A stretch of 39,634 nucleotides of DNA from a virus, in IMG/VR virus record IMGVR_UViG_3300036399_001237, positions 1-39,634 of that record; one strand, given 5' to 3'. Positions within the stretch are counted from its first letter, which is position 1. Every line of letters begins with the position of its first letter. The notes below the pieces were generated by a model. It was not told where the DNA came from, did no database searches, and saw only the letters and a list, made by a program, of their open reading frames with translations. Shown piece after piece: positions 1 through 39,634 of the stretch. Both the position numbers and the translations under genes were made by a program.

Positions 1-59
1 CACCCGCTACGCACTTGCGGGAACTACCGACAGCTATGTCGAAATGTTCACCGCAGACA
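1..59. repeat. terminal overlap, left copy
   Basis: These 59 bases are identical to the last 59 bases of the window (39576-39634). An exact short end overlap in which the spanning gene stays in frame is what a de Bruijn assembler leaves on a circular or circularly permuted molecule. The length is more likely an assembly k-mer than a biological terminal repeat, because it lies inside a tail-spike gene rather than beside a packaging gene. Confidence 0.9.
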
Positions 60-478
60 ACACCGGATTCGGCCTCCCCGCCGCCACCGATGTCCGCTCC
101 GGCGTGAGCTATGGCGGAGGAGCCGTCACCGGCCTCTGTGCAGTCCCAGCCGCAGGCTCGGTTAGTCTGGGAGTCCCCATCGACAACACGACAGGCACAG
201 CCGTCCTTACCCCCGCCGCCATCCGATCGGAACTCTCCGTCGAACTCAACCGCATCGACGCCGCCGTCTCCAGCCGCCTCGCGCCATCCGGCACCTTGGC
301 GACCGTCACGACATTGACCAACGCGCCGAGCGTGCCTACGCCAAGCCAGATCGCCTCACAGGTGAGAACCGAGCTATCGAGCGAACTCGCCAAAGTCGCG
401 GCCCTCAACACGACTCGACTCGGCCAATGCACGACCACGGAAATCCTCGGAAATCTTCTTGCCCAAGCGAACTCCTAA
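1..478 (+). CDS. tail spike / beta-helix tail fibre, C-terminal part (continues from 38482)
   Basis: This is the 3' part of the gene that starts at 38482 and crosses the circular junction; base 1 is the third base of a codon and the frame is open from base 2. Joined, the protein is about 523 aa. This part holds the end of the spike body and a C-terminal helical region (LNRIDAAVSSRLAPSG, then SQIASQVRTELSSELAKVAA) of the kind phage fibres use for trimerisation. The stop codon overlaps the next start (TAATG at 476-480), so a small holin-like protein is translationally coupled to it. Receptor-binding function is inferred from position and fold. Confidence 0.75.
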   Translation, partial: TRYALAGTTDSYVEMFTADNTGFGLPAATDVRSGVSYGGGAVTGLCAVPAAGSVSLGVPIDNTTGTAVLTPAAIRSELSVELNRIDAAVSSRLAPSGTLATVTTLTNAPSVPTPSQIASQVRTELSSELAKVAALNTTRLGQCTTTEILGNLLAQANS

Positions 479-660
479 TGAATAGCGACCAACTCAAATC
501 CGCAGCCACCGGCCTCATCGGCAGCGCCACCTCCATCGGCGCGGCGATTTACTCCATGCTCCCTCACTTGGAAGCGTGGATGCGATTCGCCTCCGTGACG
601 GTCGGGTTCGCCGTTGGCCTCGTCACCCTCGTCAAAATCCTCCGCGACCTCAAAAAGTAG
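478..660 (+). CDS. small holin-like membrane protein
   Basis: A 60-aa protein starting at the ATG inside TAATG (478). It has two hydrophobic segments, roughly residues 8-25 (ATGLIGSATSIGAAIYSML) and 35-53 (FASVTVGFAVGLVTLVKIL), and a short basic C-terminus (RDLKK). Small size, two membrane spans and a charged tail fit a class II holin. It lies between the tail spike and the tail nozzle gene, away from the endolysin. A second holin-like protein sits directly upstream of the endolysin at 16075, so this one could instead be an antiholin or an unrelated membrane protein. No enzymatic motif is visible. Confidence 0.55.
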   Translation: MNSDQLKSAATGLIGSATSIGAAIYSMLPHLEAWMRFASVTVGFAVGLVTLVKILRDLKK

Positions 661-661
661 C

Positions 662-3640
662 ATGCCGAAGTTCGATTTCTACCCATCGTTCAATGCCGGT
701 GAAGTCTCGCCCTTCATCGACGCCCGGACGAGTCTGGAGAAATACCGCAGCGCCTGCCGCACGCTGGAGAACTTCCAAATCCTCCCCTACGGCGGCGTCA
801 TCCGCCGCCCGGGAACGCAATACCTCGGAGCCACCAAGTCGGCCACAAGCCAGACCCGCTTGATCGGATTCAACTTCTCGACCACGACCCGCTTCATCAT
901 CGAAATGGGCGCAGGCTACATGAGGTTCTGGAACCCCGCCACGGGAGCGCCGGTCAACGCCGCCACGCCATCCGCATGGGCGACCGGGAACATCTACGCA
1001 GTCGGCAACTATGTGCGCGAAAGCAGCAAAAACTACTACTGCGTGACTGCCCACACCGCAGGCACATTTGCCACCGATCTCGCCGCAGGTCGCTGGGTGG
1101 AGCAGTCGATCCTTGAGATTCCCACCCCCTACGCCGCCTCTGCCCTGCGCGAAATCCAATTTTCCCAAATCAACGACATCATGTATTTCGCCCACGCGAA
1201 CTACCTGCCACACAAGCTCTCTCGCCTCGCCGACAACAACTGGACATTCGCGCCAGTGGTCTTTGACTACCCGCCGCTTCAAGACCAGAACGCCACCGAG
1301 CAAGTCGTGAATATTTATCCAAACCCAGACATTTGGGTCGCTGGCACGAACTACATCCTCGGCGACTATGTGCGTCCTCCCACATGGGTCGCATCCACCG
1401 CCTACGCCGTGGGCGACATCGTGCTGAGTGGCAGCATTGCCTATAAGTGCATCACGGCAAACACCGACGCCACATTCACCGCAGCTAAATGGAGCGCACA
1501 GAACCAAGCCAACCAGGCATTTTACTACTACGCGATGAGCGCCCACCGCGCTGGGTCGAACTTCGGCGTGGATCAAGCAGCGGGCAAGTGGTCGCAATTC
1601 CCGATTCCTCTCAATGAAATGGGAAAATACTCGGTCAGCGCCGGGTCTGGACTTTTCCCATCCTCCACGGTGGGTTCGCAGGTTGAACTGAAGTGGCAGA
1701 AAAACAATTTCTACGCCGAGCAACTCATCACAGGGAACAATGTTTCCGATACTTTGGCCGTGGAAGGCGGGTGGGATTTCAGCACTTCCGGCACATGGAC
1801 GGCAACCATCCAAATTCTGCGCGTTCCCTCGGATGTCTTCTCGGCTGGGCGCATCGTGGCCACCGCCACGCGAAGCGGCACGGTAGTGAGCGTCTACCAC
1901 CCCTACCACGGTTGGAACAACGGAGACCGCATCTGCGTGGGAGACGGTCGGTCAACAAACAACTACGCCACACACGGAGCCACCATCACCGTCACCGGCA
2001 CTCACACCTACACCTATGATGTTGGATCAAACTCCCAGACCGGCTACCTCGACATTTACCCGGAGAACCTCACAAAAATGGAAATTGTGCGGGAATACTC
2101 CGTGTCGGCAGACCGCAATATCATCACTAGCGGAACGGAGTCCACGCGCTGCGGTCTAAAAATCCGCATTCTGGATTGGGTTTCCGGCACCGGAACCATT
2201 GTCCAGAAAGCCCGCTTGGAAACCGACACCAAGGTCACCGGAGGCATCGCCACCATCGTCGGCTCCGGGCAGATCAATGTGGACAAGTGGCTCGGCGAGG
2301 GTCCGCGCAACCAGCGCAACACCAAGTTCTGGGCCTTCGGCGCATTCTCGTCCGCTCGCGGCTACCCGCGCTCGGTCGCCATGCATGAGCAGCGCCTTTG
2401 CTTTGGCGGCACATCCTCCCAGCCAAACACCGTCTGGTGCAGCGCCATCGATGATTTTGAAAATTTCCAGACCGGCACGACCGCCGCTGATGCCGTGCAG
2501 TTCACGCTCGCGGCCTCGGAGGGCAACCGCATCAATTGGATGTATAGCCAAAGCCAACTCCTCATCGGGACATCCGGCGACGAGTGGACGATTGGCAGCG
2601 CCGATTCCACGCAGGCGCTCTCGGCAACGAATGTGCAGGCGAACCGGCAATCCTCCTACGGGTCAAAATATATGAAGGCCGCGCTGGTGAACGATGTCCT
2701 CCTCTTCGTCCAGCGCAACGGACGCAAGGTGCGTGAGTTGGTTTACGAACTCAACAAAGACGGCTGGGTCGCCCCGGATTTGACTTTGCTCGCGGAACAC
2801 ATCACCTCCGGGGAGATCGTGGATATCGCCTACCAGCAACAGCCCGATGCCGTCCTCTGGTGTGTTCGTGGAGACGGCACACTCATCGCCATGACTTACG
2901 AGCGCGACCAAAAGGTAGTCGGATGGCACCGCCACACGCTCGGCGATGCCGATGTGGAGTCGGTCGCCACTATCTACGGCAACGGCACAGAGGACGAAGT
3001 CTGGATGGTCGTCAAGCGCAGGGTTGCTGGGCAGGACTACCGCACCATCGAGCGGTTCCCGCTCCTGTGGAGAACCCAATTCGACAACCAGACAACAGCC
3101 TCTTGGCGCTACCTTGATGGGCATTTTTCTTTCCCATCTGGAGCATTAACACCCTTGACTGGTCCGTTTGAACCGGGTGATCCAACATCGGCGCGAACCG
3201 TTTCTGTGCCTGCACATTTTAATGGAAAAACGGTTACTATTGTTCAAGGCACATCAGTAACAACGCAATTGGTTACAACATTTCTTGGCAATACCTCAAT
3301 TACACTTTACTCGACCGCCGCAGGATATGTCGGCCTGCCCTACACCTCCACGCTGCGTCCCATGAAGCTCGATGCCGATTTCGAGGACGGCACCGCGCAG
3401 TCGCGCAAGAAGCGCATCCACCAGATCGTCGTGCGCACCCTTAAAAGCCGGGGGGGCGAAGTTCGCACAAATTCCGGATCATGGTATGCTCTCGCCCCGA
3501 CGACCACCACGGGCGACCAAAAGATCATCCTCGGCGGAGCGTTCGGCATCGACGCCGATGTCGATGTCCGCCAGACCGAACCTTACCCAATGTGCATCAT
3601 CTCGATCCTCCCCAAGTGGGACGCCTACGGCAATGAATGA
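662..3640 (+). CDS. tail nozzle protein (T7 gp12 / tail tubular protein B-like)
   Basis: A 992-aa protein starting at ATG 662, two bases after the previous stop. The N-terminus (FNAGEVSPFIDARTSLEKY, then CRTLENFQILPYGGVIRRPG) is the signature of the podovirus tail nozzle family, which forms the distal tube of the tail. Two inserted aromatic modules, about residues 106-150 (WATGNIYAVGNYV) and 242-277 (WVASTAYAVGDIV), resemble small carbohydrate-binding modules of the CBM5/12 type. An AT-rich stretch at about 3117-3310 (residues 819-883) differs in composition from the rest and looks like a replaced segment. The next gene starts inside its last codons. Confidence 0.85.
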   Translation: MPKFDFYPSFNAGEVSPFIDARTSLEKYRSACRTLENFQILPYGGVIRRPGTQYLGATKSATSQTRLIGFNFSTTTRFIIEMGAGYMRFWNPATGAPVNAATPSAWATGNIYAVGNYVRESSKNYYCVTAHTAGTFATDLAAGRWVEQSILEIPTPYAASALREIQFSQINDIMYFAHANYLPHKLSRLADNNWTFAPVVFDYPPLQDQNATEQVVNIYPNPDIWVAGTNYILGDYVRPPTWVASTAYAVGDIVLSGSIAYKCITANTDATFTAAKWSAQNQANQAFYYYAMSAHRAGSNFGVDQAAGKWSQFPIPLNEMGKYSVSAGSGLFPSSTVGSQVELKWQKNNFYAEQLITGNNVSDTLAVEGGWDFSTSGTWTATIQILRVPSDVFSAGRIVATATRSGTVVSVYHPYHGWNNGDRICVGDGRSTNNYATHGATITVTGTHTYTYDVGSNSQTGYLDIYPENLTKMEIVREYSVSADRNIITSGTESTRCGLKIRILDWVSGTGTIVQKARLETDTKVTGGIATIVGSGQINVDKWLGEGPRNQRNTKFWAFGAFSSARGYPRSVAMHEQRLCFGGTSSQPNTVWCSAIDDFENFQTGTTAADAVQFTLAASEGNRINWMYSQSQLLIGTSGDEWTIGSADSTQALSATNVQANRQSSYGSKYMKAALVNDVLLFVQRNGRKVRELVYELNKDGWVAPDLTLLAEHITSGEIVDIAYQQQPDAVLWCVRGDGTLIAMTYERDQKVVGWHRHTLGDADVESVATIYGNGTEDEVWMVVKRRVAGQDYRTIERFPLLWRTQFDNQTTASWRYLDGHFSFPSGALTPLTGPFEPGDPTSARTVSVPAHFNGKTVTIVQGTSVTTQLVTTFLGNTSITLYSTAAGYVGLPYTSTLRPMKLDADFEDGTAQSRKKRIHQIVVRTLKSRGGEVRTNSGSWYALAPTTTTGDQKIILGGAFGIDADVDVRQTEPYPMCIISILPKWDAYGNE

Positions 3641-4055
3641 TATCACCATCCGCCACTACGAACCGACCGACTACGAGATGCTCTCGGAGTGGTGGCATGC
3701 CCACGGCAAGCACCGCCGCCCGGAGCCGATGCTCCCGAAATGCGGAGTCGTCTGCGAGATCGACGGCAAGCCGGTCTCCGCACTCTTCCTCCACATGGAC
3801 AATTCCTGTGGGATGTGCATGGCCGAACATGCCGTCAGCGCCCCCGGCCTTTCCTTGAAAACCGCGATGCTCGCTTTCAAACATTGCGTGGCTTGCCTCA
3901 AAAAAATCGCCAAGGATTTCGGTTACCACACGATGGCGGTCTTCACCTATCCCGGCATCGCCCGGGTGCTGGAGCGGCAGGGGTTCCGCGAATGCAACCG
4001 CAACCAAGTTTTTCTAATGAACTCACTACAGGAGGAGCCGCAAGATGGGTGCTGA
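3633..4055 (+). CDS. GNAT-like protein in the T7 gp13 position
   Basis: A 140-aa protein starting at ATG 3633, overlapping the end of the nozzle gene by 8 bases. The pattern ITIRHYEPTDYEMLSEWW, a central AEHAVSAPGLSLKTAMLAF, and a late FGYHTMAVFTYPGIARVLE followed by RQGF matches the strand-helix layout of GNAT acetyltransferases, where the end often reads ...LlekxGF. T7-like phages commonly carry a small protein of this type between the nozzle and internal virion protein genes. Whether it keeps acetyltransferase activity is unknown, because the acetyl-CoA loop (Q/RxxGxG/A) is not clear. A virion or assembly role is inferred from position only. Confidence 0.6.
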   Translation: MNDITIRHYEPTDYEMLSEWWHAHGKHRRPEPMLPKCGVVCEIDGKPVSALFLHMDNSCGMCMAEHAVSAPGLSLKTAMLAFKHCVACLKKIAKDFGYHTMAVFTYPGIARVLERQGFRECNRNQVFLMNSLQEEPQDGC

Positions 4056-4869
4056 TGGTGGTCTAATAACAATGGCAGTAGTTTCCGCGCTGGCCACCGC
4101 CGCCTCGACCGGCGTGGCCATGTATTCTGCCAGCGAGCAAAGCAAGTCGCAAGCCGCCATCGCCGAATACAACCGGATAGCTAACGAGCAAAATGCCGCA
4201 TGGCAGCGCATGGCAGCGGAGCGGGCCGCGCAGGCGGATCAGTTCAACGCGCAGATGTCCATGTTCAACGCGCAGTCGCAGGCCGACCAGGCGAACATGA
4301 ACAATGTCCTCGTTCAGCAGCAATCCCAGCAACTCCGCGCCCAAGCCGATGGCGAGGATCGCCAAGCCCGCGAGCAGGCCGACCGCATCCGCGCCGAGAA
4401 GGCCCGCATCCTCGGACTCCAACGCTCCCAATACGCCGCCGGGGGTGTGACCACCGAGGGATCGCCTCTTGCAGTTTTGGCTGATACCGCCAACCTCTAC
4501 GAAATGCAAATCGCCGATACCCGTCTCCTCGCCAATCTCTCCTCGGAGAAAAAACGCTACGAGGCCGGGATGAACGAACTCGTCGGCGATTTCAATTTGA
4601 ATTCCGAACTCTTCGCCTCGGCGATGAACAAAAAAGCCGCGCAGATCAGTTTCAACGACGCGCAGTTCGCCGAGAAAGCCGCCGGGGCCGGTTACCGCAT
4701 CAACATGCGCCAAGCCGCCATCGAGCAGATGGCAGGCAACGCCACCGCCCGCGCCACCGCGATAGGCGGCTACTCCGCGCTCGCCAGCGGGATCGGTTCC
4801 GCCGCCAACACCGGAATGACCTACTACGGCTACAAGGGGTCCACCACCAAACAAGGAGCAATAGGCTAA
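4045..4869 (+). CDS. internal virion protein (T7 gp14-like)
   Basis: A 274-aa protein preceded by a good ribosome-binding site (AGGAGG about 10 bases before ATG 4045). Residues 5-30 form a hydrophobic N-terminal segment with an alanine-rich helix, followed by a long Gln/Ala-rich coiled-coil region (about 35-125). The centre carries GGVTTEGSPLAVLADTA, typical of gp14-like internal virion proteins. The C-terminus has a glycine-rich hydrophobic tract (IGGYSALASGIGSAANTG). In T7 the equivalent protein is ejected into the host and helps build a conduit across the envelope. It overlaps the GNAT-like gene by 11 bases and ends in TAATG with the next gene. Confidence 0.8.
   Translation: MGADGGLITMAVVSALATAASTGVAMYSASEQSKSQAAIAEYNRIANEQNAAWQRMAAERAAQADQFNAQMSMFNAQSQADQANMNNVLVQQQSQQLRAQADGEDRQAREQADRIRAEKARILGLQRSQYAAGGVTTEGSPLAVLADTANLYEMQIADTRLLANLSSEKKRYEAGMNELVGDFNLNSELFASAMNKKAAQISFNDAQFAEKAAGAGYRINMRQAAIEQMAGNATARATAIGGYSALASGIGSAANTGMTYYGYKGSTTKQGAIG
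4475..4489 (+). repeat. near match to the 15-bp dispersed repeat
   Basis: TTTTGGCTGATACCG inside the gp14-like gene, read in frame as VLADTA. It differs from the consensus TTTYGRCTGATACCA only at the last base. The peptide GSPLAVLADTA is conserved in this protein family, so the match may be chance rather than a true copy. Confidence 0.35.
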
Positions 4870-6941
4870 TGCCCGCCATCCGACTCGCCGACATCCCCAA
4901 CGCAGGCCCGCAAGCCCTCGGGCCATCGACCGGCATCCTCGCCCCGCAAGCCGCGCAACTTGGCCGCGCTGCCATGGTGGACCCCGGCGGAATGCGAAAC
5001 GCCGCGCAGTCGATGCTCACCCAAACACTGGAACTCGATGCTTTCTCGCAAGAAGCCCGCGCCATGGGCAAATTCGCCGACTCCATCGGCGGGCTGGGCG
5101 ATGTCGCCATGAAGTGGGGCCAGAAATTCGCCGAGGCCAAGGACTACGCCGACATCAACCGCGCCGAGACGCTCCTCGCGATTGCCTCTCAAAATCAAAA
5201 AGCCGACCAGGCAACTCTCCCGATGGAAAAGTGGGGCGAGTCACTGGCGCGGAACCAAGAGCAAGCCAAGCGGGCGCTAGCCGAAATCAAATTCAGCAAC
5301 AACGCCGCTGAGAAATTCAAGCCGTATTTAGATAGCTGGACGCTCAAGTCCGAGGTCGCGATGAAAGCAGAATCGCGCATCAAGCAACTGGAACTCGACA
5401 AGACCGATGTCAAAGCCAATGCCCTCCGACTTTCGGCGGAGGGAAATTTTGAGGCTGCTCTTGTAGCTTTCAAAGGTGGGGTGGACAGGGGGCTTTTTGC
5501 CCAAGAGGAATTTGACAAATTCGGAGCCGACATGCGCGACAACGAAATCCGCGCCACCGAAGCCATGCAGACCGACCGGATCACCGCCGACTTGATGACC
5601 GATTACACGGTCGCGAAGCAGAACCTCAACGAATATGTCAAGTCCGCCGGGGACGCGAAAGACGATGCCCGCATCAAGGGTGCCTACGGTGAAATGCCGA
5701 TGAGCAAAGTCCGCCGCTTGATGGCGCAGGTCGATCAGCAAGGCCGGATCACCGAGGCGAACAACTACAACATCCTCGCCCAAGCGATTGATTCCAACAC
5801 CCCGATCCGCGATGCCAACGGGAACGAAATCCTCATCACCGACAAGGACAAACTGGAATCGGCGCTGGCGTCTTACAAGGTCACCGGCACGGAATCCAAG
5901 AAACGGCTGGAGCGGTTAATCAGCGACAATGTGCCGTATGATGCCAAGAAAATCTCCGAAGTGAATGCGCGGTTGGCAACCTACGACCCCTCGATTGACA
6001 CCGACCTCGGCGAATTTGCGACCCTTCAAAACGAAATCGCCGCCAATGTCCCAAAACAACTTCGACCGTTCCTCAACGACCGGCTTGCCCAAGCGGTCAA
6101 AAAATTCAACGCCGATGGGACTCTGAAATCACCAACCGAAAAATGGCAGGGAGACATAATTAACAATGTCCTCAATCTCGGAAAATCGGGACTCCTCGGC
6201 GATCCCGGCACGGAAAAAACATCGTCTGGGATGTATGGAGAAAAGATCACCGATCCGACCAAGAACAACGCCTACTGGTCCGATGTGCTATCTATTCAAA
6301 ATGGGTTGCGCGATTGGTTTGCAAACCCAGCCAACAAAGACAAGACCCCGGCAGATGCGCTTGAATACAGAGATTCGCTGATCAAACCTAAACTCAATGA
6401 TTCAGCAAAGAAACTTTGGGAAGCTCAAAAAACATCTGCGATAACACCCGGCTGGGGGAAGACGATGTATGAGTTAGCAAGCGGAGATGATTTTAAAGCC
6501 AATTTGTCGGGTGATCTTGTTGATTGGGTGAAAAATATGGAAGCAAGACCTACTGAAAAACAAACTGGCAAGTTTACATCGTATCAAGATGGAAAACAAA
6601 TTTCTGTAGGCTATGGAACAAGGTCTTCCAAGTTGGGAGAACAAATATCTGAAAGCGAGGCCGACCGCCGTCTTCGCGAGGAGTTGGCAACTCATGCAAA
6701 AAACATCGATTCAGCAGCTTCTGAAAAAGGATACAAACTTACAAAAGGACAACGCGATGCATTGATTTCTTTTGATTTCAACACGGGAGATGGCGCTAAA
6801 CTTATCAAAACTTCTCAATCATTGGAGGAAATAAAAACCAGAATGCCAAGTTGGAATAAAATTACCAAGGACGGAGTAAAAGTTGAATCAAAAGGACTTA
6901 ACAACCGCAGAAACCAAGAACTTCAAAAGTGGAACAGTTAA
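4869..6941 (+). CDS. ejection protein (gp15-like) with C-terminal GH24 lysozyme domain
   Basis: A 690-aa protein starting in the TAATG overlap, with AAGGAGC upstream. Residues 1-540 are mainly helical, with an N-terminal pattern typical of large internal proteins (IRLADIPNAGPQALGPSTG). From about residue 550 the sequence becomes a T4-type lysozyme (GH24) domain: a candidate catalytic Glu at 558 or 563, SYQDG with Asp574, then SVGYGTR, followed by SESEADRRLREEL and a late GQRDALISFDFNTG core. The usual Thr of the E-D-T triad appears to be Ser. The domain probably opens peptidoglycan during DNA entry. Bases 6400-6940 are clearly more AT-rich than the upstream half, suggesting that the lysozyme part was acquired separately. 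Confidence 0.75.
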   Translation: MPAIRLADIPNAGPQALGPSTGILAPQAAQLGRAAMVDPGGMRNAAQSMLTQTLELDAFSQEARAMGKFADSIGGLGDVAMKWGQKFAEAKDYADINRAETLLAIASQNQKADQATLPMEKWGESLARNQEQAKRALAEIKFSNNAAEKFKPYLDSWTLKSEVAMKAESRIKQLELDKTDVKANALRLSAEGNFEAALVAFKGGVDRGLFAQEEFDKFGADMRDNEIRATEAMQTDRITADLMTDYTVAKQNLNEYVKSAGDAKDDARIKGAYGEMPMSKVRRLMAQVDQQGRITEANNYNILAQAIDSNTPIRDANGNEILITDKDKLESALASYKVTGTESKKRLERLISDNVPYDAKKISEVNARLATYDPSIDTDLGEFATLQNEIAANVPKQLRPFLNDRLAQAVKKFNADGTLKSPTEKWQGDIINNVLNLGKSGLLGDPGTEKTSSGMYGEKITDPTKNNAYWSDVLSIQNGLRDWFANPANKDKTPADALEYRDSLIKPKLNDSAKKLWEAQKTSAITPGWGKTMYELASGDDFKANLSGDLVDWVKNMEARPTEKQTGKFTSYQDGKQISVGYGTRSSKLGEQISESEADRRLREELATHAKNIDSAASEKGYKLTKGQRDALISFDFNTGDGAKLIKTSQSLEEIKTRMPSWNKITKDGVKVESKGLNNRRNQELQKWNS

Positions 6942-9900
6942 TTGACGAACTAATTCCTCGCCGGGATGCCATTTCCGCAGGCGATGAGGAAGACGCTTTT
7001 CGCACTCAATGGCAACAAGAAAGGGAAATGGAGGCGTTCAATGAGAAAGATACGCACTTTTCCAAGTTGTTCACGGATGATGATTATTATCAAGCCGCCA
7101 AAGAAAAAAACTACGCCCTTGCTGAAGCGTTAGACCCGGAAGCGACTGCGAAACGATCTTTGGTCAACGCCTACTTGGAACACCGTCTCGGTCGTGAAAT
7201 TCCTTCGGTCAACTACGAACCCGAGCGTGACGCCTTCGCCATGCAGGCATTCGGCCAGAAAAACCTCAACGATGGTCAACTCTTTGATTACATCCGGGGA
7301 GATTACGATTGGCAGAAGCAACGCACCGAGGCGATCAACGACCTCCAGATGCAGTCCGTGGGCAAAGCGATTGCCGACTCTCAACTCGGCCAGACCCGTC
7401 CCTTCGTGGACGGCATGACCGAGGTCTTCAACCAATGGCAGCAGAAATACCCGGAACTGGTGGACGGCAAGAATGACGCCGCCTTCCTCTCGCAGGGTTA
7501 CAAGCTCTACTACGACACGATCAACGACCTCGACACCGTTCGTCCGCAGGCGTCCAAGGCGCTCTCCACGCTCACCTCGTTCACCCAAGGCAACGCCACC
7601 GACGAGGACATGCAAAGCCTCGCCAACGACTTCGTCGGCGCTCCACCCGAAGACCGCCAGAAAATCTACAAATATGTAACCCTCGCCGCGCAGGCGGGTC
7701 AGATCGACCGCGCCGGGATTGAGCAGTTTGCCATCAACATGGGGCAAGCCTTCACCCGTGGGTTCGACTTCGTCCCGCAGGGAACGCTCCAGATGCAGGA
7801 GGCAGGCGTGAACAACTGGCTAGAGTCCATCCGCAACGGAACGCAAATCTGGGTTCCCGTGGATGGCGATCTCACCAAGGCCGTGGTCGGCAACGCCCCC
7901 GCTGGTGCGGAATCCGATGCATGGCGGCAAGCCACCGTGCCGGAAGCCGAGACACTCATCCAGAGTGGTCACAATGTCCGCGAGTCCTTCAAGGTCGTGC
8001 GCGAACTCCGCAATGTCGCCAAGACCGGCGTCGATCCCATCCGCCCCGTGCTGGAGGAGAAATCCTTTTGGGGAACCGCCGAGCGCGGAGCCTACGGTTT
8101 GTCTGGCAGCATCCCGCTCATGGGCGCGACCGCCGTCAACCCCTACCTCGGCGTCCTCGCCTACCAAGCGACCGAATACGACCGCATCATGCTGGAGAAC
8201 CCGGAAATCAACCCGCAGTTCGCCCAAGGTCTCGCCCTGGTGGAAGGCGCGGCCAATGCCGCCATCGACCGGGTCCAGTTGAGCAGCCTCTCCGGGCGGC
8301 TCCCCATGTTTGGCCGCTACCTCGACCGCATCGCCAGCAATGGCGTCCGCCGCACCGTCAAGATCGGAGCCAATGTCGTGGAGCAGAACTTGCAGGAAGG
8401 CGCTCAAGACCTCATCGCCCCCGTGCTGGAGACCGCCGTCGCCGCCCTCCGCGAGGACATGCCCGACAAGGATTTTGGGAAACTGCTGAACGAATGGGGA
8501 GGTCAGCGGGCCGAAACTTTCTTCGCCACCCTCCCGCTCGCCCTCATCGGCGGTGGAGTCGCCACCTACCGCGACATCAAGAACCCATCCGCCGAACTCA
8601 ACGCCACCAAGCTCCGCATGGCAGGCTTTGGGAAGGATCAAGTCACCTTCATCCAGCGAGCCGAGAATCCAGAGGAATACGATGCCCGCATCCAGATGGA
8701 ATGGGAAAAGCGAACATCGGAAAACATCAAGGCCGGTGAGCAGGAAGTCCTCAACACCATTGAAAAAGCCCGCACTCCCGGAGAACTCGACGCCCGCATA
8801 GAGCGAGTCACCGCGCCCGATGGGTCCGAGGACATCGTCGTCACCTCGCCCGATGGCCGGGAACTCCTCCGCACCAAGAGCGAGCAGGCCGCGCTGGAGG
8901 CCGTGCGTCAGCACAACGAGGCGCAACTCATCAACGAGCGCAATGCCGTCTCCGACATGGTGGACTACTTCCGCGCCCAAGACCCCACCAACGAAGCCAC
9001 CATCGAAGCGCCCCGCACCGTCCAGCAAGAACTCGACCGGCTCACTGAGGCCGGTGATTCCAAAGGCATCGCCAATCTCAACGAGCGCATCCGGTTTGCA
9101 GGCATCCCCGAAGGGTCTGACCTCACCACCTACAACATCCTCGGCGAGGCCAATGTCGAGACGACCGCCGAAGGCGTCTTCCGTGGCGTCATCAAGCTCC
9201 GCGAGAATTCACGCCCGGAGGATGCCTTTGAGGAAATCAACCATGTGTTCGTCCGCAAGGCACTCGCCGAAGGCCGCACCGATCTGGATTCCCTGCGAGG
9301 GTGGCTCAACCAAACCAGCGAGGCCACTGGCGAAACCTATGCCACCGATACCGAGACCGACATCATCGAGAACATCGCCAAGGTCGGCATGGATTACGCA
9401 GCAGGGCGCATCGAAGAGACCTCCCTCCCAGCCTCCTTCGTGGACTACATCAAGCGCATGCTCCAAGTCTTCAAAGAGACCATGGCCCGCGCCATCAAGC
9501 TCAAGGACGCCTTCGCCACCGGCAAGATCGATTCCAACTTTGAATCCTTCCTCGCCGAATCCGTGGGCCTCAACCAGCAGACGATGGTGGACACCACCCG
9601 GGAGCGAGTCGGCGGCGAACTGGCACAAGGCACCTTCAACTACTCGGTTGGTCAACGAGTTTCGACTGATACCAATCCATACCCCATGGAGCAGAAGGGC
9701 AAGTGGTGGGCTAACGAGGATTTCGCCCAGCGTGGCGGGCAGATCGTGACCATGTCGCCCGACGAATTCCTCTCACAGGTTCGACCGCTGGAAGTGGACG
9801 AAGCCTCCCGCGACAACATAGACGACCTCAAAAACATGATGCAGAGCGGGCGCAAGCTCGACCCGCTCGCCATCTACGCCGATGGCAAAGAAGACGGCAG

Positions 9901-12900
9901 GCACCGCGCCACCGCAGCCAAGGAACTCGGCATGGACACCATCCCGGTCCTCGACTTCCGGGCAAACAAGCCGGAACCCAAAGGCAATGATTTCTCCATC
10001 GGCTCCCGCGCCAGCGCAGTTTCGACTGATACTCCCTCAATCCGCGCCAGCAACGCCACGATCACCGGCCCCGCCAACTACAGCATCGGCGCATTCCACG
10101 GAACGCCGCACAAGGTGGACAAGTTCAGCACCGACAAGATCGGCACCGGCGAAGGAGCGCAGGCTTATGGCTGGGGATTGTATTTTGCTCAAGCAAAAGC
10201 GGTTGGAGAAGGATACCGAGATCAACTCGGCGGCATTCGGTTGATGACCGCAGACGGGCAGATGGCGGACAACATTGTGTCTACGCCGGGGGCGAAAAAA
10301 ATACTTAAAGAAGCTCGCGTTTTCTGGAAGCAAACAAAATCGCTTGATGGTTTTGTAAAACAATTGGAGTCATCAAAATCCCAATCAAAGGTTTGGGCAG
10401 CGCAAGGCGATAATGTCGAATCCAACTCGCAATATGTAAAAGATGTAGACGAGGTTTTGTCAGTAATTAAAGACACAACCCCAACCCCAACAGGCAACCT
10501 CTACACCGTAGACCTCGATGTCGAACCGGGAGACCTCCTCGACTGGGACAAGCCGCTGAGCGAACAAAGTCCGAAGGTGAATGCAGCGTTGCAATCGGTT
10601 TCGGACAACTGGTTGTGGCAGGATGCGATTTCTGGAAAAGGTGGAGAGCAGGTTGGTGGGGCATTATACAGCACGCTCCGCGCCACATTTCCCGATGCGG
10701 AGTTTTCACGCGATGGCGTTGACGCTTCAAAGAAAGCCTCCGAAGCCCTCCTCGCCGCAGGCATCCCCGGCATCCGCTACCTCGACGGCGGCAGCCGCTC
10801 GGATGGCCAAGGAACTTACAACTATGTCGCCTTCGACGAGAACCTCATCAAGATCACCGAGGAGAACGGCAACCGCATCCCCGCATCGCAAGCTCTCGCT
10901 CAACCTGTTTCGGCTGATACCAACTACAGCATTGGCATGACGGTCGCCCCGCTGCGCCGAGATTCACTTTCCGAACTCAACAAAAAGGAAATGCAGAAGC
11001 GGGCATCGTCTGCAAAATTCATCCACCTCCAGCAAGTCATCGATGATGTCGCCAATGCGTATGGAGTAAAAATTGAATCCCGCCAGCCGGTCATCGGTGG
11101 ATGGGTTGAAAGTGGGCAGATCAGTCTGGAAGTTCCAGAGGCTATCCTCTTCGACACGGATGACCTTGAGATGGCGCAGGAGATGGCGGCTATCGTCGGA
11201 GCCTCGGCCCCGGAACTGCAAAATGCCGTCATGCTCTGGAAGGATGACGATGCTGGGAAAGATACCGTGCTGGAATTCCAAGCCAAAGGAGCCGACTCGG
11301 CCTTGGCGGTCGCCAAGGATTTGAATGCGGCGGGGCTGAATGGATTCACCTATGACACGAAGAGTCGCAAGTTTTCACTTGTTCTGGCAGGAGTTTCACC
11401 GGAGAGTATTCCCAAGGTTTATGACTTCATCGACCACCATACCAAGCAAGGCAGCATTAGCTCTCGCGGAGGCACTCAAGCGAGATCGGGCGTTGCCGCC
11501 TTCCCATCCGAGAGCGACTATCGAGGATATCTGCAAGGCGCTCGGAGCCGAGCGAATTTACTCCAACAAGGGCAACGCGAAGCCCTCCTCGATGTTGTTG
11601 GTCGGGCGGAACGGCGCGTAGATCGCTACGCCGCTGCTCTGAAGATTTCGGAGCAAGCCAAGAAAATCCAGAAGAAGCTCAAGCGTCCTTCCACTTCGGC
11701 GCTGGCTATCGAGACCGAACTCAAGGGCAAACAGTTCGATAATATCCGCCAGCTTGGGCTATACCTCGACGCCCGGTTCAACAAGGTCTTCGGCAAGCCA
11801 TCATTTGAGATCGGCGGGCAAGAGGGCATCGATATCGCATCGGATGCGTTCGTCTACGATATCATCGACGGGCTGGCCGGTGATGGTTCCGGGATGGGGT
11901 GGTATGACGAAAGAGTGCAGGAGACAATCCGCGAACTCTCCAAACTGCACCCAGAGTTTGCAACGGATTCCAACGCCCTTGCAGTCTACATCGGCATTCT
12001 TGCCACGACATCGCAGGGCTACACGGTTGTCGAAAATTTCAAGCAGGCCAACAAGGTCTACAACGAATACAAACGAACCGGCAGAATCCCGACCAATTTC
12101 AAATTTGCGAAATCTTCGGACCCAATCAACTCCAACCTCGCTCAAATCCAAGGTCTCATCGATGAGCATGGATTAGATGGCTACGCTGAATTCATGGACC
12201 AAGAGGTCACCGGGCAGGCGCTCCGCGACCAGTTCGGGAAAACACCAACCGGCGTGACCCTCAAAGACACGGTGCGCGGCAATCGTGTCCTCGGCCCCAA
12301 GATTGGCAGTTTCTTCAACAACCTGCGCGGGCAGTTCGATACCATCACGATGGACTTGTGGTATACCCGCACGATGCATCGGTTCTTGGGTGAAACGGTT
12401 GTCCCGCTGGATTCCGACAAGATGCAGAAGGCCATCACGAAATTCCGAGAGGAATTGAAAAAGGATGGAGTCCGCACCTATGGGATCGACCTCACAGAGG
12501 CGCTCAAGGACGACGAAGCCACGGTGCAGGCGGCTCTCACGCTTTTCCAACGCTGGGCGCGAGGTGACAATGACTACACCGAAAAGGGATATTTCAAATT
12601 TCCCGATGGATACAAAATAGAGAAAGCCGCTCGCGGAATCTTCAGCATCGGCGGAATGAAGGGCGCTCCTCAGAACAAGACGCACCGGCAGTATTTCGCC
12701 AAGGTGGTTTTGGAGGCAAAAGCCAAACTTGCAAAACTTGGCATGAAGCTCACTGAGGCCGACATGCAGGCCATCATCTGGTATCGCGAGAAAAATCTTT
12801 TTGCCCGCACTGGGGTGGCCAACGCCGCAGCCAAGCCCGCAGACTATTTGGATGCCGTCATGGTTGCACGATCCGGAGCGCAAGTGCAGGAGGATGTAGA

Positions 12901-15900
12901 CCCCGCAGATTTGGAAGCAGAAGACGGAGACACCAACTACTCCATAGCCAGCCAGTCGGAGATCGACCGGGTGAACCGCGCCCTCGGCGGCATGAACCGA
13001 GGCCCGGACGAACGGCTCAAAGTCTACGAGCGGGCGCGGGCGAAGTTCGGGCAACTCTTGGAGTCCAATAAGGAAGCCATTGACGCAATTAAATCGGCCA
13101 AGGAGACCGATACGGCTCCGGCCCTTGAACAGGTCGAAACCGAGCGGGCTTCCAATCTCGCCGATCTCACCGCCGAGGAAAACGCCGAGGTCGCGAAGGC
13201 GCTACAGGACAACGCGGACACCTTCATGCCGCGCATCGAAGCGGCTGCAACGCCCGCCGAGCGCAAGCGTGTCGAGCGCGATGCCAAAGACCGGGCAAAG
13301 ATTTTGGAACAAGGCATCCGGAACAAATTCGACGAGCGCAAAACTGCCATTGATACCAAGGCGAAGTCCCAGAGTCAGCAGATCAAGGACTCCGCTGCCA
13401 ATCGCGATTCGGCATCCCGCGCCCGAATGACCGAGAAGGTTCGCCGCACAAAACTGCTTCAATCCATCGGCGAACTGGATGCCGTGCTTTCAGTCCTTCC
13501 TCCAGAAATTCGCGGCAAGGTGGGGGGCTTTGCCGTGCTGGCCAACATCGGAACAGGCGACAAGGCGCTTTCGGATTTCTTCGTGAAACGCATCGAGATG
13601 ATCGACCGCCAACTGGAACGGACTCTCCGCAAGGAATACGACGCTGCATTCCGAAAACTCCTCGACCGCACCAAGCCGAAAAAAGCCGCGCCCGGAGAAA
13701 AACCCAAGGGCATTGGAGCCGACATCCAAGACCTATTCACCGTGGTCCGCAGCGCCGTGGATATGGATGCCGTCTCGGTCGCCGCCCACATCGCCGGATT
13801 GGATGCCAAGATTGCCAGCGGTGAACTCACCGCCGAGCAGGAAGCCCGGGCGCAGGTCGAGGCCGCGCTCGTTTCGTTGGTTGGCGATTGGCGCAATGCC
13901 GATGCGGACCGCCGCAGGTCGGCGCTCACCGAGGCGACTCGTATTTGGTCTGGTGCCTATGCCGCTCACACGCAAAAAGTCATTCAACTCCGCGAGCAAC
14001 GCGAGGTCGCCCGAATGGGGGCGATCCAAGACACCGGCAAGTCTGGTGAACTCGCAGGCAGAAAATCCAAGGCGATTGCCGACTCCGGTCTCAAGGGAAG
14101 CTGGAAGGATTACATTCTAAACCTGCTCAACTTTGACCAAGTGGCAGGCATCCTTTTCGGAGAAAATAGCGAGACGGCAAACACCCTCATCGACCGCCAG
14201 CGGACCACAGAGAACGCCAAAGAGGACGGGCAGCAGGCAAAGATGCAGGCGCTGGAAGGATTCTTCACCGACCTCGCTGGGGGCAACCTACTCGCGGGTG
14301 AGCAACTCCGCTACAACCTGGCTCAACCCAGCATGGAGGTGCAGGGCATCAAGCTGTCAGAACTGGAAGGTCTATCCGCAGCGATGATGTGGGAGCAAGA
14401 AGATGGGCGCAGGCACATGACCGGCGAACTCGATGAGACCGGCAAGCCCTCCGGGTCGTGGCACTACGACCAAGATTTTGTGGACGACATCATCGCGAAC
14501 CTCTCGCCCGAGGCGCTGCAATTGCGGGATTGGTTGCTCAAGCAATACGCCGACGAATACGGCAACATCAACGCCGTCTATTCCGAACTCAACGGAGTCA
14601 ACCTCCCGCAGATTCGCAACTACTCGCCGGTCACGGTGCAGCCTGTCTCTGCGCCGACCGGGCAGGTTCTCGATCCTGTCAGCGGGTCCGCCATGTCTGG
14701 TGCCAGCACATCCCCGGGGGCGCTACGCACTCGCGGAACCGCCATCGCGGAACCTCGCTTCGCCGATGTCCTGCAAACCTACATTTCCCACACACTCCAG
14801 ATGGAGCATTGGAAATCCTTTGCCCCGTTCATCGCCGAGGTCAATGGAGTCTTGCGGAATCGCGATGTGCAGAATTCGGTCGAGGAAAAAGGCGGGGCCG
14901 AGGCGCGGAAGATTCTCAACGCATGGCTCGACTACTTCGCCCAAGGCGGCACTCGCGATGCCGGGGCGCATCTGGCGCTCAACCAAGGCATCAGCAATGT
15001 GCTGGGTCGTGCTTCGCAGGTCGCCCTCATCGGTCGCGTGTCCACGCTTCTTGTGCAGTCCACGCAACTCGGGGCCGCACTGGCAGAGATGCCGCTCAAG
15101 GCATACCTCAAGCGCATGGGGAAACTACTTACCGGGCAACTCGGCTGGGATGCTTCAATCAACTCACCATACATCCAACGCCGGATCGCACAGATGCCGC
15201 CGGTCGTGCAGATGGCCATGCAGGGACTCAAGGGTGCGAAGCCCACCGCCATCCAGCAAGCAGGCAAGCGGCTCGGCAACCTGCTCTCCGGTGCGGACGG
15301 GTTATTCACCGCAGGCACCTATGCGATCACCTACGACTACCACCTCACCAAAGCGCAGGAACTTGGCTTGACCGGCGCGGAAGCGGAATCCTATGCGCGG
15401 AACATCGCCGAGCGGGTCACCGACCGCATCGCGCAGCCGACACGCCCCGGAGCGCGGAGTCTTTACGAAAACACATCCACCAACCCGCTGGCCCGCGCCG
15501 GATGGGCATTCGCTTCTGAGGCGAGAAAAAACCTCGCGCTCGTCGCCTATTCCTTCGCCGAGCGGGACACCGCGACCAAGATGCGGACGCTGGCTTATGT
15601 GGTGGCGATCAATTCCATTGCCTCGTCAATTCTGCGATCCATCTGGCGCGACATGCTCGATGACGATGACGAAGAACTATTCGACGACAAGTATTGGTCG
15701 CCGAAACGCATCGCAATTGCGGCTGCGACCGAACCGCTTTACGGGTTCCCAGTCCTCGGATCGACAGCACAAAATGCCATTTACAGAGCATTCGGAGAGT
15801 ATCAACCGGGCGGAACCATGTTCGATGTGGATCGAGCAATTAACCCGGTCAGGCGAATCCCCGAATATCTGGAAGGCGATTTCGAGATGCGCGATGTCAT

Positions 15901-16036
15901 TCGCGACATCGACATGATCGTGTCGGCCATGGGACTTGCCCACCCCAACATCGCAGCCGCCGCATCCATCACTCACCTCGCCAAAGACCTATTCAACATC
16001 GGCGACTCTGCGGTGGACGCAGTAACCGAGGACTGA
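6929..16036 (+). CDS. giant polyvalent ejection protein (T7 gp16 position): ParB-like, ART-like and DUF7178-like domains
   Basis: A 3035-aa protein starting at GTG 6929, overlapping the lysozyme gene by 13 bases. By position it replaces the large ejection protein of T7-like phages. Visible parts: residues 1-900, helical, with a hydrophobic glycine-rich stretch near 380-430 and an EEINHVF motif at 768-774 that may be a decayed zincin metallopeptidase; 937-1013, a ParB/sulfiredoxin-like domain with DGRHR at 989-993; 1052-1325, an ADP-ribosyltransferase-like domain of the polyvalent-protein type (FHGTP at 1056, YGWGLYFA at 1080, GIRYLDGGSRSDGQGTYNYV near its end); about 1650-1990, a DUF7178-like region (GWYDERVQETIREL, GPKIGSFFNNLRGQFDTITM); 2005-3035, a helical C-terminal region resembling domains common at the ends of large polyvalent proteins. 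Short motifs NYSVG (904), DFSIG (1021), NYSIG (1050, 1332) and NYSIA (2003) sit at every domain junction. Bases 10160-10500 are AT-rich inside the ART domain. Such proteins are thought to be injected with the DNA to act on the host. Confidence 0.85.
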   Translation: MEQLIDELIPRRDAISAGDEEDAFRTQWQQEREMEAFNEKDTHFSKLFTDDDYYQAAKEKNYALAEALDPEATAKRSLVNAYLEHRLGREIPSVNYEPERDAFAMQAFGQKNLNDGQLFDYIRGDYDWQKQRTEAINDLQMQSVGKAIADSQLGQTRPFVDGMTEVFNQWQQKYPELVDGKNDAAFLSQGYKLYYDTINDLDTVRPQASKALSTLTSFTQGNATDEDMQSLANDFVGAPPEDRQKIYKYVTLAAQAGQIDRAGIEQFAINMGQAFTRGFDFVPQGTLQMQEAGVNNWLESIRNGTQIWVPVDGDLTKAVVGNAPAGAESDAWRQATVPEAETLIQSGHNVRESFKVVRELRNVAKTGVDPIRPVLEEKSFWGTAERGAYGLSGSIPLMGATAVNPYLGVLAYQATEYDRIMLENPEINPQFAQGLALVEGAANAAIDRVQLSSLSGRLPMFGRYLDRIASNGVRRTVKIGANVVEQNLQEGAQDLIAPVLETAVAALREDMPDKDFGKLLNEWGGQRAETFFATLPLALIGGGVATYRDIKNPSAELNATKLRMAGFGKDQVTFIQRAENPEEYDARIQMEWEKRTSENIKAGEQEVLNTIEKARTPGELDARIERVTAPDGSEDIVVTSPDGRELLRTKSEQAALEAVRQHNEAQLINERNAVSDMVDYFRAQDPTNEATIEAPRTVQQELDRLTEAGDSKGIANLNERIRFAGIPEGSDLTTYNILGEANVETTAEGVFRGVIKLRENSRPEDAFEEINHVFVRKALAEGRTDLDSLRGWLNQTSEATGETYATDTETDIIENIAKVGMDYAAGRIEETSLPASFVDYIKRMLQVFKETMARAIKLKDAFATGKIDSNFESFLAESVGLNQQTMVDTTRERVGGELAQGTFNYSVGQRVSTDTNPYPMEQKGKWWANEDFAQRGGQIVTMSPDEFLSQVRPLEVDEASRDNIDDLKNMMQSGRKLDPLAIYADGKEDGRHRATAAKELGMDTIPVLDFRANKPEPKGNDFSIGSRASAVSTDTPSIRASNATITGPANYSIGAFHGTPHKVDKFSTDKIGTGEGAQAYGWGLYFAQAKAVGEGYRDQLGGIRLMTADGQMADNIVSTPGAKKILKEARVFWKQTKSLDGFVKQLESSKSQSKVWAAQGDNVESNSQYVKDVDEVLSVIKDTTPTPTGNLYTVDLDVEPGDLLDWDKPLSEQSPKVNAALQSVSDNWLWQDAISGKGGEQVGGALYSTLRATFPDAEFSRDGVDASKKASEALLAAGIPGIRYLDGGSRSDGQGTYNYVAFDENLIKITEENGNRIPASQALAQPVSADTNYSIGMTVAPLRRDSLSELNKKEMQKRASSAKFIHLQQVIDDVANAYGVKIESRQPVIGGWVESGQISLEVPEAILFDTDDLEMAQEMAAIVGASAPELQNAVMLWKDDDAGKDTVLEFQAKGADSALAVAKDLNAAGLNGFTYDTKSRKFSLVLAGVSPESIPKVYDFIDHHTKQGSISSRGGTQARSGVAAFPSESDYRGYLQGARSRANLLQQGQREALLDVVGRAERRVDRYAAALKISEQAKKIQKKLKRPSTSALAIETELKGKQFDNIRQLGLYLDARFNKVFGKPSFEIGGQEGIDIASDAFVYDIIDGLAGDGSGMGWYDERVQETIRELSKLHPEFATDSNALAVYIGILATTSQGYTVVENFKQANKVYNEYKRTGRIPTNFKFAKSSDPINSNLAQIQGLIDEHGLDGYAEFMDQEVTGQALRDQFGKTPTGVTLKDTVRGNRVLGPKIGSFFNNLRGQFDTITMDLWYTRTMHRFLGETVVPLDSDKMQKAITKFREELKKDGVRTYGIDLTEALKDDEATVQAALTLFQRWARGDNDYTEKGYFKFPDGYKIEKAARGIFSIGGMKGAPQNKTHRQYFAKVVLEAKAKLAKLGMKLTEADMQAIIWYREKNLFARTGVANAAAKPADYLDAVMVARSGAQVQEDVDPADLEAEDGDTNYSIASQSEIDRVNRALGGMNRGPDERLKVYERARAKFGQLLESNKEAIDAIKSAKETDTAPALEQVETERASNLADLTAEENAEVAKALQDNADTFMPRIEAAATPAERKRVERDAKDRAKILEQGIRNKFDERKTAIDTKAKSQSQQIKDSAANRDSASRARMTEKVRRTKLLQSIGELDAVLSVLPPEIRGKVGGFAVLANIGTGDKALSDFFVKRIEMIDRQLERTLRKEYDAAFRKLLDRTKPKKAAPGEKPKGIGADIQDLFTVVRSAVDMDAVSVAAHIAGLDAKIASGELTAEQEARAQVEAALVSLVGDWRNADADRRRSALTEATRIWSGAYAAHTQKVIQLREQREVARMGAIQDTGKSGELAGRKSKAIADSGLKGSWKDYILNLLNFDQVAGILFGENSETANTLIDRQRTTENAKEDGQQAKMQALEGFFTDLAGGNLLAGEQLRYNLAQPSMEVQGIKLSELEGLSAAMMWEQEDGRRHMTGELDETGKPSGSWHYDQDFVDDIIANLSPEALQLRDWLLKQYADEYGNINAVYSELNGVNLPQIRNYSPVTVQPVSAPTGQVLDPVSGSAMSGASTSPGALRTRGTAIAEPRFADVLQTYISHTLQMEHWKSFAPFIAEVNGVLRNRDVQNSVEEKGGAEARKILNAWLDYFAQGGTRDAGAHLALNQGISNVLGRASQVALIGRVSTLLVQSTQLGAALAEMPLKAYLKRMGKLLTGQLGWDASINSPYIQRRIAQMPPVVQMAMQGLKGAKPTAIQQAGKRLGNLLSGADGLFTAGTYAITYDYHLTKAQELGLTGAEAESYARNIAERVTDRIAQPTRPGARSLYENTSTNPLARAGWAFASEARKNLALVAYSFAERDTATKMRTLAYVVAINSIASSILRSIWRDMLDDDDEELFDDKYWSPKRIAIAAATEPLYGFPVLGSTAQNAIYRAFGEYQPGGTMFDVDRAINPVRRIPEYLEGDFEMRDVIRDIDMIVSAMGLAHPNIAAAASITHLAKDLFNIGDSAVDAVTED
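9660..9674 (+). repeat. dispersed repeat, in-frame copy 1
   Basis: TTTCGACTGATACCA, read in frame as VSTDT at residues 911-915 of the polyvalent protein. It lies 3 residues after the NYSVG linker, exactly between the N-terminal region and the ParB-like domain. Confidence 0.85.
10020..10034 (+). repeat. dispersed repeat, in-frame copy 2
   Basis: TTTCGACTGATACTC, matching the consensus for 13 bases and read as VSTDT. It lies just after the DFSIG linker and before NYSIG, between the ParB-like and ADP-ribosyltransferase-like domains. Confidence 0.75.
10908..10922 (+). repeat. dispersed repeat, in-frame copy 3
   Basis: TTTCGGCTGATACCA, read as VSADT and fused directly to the NYSIG linker (VSADTNYSIG). 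It marks the end of the ADP-ribosyltransferase-like domain and the start of the next region. Confidence 0.85.
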
Positions 16037-16051
16037 TTTTTGACTAGCGAG

Positions 16052-16066
16052 TTTTGACTGATACCA
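16052..16066 (+). repeat. dispersed repeat at a gene junction (before the lysis cassette)
   Basis: TTTTGACTGATACCA, in the 38-bp gap between the polyvalent protein and the holin-like gene. It ends 8 bases before ATG 16075. A partial second copy (TTTTTGACTAG) lies immediately upstream at about 16037. No Shine-Dalgarno sequence is present in this gap. Confidence 0.9.
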
Positions 16067-16074
16067 TCCACAAC

Positions 16075-16245
16075 ATGAAACCAATGAACTACCTGCTCAC
16101 ACAACTCGGCCAATCGTCAACATGGAGGGGCGTCCTTCTGGTCCTCACGGGGCTGGGCGTCTCGCTTAGTCCGCAGCACCAAGAAGCCATCGTGGCGGCG
16201 GGGTTAGGGCTGGTCGGCGCAATAAACATCCTCCGCAAGGGATGA
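16075..16245 (+). CDS. holin-like small membrane protein of the lysis cassette
   Basis: A 56-aa protein. The start at ATG 16075 is chosen because an upstream TTG would place the dispersed repeat inside the coding region. It has two hydrophobic segments, about residues 17-33 (WRGVLLVLTGLGVSLS) and 38-53 (AIVAAGLGLVGAINIL), with a basic end (LRKG). Size, topology and its position directly before a lipoprotein and an endolysin make a holin likely. The stop overlaps the next start (ATGA at 16242-16245). There is no clear ribosome-binding site; the 15-bp repeat sits there instead. Confidence 0.65.
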   Translation: MKPMNYLLTQLGQSSTWRGVLLVLTGLGVSLSPQHQEAIVAAGLGLVGAINILRKG

Positions 16246-16490
16246 CCCCGGGCCGGATCGCCGCAGGGATGATCATGCTGGGCTGGATTTTCCTCGCCCT
16301 CGCATTCCTTACATCCTGCGTGAGCGTTCCGATCCCGCCATTCGGCGACCGAGTCGGCGAGATGGGCAACCTGCAACTCAGCGTCAGCGTCAAATACCTG
16401 CCGGCGCAAAATCCCGATCTCCCGAAAGACGACAACCTGTCCTATGCCTGGTCGAAATTCGGCGAGGTAAAAGCCCTCAAAGACAAATGA
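16242..16490 (+). CDS. lipoprotein of the lysis cassette (candidate outer-membrane spanin)
   Basis: An 82-aa protein with a hydrophobic N-terminal segment (residues 8-24) ending in the lipobox LTSC, with Cys at about residue 26. Export and lipidation at that Cys are well supported. The mature part (VSVPIPPFGDRVGEMG, then LQLSVSVKYLP) has no recognised domain. Placed between a holin-like gene and an endolysin gene, it may act like an Rz1-type spanin that fuses the two membranes at lysis, which would imply a Gram-negative host. No partner Rz gene is seen, so it could instead be a single-gene spanin or an unrelated lipoprotein. Both its start and its stop overlap neighbouring genes. Confidence 0.6.
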   Translation: MTPGRIAAGMIMLGWIFLALAFLTSCVSVPIPPFGDRVGEMGNLQLSVSVKYLPAQNPDLPKDDNLSYAWSKFGEVKALKDK

Positions 16491-17032
16491 CCAAACTCCT
16501 CGCCGAAATCGCCGCCGCCGAAGTCGGAATCCGCGAGGAAGGCGGCAACAACAACGGATCCAAAATCCGCGACTACCAAAAGGCCACCGACCTCAAGCCA
16601 GCATCGTGGCCATGGTGCGCTGCGTTCGTTGATTGGTGCATCCGCGAGTGGCTCGCCCGCCCCGGCGTCCGCGACTGGCTCAACCTCCAATCCTCAACGC
16701 CGGAAGAGTGGCGACCAAAGACCGCGCTCGCCTACGGTTTCATCGGCTGGGCGAAGTCCCGCCCCAAGACCTCAGTCATCCTCCACGACCGAGACCTCGC
16801 CCAACCCGGCGACATTGTGGTTTTCGATTTCAGTCATGTCGGAATCGTCGAGTCTGATTCCGGCCACCAGATCATCACCATCGAAGGAAACACCAATGGG
16901 CGCGGAGATCGTGATTCCGAATCCGGCGACGGCGTCTGGCGCAAAGCCCGCCAGAAGACAATCGCTCGGAATTTCATCCGAATCCGGCCTGTCTTGGCAC
17001 TTTCTGGCACCGCTTCTGTAAGTCGTTCCTAG
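16487..17032 (+). CDS. endolysin, CHAP-domain peptidoglycan hydrolase
   Basis: A 181-aa protein starting in an ATGA overlap. The N-terminal half reads AAAEVGIREEGGNNNGSKI, then WPWCAAFVDWCI with the probable nucleophile Cys44. Later come DLAQPGDIVVFDF and SHVGIVE with His117, then IEGNTN. This Cys-His(-Asn) layout is the CHAP amidase/endopeptidase fold, which cuts peptide bonds or the amide bond of peptidoglycan. No signal peptide is visible, so release probably depends on the holin. The last codons contain one pair of TGGCAC sites (16994-17011) that I read as the left integrase arm of attP. Confidence 0.85.
   Translation: MTKLLAEIAAAEVGIREEGGNNNGSKIRDYQKATDLKPASWPWCAAFVDWCIREWLARPGVRDWLNLQSSTPEEWRPKTALAYGFIGWAKSRPKTSVILHDRDLAQPGDIVVFDFSHVGIVESDSGHQIITIEGNTNGRGDRDSESGDGVWRKARQKTIARNFIRIRPVLALSGTASVSRS
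16994..17011 (+). promoter_or_regulatory. int: candidate left arm-type integrase sites of attP
   Basis: Two TGGCAC copies (16995-17000 and 17005-17010) start exactly 10 bp apart, one helical turn. The same pair with the same spacing lies on the other side of the attP core at 17214-17231. Paired, evenly spaced short repeats on both sides of the core are typical of arm sites for the integrase N-terminal domain. They lie inside the end of the endolysin gene. Binding is inferred. Confidence 0.55.
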
Positions 17033-17042
17033 TCAGTAGCCG

Positions 17043-17103
17043 TTTCTCGACTCGAAATCGAACGCAGGGCAACCTGCCGTGGGTTCAAATCCCACCCCTT
17101 CCG
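17043..17103 (+). other. attP core: 3' part of tRNA-Ser(CGA)
   Basis: The bases fold as the 3' portion of a serine tRNA: anticodon loop CTCGAAA (anticodon CGA) at 17051-17057, a 3' anticodon strand, a long variable arm (stem GCAGG/CCTGC, 17064-17077), T-arm GTGGG-TTCAAAT-CCCAC (17079-17095), 3' acceptor strand CCCTTCC and discriminator G at 17103. No D-arm or 5' acceptor strand lies upstream, so this is not a working tRNA gene. A tRNA 3' end directly upstream of a tyrosine integrase is the classic attP arrangement, in which integration rebuilds the host tRNA. The host acceptor 5' strand should read GGAAGGG. Confidence 0.85.
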
Positions 17104-17213
17104 CTCCTCCAGTAAAGCCTCTGAAGCCTTTTCCCAAGCGGGTCTCCGGTCACCCCTCATCTTTTGCTTCGTGTTTTTTTCTGTTGCGTGGTTTTGCTTT
17201 TGAGGGGATGTTT

Positions 17214-17231
17214 TTGGCACTAGTTGGCACT
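17214..17231 (+). promoter_or_regulatory. int: candidate right arm-type integrase sites of attP
   Basis: Two direct TTGGCACT copies start at 17214 and 17224, 10 bp apart, with an inverted TGCCAA just after (17235-17240). They mirror the pair at 16994-17011 across the core. They lie 26 bp upstream of the integrase start, so integrase bound here could repress its own gene. The 17104-17213 interval also contains an inverted repeat CCCCTCA/TGAGGGG and a T-rich stretch, but no gene. Confidence 0.55.
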
Positions 17232-17256
17232 GACTGCCAAAACACCAACCAACAGA

Positions 17257-18255
17257 ATGAAACACAATCCCTATGCGGTGCGGTTTGAAGATTCGCGAAA
17301 TCGATGGGTGCTTGATCTCAAAGCATCCCATTTCGGGGATCGGAAACGGATGTTTTTTGAGACCGAGTTGGAGGCCCATTCGGAGGGGGCGCGGTTGGTG
17401 GATGTGTTGCGCGAGAAGGGGCGCGAGGGAGTGAGGAGCGAGGAGGGCGGGATGTCGGTGGCGGTGGCGACCCGGATGTTCGCAGCGGAGAACGCGACCA
17501 AATCGAAGTCGCATTTCGCGAAGGTCGAGATGTTGTGCAAGGAATTGAATGCCCGCTGGGCTGGGCCGGTCGCGGCGATCGAGCCGGTGGCGCTGACTCG
17601 GTGGCTTAACCAGACCTCGGATTCGCCGACCACCCGGGCGATGTGGTTTCGCTATGCGCGGATGTTTTTCCGCTGGGCTGCGAGGATGAGGTTCATCGAG
17701 AGGTCGCCTGTCGAGGGGATGCGGAGTCCGAAGGCGACCCCGGCGCGGAACATTTTGACGGCTTCGCAAATGAAGGAACTGCTCAAAGCTCCGATGCAGG
17801 ATGATGTGAAGGCGCTGGTGCTGCTAGGCGGGTTTGCGGGACTGCGGACGATTGAAGTCGCAAGGATGAATTGGGAGGATGTGGATTTTAAGTCGAAGCA
17901 AATCCATATTCGGCCCGAGGTCAGCAAACAGACCACGGGGATGCTGGAGCGAGTCGTAGACATGACCGAGCCGCTGGTGAAACGGAGGGAGTTTTTTAAG
18001 GGCAAAAAAGGTGTGATCGTGAAAGGATCGCTGGAGGCGTTGCATGAGGCGCGGCGGCGCGTGGCGCTTGGGATTGGCTGGGAGGGCTGGCCAGAGAATG
18101 CGCTGCGGCATTCGTTCGCGACTTACCATCTCGGGCGCTGCGGTAATGCGGGGCTGACCGCTTACCAGATGGGCCACACCTCGCCAGCGATGGTGCAGCG
18201 GGTCTATGCGGTTCCCGCCGTGCGGGCTGATTGGAAGGCGTTCTGGAGGATTTGA
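17257..18255 (+). CDS. int: tyrosine integrase
   Basis: A 332-aa site-specific recombinase. The start at ATG 17257 is preferred over an in-frame TTG at 17224, which would lie inside the arm sites. Residues 1-70 form a small arm-binding-like domain, about 75-160 the core-binding domain, and 165-332 the catalytic domain. Visible active-site residues are Arg197 (AGLRTIEVARMNWEDVD), Arg284 (NALRHSFATYHL), His307 (MGHTSP) and nucleophile Tyr317 (QRVYAV). The usual His of box II (HxLR) is Asn281. The gene lies directly downstream of the attP core, as expected for integration into tRNA-Ser. This makes the phage temperate. Confidence 0.9.
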   Translation: MKHNPYAVRFEDSRNRWVLDLKASHFGDRKRMFFETELEAHSEGARLVDVLREKGREGVRSEEGGMSVAVATRMFAAENATKSKSHFAKVEMLCKELNARWAGPVAAIEPVALTRWLNQTSDSPTTRAMWFRYARMFFRWAARMRFIERSPVEGMRSPKATPARNILTASQMKELLKAPMQDDVKALVLLGGFAGLRTIEVARMNWEDVDFKSKQIHIRPEVSKQTTGMLERVVDMTEPLVKRREFFKGKKGVIVKGSLEALHEARRRVALGIGWEGWPENALRHSFATYHLGRCGNAGLTAYQMGHTSPAMVQRVYAVPAVRADWKAFWRI

Positions 18256-18258
18256 CCT

Positions 18259-18441
18259 ATGCCTTACGCCAACAAAAAAACGCAGCGGAAATTTATGGCG
18301 AAGCAATATGCGGATCGCTACCGCACGGACGAGAAATTCAAGGAAGCGGAGAGGGATCGCAAAGCGGATTGGTATCAACGGAACCGCGAGAAGGTGATTG
18401 CGCGGGTAATGGAGAACAAGGCAAAGAAGGTGAGGAAATGA
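18259..18441 (+). CDS. small highly charged protein, unknown function
   Basis: A 60-aa protein starting at ATG 18259, four bases after the integrase stop. It is rich in Lys, Arg and Glu (PYANKKTQRKFMAKQYADRY, then WYQRNREKVIARVMENKAKK) and looks fully helical. Short basic proteins of this kind with a WYxxNREK pattern are frequent in phages and may bind nucleic acid, but I do not recognise a named family. It ends in an ATGA overlap with the next gene, so the two are probably co-translated with the integrase transcript. Confidence 0.6.
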   Translation: MPYANKKTQRKFMAKQYADRYRTDEKFKEAERDRKADWYQRNREKVIARVMENKAKKVRK

Positions 18442-18620
18442 GCAAGTCGAACTGGGCGGACAGATTTTGTGACTTGCTGGCAGACATCGAGGGCAGGCAA
18501 AAAGGGGCCGCGAGAGATGGCAGGAAAATGGCTGCGCTTGGATGGAAATTTATGTGGGTGCTAATCTTTTCTCCGCTTGGCTTGCTGCTTGTTTGGTGGG
18601 TTGTATCAATTGACAGGTGA
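18438..18620 (+). CDS. single-span membrane protein, unknown function
   Basis: A 60-aa protein starting at the ATG of an ATGA overlap. Residues 1-33 are polar and charged (WADRFCDLLADIEGRQKGAA). Residues 37-57 (FMWVLIFSPLGLLLVWWVVS) form one clear transmembrane helix. No family is recognised. Position after the integrase suggests a lysogeny-related or superinfection role, but this is only a guess. Confidence 0.55.
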   Translation: MSKSNWADRFCDLLADIEGRQKGAARDGRKMAALGWKFMWVLIFSPLGLLLVWWVVSIDR

Positions 18621-18858
18621 TAGCAGACAAAACCAGCATTCATGCGGGTTGGCGGTCGGGTGGATGGTTTTTATTTGGGTCGCCGGTTAAGTCCCCTCGC
18701 CTGCGGAGCGTCTGTTTAAGCGGGTGAAAATTTATTTCGGCCTGCGGAGCCTTTGCCAATGCGGTTGTCAAGGGTTTTTATTTGGTAGGGTTTCACCTTA
18801 TTGGAAAAAAATAAAAAAAATGCTTGGCGGGTTTATTAAACCCTAATAGGTTTCAATC
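18621..18858 (+). promoter_or_regulatory. 238-bp non-coding control region upstream of the RHH genes
   Basis: No gene is seen. The region contains two copies of CCTGCGGAGC (18700-18709 and 18741-18750), two copies of TTTTTATTTGG (about 18669 and 18775), an A-rich tract (18804-18820) and the perfect palindrome GGGTTTATTAAACCC (18829-18843). The palindrome sits 15 bp before the first ribbon-helix-helix gene. The layout suggests the promoter and operator of the lysogeny switch. No -35/-10 pair can be assigned with confidence. Confidence 0.6.
18829..18843 (+). promoter_or_regulatory. operator-like palindrome 1
   Basis: GGGTTTATTAAACCC is a perfect 15-bp palindrome 15 bp upstream of the first ribbon-helix-helix gene. 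Near-identical copies occur at 19073-19087 and 19165-19177. Ribbon-helix-helix repressors often bind short palindromic operators at their own promoter, so autoregulation is the likely role. Confidence 0.65.
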
Positions 18859-19041
18859 ATGCCTGACAAACTTGCAGACCATCGCCAGAGGGTCTCTATC
18901 GCCGAAGAGATCGAAATTGTAGAAGACCTCAAGGCACTTGCCGCAAGACAAGGAAAGACTCTTACTGATGTTTACGCTGAAGCCGCTCGGCTTTTGCTTG
19001 AACAAGAAAAAACCAATAAAAAGAAAGCACCAAAGAAATAA
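18859..19041 (+). CDS. ribbon-helix-helix (CopG/Arc-like) regulator 1
   Basis: A 60-aa protein starting at ATG 18859. Residues 10-48 (RQRVSIAEEIEIVEDLKALA then ARQGKTLTDVYAEAARLLLE) give the beta-strand, helix, turn, helix pattern of ribbon-helix-helix DNA-binding proteins, with a Lys-rich tail (KTNKKKAPKK). These act as dimers and insert the strand into the DNA major groove. The perfect palindrome at 18829 lies just upstream. Its stop overlaps the start of a second protein of the same fold (TAATG at 19039-19043). No other repressor candidate is visible, so this pair may govern lysogeny. Confidence 0.7.
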   Translation: MPDKLADHRQRVSIAEEIEIVEDLKALAARQGKTLTDVYAEAARLLLEQEKTNKKKAPKK

Positions 19042-19220
19042 TGAAAACCAACATTTCGATCACTCTTGATAAGGGTTTAATAAACCAACTTGAACAACTG
19101 GCAAAAGCGGAGGATCGGTCGCTTTCCTACATTTTGCGACTGGCAGGCCGCAGTTATCTTGAAAGGTTTAATAAACCAGAACAGATCGAAACCAAAGCAA
19201 CCAAAAGGAAGGCGGCGTGA
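19041..19220 (+). CDS. ribbon-helix-helix regulator 2
   Basis: A 59-aa protein starting at the ATG of the TAATG overlap and ending at TGA 19218-19220. The N-terminus KTNISITLDKGLINQLEQLA is a typical strand followed by helix A; EDRSLSYILRLAGRSYLE forms helix B. The tail is basic (KATKRKAA). Its own coding sequence holds two copies of the operator-like palindrome (GGGTTTAATAAACCA at 19073 and AGGTTTAATAAACCA at 19164). The protein may therefore bind within its own gene, or the two RHH proteins may share sites. Its stop overlaps a GTG start (GTGA) of the HTH gene. Confidence 0.7.
   Translation: MKTNISITLDKGLINQLEQLAKAEDRSLSYILRLAGRSYLERFNKPEQIETKATKRKAA
19073..19087 (+). promoter_or_regulatory. 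operator-like palindrome 2 (inside RHH gene 2)
   Basis: GGGTTTAATAAACCA, one mismatch from a perfect palindrome and nearly identical to 18829-18843. It encodes KGLINQ in RHH gene 2, so protein constraint cannot be excluded. Confidence 0.5.
19165..19177 (+). promoter_or_regulatory. operator-like palindrome 3 (inside RHH gene 2)
   Basis: GGTTTAATAAACC is the third copy of the same palindrome, 92 bp after the second. It encodes part of RFNKP in RHH gene 2. Confidence 0.5.
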
Positions 19221-19426
19221 GCGCGAAACTTCTTATGACGGTCGCCGAGGCGGCGTCAATGACCGGATACGCGCCGTGGACGATTCGGCAGTTTTGCAAC
19301 AAGGGGATGTTTACCGCCGAGAAGCCCCGTGGCGACCGTGGCGGCTGGCGCATCCTTCGGCCCTCGCTGGAGAAGTGGTGGTCGGACAAGCGCCGTGCAT
19401 CGCTCAACACCCGGAGGGTCGCGTAA
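19217..19426 (+). CDS. excisionase-like HTH DNA-binding protein
   Basis: A 69-aa protein with a GTG start in a GTGA overlap. The sequence LLMTVAEAASMTGYAPWTIR, then QFCNKGMFTAEKPRGDRG, then GWRILRPSLEKWW matches the MerR-like winged helix (HTH_17) used by excisionases and small phage regulators. Given an integrase upstream, a directionality factor that favours excision is the natural reading, but a transcriptional role is equally possible. The C-terminus is basic (SDKRRASLNTRRVA). Confidence 0.7.
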   Translation: MSAKLLMTVAEAASMTGYAPWTIRQFCNKGMFTAEKPRGDRGGWRILRPSLEKWWSDKRRASLNTRRVA

Positions 19427-19527
19427 TGGACACGATTCTCCGATGCCTAGATTTCGCCTTCGATTTTATCTGGATGATTTCGCCGGTCGTCATCCTCGGC
19501 CTTTGTGCATGGAGGTTGGCCCGATGA
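19426..19527 (+). CDS. 33-aa single-span membrane peptide
   Basis: A very short gene starting in TAATG (19424-19428) and ending in an ATGA overlap with the next gene. Residues 10-30 (FAFDFIWMISPVVILGLCAW) form one transmembrane helix, with a basic end (RLAR). The start and stop overlaps with both neighbours support it as real despite its length. Function unknown. Confidence 0.5.
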   Translation: MDTILRCLDFAFDFIWMISPVVILGLCAWRLAR

Positions 19528-19676
19528 GTGCAGGATTCGCCATCGCTCTCGCCATCCTCACCCTTGGGTCGTGCTTCGCCAGCTACCACTGCGGCCAACG
19601 CAATATGTTTATCCGCATGCGCCGTTTCGAGGAACGCCGCAGGCGATGGGCGGAATGGGAAGATTTCGAGGACTAA
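19524..19676 (+). CDS. 50-aa single-span membrane protein
   Basis: Starts in an ATGA overlap. Residues 3-20 (AGFAIALAILTLGSCFAS) are a membrane helix or signal; the rest is strongly charged (MRRFEERRRRWAEWEDFED). The topology is a short exported N-terminus with a helical cytoplasmic tail. It pairs with the 33-aa membrane peptide upstream. No family is recognised. Confidence 0.5.
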   Translation: MSAGFAIALAILTLGSCFASYHCGQRNMFIRMRRFEERRRRWAEWEDFED

Positions 19677-19759
19677 CCTCCTCACCACAAGAAAGCGCCC
19701 CGAAGGACTGGCATCCAACGGGGCAAAGTTAAACCACAAGAAAAGCAGTAATAACTAAA
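19677..19759 (+). promoter_or_regulatory. 83-bp leader before the recombination genes
   Basis: A non-coding gap with a direct repeat ACCACAAGAAA (about 19684 and 19733) flanking a 6-bp inverted repeat GCCCCG/CGGGGC (19697-19702 and 19719-19724). There is no T-run, so it is not a classical terminator. It is one of the few wide gene junctions in the middle of the genome without the 15-bp dispersed repeat. Confidence 0.35.
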
Positions 19760-20560
19760 ATGAGTAACACACAACTGACTACACAAGTCAACACACAAGT
19801 CGCCCTCGGCGACATGCAGGTGATGGCCTCGGCCATCGTGAAATCGGGTCTCTTTGGCATGAAGACACCAGACCAGGCACTGGCGCTGATGATCGTGGCG
19901 ACCGCCGAAGGGCGTCACCCCGGATCGGTGGCCAGCGACTACCATATCATTCAAGGCCGCGCATCGCTCAAGGCCGACTCGATGCTGGCGCGGTTCCAGC
20001 AAAGCGGCGGGCGTGTCGAGTGGCACGACCACACGAACGAGAAGGTCTCGGCGACATTCTCCCACCCTGCGGGCGGATCGCTCCGCATCGATTGGGACAT
20101 GGCTCGCGCCAAGGCGGCGGGTCTTGGATCGAAGGACAACTGGAAATCCTACCCTCGCCAAATGCTCCGGGCGCGGGTGATCTCGGAGGGGGTCCGTGCG
20201 ACCTTTCCTGCGGTCCTCAATGGGATGTATACCCCGGAGGAAGTCGGTGAGTTTGACTCCCCTCGCCCAACACGCTCGGTGAAGGTGGAGGTCGCACCAG
20301 AGCCGGTGGCGGAAGCACCGAAGCTGATCGAGGTCGAGGCCGTGGCGGTTTCGGCTGATACCACGCCGGAACCGGATTGGGCGGCTGAATTGGAAAAGCG
20401 CATTTTCGAGCATGAGAAGCAGGTCAACGCCTTTCTCGTTGCCAAAGGCCAGATCACCGAGGGCCAGACCTTCCGCGACATTGCGGATGAGGGCTACCGC
20501 AACCGCGTTTTGTCGAACACTCCACGATTCATCGAGGCCGTTCTCAAGGAGGTCGCATAA
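19760..20560 (+). CDS. RecT-like single-strand annealing protein (probable)
   Basis: A 266-aa protein. Residues 18-165 (MQVMASAIVKSGLFGMKTPD, SVASDYHIIQGRASLKADSM, WKSYPRQMLRARVISEGVRA) match a phage protein group usually annotated as RecT-like recombinases. These anneal complementary single strands during recombination and replication. The next gene, a Cas4/RecB-like nuclease, would supply the exonuclease of the pair. Residues 197-201 are VSADT, encoded by a copy of the dispersed repeat, in a Pro/Glu/Val-rich linker before a helical C-terminal segment (residues about 208-266). It ends in TAATG with the next gene. Confidence 0.65.
   Translation: MSNTQLTTQVNTQVALGDMQVMASAIVKSGLFGMKTPDQALALMIVATAEGRHPGSVASDYHIIQGRASLKADSMLARFQQSGGRVEWHDHTNEKVSATFSHPAGGSLRIDWDMARAKAAGLGSKDNWKSYPRQMLRARVISEGVRATFPAVLNGMYTPEEVGEFDSPRPTRSVKVEVAPEPVAEAPKLIEVEAVAVSADTTPEPDWAAELEKRIFEHEKQVNAFLVAKGQITEGQTFRDIADEGYRNRVLSNTPRFIEAVLKEVA
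20349..20363 (+). repeat. dispersed repeat, in-frame copy 4
   Basis: TTTCGGCTGATACCA, read as VSADT in the linker between the annealing domain and the C-terminal helical part of the RecT-like protein. It is identical to the copy at 10908-10922 in a different gene. Confidence 0.85.
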
Positions 20561-21588
20561 TGAGCGCGACGATCCGACACTCCGCTCTCGACAAGCTCGA
20601 CTTGTGTCCGTGCTTTGAATCCAACCCCGTCTCCGGCCCTGCGGCGGAGCGTGGGACTCGGATGGACTTGGCCTTCCGTGGTCTCCTCATGGGTGAGCGC
20701 CAGCCGTTCCTCTCGATCTCTGACGACGAGCAGGATGCGGTGCTGTGGGCGGTCACAACGGCCAAGGAATTGGCCGAGGGGCATGAGATCATCGCCGACG
20801 AGGCGCTCCTCAAGGTGGTGACTCCGCATCTCTCGCATGAGGGAACGGAGGATTCGCGAGTGAATGCGAAATCCATGAGCATGGATTTGAAGTCGGGCCA
20901 AATGCGGTCTTACCACAAGCAGCAGGCGGCTTACGCCCTCGGAAACATGGACCGCACATTCGCGAAAGAGTGGGAGTGTGTGTTGCTATTCTGCGACCAG
21001 CGCGAGGTGGTCCACTACCGCTACACCTACGACGAAGCTGATGCGTGGGTGAAGGGGATCGTGGCCTCGGCGACCGATCCCAACCGCCAGCCCTGCGCTA
21101 ATGAGTATTGCTCATGGTGCCTCAAAAAAGACCGATGCCCACAGGTTGTCGAGCCGGTCGTGCAGACGCTGGCGACCGTTGAATCCTCGGTCTCGCTGGC
21201 CGATGTCCGGCAGGGGATTCTGGCCGACCCGGATCGGCTGGGGAAATTCCTCAAGGCGGCGTCGATTTTTGAGAAGGAACTCCTCAAGCCGATCAAGGAT
21301 GCGGCGAAGGAACTCCTCGCGGCCAATGGGGAGGTGCCTGGTTGGAAACTCCAGCACCAAAGCGGGAGCGAGTATTTCGACCGGCTGGCCGTTGTCTCAG
21401 CGGCGGTGGCTGGGAAGTCGGGCCTCGATGATCTCGTCGCGGCGATGGGTGGCGACATGGGTGGCAAGGCGTTCCGCGAATGGCATGAGAAAATGCGAAT
21501 GCCGGTGCGGGAGGAGAACGCGCAACGCAAGGCCGACATCGTGAAGCTCGTCGAGGACAAGCCGAAGAAAGCGAGGGCCGTGAAATGA
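20560..21588 (+). CDS. Cas4/RecB-like exonuclease (DUF2800-like)
   Basis: A 342-aa protein with GGAGG before ATG 20560. The N-terminus SALDKLDLCPCFESNPVSGP with AAERGTRMD is the phage Cas4/RecB-like (PD-(D/E)XK) start. The active-site region reads EGTEDSRVNAKSMSMDLKSG, with DLK as the likely D-x-K, followed by YHKQQAAYALGNM. A Cys cluster C179-x4-C-x2-C-x5-C193 (CANEYCSWCLKKDRC), together with Cys16 or Cys18, may hold an Fe-S cluster as in Cas4 and AddB-type nucleases. Its likely job is 5' end resection that feeds the RecT-like protein upstream. Confidence 0.75.
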   Translation: MSATIRHSALDKLDLCPCFESNPVSGPAAERGTRMDLAFRGLLMGERQPFLSISDDEQDAVLWAVTTAKELAEGHEIIADEALLKVVTPHLSHEGTEDSRVNAKSMSMDLKSGQMRSYHKQQAAYALGNMDRTFAKEWECVLLFCDQREVVHYRYTYDEADAWVKGIVASATDPNRQPCANEYCSWCLKKDRCPQVVEPVVQTLATVESSVSLADVRQGILADPDRLGKFLKAASIFEKELLKPIKDAAKELLAANGEVPGWKLQHQSGSEYFDRLAVVSAAVAGKSGLDDLVAAMGGDMGGKAFREWHEKMRMPVREENAQRKADIVKLVEDKPKKARAVK

Positions 21589-21851
21589 GTGATCGACCTA
21601 CACCGGAGACGGACGCAATGCGTAAGCAGACATGGCAAAGCTCCCAGCCTCCGACGAGTCCAATACCGGGAGAATTTGCAAAAAAACTGGAGCGAGAACG
21701 CGACGAGGCACGATTTGAGCGTGACGCATGGCGTAACCACGCTGAAAGGTTGGCTGAAATCCTTTCCGATGAAACGCCATTGGCAACAATCGGAACTGAT
21801 GTTTTTGAGGCATTGGAGGAGTTTCGCAGGTTAAAGGAGGCATCCCTATGA
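21585..21851 (+). CDS. small phage protein, helical, unknown function
   Basis: An 88-aa protein starting in an ATGA overlap. The pattern MSDRPTPETDAMRKQTW, then IPGEFAKKLERERDEARFER, is a common phage protein type, with a short disordered start and a long charged coiled coil (residues 30-88). No biochemical role is known to me. It sits in the replication operon. Confidence 0.6.
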   Translation: MSDRPTPETDAMRKQTWQSSQPPTSPIPGEFAKKLERERDEARFERDAWRNHAERLAEILSDETPLATIGTDVFEALEEFRRLKEASL

Positions 21852-22138
21852 CCGGCGAGGAACTGCGCGACCGGGGCATCCTGCAAGTGGATGCCAACAC
21901 CTCGGAGGATTGGAAGGCGACCTGCGATGGGGTCATCTCATGGCTGGCCCGCAACGGAGCGGAATTCACCGCCGAGGATGTCCGGCCATGGATTCCCGAA
22001 CCGCCCCACCCGAACGCGATGGGCGCGAGGTTTTCCGCAGCGGTCAAGGCAGGGAGGATTCGTCACCTCTGCTACCGCAAGGCGAAGAGGGCGAAAGCTC
22101 ATGCCCGGGTGCTGGCCGTTTATAGGGGGGCGGCATGA
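21848..22138 (+). CDS. small phage protein, winged-helix-like
   Basis: A 96-aa protein starting in an ATGA overlap. The sequence ISWLARNGAEFTAEDVRPWI, then PEPPHPNAMGARFSAAVKAG, then RIRHLCYRKAKRAKAHARV reads as a small winged-helix domain. Proteins with this pattern are widespread in phage replication regions. DNA binding is an inference from the predicted fold and its basic end. Confidence 0.55.
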   Translation: MTGEELRDRGILQVDANTSEDWKATCDGVISWLARNGAEFTAEDVRPWIPEPPHPNAMGARFSAAVKAGRIRHLCYRKAKRAKAHARVLAVYRGAA

Positions 22139-22365
22139 ACATTCAGTTTGAATTTTCATTTCAAGAACTGGAGCCGGTGAAGGTCGTGAAAAACAACTGG
22201 GGACCATTCTGGCATGTGATGCAGGGCATTTACTGCTGGCCTGGTGATGCCAATCAAAAGACATTTGCAAGCATCGAGGAAGCGGCGGCTTTTGCCAAGC
22301 GCCACGGTGCGGACCCTGTTGTGGGTATCGAGGCGCTGCACGGACGCCACAGGAGGGCAGCATGA
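22135..22365 (+). CDS. hypothetical 76-aa protein
   Basis: Starts in an ATGA overlap and ends in another. It contains NNWGPFWHVMQGIYCWPGDA and SIEEAAAFAKRHGADPVVGI, an alpha/beta pattern without a recognised family. The DNA from about 22140 to 22800 is more AT-rich than the surroundings, so this gene and the next may have been acquired together. Confidence 0.5.
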   Translation: MNIQFEFSFQELEPVKVVKNNWGPFWHVMQGIYCWPGDANQKTFASIEEAAAFAKRHGADPVVGIEALHGRHRRAA

Positions 22366-23051
22366 CTAAACGACCGGCGTTTCAATTCTACCCTTCGGAC
22401 TTTTTAGTGGGGACGGCAATCCTCACCCCAGAGGAAACAGGCATCTACATTCGCTTGCTTTGCTACCAATGGACAAATGGTGGACTCCCAAACCATGTGT
22501 CCATCTTGGCGAGGCTTGCTGCTTGCGAAGACGAGTCTTCGGTTGATGCGGTTATGAAGCTCAAGTTTGAGGAAGGTGAAGATGGAAAATTGTATAACAA
22601 TCGACTTGAGGAGGTTAGGCAGGAGCAGGAGCAGTATCGTGAAAAACAACGCGAAAACGCTAAAAAGCGATGGGTTGACAATGCCACGGCAATGCCACCG
22701 CATGATTCTGGCATCGAGGTGGCATCGAAACGGCATATGCCAAACGCATGCTCTTCTTCTTCTTCTTCATCTTCAAAAGAAGAGACGATGGTTGAATTTC
22801 CAACAAACCTAAAAACTCCGGAATTTGAGAAGGCTTGGAAGGAATATCTGGAATACCGCAAAAACGGGCGCATGAAATCCCTGCTGCCGACAAGCCAAGT
22901 GGCGCAACTCAAAAAGATGAGTGAGTGGGGGCATGACGCTGCGATCAAAGCGATCAACGAATCGATCTCCCAAGGGTGGCAGGGCATTTTTGAACCCAAA
23001 GCCACATTCAACGGGAAACAACAAAAGCCACGCGCAGCATCTTGTTTATGA
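22362..23051 (+). CDS. DUF1376-family replication protein (possible helicase loader)
   Basis: A 229-aa protein starting in an ATGA overlap. Residues 1-60 (RPAFQFYPSDFLVGTAILTP, EETGIYIRLLCYQWTNGGLP) are the DUF1376 signature, a winged-helix domain found in phage replication initiators. Residues about 75-105 form a charged helix. Residues 131-138 are a run of eight serines encoded by a TCT/TCA tract (about 22750). The C-terminal part (EFEKAWKEYLEYRKNGRM to SISQGWQGIF) resembles the end of helicase-loader proteins. The DnaB-type helicase is the next gene and starts in an ATGA overlap, supporting a loader role. Confidence 0.7.
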   Translation: MTKRPAFQFYPSDFLVGTAILTPEETGIYIRLLCYQWTNGGLPNHVSILARLAACEDESSVDAVMKLKFEEGEDGKLYNNRLEEVRQEQEQYREKQRENAKKRWVDNATAMPPHDSGIEVASKRHMPNACSSSSSSSSKEETMVEFPTNLKTPEFEKAWKEYLEYRKNGRMKSLLPTSQVAQLKKMSEWGHDAAIKAINESISQGWQGIFEPKATFNGKQQKPRAASCL

Positions 23052-24289
23052 AAGAAGTCCCTATAGCCAAAACTGCCGAGGAGGCAGCGTTGAGTCTGAT
23101 TGTTTCCGACCCGGATATCTTTTCGGCATTGCCGTGGGATGCCTCGCTTTTCGCTTTGGAGCCTAACAGAACGATCTTTGATGCCATAGCAAGGGTTCAC
23201 CAGCGGACAGGTGCTTGCAGCGCGATACAGGCGATTTGTGAGCTTGAGACTAGTGGTCGTCTGGAGTTTTGCGGAGGAACGCCAGCAGTCATGGAGGTTT
23301 TCAAAACTTCTTTGTATGGACCGGGTGCTATCGCGCAATCGGTCGCATCGGATTACCGTAGACAATTGGCGAAGGCGAAAGGGTTCCGCGATGCGATAGC
23401 GGCATGGACAGAATCCGAGCCAGATATCCGGCGAATGAACTGCGACTTGGCCGAAATTTCCGAAAAGATCGCTCGGGCAGCAGCGGGGAATGTGGTCGAG
23501 GAAAAAACCATCAAGCATCATTTAACCGAACTGATTGACGATCTTGAGCAGAAAACAGCAATTGAAACTTTCACCACCGGCATTCCGGCATTGGATAGGC
23601 ATTTCCATGGAGGATTGCTGCGAGGGGAAATGCTGGTGGTCGGGGCTGATACTGGAGGAGGGAAAAGCATTTTGCTTTACCAAGCCGCGCTCCAAGCTCT
23701 TGAGGCTGGGAAGCGTGTCGCGATCTTTTCTTTGGAGATGCCTGCCAAGGCGATCCTGCGGCGGATGGCGGCAAACATGATTGGGAAGCGGGTGGAGGGT
23801 ATTCGGGAAATGACCGGCGACCAGCGCCATGTCGCCAGCGGATTTGACCTTTCCAATGCGTTTGCGCGATTGATGAATTACCCGCTGACGATCCACGACA
23901 CGATTTCCGAAGTGGCAGAGATCGATGCCGAGGCGCATCGGTTGGTCGCGATGGGGAAAGCTGATCTCATCGTTGTCGATTATCTTCAAATTGTCACGAT
24001 GCCGAAGGCGGACAGCCGGGAACAGGCGATCTCGGAACTCGCCCGGAGGTTGAAGCTCACCGCCCTCAAGACCAATTCCGTGGTGCTGACCGCTTCGCAA
24101 CTCAACGAGGAGGGTCGGTTGCGCGAATCTCGCGCCATTGGTCACCATGCCGATGCGGTCATTAACATCCGGCACGATGGGTCGCCGATCATTGTCATCG
24201 ATAAAAATCGGCGAGGGCAACGAGGGGCTACCGTGCCGGTGGTGATGCGTGGAGACATTTCCCGTTTTGAGGAGGATCAAAACCAATGA
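23048..24289 (+). CDS. DnaB-type replicative helicase
   Basis: A 413-aa protein. ATG 23048 overlaps the previous stop (ATGA) and is chosen over an upstream TTG. Residues 1-100 match the DnaB N-terminal domain (EEAALSLIVSDPDIFSALPW). The RecA-like motor has Walker A GADTGGGKS at 199-207, Walker B LIVVDYLQ at about 306-313, and the DnaB helix pattern SLEMPAKAILRRM. Later motifs include TASQLNEEGRLRESRAIGHH and VIDKNRRGQRG, the arginine-finger region. It should unwind DNA at the phage fork. No phage DNA polymerase or primase is seen, so the host replisome is probably recruited. Confidence 0.9.
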   Translation: MKEVPIAKTAEEAALSLIVSDPDIFSALPWDASLFALEPNRTIFDAIARVHQRTGACSAIQAICELETSGRLEFCGGTPAVMEVFKTSLYGPGAIAQSVASDYRRQLAKAKGFRDAIAAWTESEPDIRRMNCDLAEISEKIARAAAGNVVEEKTIKHHLTELIDDLEQKTAIETFTTGIPALDRHFHGGLLRGEMLVVGADTGGGKSILLYQAALQALEAGKRVAIFSLEMPAKAILRRMAANMIGKRVEGIREMTGDQRHVASGFDLSNAFARLMNYPLTIHDTISEVAEIDAEAHRLVAMGKADLIVVDYLQIVTMPKADSREQAISELARRLKLTALKTNSVVLTASQLNEEGRLRESRAIGHHADAVINIRHDGSPIIVIDKNRRGQRGATVPVVMRGDISRFEEDQNQ

Positions 24290-24471
24290 CAACTGATATG
24301 GCTTTTGAAGCCGCCTGCTTTGATTTGGAACTCGCCAACAAAATTTGGGAATCTAATGACAAGGCTCGTTATCATTTGGCAGAAGCCGCCTACAAGCGGG
24401 CCGTGGAACTCCGAAATACATATTTCCCCGACGAACCCAAAGCCGATTTAACCGAAGACACGCCGTTTTGA
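24286..24471 (+). CDS. hypothetical 61-aa acidic protein
   Basis: Starts in an ATGA overlap. Helical N-terminal part (AFEAACFDLELANKIWESND) and acidic end (FPDEPKADLTEDTPF). The final codons TTT TGA lie inside the dispersed repeat TTTTGACTGATACCA, so the repeat provides its stop codon. No family is recognised. Confidence 0.5.
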   Translation: MTTDMAFEAACFDLELANKIWESNDKARYHLAEAAYKRAVELRNTYFPDEPKADLTEDTPF

Positions 24472-24480
24472 CTGATACCA
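24466..24480 (+). repeat. dispersed repeat at a gene junction (before the SSB-like gene)
   Basis: TTTTGACTGATACCA overlaps the stop codon of the upstream gene and begins the 40-bp gap before ATG 24512. The rest of the gap is A/C-rich (CAACAACAACCAAACAACAC). Confidence 0.9.
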
Positions 24481-24511
24481 ATCTCCCGAACAACAACAAC
24501 CAAACAACACA

Positions 24512-24997
24512 ATGACAACAACACACGAACTCGCAGACAAACAGAACCGCTATGTGACCGCCGAAGGCAAATACATCGCGAAAGTAAAAGCCCCCGGCAA
24601 CGGGTGGCTTGGCACCACCAAGACCGGCACGGATTTTATCCGAGTGCCGCTCCTCATCGATGACCCGGAGAGCGACCAGCATGGACGGGAAATCGTCTGG
24701 CAGGGCTGGCTGACCGAGAAAGCCACCAAGCGCACCTGTGACACGCTCGACCAGGCATTTGGCCGCGAGTGGGACATCAAAATGCTGGACGCTGGCAAGT
24801 CGCCGTTTCTCGGCCAGAAGTGCCGGATCACGGTCGAGGTCGAGGAATACAACGGCCAACCTCGCCACAAGATCAAATGGCTCAACCCGCTGGAATCCAA
24901 ACCACGGGAAACCGAACCGCTCTCCAGCGACCGGTTGGCCACGCTCAACAAACGCCTCGCCGCCGCCCGCGCCTCCGATGACGAAATCTCCTTCTAA
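24512..24997 (+). CDS. SSB-like single-stranded DNA-binding protein (DUF669-type)
   Basis: A 161-aa protein starting at ATG 24512. Beta-rich sequence GKYIAKVKAPGNGWLGTTKTG, FIRVPLLIDDPESDQHGREI, FLGQKCRITVEVEEYNGQPR, HKIKWLNPL suggests an OB fold of the type found in phage DUF669-like ssDNA-binding proteins. The C-terminus SDDEISF resembles the acidic tail of bacterial SSB (DDDIPF), which recruits partner proteins. It follows the helicase and precedes a resolvase, consistent with a replication role. The next gene starts inside its last codons in another frame. Confidence 0.65.
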   Translation: MTTTHELADKQNRYVTAEGKYIAKVKAPGNGWLGTTKTGTDFIRVPLLIDDPESDQHGREIVWQGWLTEKATKRTCDTLDQAFGREWDIKMLDAGKSPFLGQKCRITVEVEEYNGQPRHKIKWLNPLESKPRETEPLSSDRLATLNKRLAAARASDDEISF

Positions 24998-25271
24998 AGA
25001 CTACCACTTGGAAGGGGTCCGAGACTTAGCCTGCAACATCATCTTGCAGGCGGTCGAGGACATCTGGAACCGCCAGAAATACAAATCAAAACACCAAAGG
25101 GCGATCATGGTGGAGGCTCGGCGGTCGGCTCGGCATTTTTTTAAGAACCGAGCGTTCAGCCAAGTCTGCTCCACGATGGATTTACCTGCGGACAAAATCA
25201 AAGACGCGGCATTCTACCCGGCGAAATACCCCGAGATTATCAAGATGCTACGGGAGCGAAAAAAACGATGA
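24978..25271 (+). CDS. hypothetical 97-aa helical basic protein
   Basis: ATG 24978 lies 20 bases inside the end of the SSB-like gene. The sequence DLACNIILQAVEDIWNRQKY, RRSARHFFKNRAFSQVCSTM and YPEIIKMLRERKKR is helical and basic. Proteins of this shape occur in many phage replication regions without a known job. It ends in an ATGA overlap with the RusA-like gene. Confidence 0.55.
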   Translation: MTKSPSKDYHLEGVRDLACNIILQAVEDIWNRQKYKSKHQRAIMVEARRSARHFFKNRAFSQVCSTMDLPADKIKDAAFYPAKYPEIIKMLRERKKR

Positions 25272-25645
25272 ACTGGACCCATGAACAACTCAAGCAACTC
25301 GGCTACCGGCAAAACCCCGATGGTTCATTCTCTCACTCTTCAACTGCGGGGATACCTCACGCCCAGCCTCAACCGGCTCCTCGGCCAGCACTGGACGACA
25401 CTCCAAAAGGAGAAAGTCCGCGCTCGCCGCGCACTCGACTCCGCATTGAAAGAAAATCCATTCGCTTACTTGATGCAGACAACTTCGCAGGCGGATGCAA
25501 GCCACTCATCGACCAGTTGCGTTACGCGAAGCTCATCGAAGACGACGACCCGGAAACCATCGAAATCCTATTCCGGCAAACCAAAGTCAAAACGAAGTCC
25601 GAAGAAATGACTCAGATCGAAATAACAACCACAGGGGGAGTATGA
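25268..25645 (+). CDS. RusA-like Holliday junction resolvase, with a coding-like second frame
   Basis: A 125-aa protein starting in an ATGA overlap. The C-terminal half (LLDADNFAGGCKPLIDQLRY, AKLIEDDDPETIEILFRQTK) carries the RusA-type acidic DxDN motif and the paired acidic residues, which cut four-way junctions. The N-terminal half (MNWTHEQLKQLGYRQNPDGS, then a Pro-rich linker QPQPAPRPALDD) is not RusA-like. The same DNA in another frame (25281-25460) reads LTLQLRGYLTPSLNRLLGQH then WTTLQKEKVRARRALDSAL, which does look like a RusA N-terminus. Either two frames are used, or an old frameshift split the gene. Activity of the in-frame product is uncertain. Confidence 0.6.
   Translation: MNWTHEQLKQLGYRQNPDGSFSHSSTAGIPHAQPQPAPRPALDDTPKGESPRSPRTRLRIERKSIRLLDADNFAGGCKPLIDQLRYAKLIEDDDPETIEILFRQTKVKTKSEEMTQIEITTTGGV
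25281..25460 (+). other. alternative-frame RusA N-terminal segment
   Basis: This frame overlaps the RusA-like gene and reads HSLTLQLRGYLTPSLNRLLG then QHWTTLQKEKVRARRALD, the substrate-binding start of RusA-type resolvases (PSLNR near the start). After about 25460 the match moves to the frame of 25268. Joining them would need a -1 shift. I see no standard X XXY YYZ slippery heptamer. Confidence 0.4.
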
Positions 25646-25699
25646 GGGGGAGATTCCCAATACTTGTCAAGATCAATTTTGACTGATACCATCAACCCT
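25646..25699 (+). promoter_or_regulatory. 54-bp junction between replication and packaging genes
   Basis: A short gap with GAGGGGGAGATTCCC upstream and the dispersed repeat at 25677-25691. It separates the replication operon from the packaging operon and is the natural place for a late promoter, but no promoter is assigned. There is no Shine-Dalgarno sequence near ATG 25700. Confidence 0.4.
25677..25691 (+). repeat. dispersed repeat at a gene junction (before terS)
   Basis: TTTTGACTGATACCA ends 8 bases before ATG 25700, the same distance as at the lysis cassette (16052-16066). Confidence 0.9.
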
Positions 25700-26065
25700 A
25701 TGAAATTGAACCCGAAACAAGAGGCGTTTTGCCAAGGGGTCGCGAGCGGTCTCTCGCTTACTCAAGCCTACATCCGCGCCGGTTACTCCGAAAAAGGAGC
25801 CGATGGTGCCGCTTGCAAATTGCAAGGAAATGCAAGTGTGGCCTTCCGAATTGACGAACTCCGCGCCAAGTCGGAATCCAAGATGAGCTACAAACGCGAG
25901 ACCTATCTCGAAACACTCCGCGAGCGGTTCATGGAAATGCCGCCGGAATCGGCGACCTGCGCGAAGTATGGGGAAATGCTCGCGAAGGCGATGGGATGGA
26001 ACGAACCGGAGAAGATCGAGGTCGCCGGGGCCATGGACATCAACATCCGCATCGGTGGCCATTAA
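25700..26065 (+). CDS. terS: terminase small subunit
   Basis: A 121-aa protein; ATG 25700 is chosen because upstream in-frame starts lie in or before the dispersed repeat. Residues 1-50 (LNPKQEAFCQGVASGLSLTQ, AYIRAGYSEKGADGAACKLQ) are the classic helix-turn-helix of Terminase_2 small subunits, which recognise the packaging start on the genome. The rest (YKRETYLETLRERFMEMPPE) is helical and oligomer-forming. The large-subunit gene overlaps its end. There is no Shine-Dalgarno sequence; the 15-bp repeat lies upstream. Confidence 0.85.
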   Translation: MKLNPKQEAFCQGVASGLSLTQAYIRAGYSEKGADGAACKLQGNASVAFRIDELRAKSESKMSYKRETYLETLRERFMEMPPESATCAKYGEMLAKAMGWNEPEKIEVAGAMDINIRIGGH

Positions 26066-27377
26066 CATCGACATCATCCCGCGCCCGCAACTCGCGAGCT
26101 ACCTGCACCGGACGCAACGCTGGTCGGTGATGGTGCTGCATCGCCGTGCTGGGAAATCGTTCGTCTGCATCCAAGACCTCATCGCCAAGGCGCTCTCGCA
26201 CAAGCGCAGCGGACCGCCCCTCCGCTACGCCTATGTGGCTCCGACCCGCGAGCAGGCAAAGGACATCGCTTGGAAATACCTTGTCCAGTTCACCTCGCAA
26301 ATCCCCGGAGTGGTGATCAACAAGGCCGATCTCGCGATCACCTTCCACAACGAGGCCACGATCCGGCTTTACTCTGGCGAAGCCTACGAGCGCCTTCGCG
26401 GAATCTACCTCGATGGGGTCGTGATGGACGAGGCCGCCGACCTCGACCCAGCGGCATGGGACAATGTCATCCGGCCCACACTCACCGACTACCAAGGCTG
26501 GGCGACATGGGTGGGAACGCCGAAAGGGCGAAACATTTTTTGGAAGATGTGGAACCGAGCCTGCGCGGACAGCGAGTGGTTCACGCTCATGCTCAAGGCG
26601 AGCGAGAGCCACATCATTCCCGAGGAGGAACTCACCGACATCCGGCGAGGCACCACGGAAAATGCGTTCCAACAGGAATACGAGTGCAGCTTCAACATCG
26701 GTCGCCCGGGCGCGATCTATGTTCGCTCACTCGAAAAGGCTCGCGCCGAAAAACGGATCTCAAACGACATTCTGTGGTTCAAGGAACTGCCGGTCTACAC
26801 CTCATGGGATGTGGGCGCTCCGCTCAACCAGAAGGTGTGGGTGTGGCAAATGGTCGGCGACCGAATCAATTATTTGGAATCCCTTTCCGGGTCCGATGAA
26901 TGCAAGACCCCTGCGGATTGGGCGGCACGGCTCAAGGAACGCCAATACGGCTACGGAGGTCACTTCATCCCGCATGACGCCGCAGCGGAGGTCGGCGGAC
27001 TCTGGCAGGAGGCGCTCGGTCGCAGCGGACTGACCGGCGTGGTTCCGGTGCCACGGCAGATCAGCGTTTGGGATGGCATCAATCTCGCCAACGATGCGTT
27101 CCCGAGGATTTCAATAAACGAGGCCGGGTGCGCGGACGGCATCGAGGCGCTCGACGCCTACCACAGCAAAGAAGAGCGCGATGGCGTCACGATCAAAGAT
27201 GTGCCGGTGCATGATTGGAGCAGTCACTTCTGCGATGCGTTCAGTCTCTCGCACCAGGCTATCAAGCGCGGGATGGTCATCGACCGCTCCGCGATCCCAC
27301 GGAAAGCCGAGCGCCACGAAGCAACCCGAGTGATGGCCGGATTCCGAGGCGGGGGATTCGGAAAGGTGCGGCGGTGA
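26055..27377 (+). CDS. terL: terminase large subunit (ATPase-nuclease)
   Basis: A 440-aa protein. GTG 26055 overlaps the end of terS by 11 bases; it is the first in-frame start after which the terminase pattern begins (MAINIDIIPRPQLASYLHRT). Walker A HRRAGKS at 29-35, Walker B GVVMDEAAD with Asp125, and motif GWATWVGTPKGRN give the packaging motor. The nuclease domain begins with SWDVG (Asp252) and a later Asp394 (CDAFSLSH). It packages DNA into the prohead and cuts the concatemer. The HRRAGKS type is common in podophages. A small gene starts in its GTGA stop. Confidence 0.9.
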   Translation: MAINIDIIPRPQLASYLHRTQRWSVMVLHRRAGKSFVCIQDLIAKALSHKRSGPPLRYAYVAPTREQAKDIAWKYLVQFTSQIPGVVINKADLAITFHNEATIRLYSGEAYERLRGIYLDGVVMDEAADLDPAAWDNVIRPTLTDYQGWATWVGTPKGRNIFWKMWNRACADSEWFTLMLKASESHIIPEEELTDIRRGTTENAFQQEYECSFNIGRPGAIYVRSLEKARAEKRISNDILWFKELPVYTSWDVGAPLNQKVWVWQMVGDRINYLESLSGSDECKTPADWAARLKERQYGYGGHFIPHDAAAEVGGLWQEALGRSGLTGVVPVPRQISVWDGINLANDAFPRISINEAGCADGIEALDAYHSKEERDGVTIKDVPVHDWSSHFCDAFSLSHQAIKRGMVIDRSAIPRKAERHEATRVMAGFRGGGFGKVRR

Positions 27378-27769
27378 ATCGCGAACTGGAACTCCAAATC
27401 CTCGATCTCTACCGGCGCTACCCGCAGCCGCGATCCTTCGCCGAGGAGGTGGAATTGACCGCATGGAATGGCGTGGTCATCAACACCGAGGACTTCTTCA
27501 TGCTCGCCCGCCCGGTGGATATTTTTGACGCCGAGGAACGCTGGCGCGATGCGGCTCACGCATACCACAGGTTGTGTCAGAACTGCTGGCTGATCACTAT
27601 ATATAGTGGTATCAGTCAAAATAACCCTTGCAACTTTGCTCCGTATCGTCTCCCCTACATCGCATGGAGTCGGCGAGACCGCCCGCTCCGAGTTTACGAA
27701 ACCCAAAAACTCCAAAAGCGATGCGACTTACTGACCACGAAATCAACCCCATCCTCTCTCCCTGCCTAG
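27374..27769 (+). CDS. small conserved phage protein between terL and portal
   Basis: A 131-aa protein with a GTG start in GTGA. Residues 1-75 are helical (NRELELQILDLYRRYPQPRS, DIFDAEERWRDAAHAYHRLC). The C-terminal part FAPYRLPYIAWSRRDRPLRV, then YETQKL, resembles the end of a phage protein group with a LPYxxAWxRRxxPVRVxET pattern, so the full length is probably real. The only inverted copy of the dispersed repeat (27607-27621) lies inside it and encodes SGISQN. It overlaps the next gene by 49 bases. Function unknown. Confidence 0.5.
   Translation: MNRELELQILDLYRRYPQPRSFAEEVELTAWNGVVINTEDFFMLARPVDIFDAEERWRDAAHAYHRLCQNCWLITIYSGISQNNPCNFAPYRLPYIAWSRRDRPLRVYETQKLQKRCDLLTTKSTPSSLPA
27607..27621 (-). 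repeat. dispersed repeat, inverted copy inside a small gene
   Basis: TGGTATCAGTCAAAA, the exact reverse complement of TTTTGACTGATACCA. It is the only copy on the other strand and is preceded by an AT-rich TATATATAG stretch. Reading through, it codes SGISQN in a region with no apparent domain junction. Confidence 0.85.
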
Positions 27770-28110
27770 CTTGGTTCGGAGGAGGAAGCAAAGGACCAAG
27801 CAAGCAAGAGAAGCAGGCCGCGCAACAGCAGCAACAGCAGATGCAGCAAGCCGCCGCGCAGCAAGCCGCCGCGCAGCGCCAGCAGATGGAAATGCAACGC
27901 CAGCAGTTTGAGGAGCAAAAACGCCAGCAGGAGGAAATGCTCCGCCAGATGGAAGCCAACAAGCCCGCGCCCGGAGCGCAGGTTGACCCCGGCAACCCGC
28001 AGGCCGACATGGCGGCAGAGACCGCTCGTCGCAAGGGAATGCGGAAATCCATCCTCGCCGGGGAATCTTCGCAGGCTCCCATGACGACCGGCTACTCGAC
28101 CCTCGGTTGA
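27721..28110 (+). CDS. Gln-rich coiled-coil head protein, unknown function
   Basis: A 129-aa protein. ATG 27721 is chosen; it overlaps the previous gene. After a short start (LTDHEINPILSPCLAWFGGG) come residues 28-75 of a Gln/Ala/Met coiled coil (QQQQQQMQQAAAQQAAAQRQ). The C-terminus (ETARRKGMRKSILAGESSQA, then TTGYSTLG) matches a small podophage protein type found beside portal genes. It may be a head completion or portal-associated protein. The stop lies 5 bases before the next dispersed repeat. Confidence 0.6.
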   Translation: MRLTDHEINPILSPCLAWFGGGSKGPSKQEKQAAQQQQQQMQQAAAQQAAAQRQQMEMQRQQFEEQKRQQEEMLRQMEANKPAPGAQVDPGNPQADMAAETARRKGMRKSILAGESSQAPMTTGYSTLG

Positions 28111-28115
28111 TTCAG

Positions 28116-28130
28116 TTTTGACTGATACCA
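28116..28130 (+). repeat. dispersed repeat at a gene junction (before the portal gene)
   Basis: TTTTGACTGATACCA ends one base before ATG 28132, so it occupies the whole region where a Shine-Dalgarno sequence would lie. Confidence 0.9.
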
Positions 28131-28131
28131 A

Positions 28132-29802
28132 ATGACCGGAAAGAATCCCGAACTCGCTGACAAGGTTTTGCAGCGCCATGCGGAACTCGTTCATCAGCGG
28201 GCCACATGGGAATCTCTCTGGGAGGACATCGCGAAGTATGTGATGCCGCGCAAGGCGACGATGTTCACACAGACGACCTCGCCATCCACCGAAGACGAGG
28301 CGCAACTCTTCGACGCCACCGCCGTGCGGGCAAACATGATTTTGGCCAATGGCCAACTCTCATGGATGACCCCGCTCGAAAGCCGGTGGTTCAGCTTGGA
28401 ACCGCCGAAGGCGATGGAGAGCGAAGACGAGATCGAGCAGTGGTTTAAGCGTTGCACCGAGGTGATGCAGGCCGAACTCAGCCGGTCCAACTTTTACACC
28501 GAGATTCACGAACTCTATCTCGACCGGGGCGCGTTCGGCACGGCGGCAATTCTGGTCGAAGCTGGGAAGAACAATTCCCTAAATTTCACGAAGCTCGATC
28601 TGGGATCGTTCGCGATCTCCGAGGATGACGAGGGCTATGTCGATACACTCTCTCGCGAGTATGAGATGACCGCACGGCAGGCCGCGCTCAAGTTCGGCGT
28701 GGAGAACCTAACCGACTCGATGCAGAAGGAACTGGAGAAGCCCAACTCCAACCGCAAATTTTCCTGTGTCCATTTGATTGCTCCCCGTGGTCCGGGTGAA
28801 ATCGAAATGGGCAAGCGAGACGCCGAGAACAAGCCCTACGCCTCGGTCTATGTGGACAAGGCGAGCAAGCATGTCTTCCTGTCCTCTGGCTTCGATGAGC
28901 AACCATTCTTCGTCACCCGCTACCTCAAGTGGAAGAATTCCGAATGCTACGGCTACTCGCCATCGTGGACCGCGCTGCCGGAATGCAAGCAACTCAACTT
29001 CCTTGAAAAGCAACTCGACTCCCTCGCTGAGATTCATGCGTTCCCTCGCATCTTGATCCCTGCTGGGTTCGATGGAGACATCGACCTCCGCGCCGGGGGC
29101 GTGACCTATTTCGATCCGAACAACCCCAACGCCACACCACGGGAATGGGGAACCAATGGGCGCTACGATATCGGCGTCGAGCGGGCCGAACAAAAACGCA
29201 AAGCGATCAACGAGGCGTTCCATGTGGACTTGTTCCAAATGTTCGCGCAGTTGCAAAAGCAGATGACCGCCCGCGAAGTCGCCGAGCGAGCCAGCGAGAA
29301 GCTGATCCAATTTTCCCCGACCTTTGCTCGCCTCACGACCGAGCTATTCAATCCGCTCCTTCGCCGGGTCTTTGCGATCCTCGCCCGCGCTGGCAAGTTC
29401 CCTCCCCCACCCCAACAACTCACGATGGTCGGTTACATCCCCGAGCCGGATGTCGCCTACAACTCCCGAATCGCCCTCGCGATCAAGAGTCTCGAAAACG
29501 CCGCATTTATTCGCACCAGCGAGATGCTTCTGCCCTATGTGCAGATAAAGCCCGACATGCTCGACAATTTCGACTTCGATGAAATCTGCCGCGACATGGC
29601 CCGCAACGATGGTCTCCCCGCCCGCTGGCTCATGGAGGAGGAAATGGTCGCGCAGCAACGAGCAGCCCGCGCCCAAGCGCAGCAGCAGGCCATGCAGGCG
29701 CAGCAGATGGAGCAGGCCGCGAGCGCCCTCGGCAAAGCGGGCAGCGTCAAGCAGGACTCCGCTCTCGCCGGAATGCTCCCCGGCATGATGGGACAAGCGT
29801 GA
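28132..29802 (+). CDS. portal protein (T7 head-tail connector type)
   Basis: A 556-aa protein. The opening (VLQRHAELVHQRATWESLWE, DIAKYVMPR) and later DATAVRANMILANGQLSWMT with SRWFSLEPP are the T7-type head-tail connector family, which forms the dodecameric ring through which DNA passes. A helical Gln-rich end (QQAMQAQQMEQAASALGKAG) is usual for this family. No ribosome-binding site is seen: the 15-bp repeat lies directly before the start. The next gene begins at the stop (TGATG). Confidence 0.9.
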   Translation: MTGKNPELADKVLQRHAELVHQRATWESLWEDIAKYVMPRKATMFTQTTSPSTEDEAQLFDATAVRANMILANGQLSWMTPLESRWFSLEPPKAMESEDEIEQWFKRCTEVMQAELSRSNFYTEIHELYLDRGAFGTAAILVEAGKNNSLNFTKLDLGSFAISEDDEGYVDTLSREYEMTARQAALKFGVENLTDSMQKELEKPNSNRKFSCVHLIAPRGPGEIEMGKRDAENKPYASVYVDKASKHVFLSSGFDEQPFFVTRYLKWKNSECYGYSPSWTALPECKQLNFLEKQLDSLAEIHAFPRILIPAGFDGDIDLRAGGVTYFDPNNPNATPREWGTNGRYDIGVERAEQKRKAINEAFHVDLFQMFAQLQKQMTAREVAERASEKLIQFSPTFARLTTELFNPLLRRVFAILARAGKFPPPPQQLTMVGYIPEPDVAYNSRIALAIKSLENAAFIRTSEMLLPYVQIKPDMLDNFDFDEICRDMARNDGLPARWLMEEEMVAQQRAARAQAQQQAMQAQQMEQAASALGKAGSVKQDSALAGMLPGMMGQA

Positions 29803-30095
29803 TGGCTCCCGAGGACAAAGCCGCCGCCCTTCGCCGCGAGCGTGAGCGCCAGAAGGTCACCAACGCCTACCATCGCTTGTTTGCAGGCAAGGACGGTCAG
29901 ACCGTCATCGCCGACCTCAAGCACCAGTTCGCTACCGACTCGCAGGTTTTTCTGCCTGGTTATGATTTCAACCCCGTGGTCGCCGCGCTGCGAGACGGTC
30001 AACGAGGCGTTGTCCTCCACATCGAAGCCATGCTCCGCAGGCCGGTCATCGCGGACGGCGACATTGAGACTCCCAAACGCAAGGTCAAAAAATGA
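29802..30095 (+). CDS. Bbp19-like head protein
   Basis: A 97-aa protein; ATG 29802 is in the portal stop (TGATG), and a GTG one codon earlier is possible. Residues 18-80 (VTNAYHRLFAGKDGQTVIAD, LKHQFATDSQVFLPGYDFNP, ALRDGQRGVVLHIEAML) match the small Bbp19-like proteins found beside podophage portal genes. Likely a minor head or packaging accessory. Basic end (ETPKRKVKK). It ends in an ATGA overlap. Confidence 0.65.
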   Translation: MAPEDKAAALRRERERQKVTNAYHRLFAGKDGQTVIADLKHQFATDSQVFLPGYDFNPVVAALRDGQRGVVLHIEAMLRRPVIADGDIETPKRKVKK

Positions 30096-30268
30096 GCAAG
30101 AAAACCGAACCCAAAAAAGACATCCCGCCCGCACCGGAAATGGAGCAGATGCTCGGCGACAAGACGCCCGCCTATGTCGAGTGGATGCGCGACTACCACC
30201 CGCAGGAGTTCGCGATCCGCTACGCCGGACGCCGCACCCATCTCGGTTACCACCCCGTCGAAAACTGA
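30092..30268 (+). CDS. hypothetical 58-aa protein
   Basis: A short gene, ATG 30092 to TGA 30266-30268, starting in an ATGA overlap. The sequence SKKTEPKKDIPPAPEMEQML, then YVEWMRDYHPQEFAIRYAGR, has a disordered charged start and a short folded end. It lies between the Bbp19-like protein and the scaffold, so a head-assembly role is plausible, but no family is recognised. Confidence 0.55.
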   Translation: MSKKTEPKKDIPPAPEMEQMLGDKTPAYVEWMRDYHPQEFAIRYAGRRTHLGYHPVEN

Positions 30269-30275
30269 CGCGCAG

Positions 30276-30290
30276 TTTTGACTGATACCA
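30276..30290 (+). repeat. dispersed repeat at a gene junction (before the scaffold gene)
   Basis: TTTTGACTGATACCA ends 3 bases before ATG 30294. An alternative TTG inside the repeat gives no better frame. No Shine-Dalgarno sequence is present. Confidence 0.9.
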
Positions 30291-30293
30291 TTT

Positions 30294-31172
30294 ATGGAAG
30301 ACACCATCGATACCTCCTCCGAGCAGAGTCTGCTCGACACAGGAGCCGACAGCACCAACGCCGCAGCGCCCGCCGCTTCGGAGACGACCACCACCACCAC
30401 GCAACCCTCCACTCCCTCGACCGGCTGGGTCAACCCGGACGGCACATTCGGAGAAGGATGGACTAACAACCTCCCGGAGGATTCCGCCGCCTACAAGGAC
30501 ACGCTCGCGAAATACAAGAGCGTTCCCGACATGGCGAAGGCGCTCGCGAATGCGAATGCGCTGATCGGGAAAAAGCTCGGCGTTCCCAACGAGAAATCCT
30601 CGCCCGAGGAACACGCCGCTTTCCGCCGTGCGATGGGCGTTCCCGAGTCGCTGGAGGAATACAAGTTCGCTCCCGAGGCTTTGCCCGAGGGCATGACATG
30701 GAGCGACGACATGGCGAAGCCCTATGCCGAGATCGCGCACAAGCACGGCATTCCGCCCTCGGCCATGAAGGAACTCGTCGCGCAACACGCGAAGACCGAG
30801 ATGTTCAAGCTGGAGGCGATCCAAGCCACCTACGAGAAGCAACGCACCGAGGCCGTGCAGACGCTCCAAAAGGAGTGGGGAAATGATTTCGGGAAGAACA
30901 TTGGACTTGCGAAGCAGGCCGCGAAGATCGCTGGCGTGGATGCAAACTCGCATGGATTTTCCGATCCCGAGGTCGTGCGTGGATTCGTTCGCATGGCGCA
31001 AATGATGAGTGAGGACAAGGTTGGTCGCTCGATGGGTGGCACGGAGTTTATGACCGGCGCAGCCCGCGCCAAGGACATCATGTCGAACCCCGACAACACT
31101 TGGCACAAACGCTACATGGAAGGCGACCGCGAAGCCGCCGCGCTCGTCACCTCCTTGCTCAAGCAGGGATGA
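30294..31172 (+). CDS. scaffolding protein
   Basis: A 292-aa protein. The first 45 residues are low-complexity Ser/Thr/Ala (AAPAASETTTTTTQPSTPST), followed by a podophage scaffold pattern: NLPEDSAAYKDTLAKYKSVP, ALANANALIGKKLGVPNEKS, AAFRRAMGVPESLEEYKF. Later helices (EWGNDFGKNIGLAKQAAKIA) fit a capsid assembly core. It should shape the prohead and then leave. It lies two features upstream of the capsid gene, separated by a tRNA and a structured leader. Confidence 0.85.
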   Translation: MEDTIDTSSEQSLLDTGADSTNAAAPAASETTTTTTQPSTPSTGWVNPDGTFGEGWTNNLPEDSAAYKDTLAKYKSVPDMAKALANANALIGKKLGVPNEKSSPEEHAAFRRAMGVPESLEEYKFAPEALPEGMTWSDDMAKPYAEIAHKHGIPPSAMKELVAQHAKTEMFKLEAIQATYEKQRTEAVQTLQKEWGNDFGKNIGLAKQAAKIAGVDANSHGFSDPEVVRGFVRMAQMMSEDKVGRSMGGTEFMTGAARAKDIMSNPDNTWHKRYMEGDREAAALVTSLLKQG

Positions 31173-31177
31173 AAATC

Positions 31178-31248
31178 TGCGGGGTAGTGAAGAGGCATCA
31201 CACCAGTTTCATAATCTGGAATCCCGAGTTCGATTCTCGGCCCCGCTA
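31178..31248 (+). tRNA. tRNA with CAT anticodon (Met or Ile2 type), atypical acceptor
   Basis: The cloverleaf is readable: 5' acceptor TGCGGGG, TA at positions 8-9, D-arm GTGA-AGAGGCA-TCAC, anticodon arm CCAG(T) with loop TTCATAA (anticodon CAT), T-arm CCGAG-TTCGATT-CTCGG, 3' acceptor CCCCGCT, then A at 31248. Six acceptor pairs form but the 1-72 pair is T-T, and the last anticodon-stem pair is also T-T. The CCA end is not encoded. It lacks the three G-C pairs of an initiator tRNA, so elongator Met or lysidine-modified Ile is more likely. It lies in the scaffold-capsid gap, directly before a dispersed repeat. Confidence 0.7.
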
Positions 31249-31250
31249 AT

Positions 31251-31265
31251 TTTTGACTGATACCA
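31251..31265 (+). repeat. dispersed repeat between the tRNA and the capsid leader
   Basis: TTTTGACTGATACCA begins three bases after the tRNA. With the copy at 31391 it brackets a 125-bp structured segment. Confidence 0.9.
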
Positions 31266-31390
31266 AGAGATGGTGTAGAACTCACACCGTCAGAGCAGAC
31301 ACCTCCTCGTTGAGCCTGCTCCCTAATACCCGCCGCCGCTGACCCCAATTGGGACACTCGGAAAAGCGAAGGGAGCAGAAAAACCATCAG
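31266..31390 (+). promoter_or_regulatory. structured leader upstream of the major capsid gene, bracketed by two repeats
   Basis: No gene is seen. The segment contains the hairpin GGTGT-AGAACTC-ACACC (31272-31288), an 8-bp stem CTGCTCCC/GGGAGCAG (31316-31323 and 31371-31378) enclosing 47 bases, and inside that the palindrome CCCAATTGGG (31344-31353). This is far more structure than other gaps in the genome. It may be a folded RNA in the 5' leader of the capsid mRNA, controlling stability, processing or translation, or a separate small RNA. Confidence 0.5.
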
Positions 31391-31405
31391 TTTCGACTGA
31401 TACCA
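31391..31405 (+). repeat. dispersed repeat before the major capsid gene
   Basis: TTTCGACTGATACCA, the only gene-junction copy with C at position 4, as in the in-frame copies. It is followed by a strong ribosome-binding site (AAGGAG) before ATG 31432. Confidence 0.9.
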
Positions 31406-31431
31406 ACTCAACCCAATTCAAGGAGAAAAAA

Positions 31432-32352
31432 ATGCCCAATCTAAACGGAGTTCTGACGAACATCCCCGACCACTTCACCACCCAGTTCGATAGCAACTGG
31501 AAACACCTCGTTCAGCAAAAGAACAGCAAGCTGAAAGAATATGTGACCCTCGATTCCATCGAAGGAAAAGAGAAGTCCTACAACCAACTCGACGCAACAT
31601 CGATGACGCAGATCACGGATCGCTCCCGCGAAACCCGGATCACCGATCAAGTGATGGCCAAGCGTTGGATTCGCCCGCAGCAATACGACTGCGCGAAACT
31701 CGTTGACGAATGGGACGAGCAGTTGCTCGGCGAAGTCGTTCTTCCGACTAGCCCGATCATCCAAAGCCACGGAGCCGCCTACGCCCGCACTTGCGACAAG
31801 GTCATCATCGATGCCCTTGGTGGTGCAGCTTCCACCGGCCCGACTGGCATTGTTCAAACCGCATTGCCAGCAGGCCAGAAGATCGGCCCAAACTTTGTTG
31901 AGTCTGGAACTCCCGGTGCCAACCTCGGTCTCACCATCGCCAAGCTCCGCGCTGCGAAGTTTCTCTTCGACAGCAACGAAGTCGATGAAGAGGAGGAGCG
32001 CATCATCGTGGTTTCGGCCAAGCAACTTCAAGACCTGCTCCGCTCGACAGAGGTGACAAGCGCCGACTTCAACACGGTTCGCGCCCTTGTTGATGGCAAT
32101 GTGGACACCTTCATGGGTTTCAAATTCCGCCGCAGCCAGCAGTTGCCATTCCAAGCAACCACCACAGACATTCGTCTGTGCTACGCCTATGTGAAGAGCG
32201 GCATCGTTCTCGCCGAGCGCGGTCTCAAGACCCACATGGACATCCGCACCGACCTCTCACACTCCCTTCAAATCCGTTCCGTGGCGTCCCTCGCCGCCGT
32301 GCGTATGGAAGAGAAGAAGGTCGTCGAGATCGCCTGCGACGAAGTCATCTAA
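31432..32352 (+). CDS. major capsid protein
   Basis: A 306-aa protein with a strong AAGGAG site 7 bases before ATG 31432. The opening LNGVLTNIPDHFTTQFDSNW, then VQQKNSKLKEYVTLDSIEGK, and RETRITDQVMAKRWIRPQQY match a podophage capsid family (HK97-type fold with SRET...VMAKRW). Central SNEVDEEEERIIVVSAKQLQ and late VASLAAVRMEEKKVVEIACD are typical of its core and end. It builds the head shell on the scaffold. A rho-independent terminator follows at 32368, so it can be made at higher level than the tail genes. Confidence 0.9.
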   Translation: MPNLNGVLTNIPDHFTTQFDSNWKHLVQQKNSKLKEYVTLDSIEGKEKSYNQLDATSMTQITDRSRETRITDQVMAKRWIRPQQYDCAKLVDEWDEQLLGEVVLPTSPIIQSHGAAYARTCDKVIIDALGGAASTGPTGIVQTALPAGQKIGPNFVESGTPGANLGLTIAKLRAAKFLFDSNEVDEEEERIIVVSAKQLQDLLRSTEVTSADFNTVRALVDGNVDTFMGFKFRRSQQLPFQATTTDIRLCYAYVKSGIVLAERGLKTHMDIRTDLSHSLQIRSVASLAAVRMEEKKVVEIACDEVI

Positions 32353-32367
32353 GTTCCCGCACCCCGC

Positions 32368-32401
32368 TGGCAGACCGGGCTATGTCTGCCACCCACTTTT
32401 T
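32368..32401 (+). terminator. rho-independent terminator after the capsid gene
   Basis: An 8-bp stem TGGCAGAC/GTCTGCCA (32368-32375 and 32384-32391) with loop CGGGCTAT is followed by CCCAC and a run of five T. It lies in the 74-bp gap before the gp11-like genes. Its place after the most abundant structural gene is what T7-like phages also show. Confidence 0.8.
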
Positions 32402-32426
32402 CAATCTGTGATCTGACCGCTGCTCA

Positions 32427-33425
32427 ATGACAGACATCCAAATCTGCAACCTCGCCCTCGCCCGCCTCGGTGATTCCCGCATCACCGCACTCACGGACGC
32501 GACCGCGCAGGCGCAGTATTGCTCTCTGTTCTACACGCAGACGGTCGAGGAACTCCAAGCCGAGTTCGATTGGCAGTTCTGCCGCAAGCAGGTTTCCCTC
32601 ACCAGCGGCACGGCTCCGATTTCCGGCTACTCCCTGCAATACACGCTCCCGACCGATTTCTTGCGGGTGCTTCGTTTTGGAAATGTGGATTCCAACGAAA
32701 ACTTCGGCGTGTGGGAAATCATCGCCGACAAAATCCACACCAACCTCTCTTCCCCGGTGGCGCTCGATTACATCGCCGCCGTGACCGATCCAGCGAAATT
32801 CCCGGCGTTGTTTGTTGAGCTACTGACAATCAAATTGGCCGGACTCCTCGCCATGCCACTGACCGGCTCGAAAGACTTGTTCGGCCAAATGGCGGAAATC
32901 TTTGGCGCGACCATGCAGAAGCCCGGTCTTCGCACTCTGATCATCAACACGCAAGCGCCGAAGACCACCACCTCGGCGGCGAATTCCGTGACCGAGATTT
33001 GCCGACAAGCCATCCTCCGGGTCGGCCCATTGGAAGCCTTCAAGCCTTACGGCGAACCCATGGTCATCGCCCAATCTCTCTACGAGCAAACCCGCGACGA
33101 ACTTCTCGCCGATTTCGAGTGGTCGTTTGCCCGCTCGCAAGTCTCCGTGGCGAAGGATGCGGCCAACCCGGCCTCGGGCTATGCCTACCGCTACGCGATC
33201 CCCGCAGGCACCGGGCAAATTCTGCGAATCAACAACCTCGACGATAGCGAGAATAGCGGCAAATGGGAGGTGATCGGTGGCCATGTCCACACCGACTTGC
33301 CGACCCCCATCATCATGGACATCACCACCAAAGTCACGGATGTCGCAAAGTATCCCCCGATCTTTGTGCAACTCCTCACCACAACCCTCGCACTCAAATT
33401 GTGCGGCATCATTGAATCCAAATGA
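32427..33425 (+). CDS. head-tail adaptor with two T7 gp11-like domains
   Basis: A 332-aa protein. Residues 1-165 (IQICNLALARLGDSRITALT, TVEELQAEFDWQFCRKQVSL, TDFLRVLRFGNV, WEIIADKIHTNL) form one tail tubular protein A (gp11) domain; residues about 185-332 (EICRQAILRVGPLEAFKPYG, TRDELLADFEWSFARSQVSV, GKWEVIGGHVHTDL) form a second. The usual family member has one domain of about 190 aa and forms a dodecameric ring under the portal. The stop ATGA starts the next gene, whose first domain continues the same repeat period. This is the first third of a six-domain array. Confidence 0.85.
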   Translation: MTDIQICNLALARLGDSRITALTDATAQAQYCSLFYTQTVEELQAEFDWQFCRKQVSLTSGTAPISGYSLQYTLPTDFLRVLRFGNVDSNENFGVWEIIADKIHTNLSSPVALDYIAAVTDPAKFPALFVELLTIKLAGLLAMPLTGSKDLFGQMAEIFGATMQKPGLRTLIINTQAPKTTTSAANSVTEICRQAILRVGPLEAFKPYGEPMVIAQSLYEQTRDELLADFEWSFARSQVSVAKDAANPASGYAYRYAIPAGTGQILRINNLDDSENSGKWEVIGGHVHTDLPTPIIMDITTKVTDVAKYPPIFVQLLTTTLALKLCGIIESK

Positions 33426-35086
33426 AATACGAATCACTTTTCCAAGAACTCCAATTCCTCATGGCGAAACCAGCTTTGCTGGAGTCCATCGAGACGGTTG
33501 CCAATTTTACTGGCACTCTCACCGCCACCGCCTCGGAACTCATTCGCCAAGCGATCCTTCGGGTTGGCAATGCCGAAACCTACAAAAACCAAGGCCAACC
33601 GTTTGTGTTTGCCGCCAAGTTTTACCAACCCACGATCTTGGAAATCCTTTCGGAATTCGATTGGCGGTTTGCGCGGCATCAATCCGGGGGAGTCGTCAAG
33701 GATGCCGTCAACCCAGTGACCGGCTACGATTTCCGATATCCCGTTCCCACCGGATCGTTGAAAATCATGCGAATCAACGGCATCGATTCCGCCGAGAACT
33801 TTGGAACATGGGAGGTCGTGGGTGGGTTTATTCACACCAACCTCACCTCGCCTGTCGCAATCGATTACATCGCCGCGCCCGCGACAGACACCACTTACCC
33901 CGCCATTTTCAAGGAAATGGTCGTCGTTCGCATGGCTTACAAACTCGCGATGGCCATGGGATTAGCCGGTCAAGCCGAGGCCGCGATGAAAGAAATGGAA
34001 GCTCTGGCAGTGCGTCCCTCCTTGCAACGCGAAATCGAATCCATTGCTGATTCCATGGCTCCCAACACGATTTCCACACGGACGCAGATTTCCAAGCAGG
34101 CGATCATGCGGCTGGGGTCTACCGAGACATTGATCAAGCAACCTATGGTCTTTGCCAATTCGTTCTACGACCAAACCTTGGAAGAGATTCTTTCCGATGT
34201 CCCGTGGGCGTTTGCCAAGAAACAGGCAAGCATCGCGGCAGATGGCGCCGCGCCGACCCAAGGATTTACCAAACGCTATGCTTTGCCCGCTGATTTTATG
34301 CAACTCATCCGAGTTGAAAACATCGACTCCTCGGAAAATTTCGGCCAATGGGAAATCGTCGGGGGATTCCTTCACACCGACCTCGGGTCTCCGGTGAAGA
34401 TCGACTACACTTTCAAGCAGACCGATGTCACCAAATTCCCTGCGCCTTTTACCGAGGCGCTGATTGCCCGACTCGCCAGCAAAATCGCCATGCCGCTCAC
34501 GCAAAAGGGCGACATCGCCTCGGCCATGGCAACCATCGCCGTCGAGACCATGATGCGCCCCAGCATCCGCATTTTGATCGAGAAATCGGCCAAGCCCCGC
34601 GCCACCACCGCAGCCAACACGGTTTCCGAAATCTGCCGCCAAGCCATTTTGCGCGTGGGCAGCGCCGATTCGTTCAAACCCTACGGCGAACCGATGGCAC
34701 TCGCCACCAGCCTCTACGATCAGACCCGCAACGAGGTGCTATCCGACTACGATTGGCAGTTCGCCCGCATCCAATCTTCCATCACCGCCGATGCAGCGGC
34801 CCCGGCGTTCGGCTACTCCAAACGCTACGCTCTGCCCACCGGCACACTCAAGGTGCTTCGCATCAATGGCGTGGACGAGGACGAGAACTTTGGAAAGTGG
34901 GAAATCGTCTCGGGCTTTATCCACACGAACGAAGTCGCGCCCATTCAAGTGGAGACCATCGGCATCGTGACCGATGTCAGCAAATACCCGCCGGTCTTCC
35001 TCAATGTGCTGATCGTCACCTTGGCCATGAAACTGGCGCAACTTCTGGAAATGGGTTCCCCGCAGTCGATGCCTGCTAAAAAATGA
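33422..35086 (+). CDS. head-tail adaptor with three T7 gp11-like domains
   Basis: A 554-aa protein starting in an ATGA overlap. Three gp11-like domains begin near residues 39 (ELIRQAILRVGNAETY), 222 (QISKQAIMRLGSTETL) and 403 (EICRQAILRVGSADSF), spaced 181-183 residues. Each has the E-[IL]-L-S-[DE] helix, a YALP/YPVP turn and WE[IV]V.GFIHT. The N-terminal 28 residues (YESLFQELQFLMAKPALLES) resemble the linkers between domains inside the protein, as if a longer array had been split by a stop-start. Its stop is again ATGA. Its role is expected to be the ring between portal and nozzle. Confidence 0.85.
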   Translation: MKYESLFQELQFLMAKPALLESIETVANFTGTLTATASELIRQAILRVGNAETYKNQGQPFVFAAKFYQPTILEILSEFDWRFARHQSGGVVKDAVNPVTGYDFRYPVPTGSLKIMRINGIDSAENFGTWEVVGGFIHTNLTSPVAIDYIAAPATDTTYPAIFKEMVVVRMAYKLAMAMGLAGQAEAAMKEMEALAVRPSLQREIESIADSMAPNTISTRTQISKQAIMRLGSTETLIKQPMVFANSFYDQTLEEILSDVPWAFAKKQASIAADGAAPTQGFTKRYALPADFMQLIRVENIDSSENFGQWEIVGGFLHTDLGSPVKIDYTFKQTDVTKFPAPFTEALIARLASKIAMPLTQKGDIASAMATIAVETMMRPSIRILIEKSAKPRATTAANTVSEICRQAILRVGSADSFKPYGEPMALATSLYDQTRNEVLSDYDWQFARIQSSITADAAAPAFGYSKRYALPTGTLKVLRINGVDEDENFGKWEIVSGFIHTNEVAPIQVETIGIVTDVSKYPPVFLNVLIVTLAMKLAQLLEMGSPQSMPAKK

Positions 35087-36558
35087 AAGAGCAGTTCTTC
35101 CAAGAACTCCAATACCTAGTCTCTCAACCGGCGCTGAAGTCGGCGGTTGAGAGCAGGGCGGCATTCCGCCCAGCCGTCTCGGTTTCCGAAGACGAACTTT
35201 GCCGCCAAGCAATCCTCCGCATCGGCACCGGGGAGCAGTTCAGTTCCAGCAGCCACGCTCTCCTCCTCGCCAAGTCTCTTTACCCGCAAGTCCGCGATGC
35301 CCTCCTCCTCGCCGGGTCATGGACATGGGCGATGAAGTCCACCACGGTGGCCGAAACCCTCCCGCGCCCGGAATACAAGTGGGCCTACCGCTACGCGATT
35401 CCCGCAGACTGCCTGCGCGTCTTCCGGGTCAACGACTACGACTACTCGACCGGCGACTCGGCATGGGAAGTGTCGGGCAATTTCGTCCTCGCCAATGCCG
35501 ATTCCGGCTCGCCCGCATGGGTCACCGGTCGCACCTATGAAGTCGGCAATGTTGTCTCCAACAACGGCGCGGTCTACCGCTGCCTGGTTGCCGGATCTAC
35601 CAAGCAACCCGGCGTGTCCGCCAGTTGGACGACCGATTGGGATGTCTGGCTCGGCACGGCGATCACGCTGGAATATGTCAAGAAAGTGACCGAGGTCACC
35701 CTCTTCGACTCCTTATTCATAGACTTACTCACGGCTAACCTTGCCTCCAAGCTCGCCGTTCCGCTGACCGGCGATGCCAACAAAGCCGCGCTCCTCGCCA
35801 AAGAAACCGAACTCCTCGGCAAAAGCCCCGCGATGCGCCGGGACTCCACCGAGCGCAAAGGCAAGATCAAACCGGCGTGGATGTCCTCCAAACTCGTCTC
35901 CTCCCGCAATGGCGGCGATGGGGTCGATGCCGCGCAGGTCAGCGGAGGCGGTCCCGCAGGCGGCGTCAGCTACCCCTCGCTCCTCGTCCAAGTCGGGGAT
36001 GTCACCGCCGTTCCCGGCACCACCCCGCCCTTTGTCACCAATACCGGCGCAGGCAGCACCGCCGTTCTCAATTTCGGTCTCCCTCAAGCCGGTCTCCTCG
36101 ACTCGGCAAAAACCACCCTCACCGGCAACGGCACCCTCCGCACCTTCTCGGTCACCGGCCTCAAATCGAGCGACCCGAACCATGTCATCGTGGCGATCAA
36201 CGGAGTCACGCAGGAACCGACGATTGACTACCTCGTCAACCAAGGTGCTGGCACGATCACCTTCGCCACCGCGATCCCCAACGGCGCGAAAATCGTCGTC
36301 GTCGCCCTCGGTCTCTACTCAGCCACTACGCAACGCGACCCGGACAACTTCATCCACTCCTTCGCCCTCAACACCGCAGGCACCTTTTCCTACTACGGAC
36401 TGCTCCTCAATTCCGACATCCCCGCCACTGGCTCCGCCGCCGCCGTGGCTAAGTGGACCATCACCCGTTCCGCCCTCTCCGCCAACGGAGCCGTCACTGC
36501 CACCGCCAAGGCGACCAATGTCGCGTGGACTAACCGGGAGACCGCCACCTACGCATGA
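35083..36558 (+). CDS. gp11-like domain fused to a binding module and fibre-like C-terminus
   Basis: A 491-aa protein starting in an ATGA overlap. The N-terminus (EQFFQELQYLVSQPALKSAV) repeats that of the previous gene; a sixth gp11-like domain starts at residue 38 (ELCRQAILRIGTGEQF) and ends near 260. Residues 146-188 (WVTGRTYEVGNVVSNNGAVY, CLVAGSTKQPGVSASW) are an inserted aromatic module like those in the nozzle protein, inside the adaptor domain. Residues about 285-491 are a beta-rich region (VTGLKSSDPNHVIVAINGVT, DYLVNQGAGTITFATAIPNG) found in fibre-type proteins. The domain joins ring building to an outward-facing part, perhaps a fibre dock. Confidence 0.75.
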   Translation: MKEQFFQELQYLVSQPALKSAVESRAAFRPAVSVSEDELCRQAILRIGTGEQFSSSSHALLLAKSLYPQVRDALLLAGSWTWAMKSTTVAETLPRPEYKWAYRYAIPADCLRVFRVNDYDYSTGDSAWEVSGNFVLANADSGSPAWVTGRTYEVGNVVSNNGAVYRCLVAGSTKQPGVSASWTTDWDVWLGTAITLEYVKKVTEVTLFDSLFIDLLTANLASKLAVPLTGDANKAALLAKETELLGKSPAMRRDSTERKGKIKPAWMSSKLVSSRNGGDGVDAAQVSGGGPAGGVSYPSLLVQVGDVTAVPGTTPPFVTNTGAGSTAVLNFGLPQAGLLDSAKTTLTGNGTLRTFSVTGLKSSDPNHVIVAINGVTQEPTIDYLVNQGAGTITFATAIPNGAKIVVVALGLYSATTQRDPDNFIHSFALNTAGTFSYYGLLLNSDIPATGSAAAVAKWTITRSALSANGAVTATAKATNVAWTNRETATYA

Positions 36559-36893
36559 CGACGATCACCGAATCGAATCTCACCCAGCAACTGGACCTCT
36601 CCCAGTTCCAGATCGTCTTGCCCGATGACAGCATCAAGCAACTCGTCATCTACCCGACTGCCTCCGATTTTCCGCAACCCGGCAAAGAGGCCCGCATCTA
36701 CCTCGCGCAGGATAGCGGCACACTCTCTCTCTGGAATGGCAGCACTTACCAGCAAGCCGCCGATCTCCCCGCGACCTTTTCCGATACGCCGCCCGCACAC
36801 CCCTACATCGGGCAGCGATGGACACACACTTTTGACCTCACCACCTACGAATGGTTCGGAGGAAGTTGGGTCGAAAAACCAACCAACAACTAG
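36555..36893 (+). CDS. tail fibre-associated protein
   Basis: A 112-aa protein starting in an ATGA overlap. Beta-rich with aromatic turns: LVIYPTASDFPQPGKEARIY, LAQDSGTLSLWNGSTYQQAA, and HPYIGQRWTHTFDLTTYEWF. The -WNGSTYQ and YEWFGGSWVE units resemble short fibre attachment or base modules. Function is inferred from the fibre gene cluster around it. Confidence 0.55.
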   Translation: MTTITESNLTQQLDLSQFQIVLPDDSIKQLVIYPTASDFPQPGKEARIYLAQDSGTLSLWNGSTYQQAADLPATFSDTPPAHPYIGQRWTHTFDLTTYEWFGGSWVEKPTNN

Positions 36894-36907
36894 AAAACAC
36901 TACTACC

Positions 36908-37777
36908 ATGGCAGCTATCTCCTTCCCGGCCTCACCGGCCCTCAATGACATCCACTCCGTCGGTTCCCGTTCGTGGAAATACAACGGCACCGCTTGGAAA
37001 CTCGTCCCTCGCACAACCGATGCGGTTGTCGAAGGTTCCAACAACCTCTACTACACCAACGCCCGCGTGGCCTCGGCCCCAGCCGTCACCGCTTTGGAAT
37101 CCCGCGCAGGCGCGATTGAGAGCGACATCACCGCCATCGAGTCGGCAGCGACGAGTCTCACCAGCCGGGTCGGCACCGCCGAGGGAGAAATTGATTCTCT
37201 CCAATCCGGCCTCTCCACTGCACAGAGCGACATCACCGCCCTCAATGTTCGCGTGGACGATGTCCTTTCCAATGTGGACGGCACCGCCCTTGATTCGCTC
37301 TCGGAAATCGTAACCGCTTTCCAAGCTGCGGATTCGGATTTGAACGGAGCCATATCCAGCCTCGCTGGTGCCGCCTCCACGAACCTCGCCAATGCCGTTT
37401 CCTCGCTGGAAGCCGCCGATGCCGATTTGGCCTCGGACATCTCCGGTCTCGACACTCGCCTCGGCACGGCGGAGGGCGAAATCAACACGCTCCAGAGCGA
37501 CCTCGACGCCGCCGAATCCGCTGCCACCACCCTCGCGGGTCGTGTGACCAGTGCGGAAGGGGACATCGATTCGCTGGAAGGCCGCGCCTCCTCCTTGGAA
37601 GGCGGACTCTCCACCGCGCAGTCGAACATCTCCGCCCTCGAAAGCGGCAAGCAAATCAAGGATGTCATCTCGACAACCGCCCCGTCCCACACCGCCGGTC
37701 TCCGCTGGATCGACCCCACCGACATGACCGAATACCTCTCCTACAACGGAGCGTGGGTCGAAATCGACAAGCAGTAA
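36908..37777 (+). CDS. tail fibre with long coiled coil
   Basis: A 289-aa protein; ATG 36908. Residues 1-35 (ISFPASPALNDIHSVGSRSW, KYNGTAWKLV) form a small base module shared with the next gene. Then comes TTDAVVEGSNNLYYTNARVA, a motif typical of phage tail fibres. Residues about 65-250 are a regular heptad coiled coil (ALESRAGAIESDITAIESAA, LSTAQSDITALNVRVDDV, several near repeats TAEGEIDSLQ). The end (APSHTAGLRWIDPTDMTEYL) is a small cap. The trimeric shaft probably extends outward to hold receptor-binding parts. Confidence 0.75.
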   Translation: MAAISFPASPALNDIHSVGSRSWKYNGTAWKLVPRTTDAVVEGSNNLYYTNARVASAPAVTALESRAGAIESDITAIESAATSLTSRVGTAEGEIDSLQSGLSTAQSDITALNVRVDDVLSNVDGTALDSLSEIVTAFQAADSDLNGAISSLAGAASTNLANAVSSLEAADADLASDISGLDTRLGTAEGEINTLQSDLDAAESAATTLAGRVTSAEGDIDSLEGRASSLEGGLSTAQSNISALESGKQIKDVISTTAPSHTAGLRWIDPTDMTEYLSYNGAWVEIDKQ

Positions 37778-37783
37778 AAAACC

Positions 37784-38176
37784 ATGTCCGCCCTCGCGTT
37801 TCCATCCACCCCGTCAGTCAACGACACCTTCACTTCCGGCAATCGGAAGTGGAAGTGGACGGGAGCGCGTTGGCAGGTCATGCCCGTCACCATCCCGGCC
37901 TCTCGCCTCTCTGGCGAGGGGGCGGAGATGGGCGACATCCTCGTCTTCGACGGCGAGGCATGGTCCCCCGTCCCCCTCACCGAGGGCGGTTCCACCATCG
38001 CCCGCGCCGCTTGGGCAGAACCCTACCACTACTACGGCACCGCCCCCACCGGCACCGCCGAATCCTCCACCGGCTGGACGATCACCCGCATCACCACCGA
38101 TGCCGATGGGTCGGTCACAGCCACCCAATCCGCCACCGGCGCGTGGTCTTCCAAACAATCCCTCCAATTTTCTTAA
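37784..38176 (+). CDS. short tail appendage protein
   Basis: A 130-aa protein six bases after the fibre gene. Residues 1-33 (LAFPSTPSVNDTFTSGNRKW, KWTGARWQV) repeat the base module of the fibre at 36908. The rest has beta-type sequence (GDILVFDGEAWSPVPLTEGG) and an end GWTITRITTDADGSVTATQS that resembles the C-terminus of the 35083 gene product (KWTITRSALSANGAVTATAK). The shared modules suggest alternative parts of the same tail appendage. Confidence 0.6.
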   Translation: MSALAFPSTPSVNDTFTSGNRKWKWTGARWQVMPVTIPASRLSGEGAEMGDILVFDGEAWSPVPLTEGGSTIARAAWAEPYHYYGTAPTGTAESSTGWTITRITTDADGSVTATQSATGAWSSKQSLQFS

Positions 38177-38196
38177 ACCCCAAAAATCCAAACACC

Positions 38197-38478
38197 ATGA
38201 TCGCATCCGCACCATCCACCATCGACTCAAAGCAATACGACCGCTACGCCCTGAACCTCATCATTTCCGGCAGCTATGACGGAGAAGGCAAGCCAGAGGC
38301 CAGCGTCGTGATGAACCTCACGCCCCTCCGCATCGAAGACGGCATGGTCGAGACCCAGCCCGCCCACGCGAAATCGATCCGCCTCGGCTCGCTCGCCGTG
38401 GCTGATGCGGAAACACTGACCGCCGTGGGCGCGATCCAAGCGGCCTTGCAACAATTCATCACCGCGAAAGGACTCTAA
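38197..38478 (+). CDS. hypothetical 93-aa protein of the fibre cluster
   Basis: ATG 38197, chosen as the first start after the previous gene. Beta-rich: KQYDRYALNLIISGSYDGEG, ASVVMNLTPLRIEDGMVETQ, ADAETLTAVGAIQAALQQFI. No family is recognised. It may be a fibre chaperone or minor tail part because it lies between fibre and spike genes. Confidence 0.5.
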   Translation: MIASAPSTIDSKQYDRYALNLIISGSYDGEGKPEASVVMNLTPLRIEDGMVETQPAHAKSIRLGSLAVADAETLTAVGAIQAALQQFITAKGL

Positions 38479-38481
38479 GCC

Positions 38482-39634
38482 ATGGCCACAAGACGCGCAG
38501 TAGCAAACGGCAACTGGTCATCGACCAGCACATGGAACGGCAACGCCCTACCCGGAAACGGCGACACCGTTTACGCAAACGGATTCAATGTGACGCTTGA
38601 TGTCGATGTCAACATCGGTGGAGCAAACAACCCGACCGTCAACACCGGCTCGCTCGTCAGCGGTCAGTGGTATGAGATCGTTAATGTCGGCGGGCAAAGC
38701 TGGACCGCGATTGGTGCGGCCAGCAACACTGTAGGCACGGTCTTCCAATCCACCGGCACAGGCACAGCAGGGAACCTCGGAACTGCAAAAGCTCTTGCTA
38801 CCCTCACCACAGCCACAAATACCCCCGCAGGCGCGACCACAGGAGGCGGCGTGTTTACCATGTCCACCATTCGGGCCATGACATGCGACCTCCGCGCAGG
38901 CACGACCACCTGCCTCAATGTCACAGCGACCAGCGGCACTTTGAATTTATCGGGCGTTCGCTCTACCCCAGGCGGAAGCGCAGGCGCTCACGGTATCAAC
39001 AACAATTCTACGGCTGCTGTTGATATTTCAGCTTGTAATTTTACAGGCGGTGGAACCGCAGTTGCAGCCTTTGCATTCAATAATGCCTCAACAGGAGCCA
39101 TCAGTATTTCAAACTCCACATTTACCGGAGGCAACACTACCAACACAACGGCTTTTAACAATGCTGCCGCCGCAGTAGTAACGGTGAGCGCCTCAACATT
39201 TGCAGGAGGATCCGGCAGCTCTAATGCCTGCGGTATCAACAATGCCTTAGGAGGCTCTGTAAATTGCGCCAACTGCACATTTTTTGGCGGTGGAGGAGCC
39301 ACATCAAACGGAATCAACAACGCCTCGTTGGGTTCGATAACCATCTCCGGCAGCACATTCACAGCCGGTGGGGGCCCAGCCTGCAACAATGCGTCAACAG
39401 GAACGCTTATAATTGCAACAAGCACTTTCACAGCCAGTGCAACCTCAAATGCCGTCTCGAGCACCAACACATCCGCCGATGTCCGCTTAAGCGGCGACTT
39501 TCTTGATCACTGGAGCGGCTGGAAAGCCGTAAGCGGCACTAAATGGAGGCTTGGCACCACGCCCACCGCCGCCCGCACCCGCTACGCACTTGCGGGAACT
39601 ACCGACAGCTATGTCGAAATGTTCACCGCAGACA
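38482..39634 (+). CDS. tail spike / beta-helix fibre, N-terminal part (continues at base 1)
   Basis: ATG 38482 begins a protein of about 523 aa that crosses the end overlap into 1-478. The N-terminus (RAVANGNWSSTSTWNGNALP, GNGDTVYANGFNVTLDVDVN) is a typical capsule-directed spike start. Residues about 150-325 hold six or so irregular turns of a right-handed beta-helix, each with an INN/FNNA turn and a [SN].TF.GG strand (ISISNSTFTGGNTTNTTAFN, VTVSASTFAGGSGSSNACGI). The DNA of the turns (38930-39430) is more AT-rich than the rest. It should bind, and possibly cut, host surface glycan; no catalytic residues can be assigned. Confidence 0.75.
   Translation, partial: MATRRAVANGNWSSTSTWNGNALPGNGDTVYANGFNVTLDVDVNIGGANNPTVNTGSLVSGQWYEIVNVGGQSWTAIGAASNTVGTVFQSTGTGTAGNLGTAKALATLTTATNTPAGATTGGGVFTMSTIRAMTCDLRAGTTTCLNVTATSGTLNLSGVRSTPGGSAGAHGINNNSTAAVDISACNFTGGGTAVAAFAFNNASTGAISISNSTFTGGNTTNTTAFNNAAAAVVTVSASTFAGGSGSSNACGINNALGGSVNCANCTFFGGGGATSNGINNASLGSITISGSTFTAGGGPACNNASTGTLIIATSTFTASATSNAVSSTNTSADVRLSGDFLDHWSGWKAVSGTKWRLGTTPTAARTRYALAGTTDSYVEMFTAD
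39576..39634. repeat. terminal overlap, right copy
   Basis: Identical to bases 1-59. The reading frame of the tail spike gene (38482 onward) continues correctly when these copies are merged, giving a circle of 39,575 bp. Confidence 0.9.

Follow-up and report, generated by a model that had tools for sequence, protein, structure and literature searches.

The region upstream of the integrase gene in this viral genome is, with a probability that we put at about 0.94, an attP: the attachment site of the phage, used by a tyrosine integrase of the lambda-Int (arm-binding) type that acts at a tRNA-Ser(CGA) gene. Our analysis establishes the anatomy of the site, its conservation, the host tRNA, the presence of prophage relatives at that tRNA, and a coupled change of the arm sites and the N-terminal domain of the integrase. 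It is this co-switching that stands out, as a whole protein domain and four DNA sites differ between integrases that are otherwise nearly identical.

RESULTS

The window, by which we mean the whole stretch of DNA analyzed, is the entire viral record of 39,634 bases (39.6 kb), and all coordinates refer to it. The record is that of a podovirus-like temperate phage with freshwater Verrucomicrobia as hosts, and the phage genes identified encode a head-tail connector (PF12236), a terminase, a DnaB-type helicase, a tail protein, an internal virion protein, and endolysins. For the 10 kb surrounding the site, annotated phages gave no DNA match, and a protein-level comparison with the same phages gave weak matches only, to integrases of Akkermansia and Helicobacter phages. 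One open reading frame of 3,035 amino acids (positions 6929 to 16036) precedes the lysis genes; its C-terminal part is 53 to 75% identical in relatives. A tRNA-Met(CAT) gene lies among the structural genes at 31178 to 31248; it is identical at 71 of 71 bases in 4 of 10 related phage records and 80% identical in a fifth.

Paired repeats flank a tRNA-derived core

The original prediction placed two pairs of TGGCAC, each with 10-bp spacing, on either side of a tRNA core, the right one just before int, and both pairs are where it put them. All features of the site lie on the plus strand. The P arm consists of two direct TGGCAC sites, 10 bp apart from start to start (16995 to 17010, with starts at 16995 and 17005), within the last codons of a CHAP-domain endolysin gene (16487 to 17032; PF05257, E = 3.3e-9; phrog endolysin; listed open reading frame). 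The P' arm repeats this arrangement at 17215 to 17230 (starts at 17215 and 17225), 27 to 42 bp upstream of the int start codon, leaving 26 bp between the end of the pair and the ATG at 17257; a search of the P' region for a sigma-70 consensus promoter found none. The window has exactly two copies of the pattern TGGCACNNNNTGGCAC, at these two places and only around the tRNA-like core, and 100 dinucleotide shuffles of the window gave no match. Since TGGCAC by itself is not enriched in the window (19 observed versus 21 expected), the signal lies in pairing and placement.

The core between the arms (17046 to 17103) corresponds to the 3' part of a tRNA-Ser(CGA) gene; it starts with the 5' strand of the anticodon stem and runs through to the discriminator base. 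The prediction of such a core ending at base 17103 held, while its proposed start at 17043 did not, as identity to host tRNAs begins at 17046. When the 5' half of a host tRNA is joined to the 3' half in the window, ARAGORN calls a tRNA-Ser(CGA). The anticodon stem-loop spans 17046 to 17062, and in all alleles the identity of phage and host tRNAs has its left edge at the anticodon stem. This edge, together with the known class of such tRNA sites (PMC4383910), makes it probable that strands are exchanged in the 7-base anticodon loop, CTCGAAA within a CGA/TCG stem (17051 to 17057), which would then be the 7-bp overlap region. The core is present once per record in all 17 records tested, as expected of an attP.

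Directly after the tRNA 3' end is a hairpin (17107 to 17132) that is terminator-like in most relatives, strongly so in a sister clade with a tRNA-Leu core (−21 kcal/mol) and less in the tRNA-Ser clade (−8.8 kcal/mol in relatives). In the window a mismatch breaks the stem (−1.9 kcal/mol), and shuffles match the pattern at a background of 34%. We therefore note the terminator after the tRNA only in passing.

The host gene is a tRNA-Ser(CGA) of Verrucomicrobiota

A degenerate core pattern was searched against a collection of 84,980 genomes (GTDB). An intact tRNA-Ser(CGA) gene, reading GGAAGGGTGGCTGAG... with the 5' end GGAAGGG, is present on all 33 matching contigs, in agreement with the attB that had been predicted. 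The contig titles are all from Verrucomicrobiota, mostly Spartobacteria, Chthoniobacterales, Terrimicrobiaceae, or plain Verrucomicrobia, and two of them are labeled Akkermansia muciniphila. A similar tRNA gene was found in 182 of 213 genomes of the order searched. The attP alleles of relatives vary in the variable arm and T stem and nevertheless remain tRNA-like, and 3 of the 12 attP alleles listed match a host allele exactly, each of the three being that of a relative. The exact tRNA allele of the window is absent from the host genomes of the collection, the nearest having 5 mismatches in 56 bases, so the host species of this particular phage is absent from the collection as well. In the literature searched, we did not find the tRNA-Ser(CGA) of Chthoniobacterales described as an integration target.

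The integrase has a predicted lambda-like N-terminal domain

The gene following the P' arm encodes a tyrosine integrase of 332 amino acids (17257 to 18255; PF00589, E = 2.8e-10; phrog_1), with an arm-binding-like domain at residues 1 to 54, a core-binding domain at about 65 to 145, and a catalytic domain at about 165 to 332. The catalytic residues are R197, K224, N281, R284, H307, and Y317; among 28 aligned sequences, R197, K224, R284, and Y317 are invariant and H307 is nearly so. Catalytic box II of tyrosine integrases usually has a His (HxxR). At this position the integrase has Asn281 (18097 to 18099), which is invariant in the same 28 sequences and which we take to correspond to His308 of lambda Int.

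An AlphaFold model (pLDDT, 87; 28 aligned sequences) predicts strands at residues 6 to 11, 16 to 21, and 30 to 34 and a helix at 37 to 54 (beta-beta-beta-alpha), and Foldseek matched the model to full-length lambda Int (1z1b) and Tn1549 Int. Residues 1 to 54 are thus modeled as a three-strand-plus-helix domain resembling that of lambda Int. The N-terminal domain of lambda integrase binds arm sites. More generally, arm-binding domains are a hallmark of the integrases of mobile elements (PMC8138268).

Arm words change together with the N-terminal domain

Among viral contigs we found 40 loci related to int, and an alignment search added further integrase relatives, mostly 42 to 60% identical. Conservation of the TGGCAC pairs, on which the prediction could have failed, was seen at the same offsets in all 20 close relatives where the region is present (one contig, L012, ends before the left pair), and a different word, GGACAAC, is found where the N-terminal domain differs. 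In relatives with 57 to 87% identity over the matched part of the integrase, both sides of the core bear GGACAAC pairs instead; one copy is degenerate in a few of them. A blind repeat finder, to which no words were supplied, recovered the same word twice on the left and twice on the right in most loci.

In L020, L021, and L022, the integrases are 42% identical to that of the window over residues 1 to 62 and 88 to 97% identical over residues 63 to 332, and GGACAAC stands at all four arm sites. The int DNA of L020 follows suit, with 52% identity in the N-terminal part and 86 to 94% in each 30-codon block downstream. For 29 pairs of integrases that are 90 to 97% identical elsewhere, which are not independent of one another, N-terminal identity averaged 93% where the arm word was the same and 42% where it differed. 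L179, L182, L184, and L185 carry the tRNA-Leu core. A second switch was found in the sister clade at tRNA-Leu, where all four sites change by one base from TGGCACAA to TGCCACA; the second predicted strand reads W-K-L-D/S or W-K-V-S in the TGGCACAA integrases versus W-V-L-T in the TGCCACA ones. Trees of the 62 N-terminal residues resolve few forks and do not settle how many arm-word changes occurred (with GGACAAC held together, AU P = 0.58). Because the TGGCAC repeats are conserved, switch with the N-terminal domain, and accompany a domain modeled as lambda-Int-like, they are very probably arm-type integrase sites. Our literature searches on the specificity of arm binding, and on chimeric integrases that have arm-type sites, returned nothing.

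Integrated relatives occupy tRNA genes

In no viral contig was the core joined to the tRNA 5' half tested, so no prophage junction was found among viral records, and junctions were then sought in bacterial genomes. In genome G041, the attL (C2:1995970) consists of an intact tRNA-Ser(CGA), after which come a GGACACA pair and an integrase with 47% identity to that of the window. The attR (C3:754204) holds a second core copy, identical over 61 bp, with a GGACACA/AGACACA pair and phage early genes before it and host metabolic genes after it. The two junctions are on different contigs, and since each contig holds a T7-like prophage and the two have 3.9 kb in common at 90% identity, they look as if they had crossed over between two prophages, one located at tRNA-Ser and the other at tRNA-Asn. 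In a second genome, G218, an integrase 54% identical adjoins an intact tRNA-Ser(CGA), with a GGACAAT pair; here only the attL is seen. These two prophage relatives support the predicted integration at tRNA-Ser(CGA). More distant relatives adjoin genes for tRNA-Leu, -Arg, and -Asn, in most cases with a repeat pair of their own right before int. G218 itself has seven related integrases, and the six for which upstream regions were read all adjoin tRNA sequences, each with an arm pair of its own (GGACAAT, GGACAAC, GGGCCAC, GGGCTAC, GGGCAAT, and GGGCACC/GGACACC).

Downstream of int, the window encodes a candidate excisionase or directionality factor of 69 amino acids with an HTH_17 domain (19217 to 19426; phrog_66 "excisionase," E = 2.6e-7; PF12728, E = 1.8e-6). 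Homologues are found in L107 and L111 and adjoining the attR of G041 on contig C3.

DISCUSSION

Our findings suggest a mechanism in which the N-terminal beta-sheet domain of the integrase would grip both TGGCAC pairs, as P and P' arms, while its core-binding and catalytic domains would act on the anticodon arm within the tRNA-Ser(CGA) core. Strands would probably be exchanged across the 7-base anticodon loop, and integration would join the 5' half of the host tRNA to the 3' half from the phage, thereby restoring a working tRNA and leaving int directly downstream of it in the same direction. The displaced 3' half of the host tRNA would go to attR. The 69-residue HTH protein may be used as excisionase, and the integrase may repress its own gene by way of the P' sites.

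The evidence on the repeats also bears on other ways of reading the region. The TGGCAC pairs might serve another DNA-binding protein, either an excisionase/HTH protein or a repressor, or be operators of the int promoter, with the integrase using the core only. An HTH protein is indeed encoded nearby and the right pair lies upstream of int, where an operator would sit, but the same word flanks the core left and right, and the left pair is inside the endolysin gene, far from any obvious promoter. As the word moreover changes with the N-terminal domain of the integrase while the remainder of the protein stays 88 to 97% identical, we consider this explanation very improbable. We find it hardly credible that the core is a relic, either a tRNA-derived satellite or a captured fragment, at which the phage no longer integrates. 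Such a relic would fit the missing window allele in the collection and the lack of viral contigs with the tested 5' half joined to the core. A core that varies while staying tRNA-like, with three alleles that equal host alleles, points instead to one that keeps up with living hosts. The int gene, too, is intact and conserved, and prophage relatives occupy the tRNA-Ser(CGA) site.

A more serious question is whether arms and domain change together because one cognate pair is recognized or because they share the ancestry of a single DNA block. The P arm, core, P' arm, and int codons 1 to 62 are contiguous over about 450 bp, so a single exchange would move the arms and the domain together, and the number of switches is left unsettled by the trees. 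Yet the repeat words and the domain are specific to their class while the number of sites and their approximate spacing are kept, the tRNA-Leu clade shows a second switch of arms and domain through a one-base change at four sites, and the same link between arm and domain is known from Cluster K mycobacteriophages (PMC3203893). Shared ancestry alone therefore seems to us unlikely, and we favor recognition of each arm word by its own N-terminal domain. One may speculate further that the arm word and the domain make up an exchangeable specificity module, and that its diversification lets several related prophages in one cell, such as those of G218 with their different arm pairs, ignore each other's att sites, a suggestion that we make tentatively and would sooner doubt than defend. 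If it were true, the approximately ten arm words and their domains could make an arm-recognition code readable, for example from the contrast of W-K-L-D/S or W-K-V-S with W-V-L-T.

These integrases lend themselves to a natural comparison, since between proteins that are otherwise near-identical the arm-binding domain differs along with all four DNA sites, and the many matched pairs of domain and site in the family could allow arm-site recognition to be read. In addition, the attachment site assigns an uncultured group of freshwater phages to hosts, namely Verrucomicrobiota of the Chthoniobacterales type, and supplies an integration site that can be used in bacteria for which genetic tools are scarce.

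The layout of this attP has close precedents. As in lambda Int and its attP, the integrase has arm-binding, core-binding, and catalytic domains, and direct arm sites one helical turn apart enclose the core. The window differs from lambda in having two-plus-two direct pairs, its long arm on the int side, and a core inside a tRNA anticodon arm, and no IHF or Xis sites were identified in its attP. Similar in arrangement are mycobacteriophages CrimD, Giles, and L5, in which repeat pairs surround the core and a stem-loop terminator lies between the core and the right pair (PMC3203893). The Cluster K1 attP (CrimD) has two 11-bp repeat pairs flanking a tmRNA core upstream of int; its right pair is inverted, while that of L5 and Giles is direct, as it is in the window (PMC3203893). 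In Cluster K, the arm words vary with integrase N-terminal residues 17 and 19 (PMC3203893), whereas the words described here are far more different, the whole N-terminal domain differs, and the hosts belong to another phylum.

The identity from anticodon arm to tRNA 3' end, with the tRNA predicted to be restored on integration, resembles that of the anticodon-loop (type A) tRNA sites described with Islander (PMC4383910). The arrangement also resembles intS/attL of KplE1 at argW, where tRNA and int are codirectional and attL overlaps the int upstream region (PMC2951348). In KplE1, experiments showed that integrase bound at P' can repress int (PMC2951348). Because tRNA and int are codirectional here too and P' lies upstream of int, as for KplE1 IntS, such repression is to be expected; by this precedent and by position, autoregulation of int is plausible, having been observed experimentally in KplE1 (PMC2951348) and being predicted for the phage in the window.
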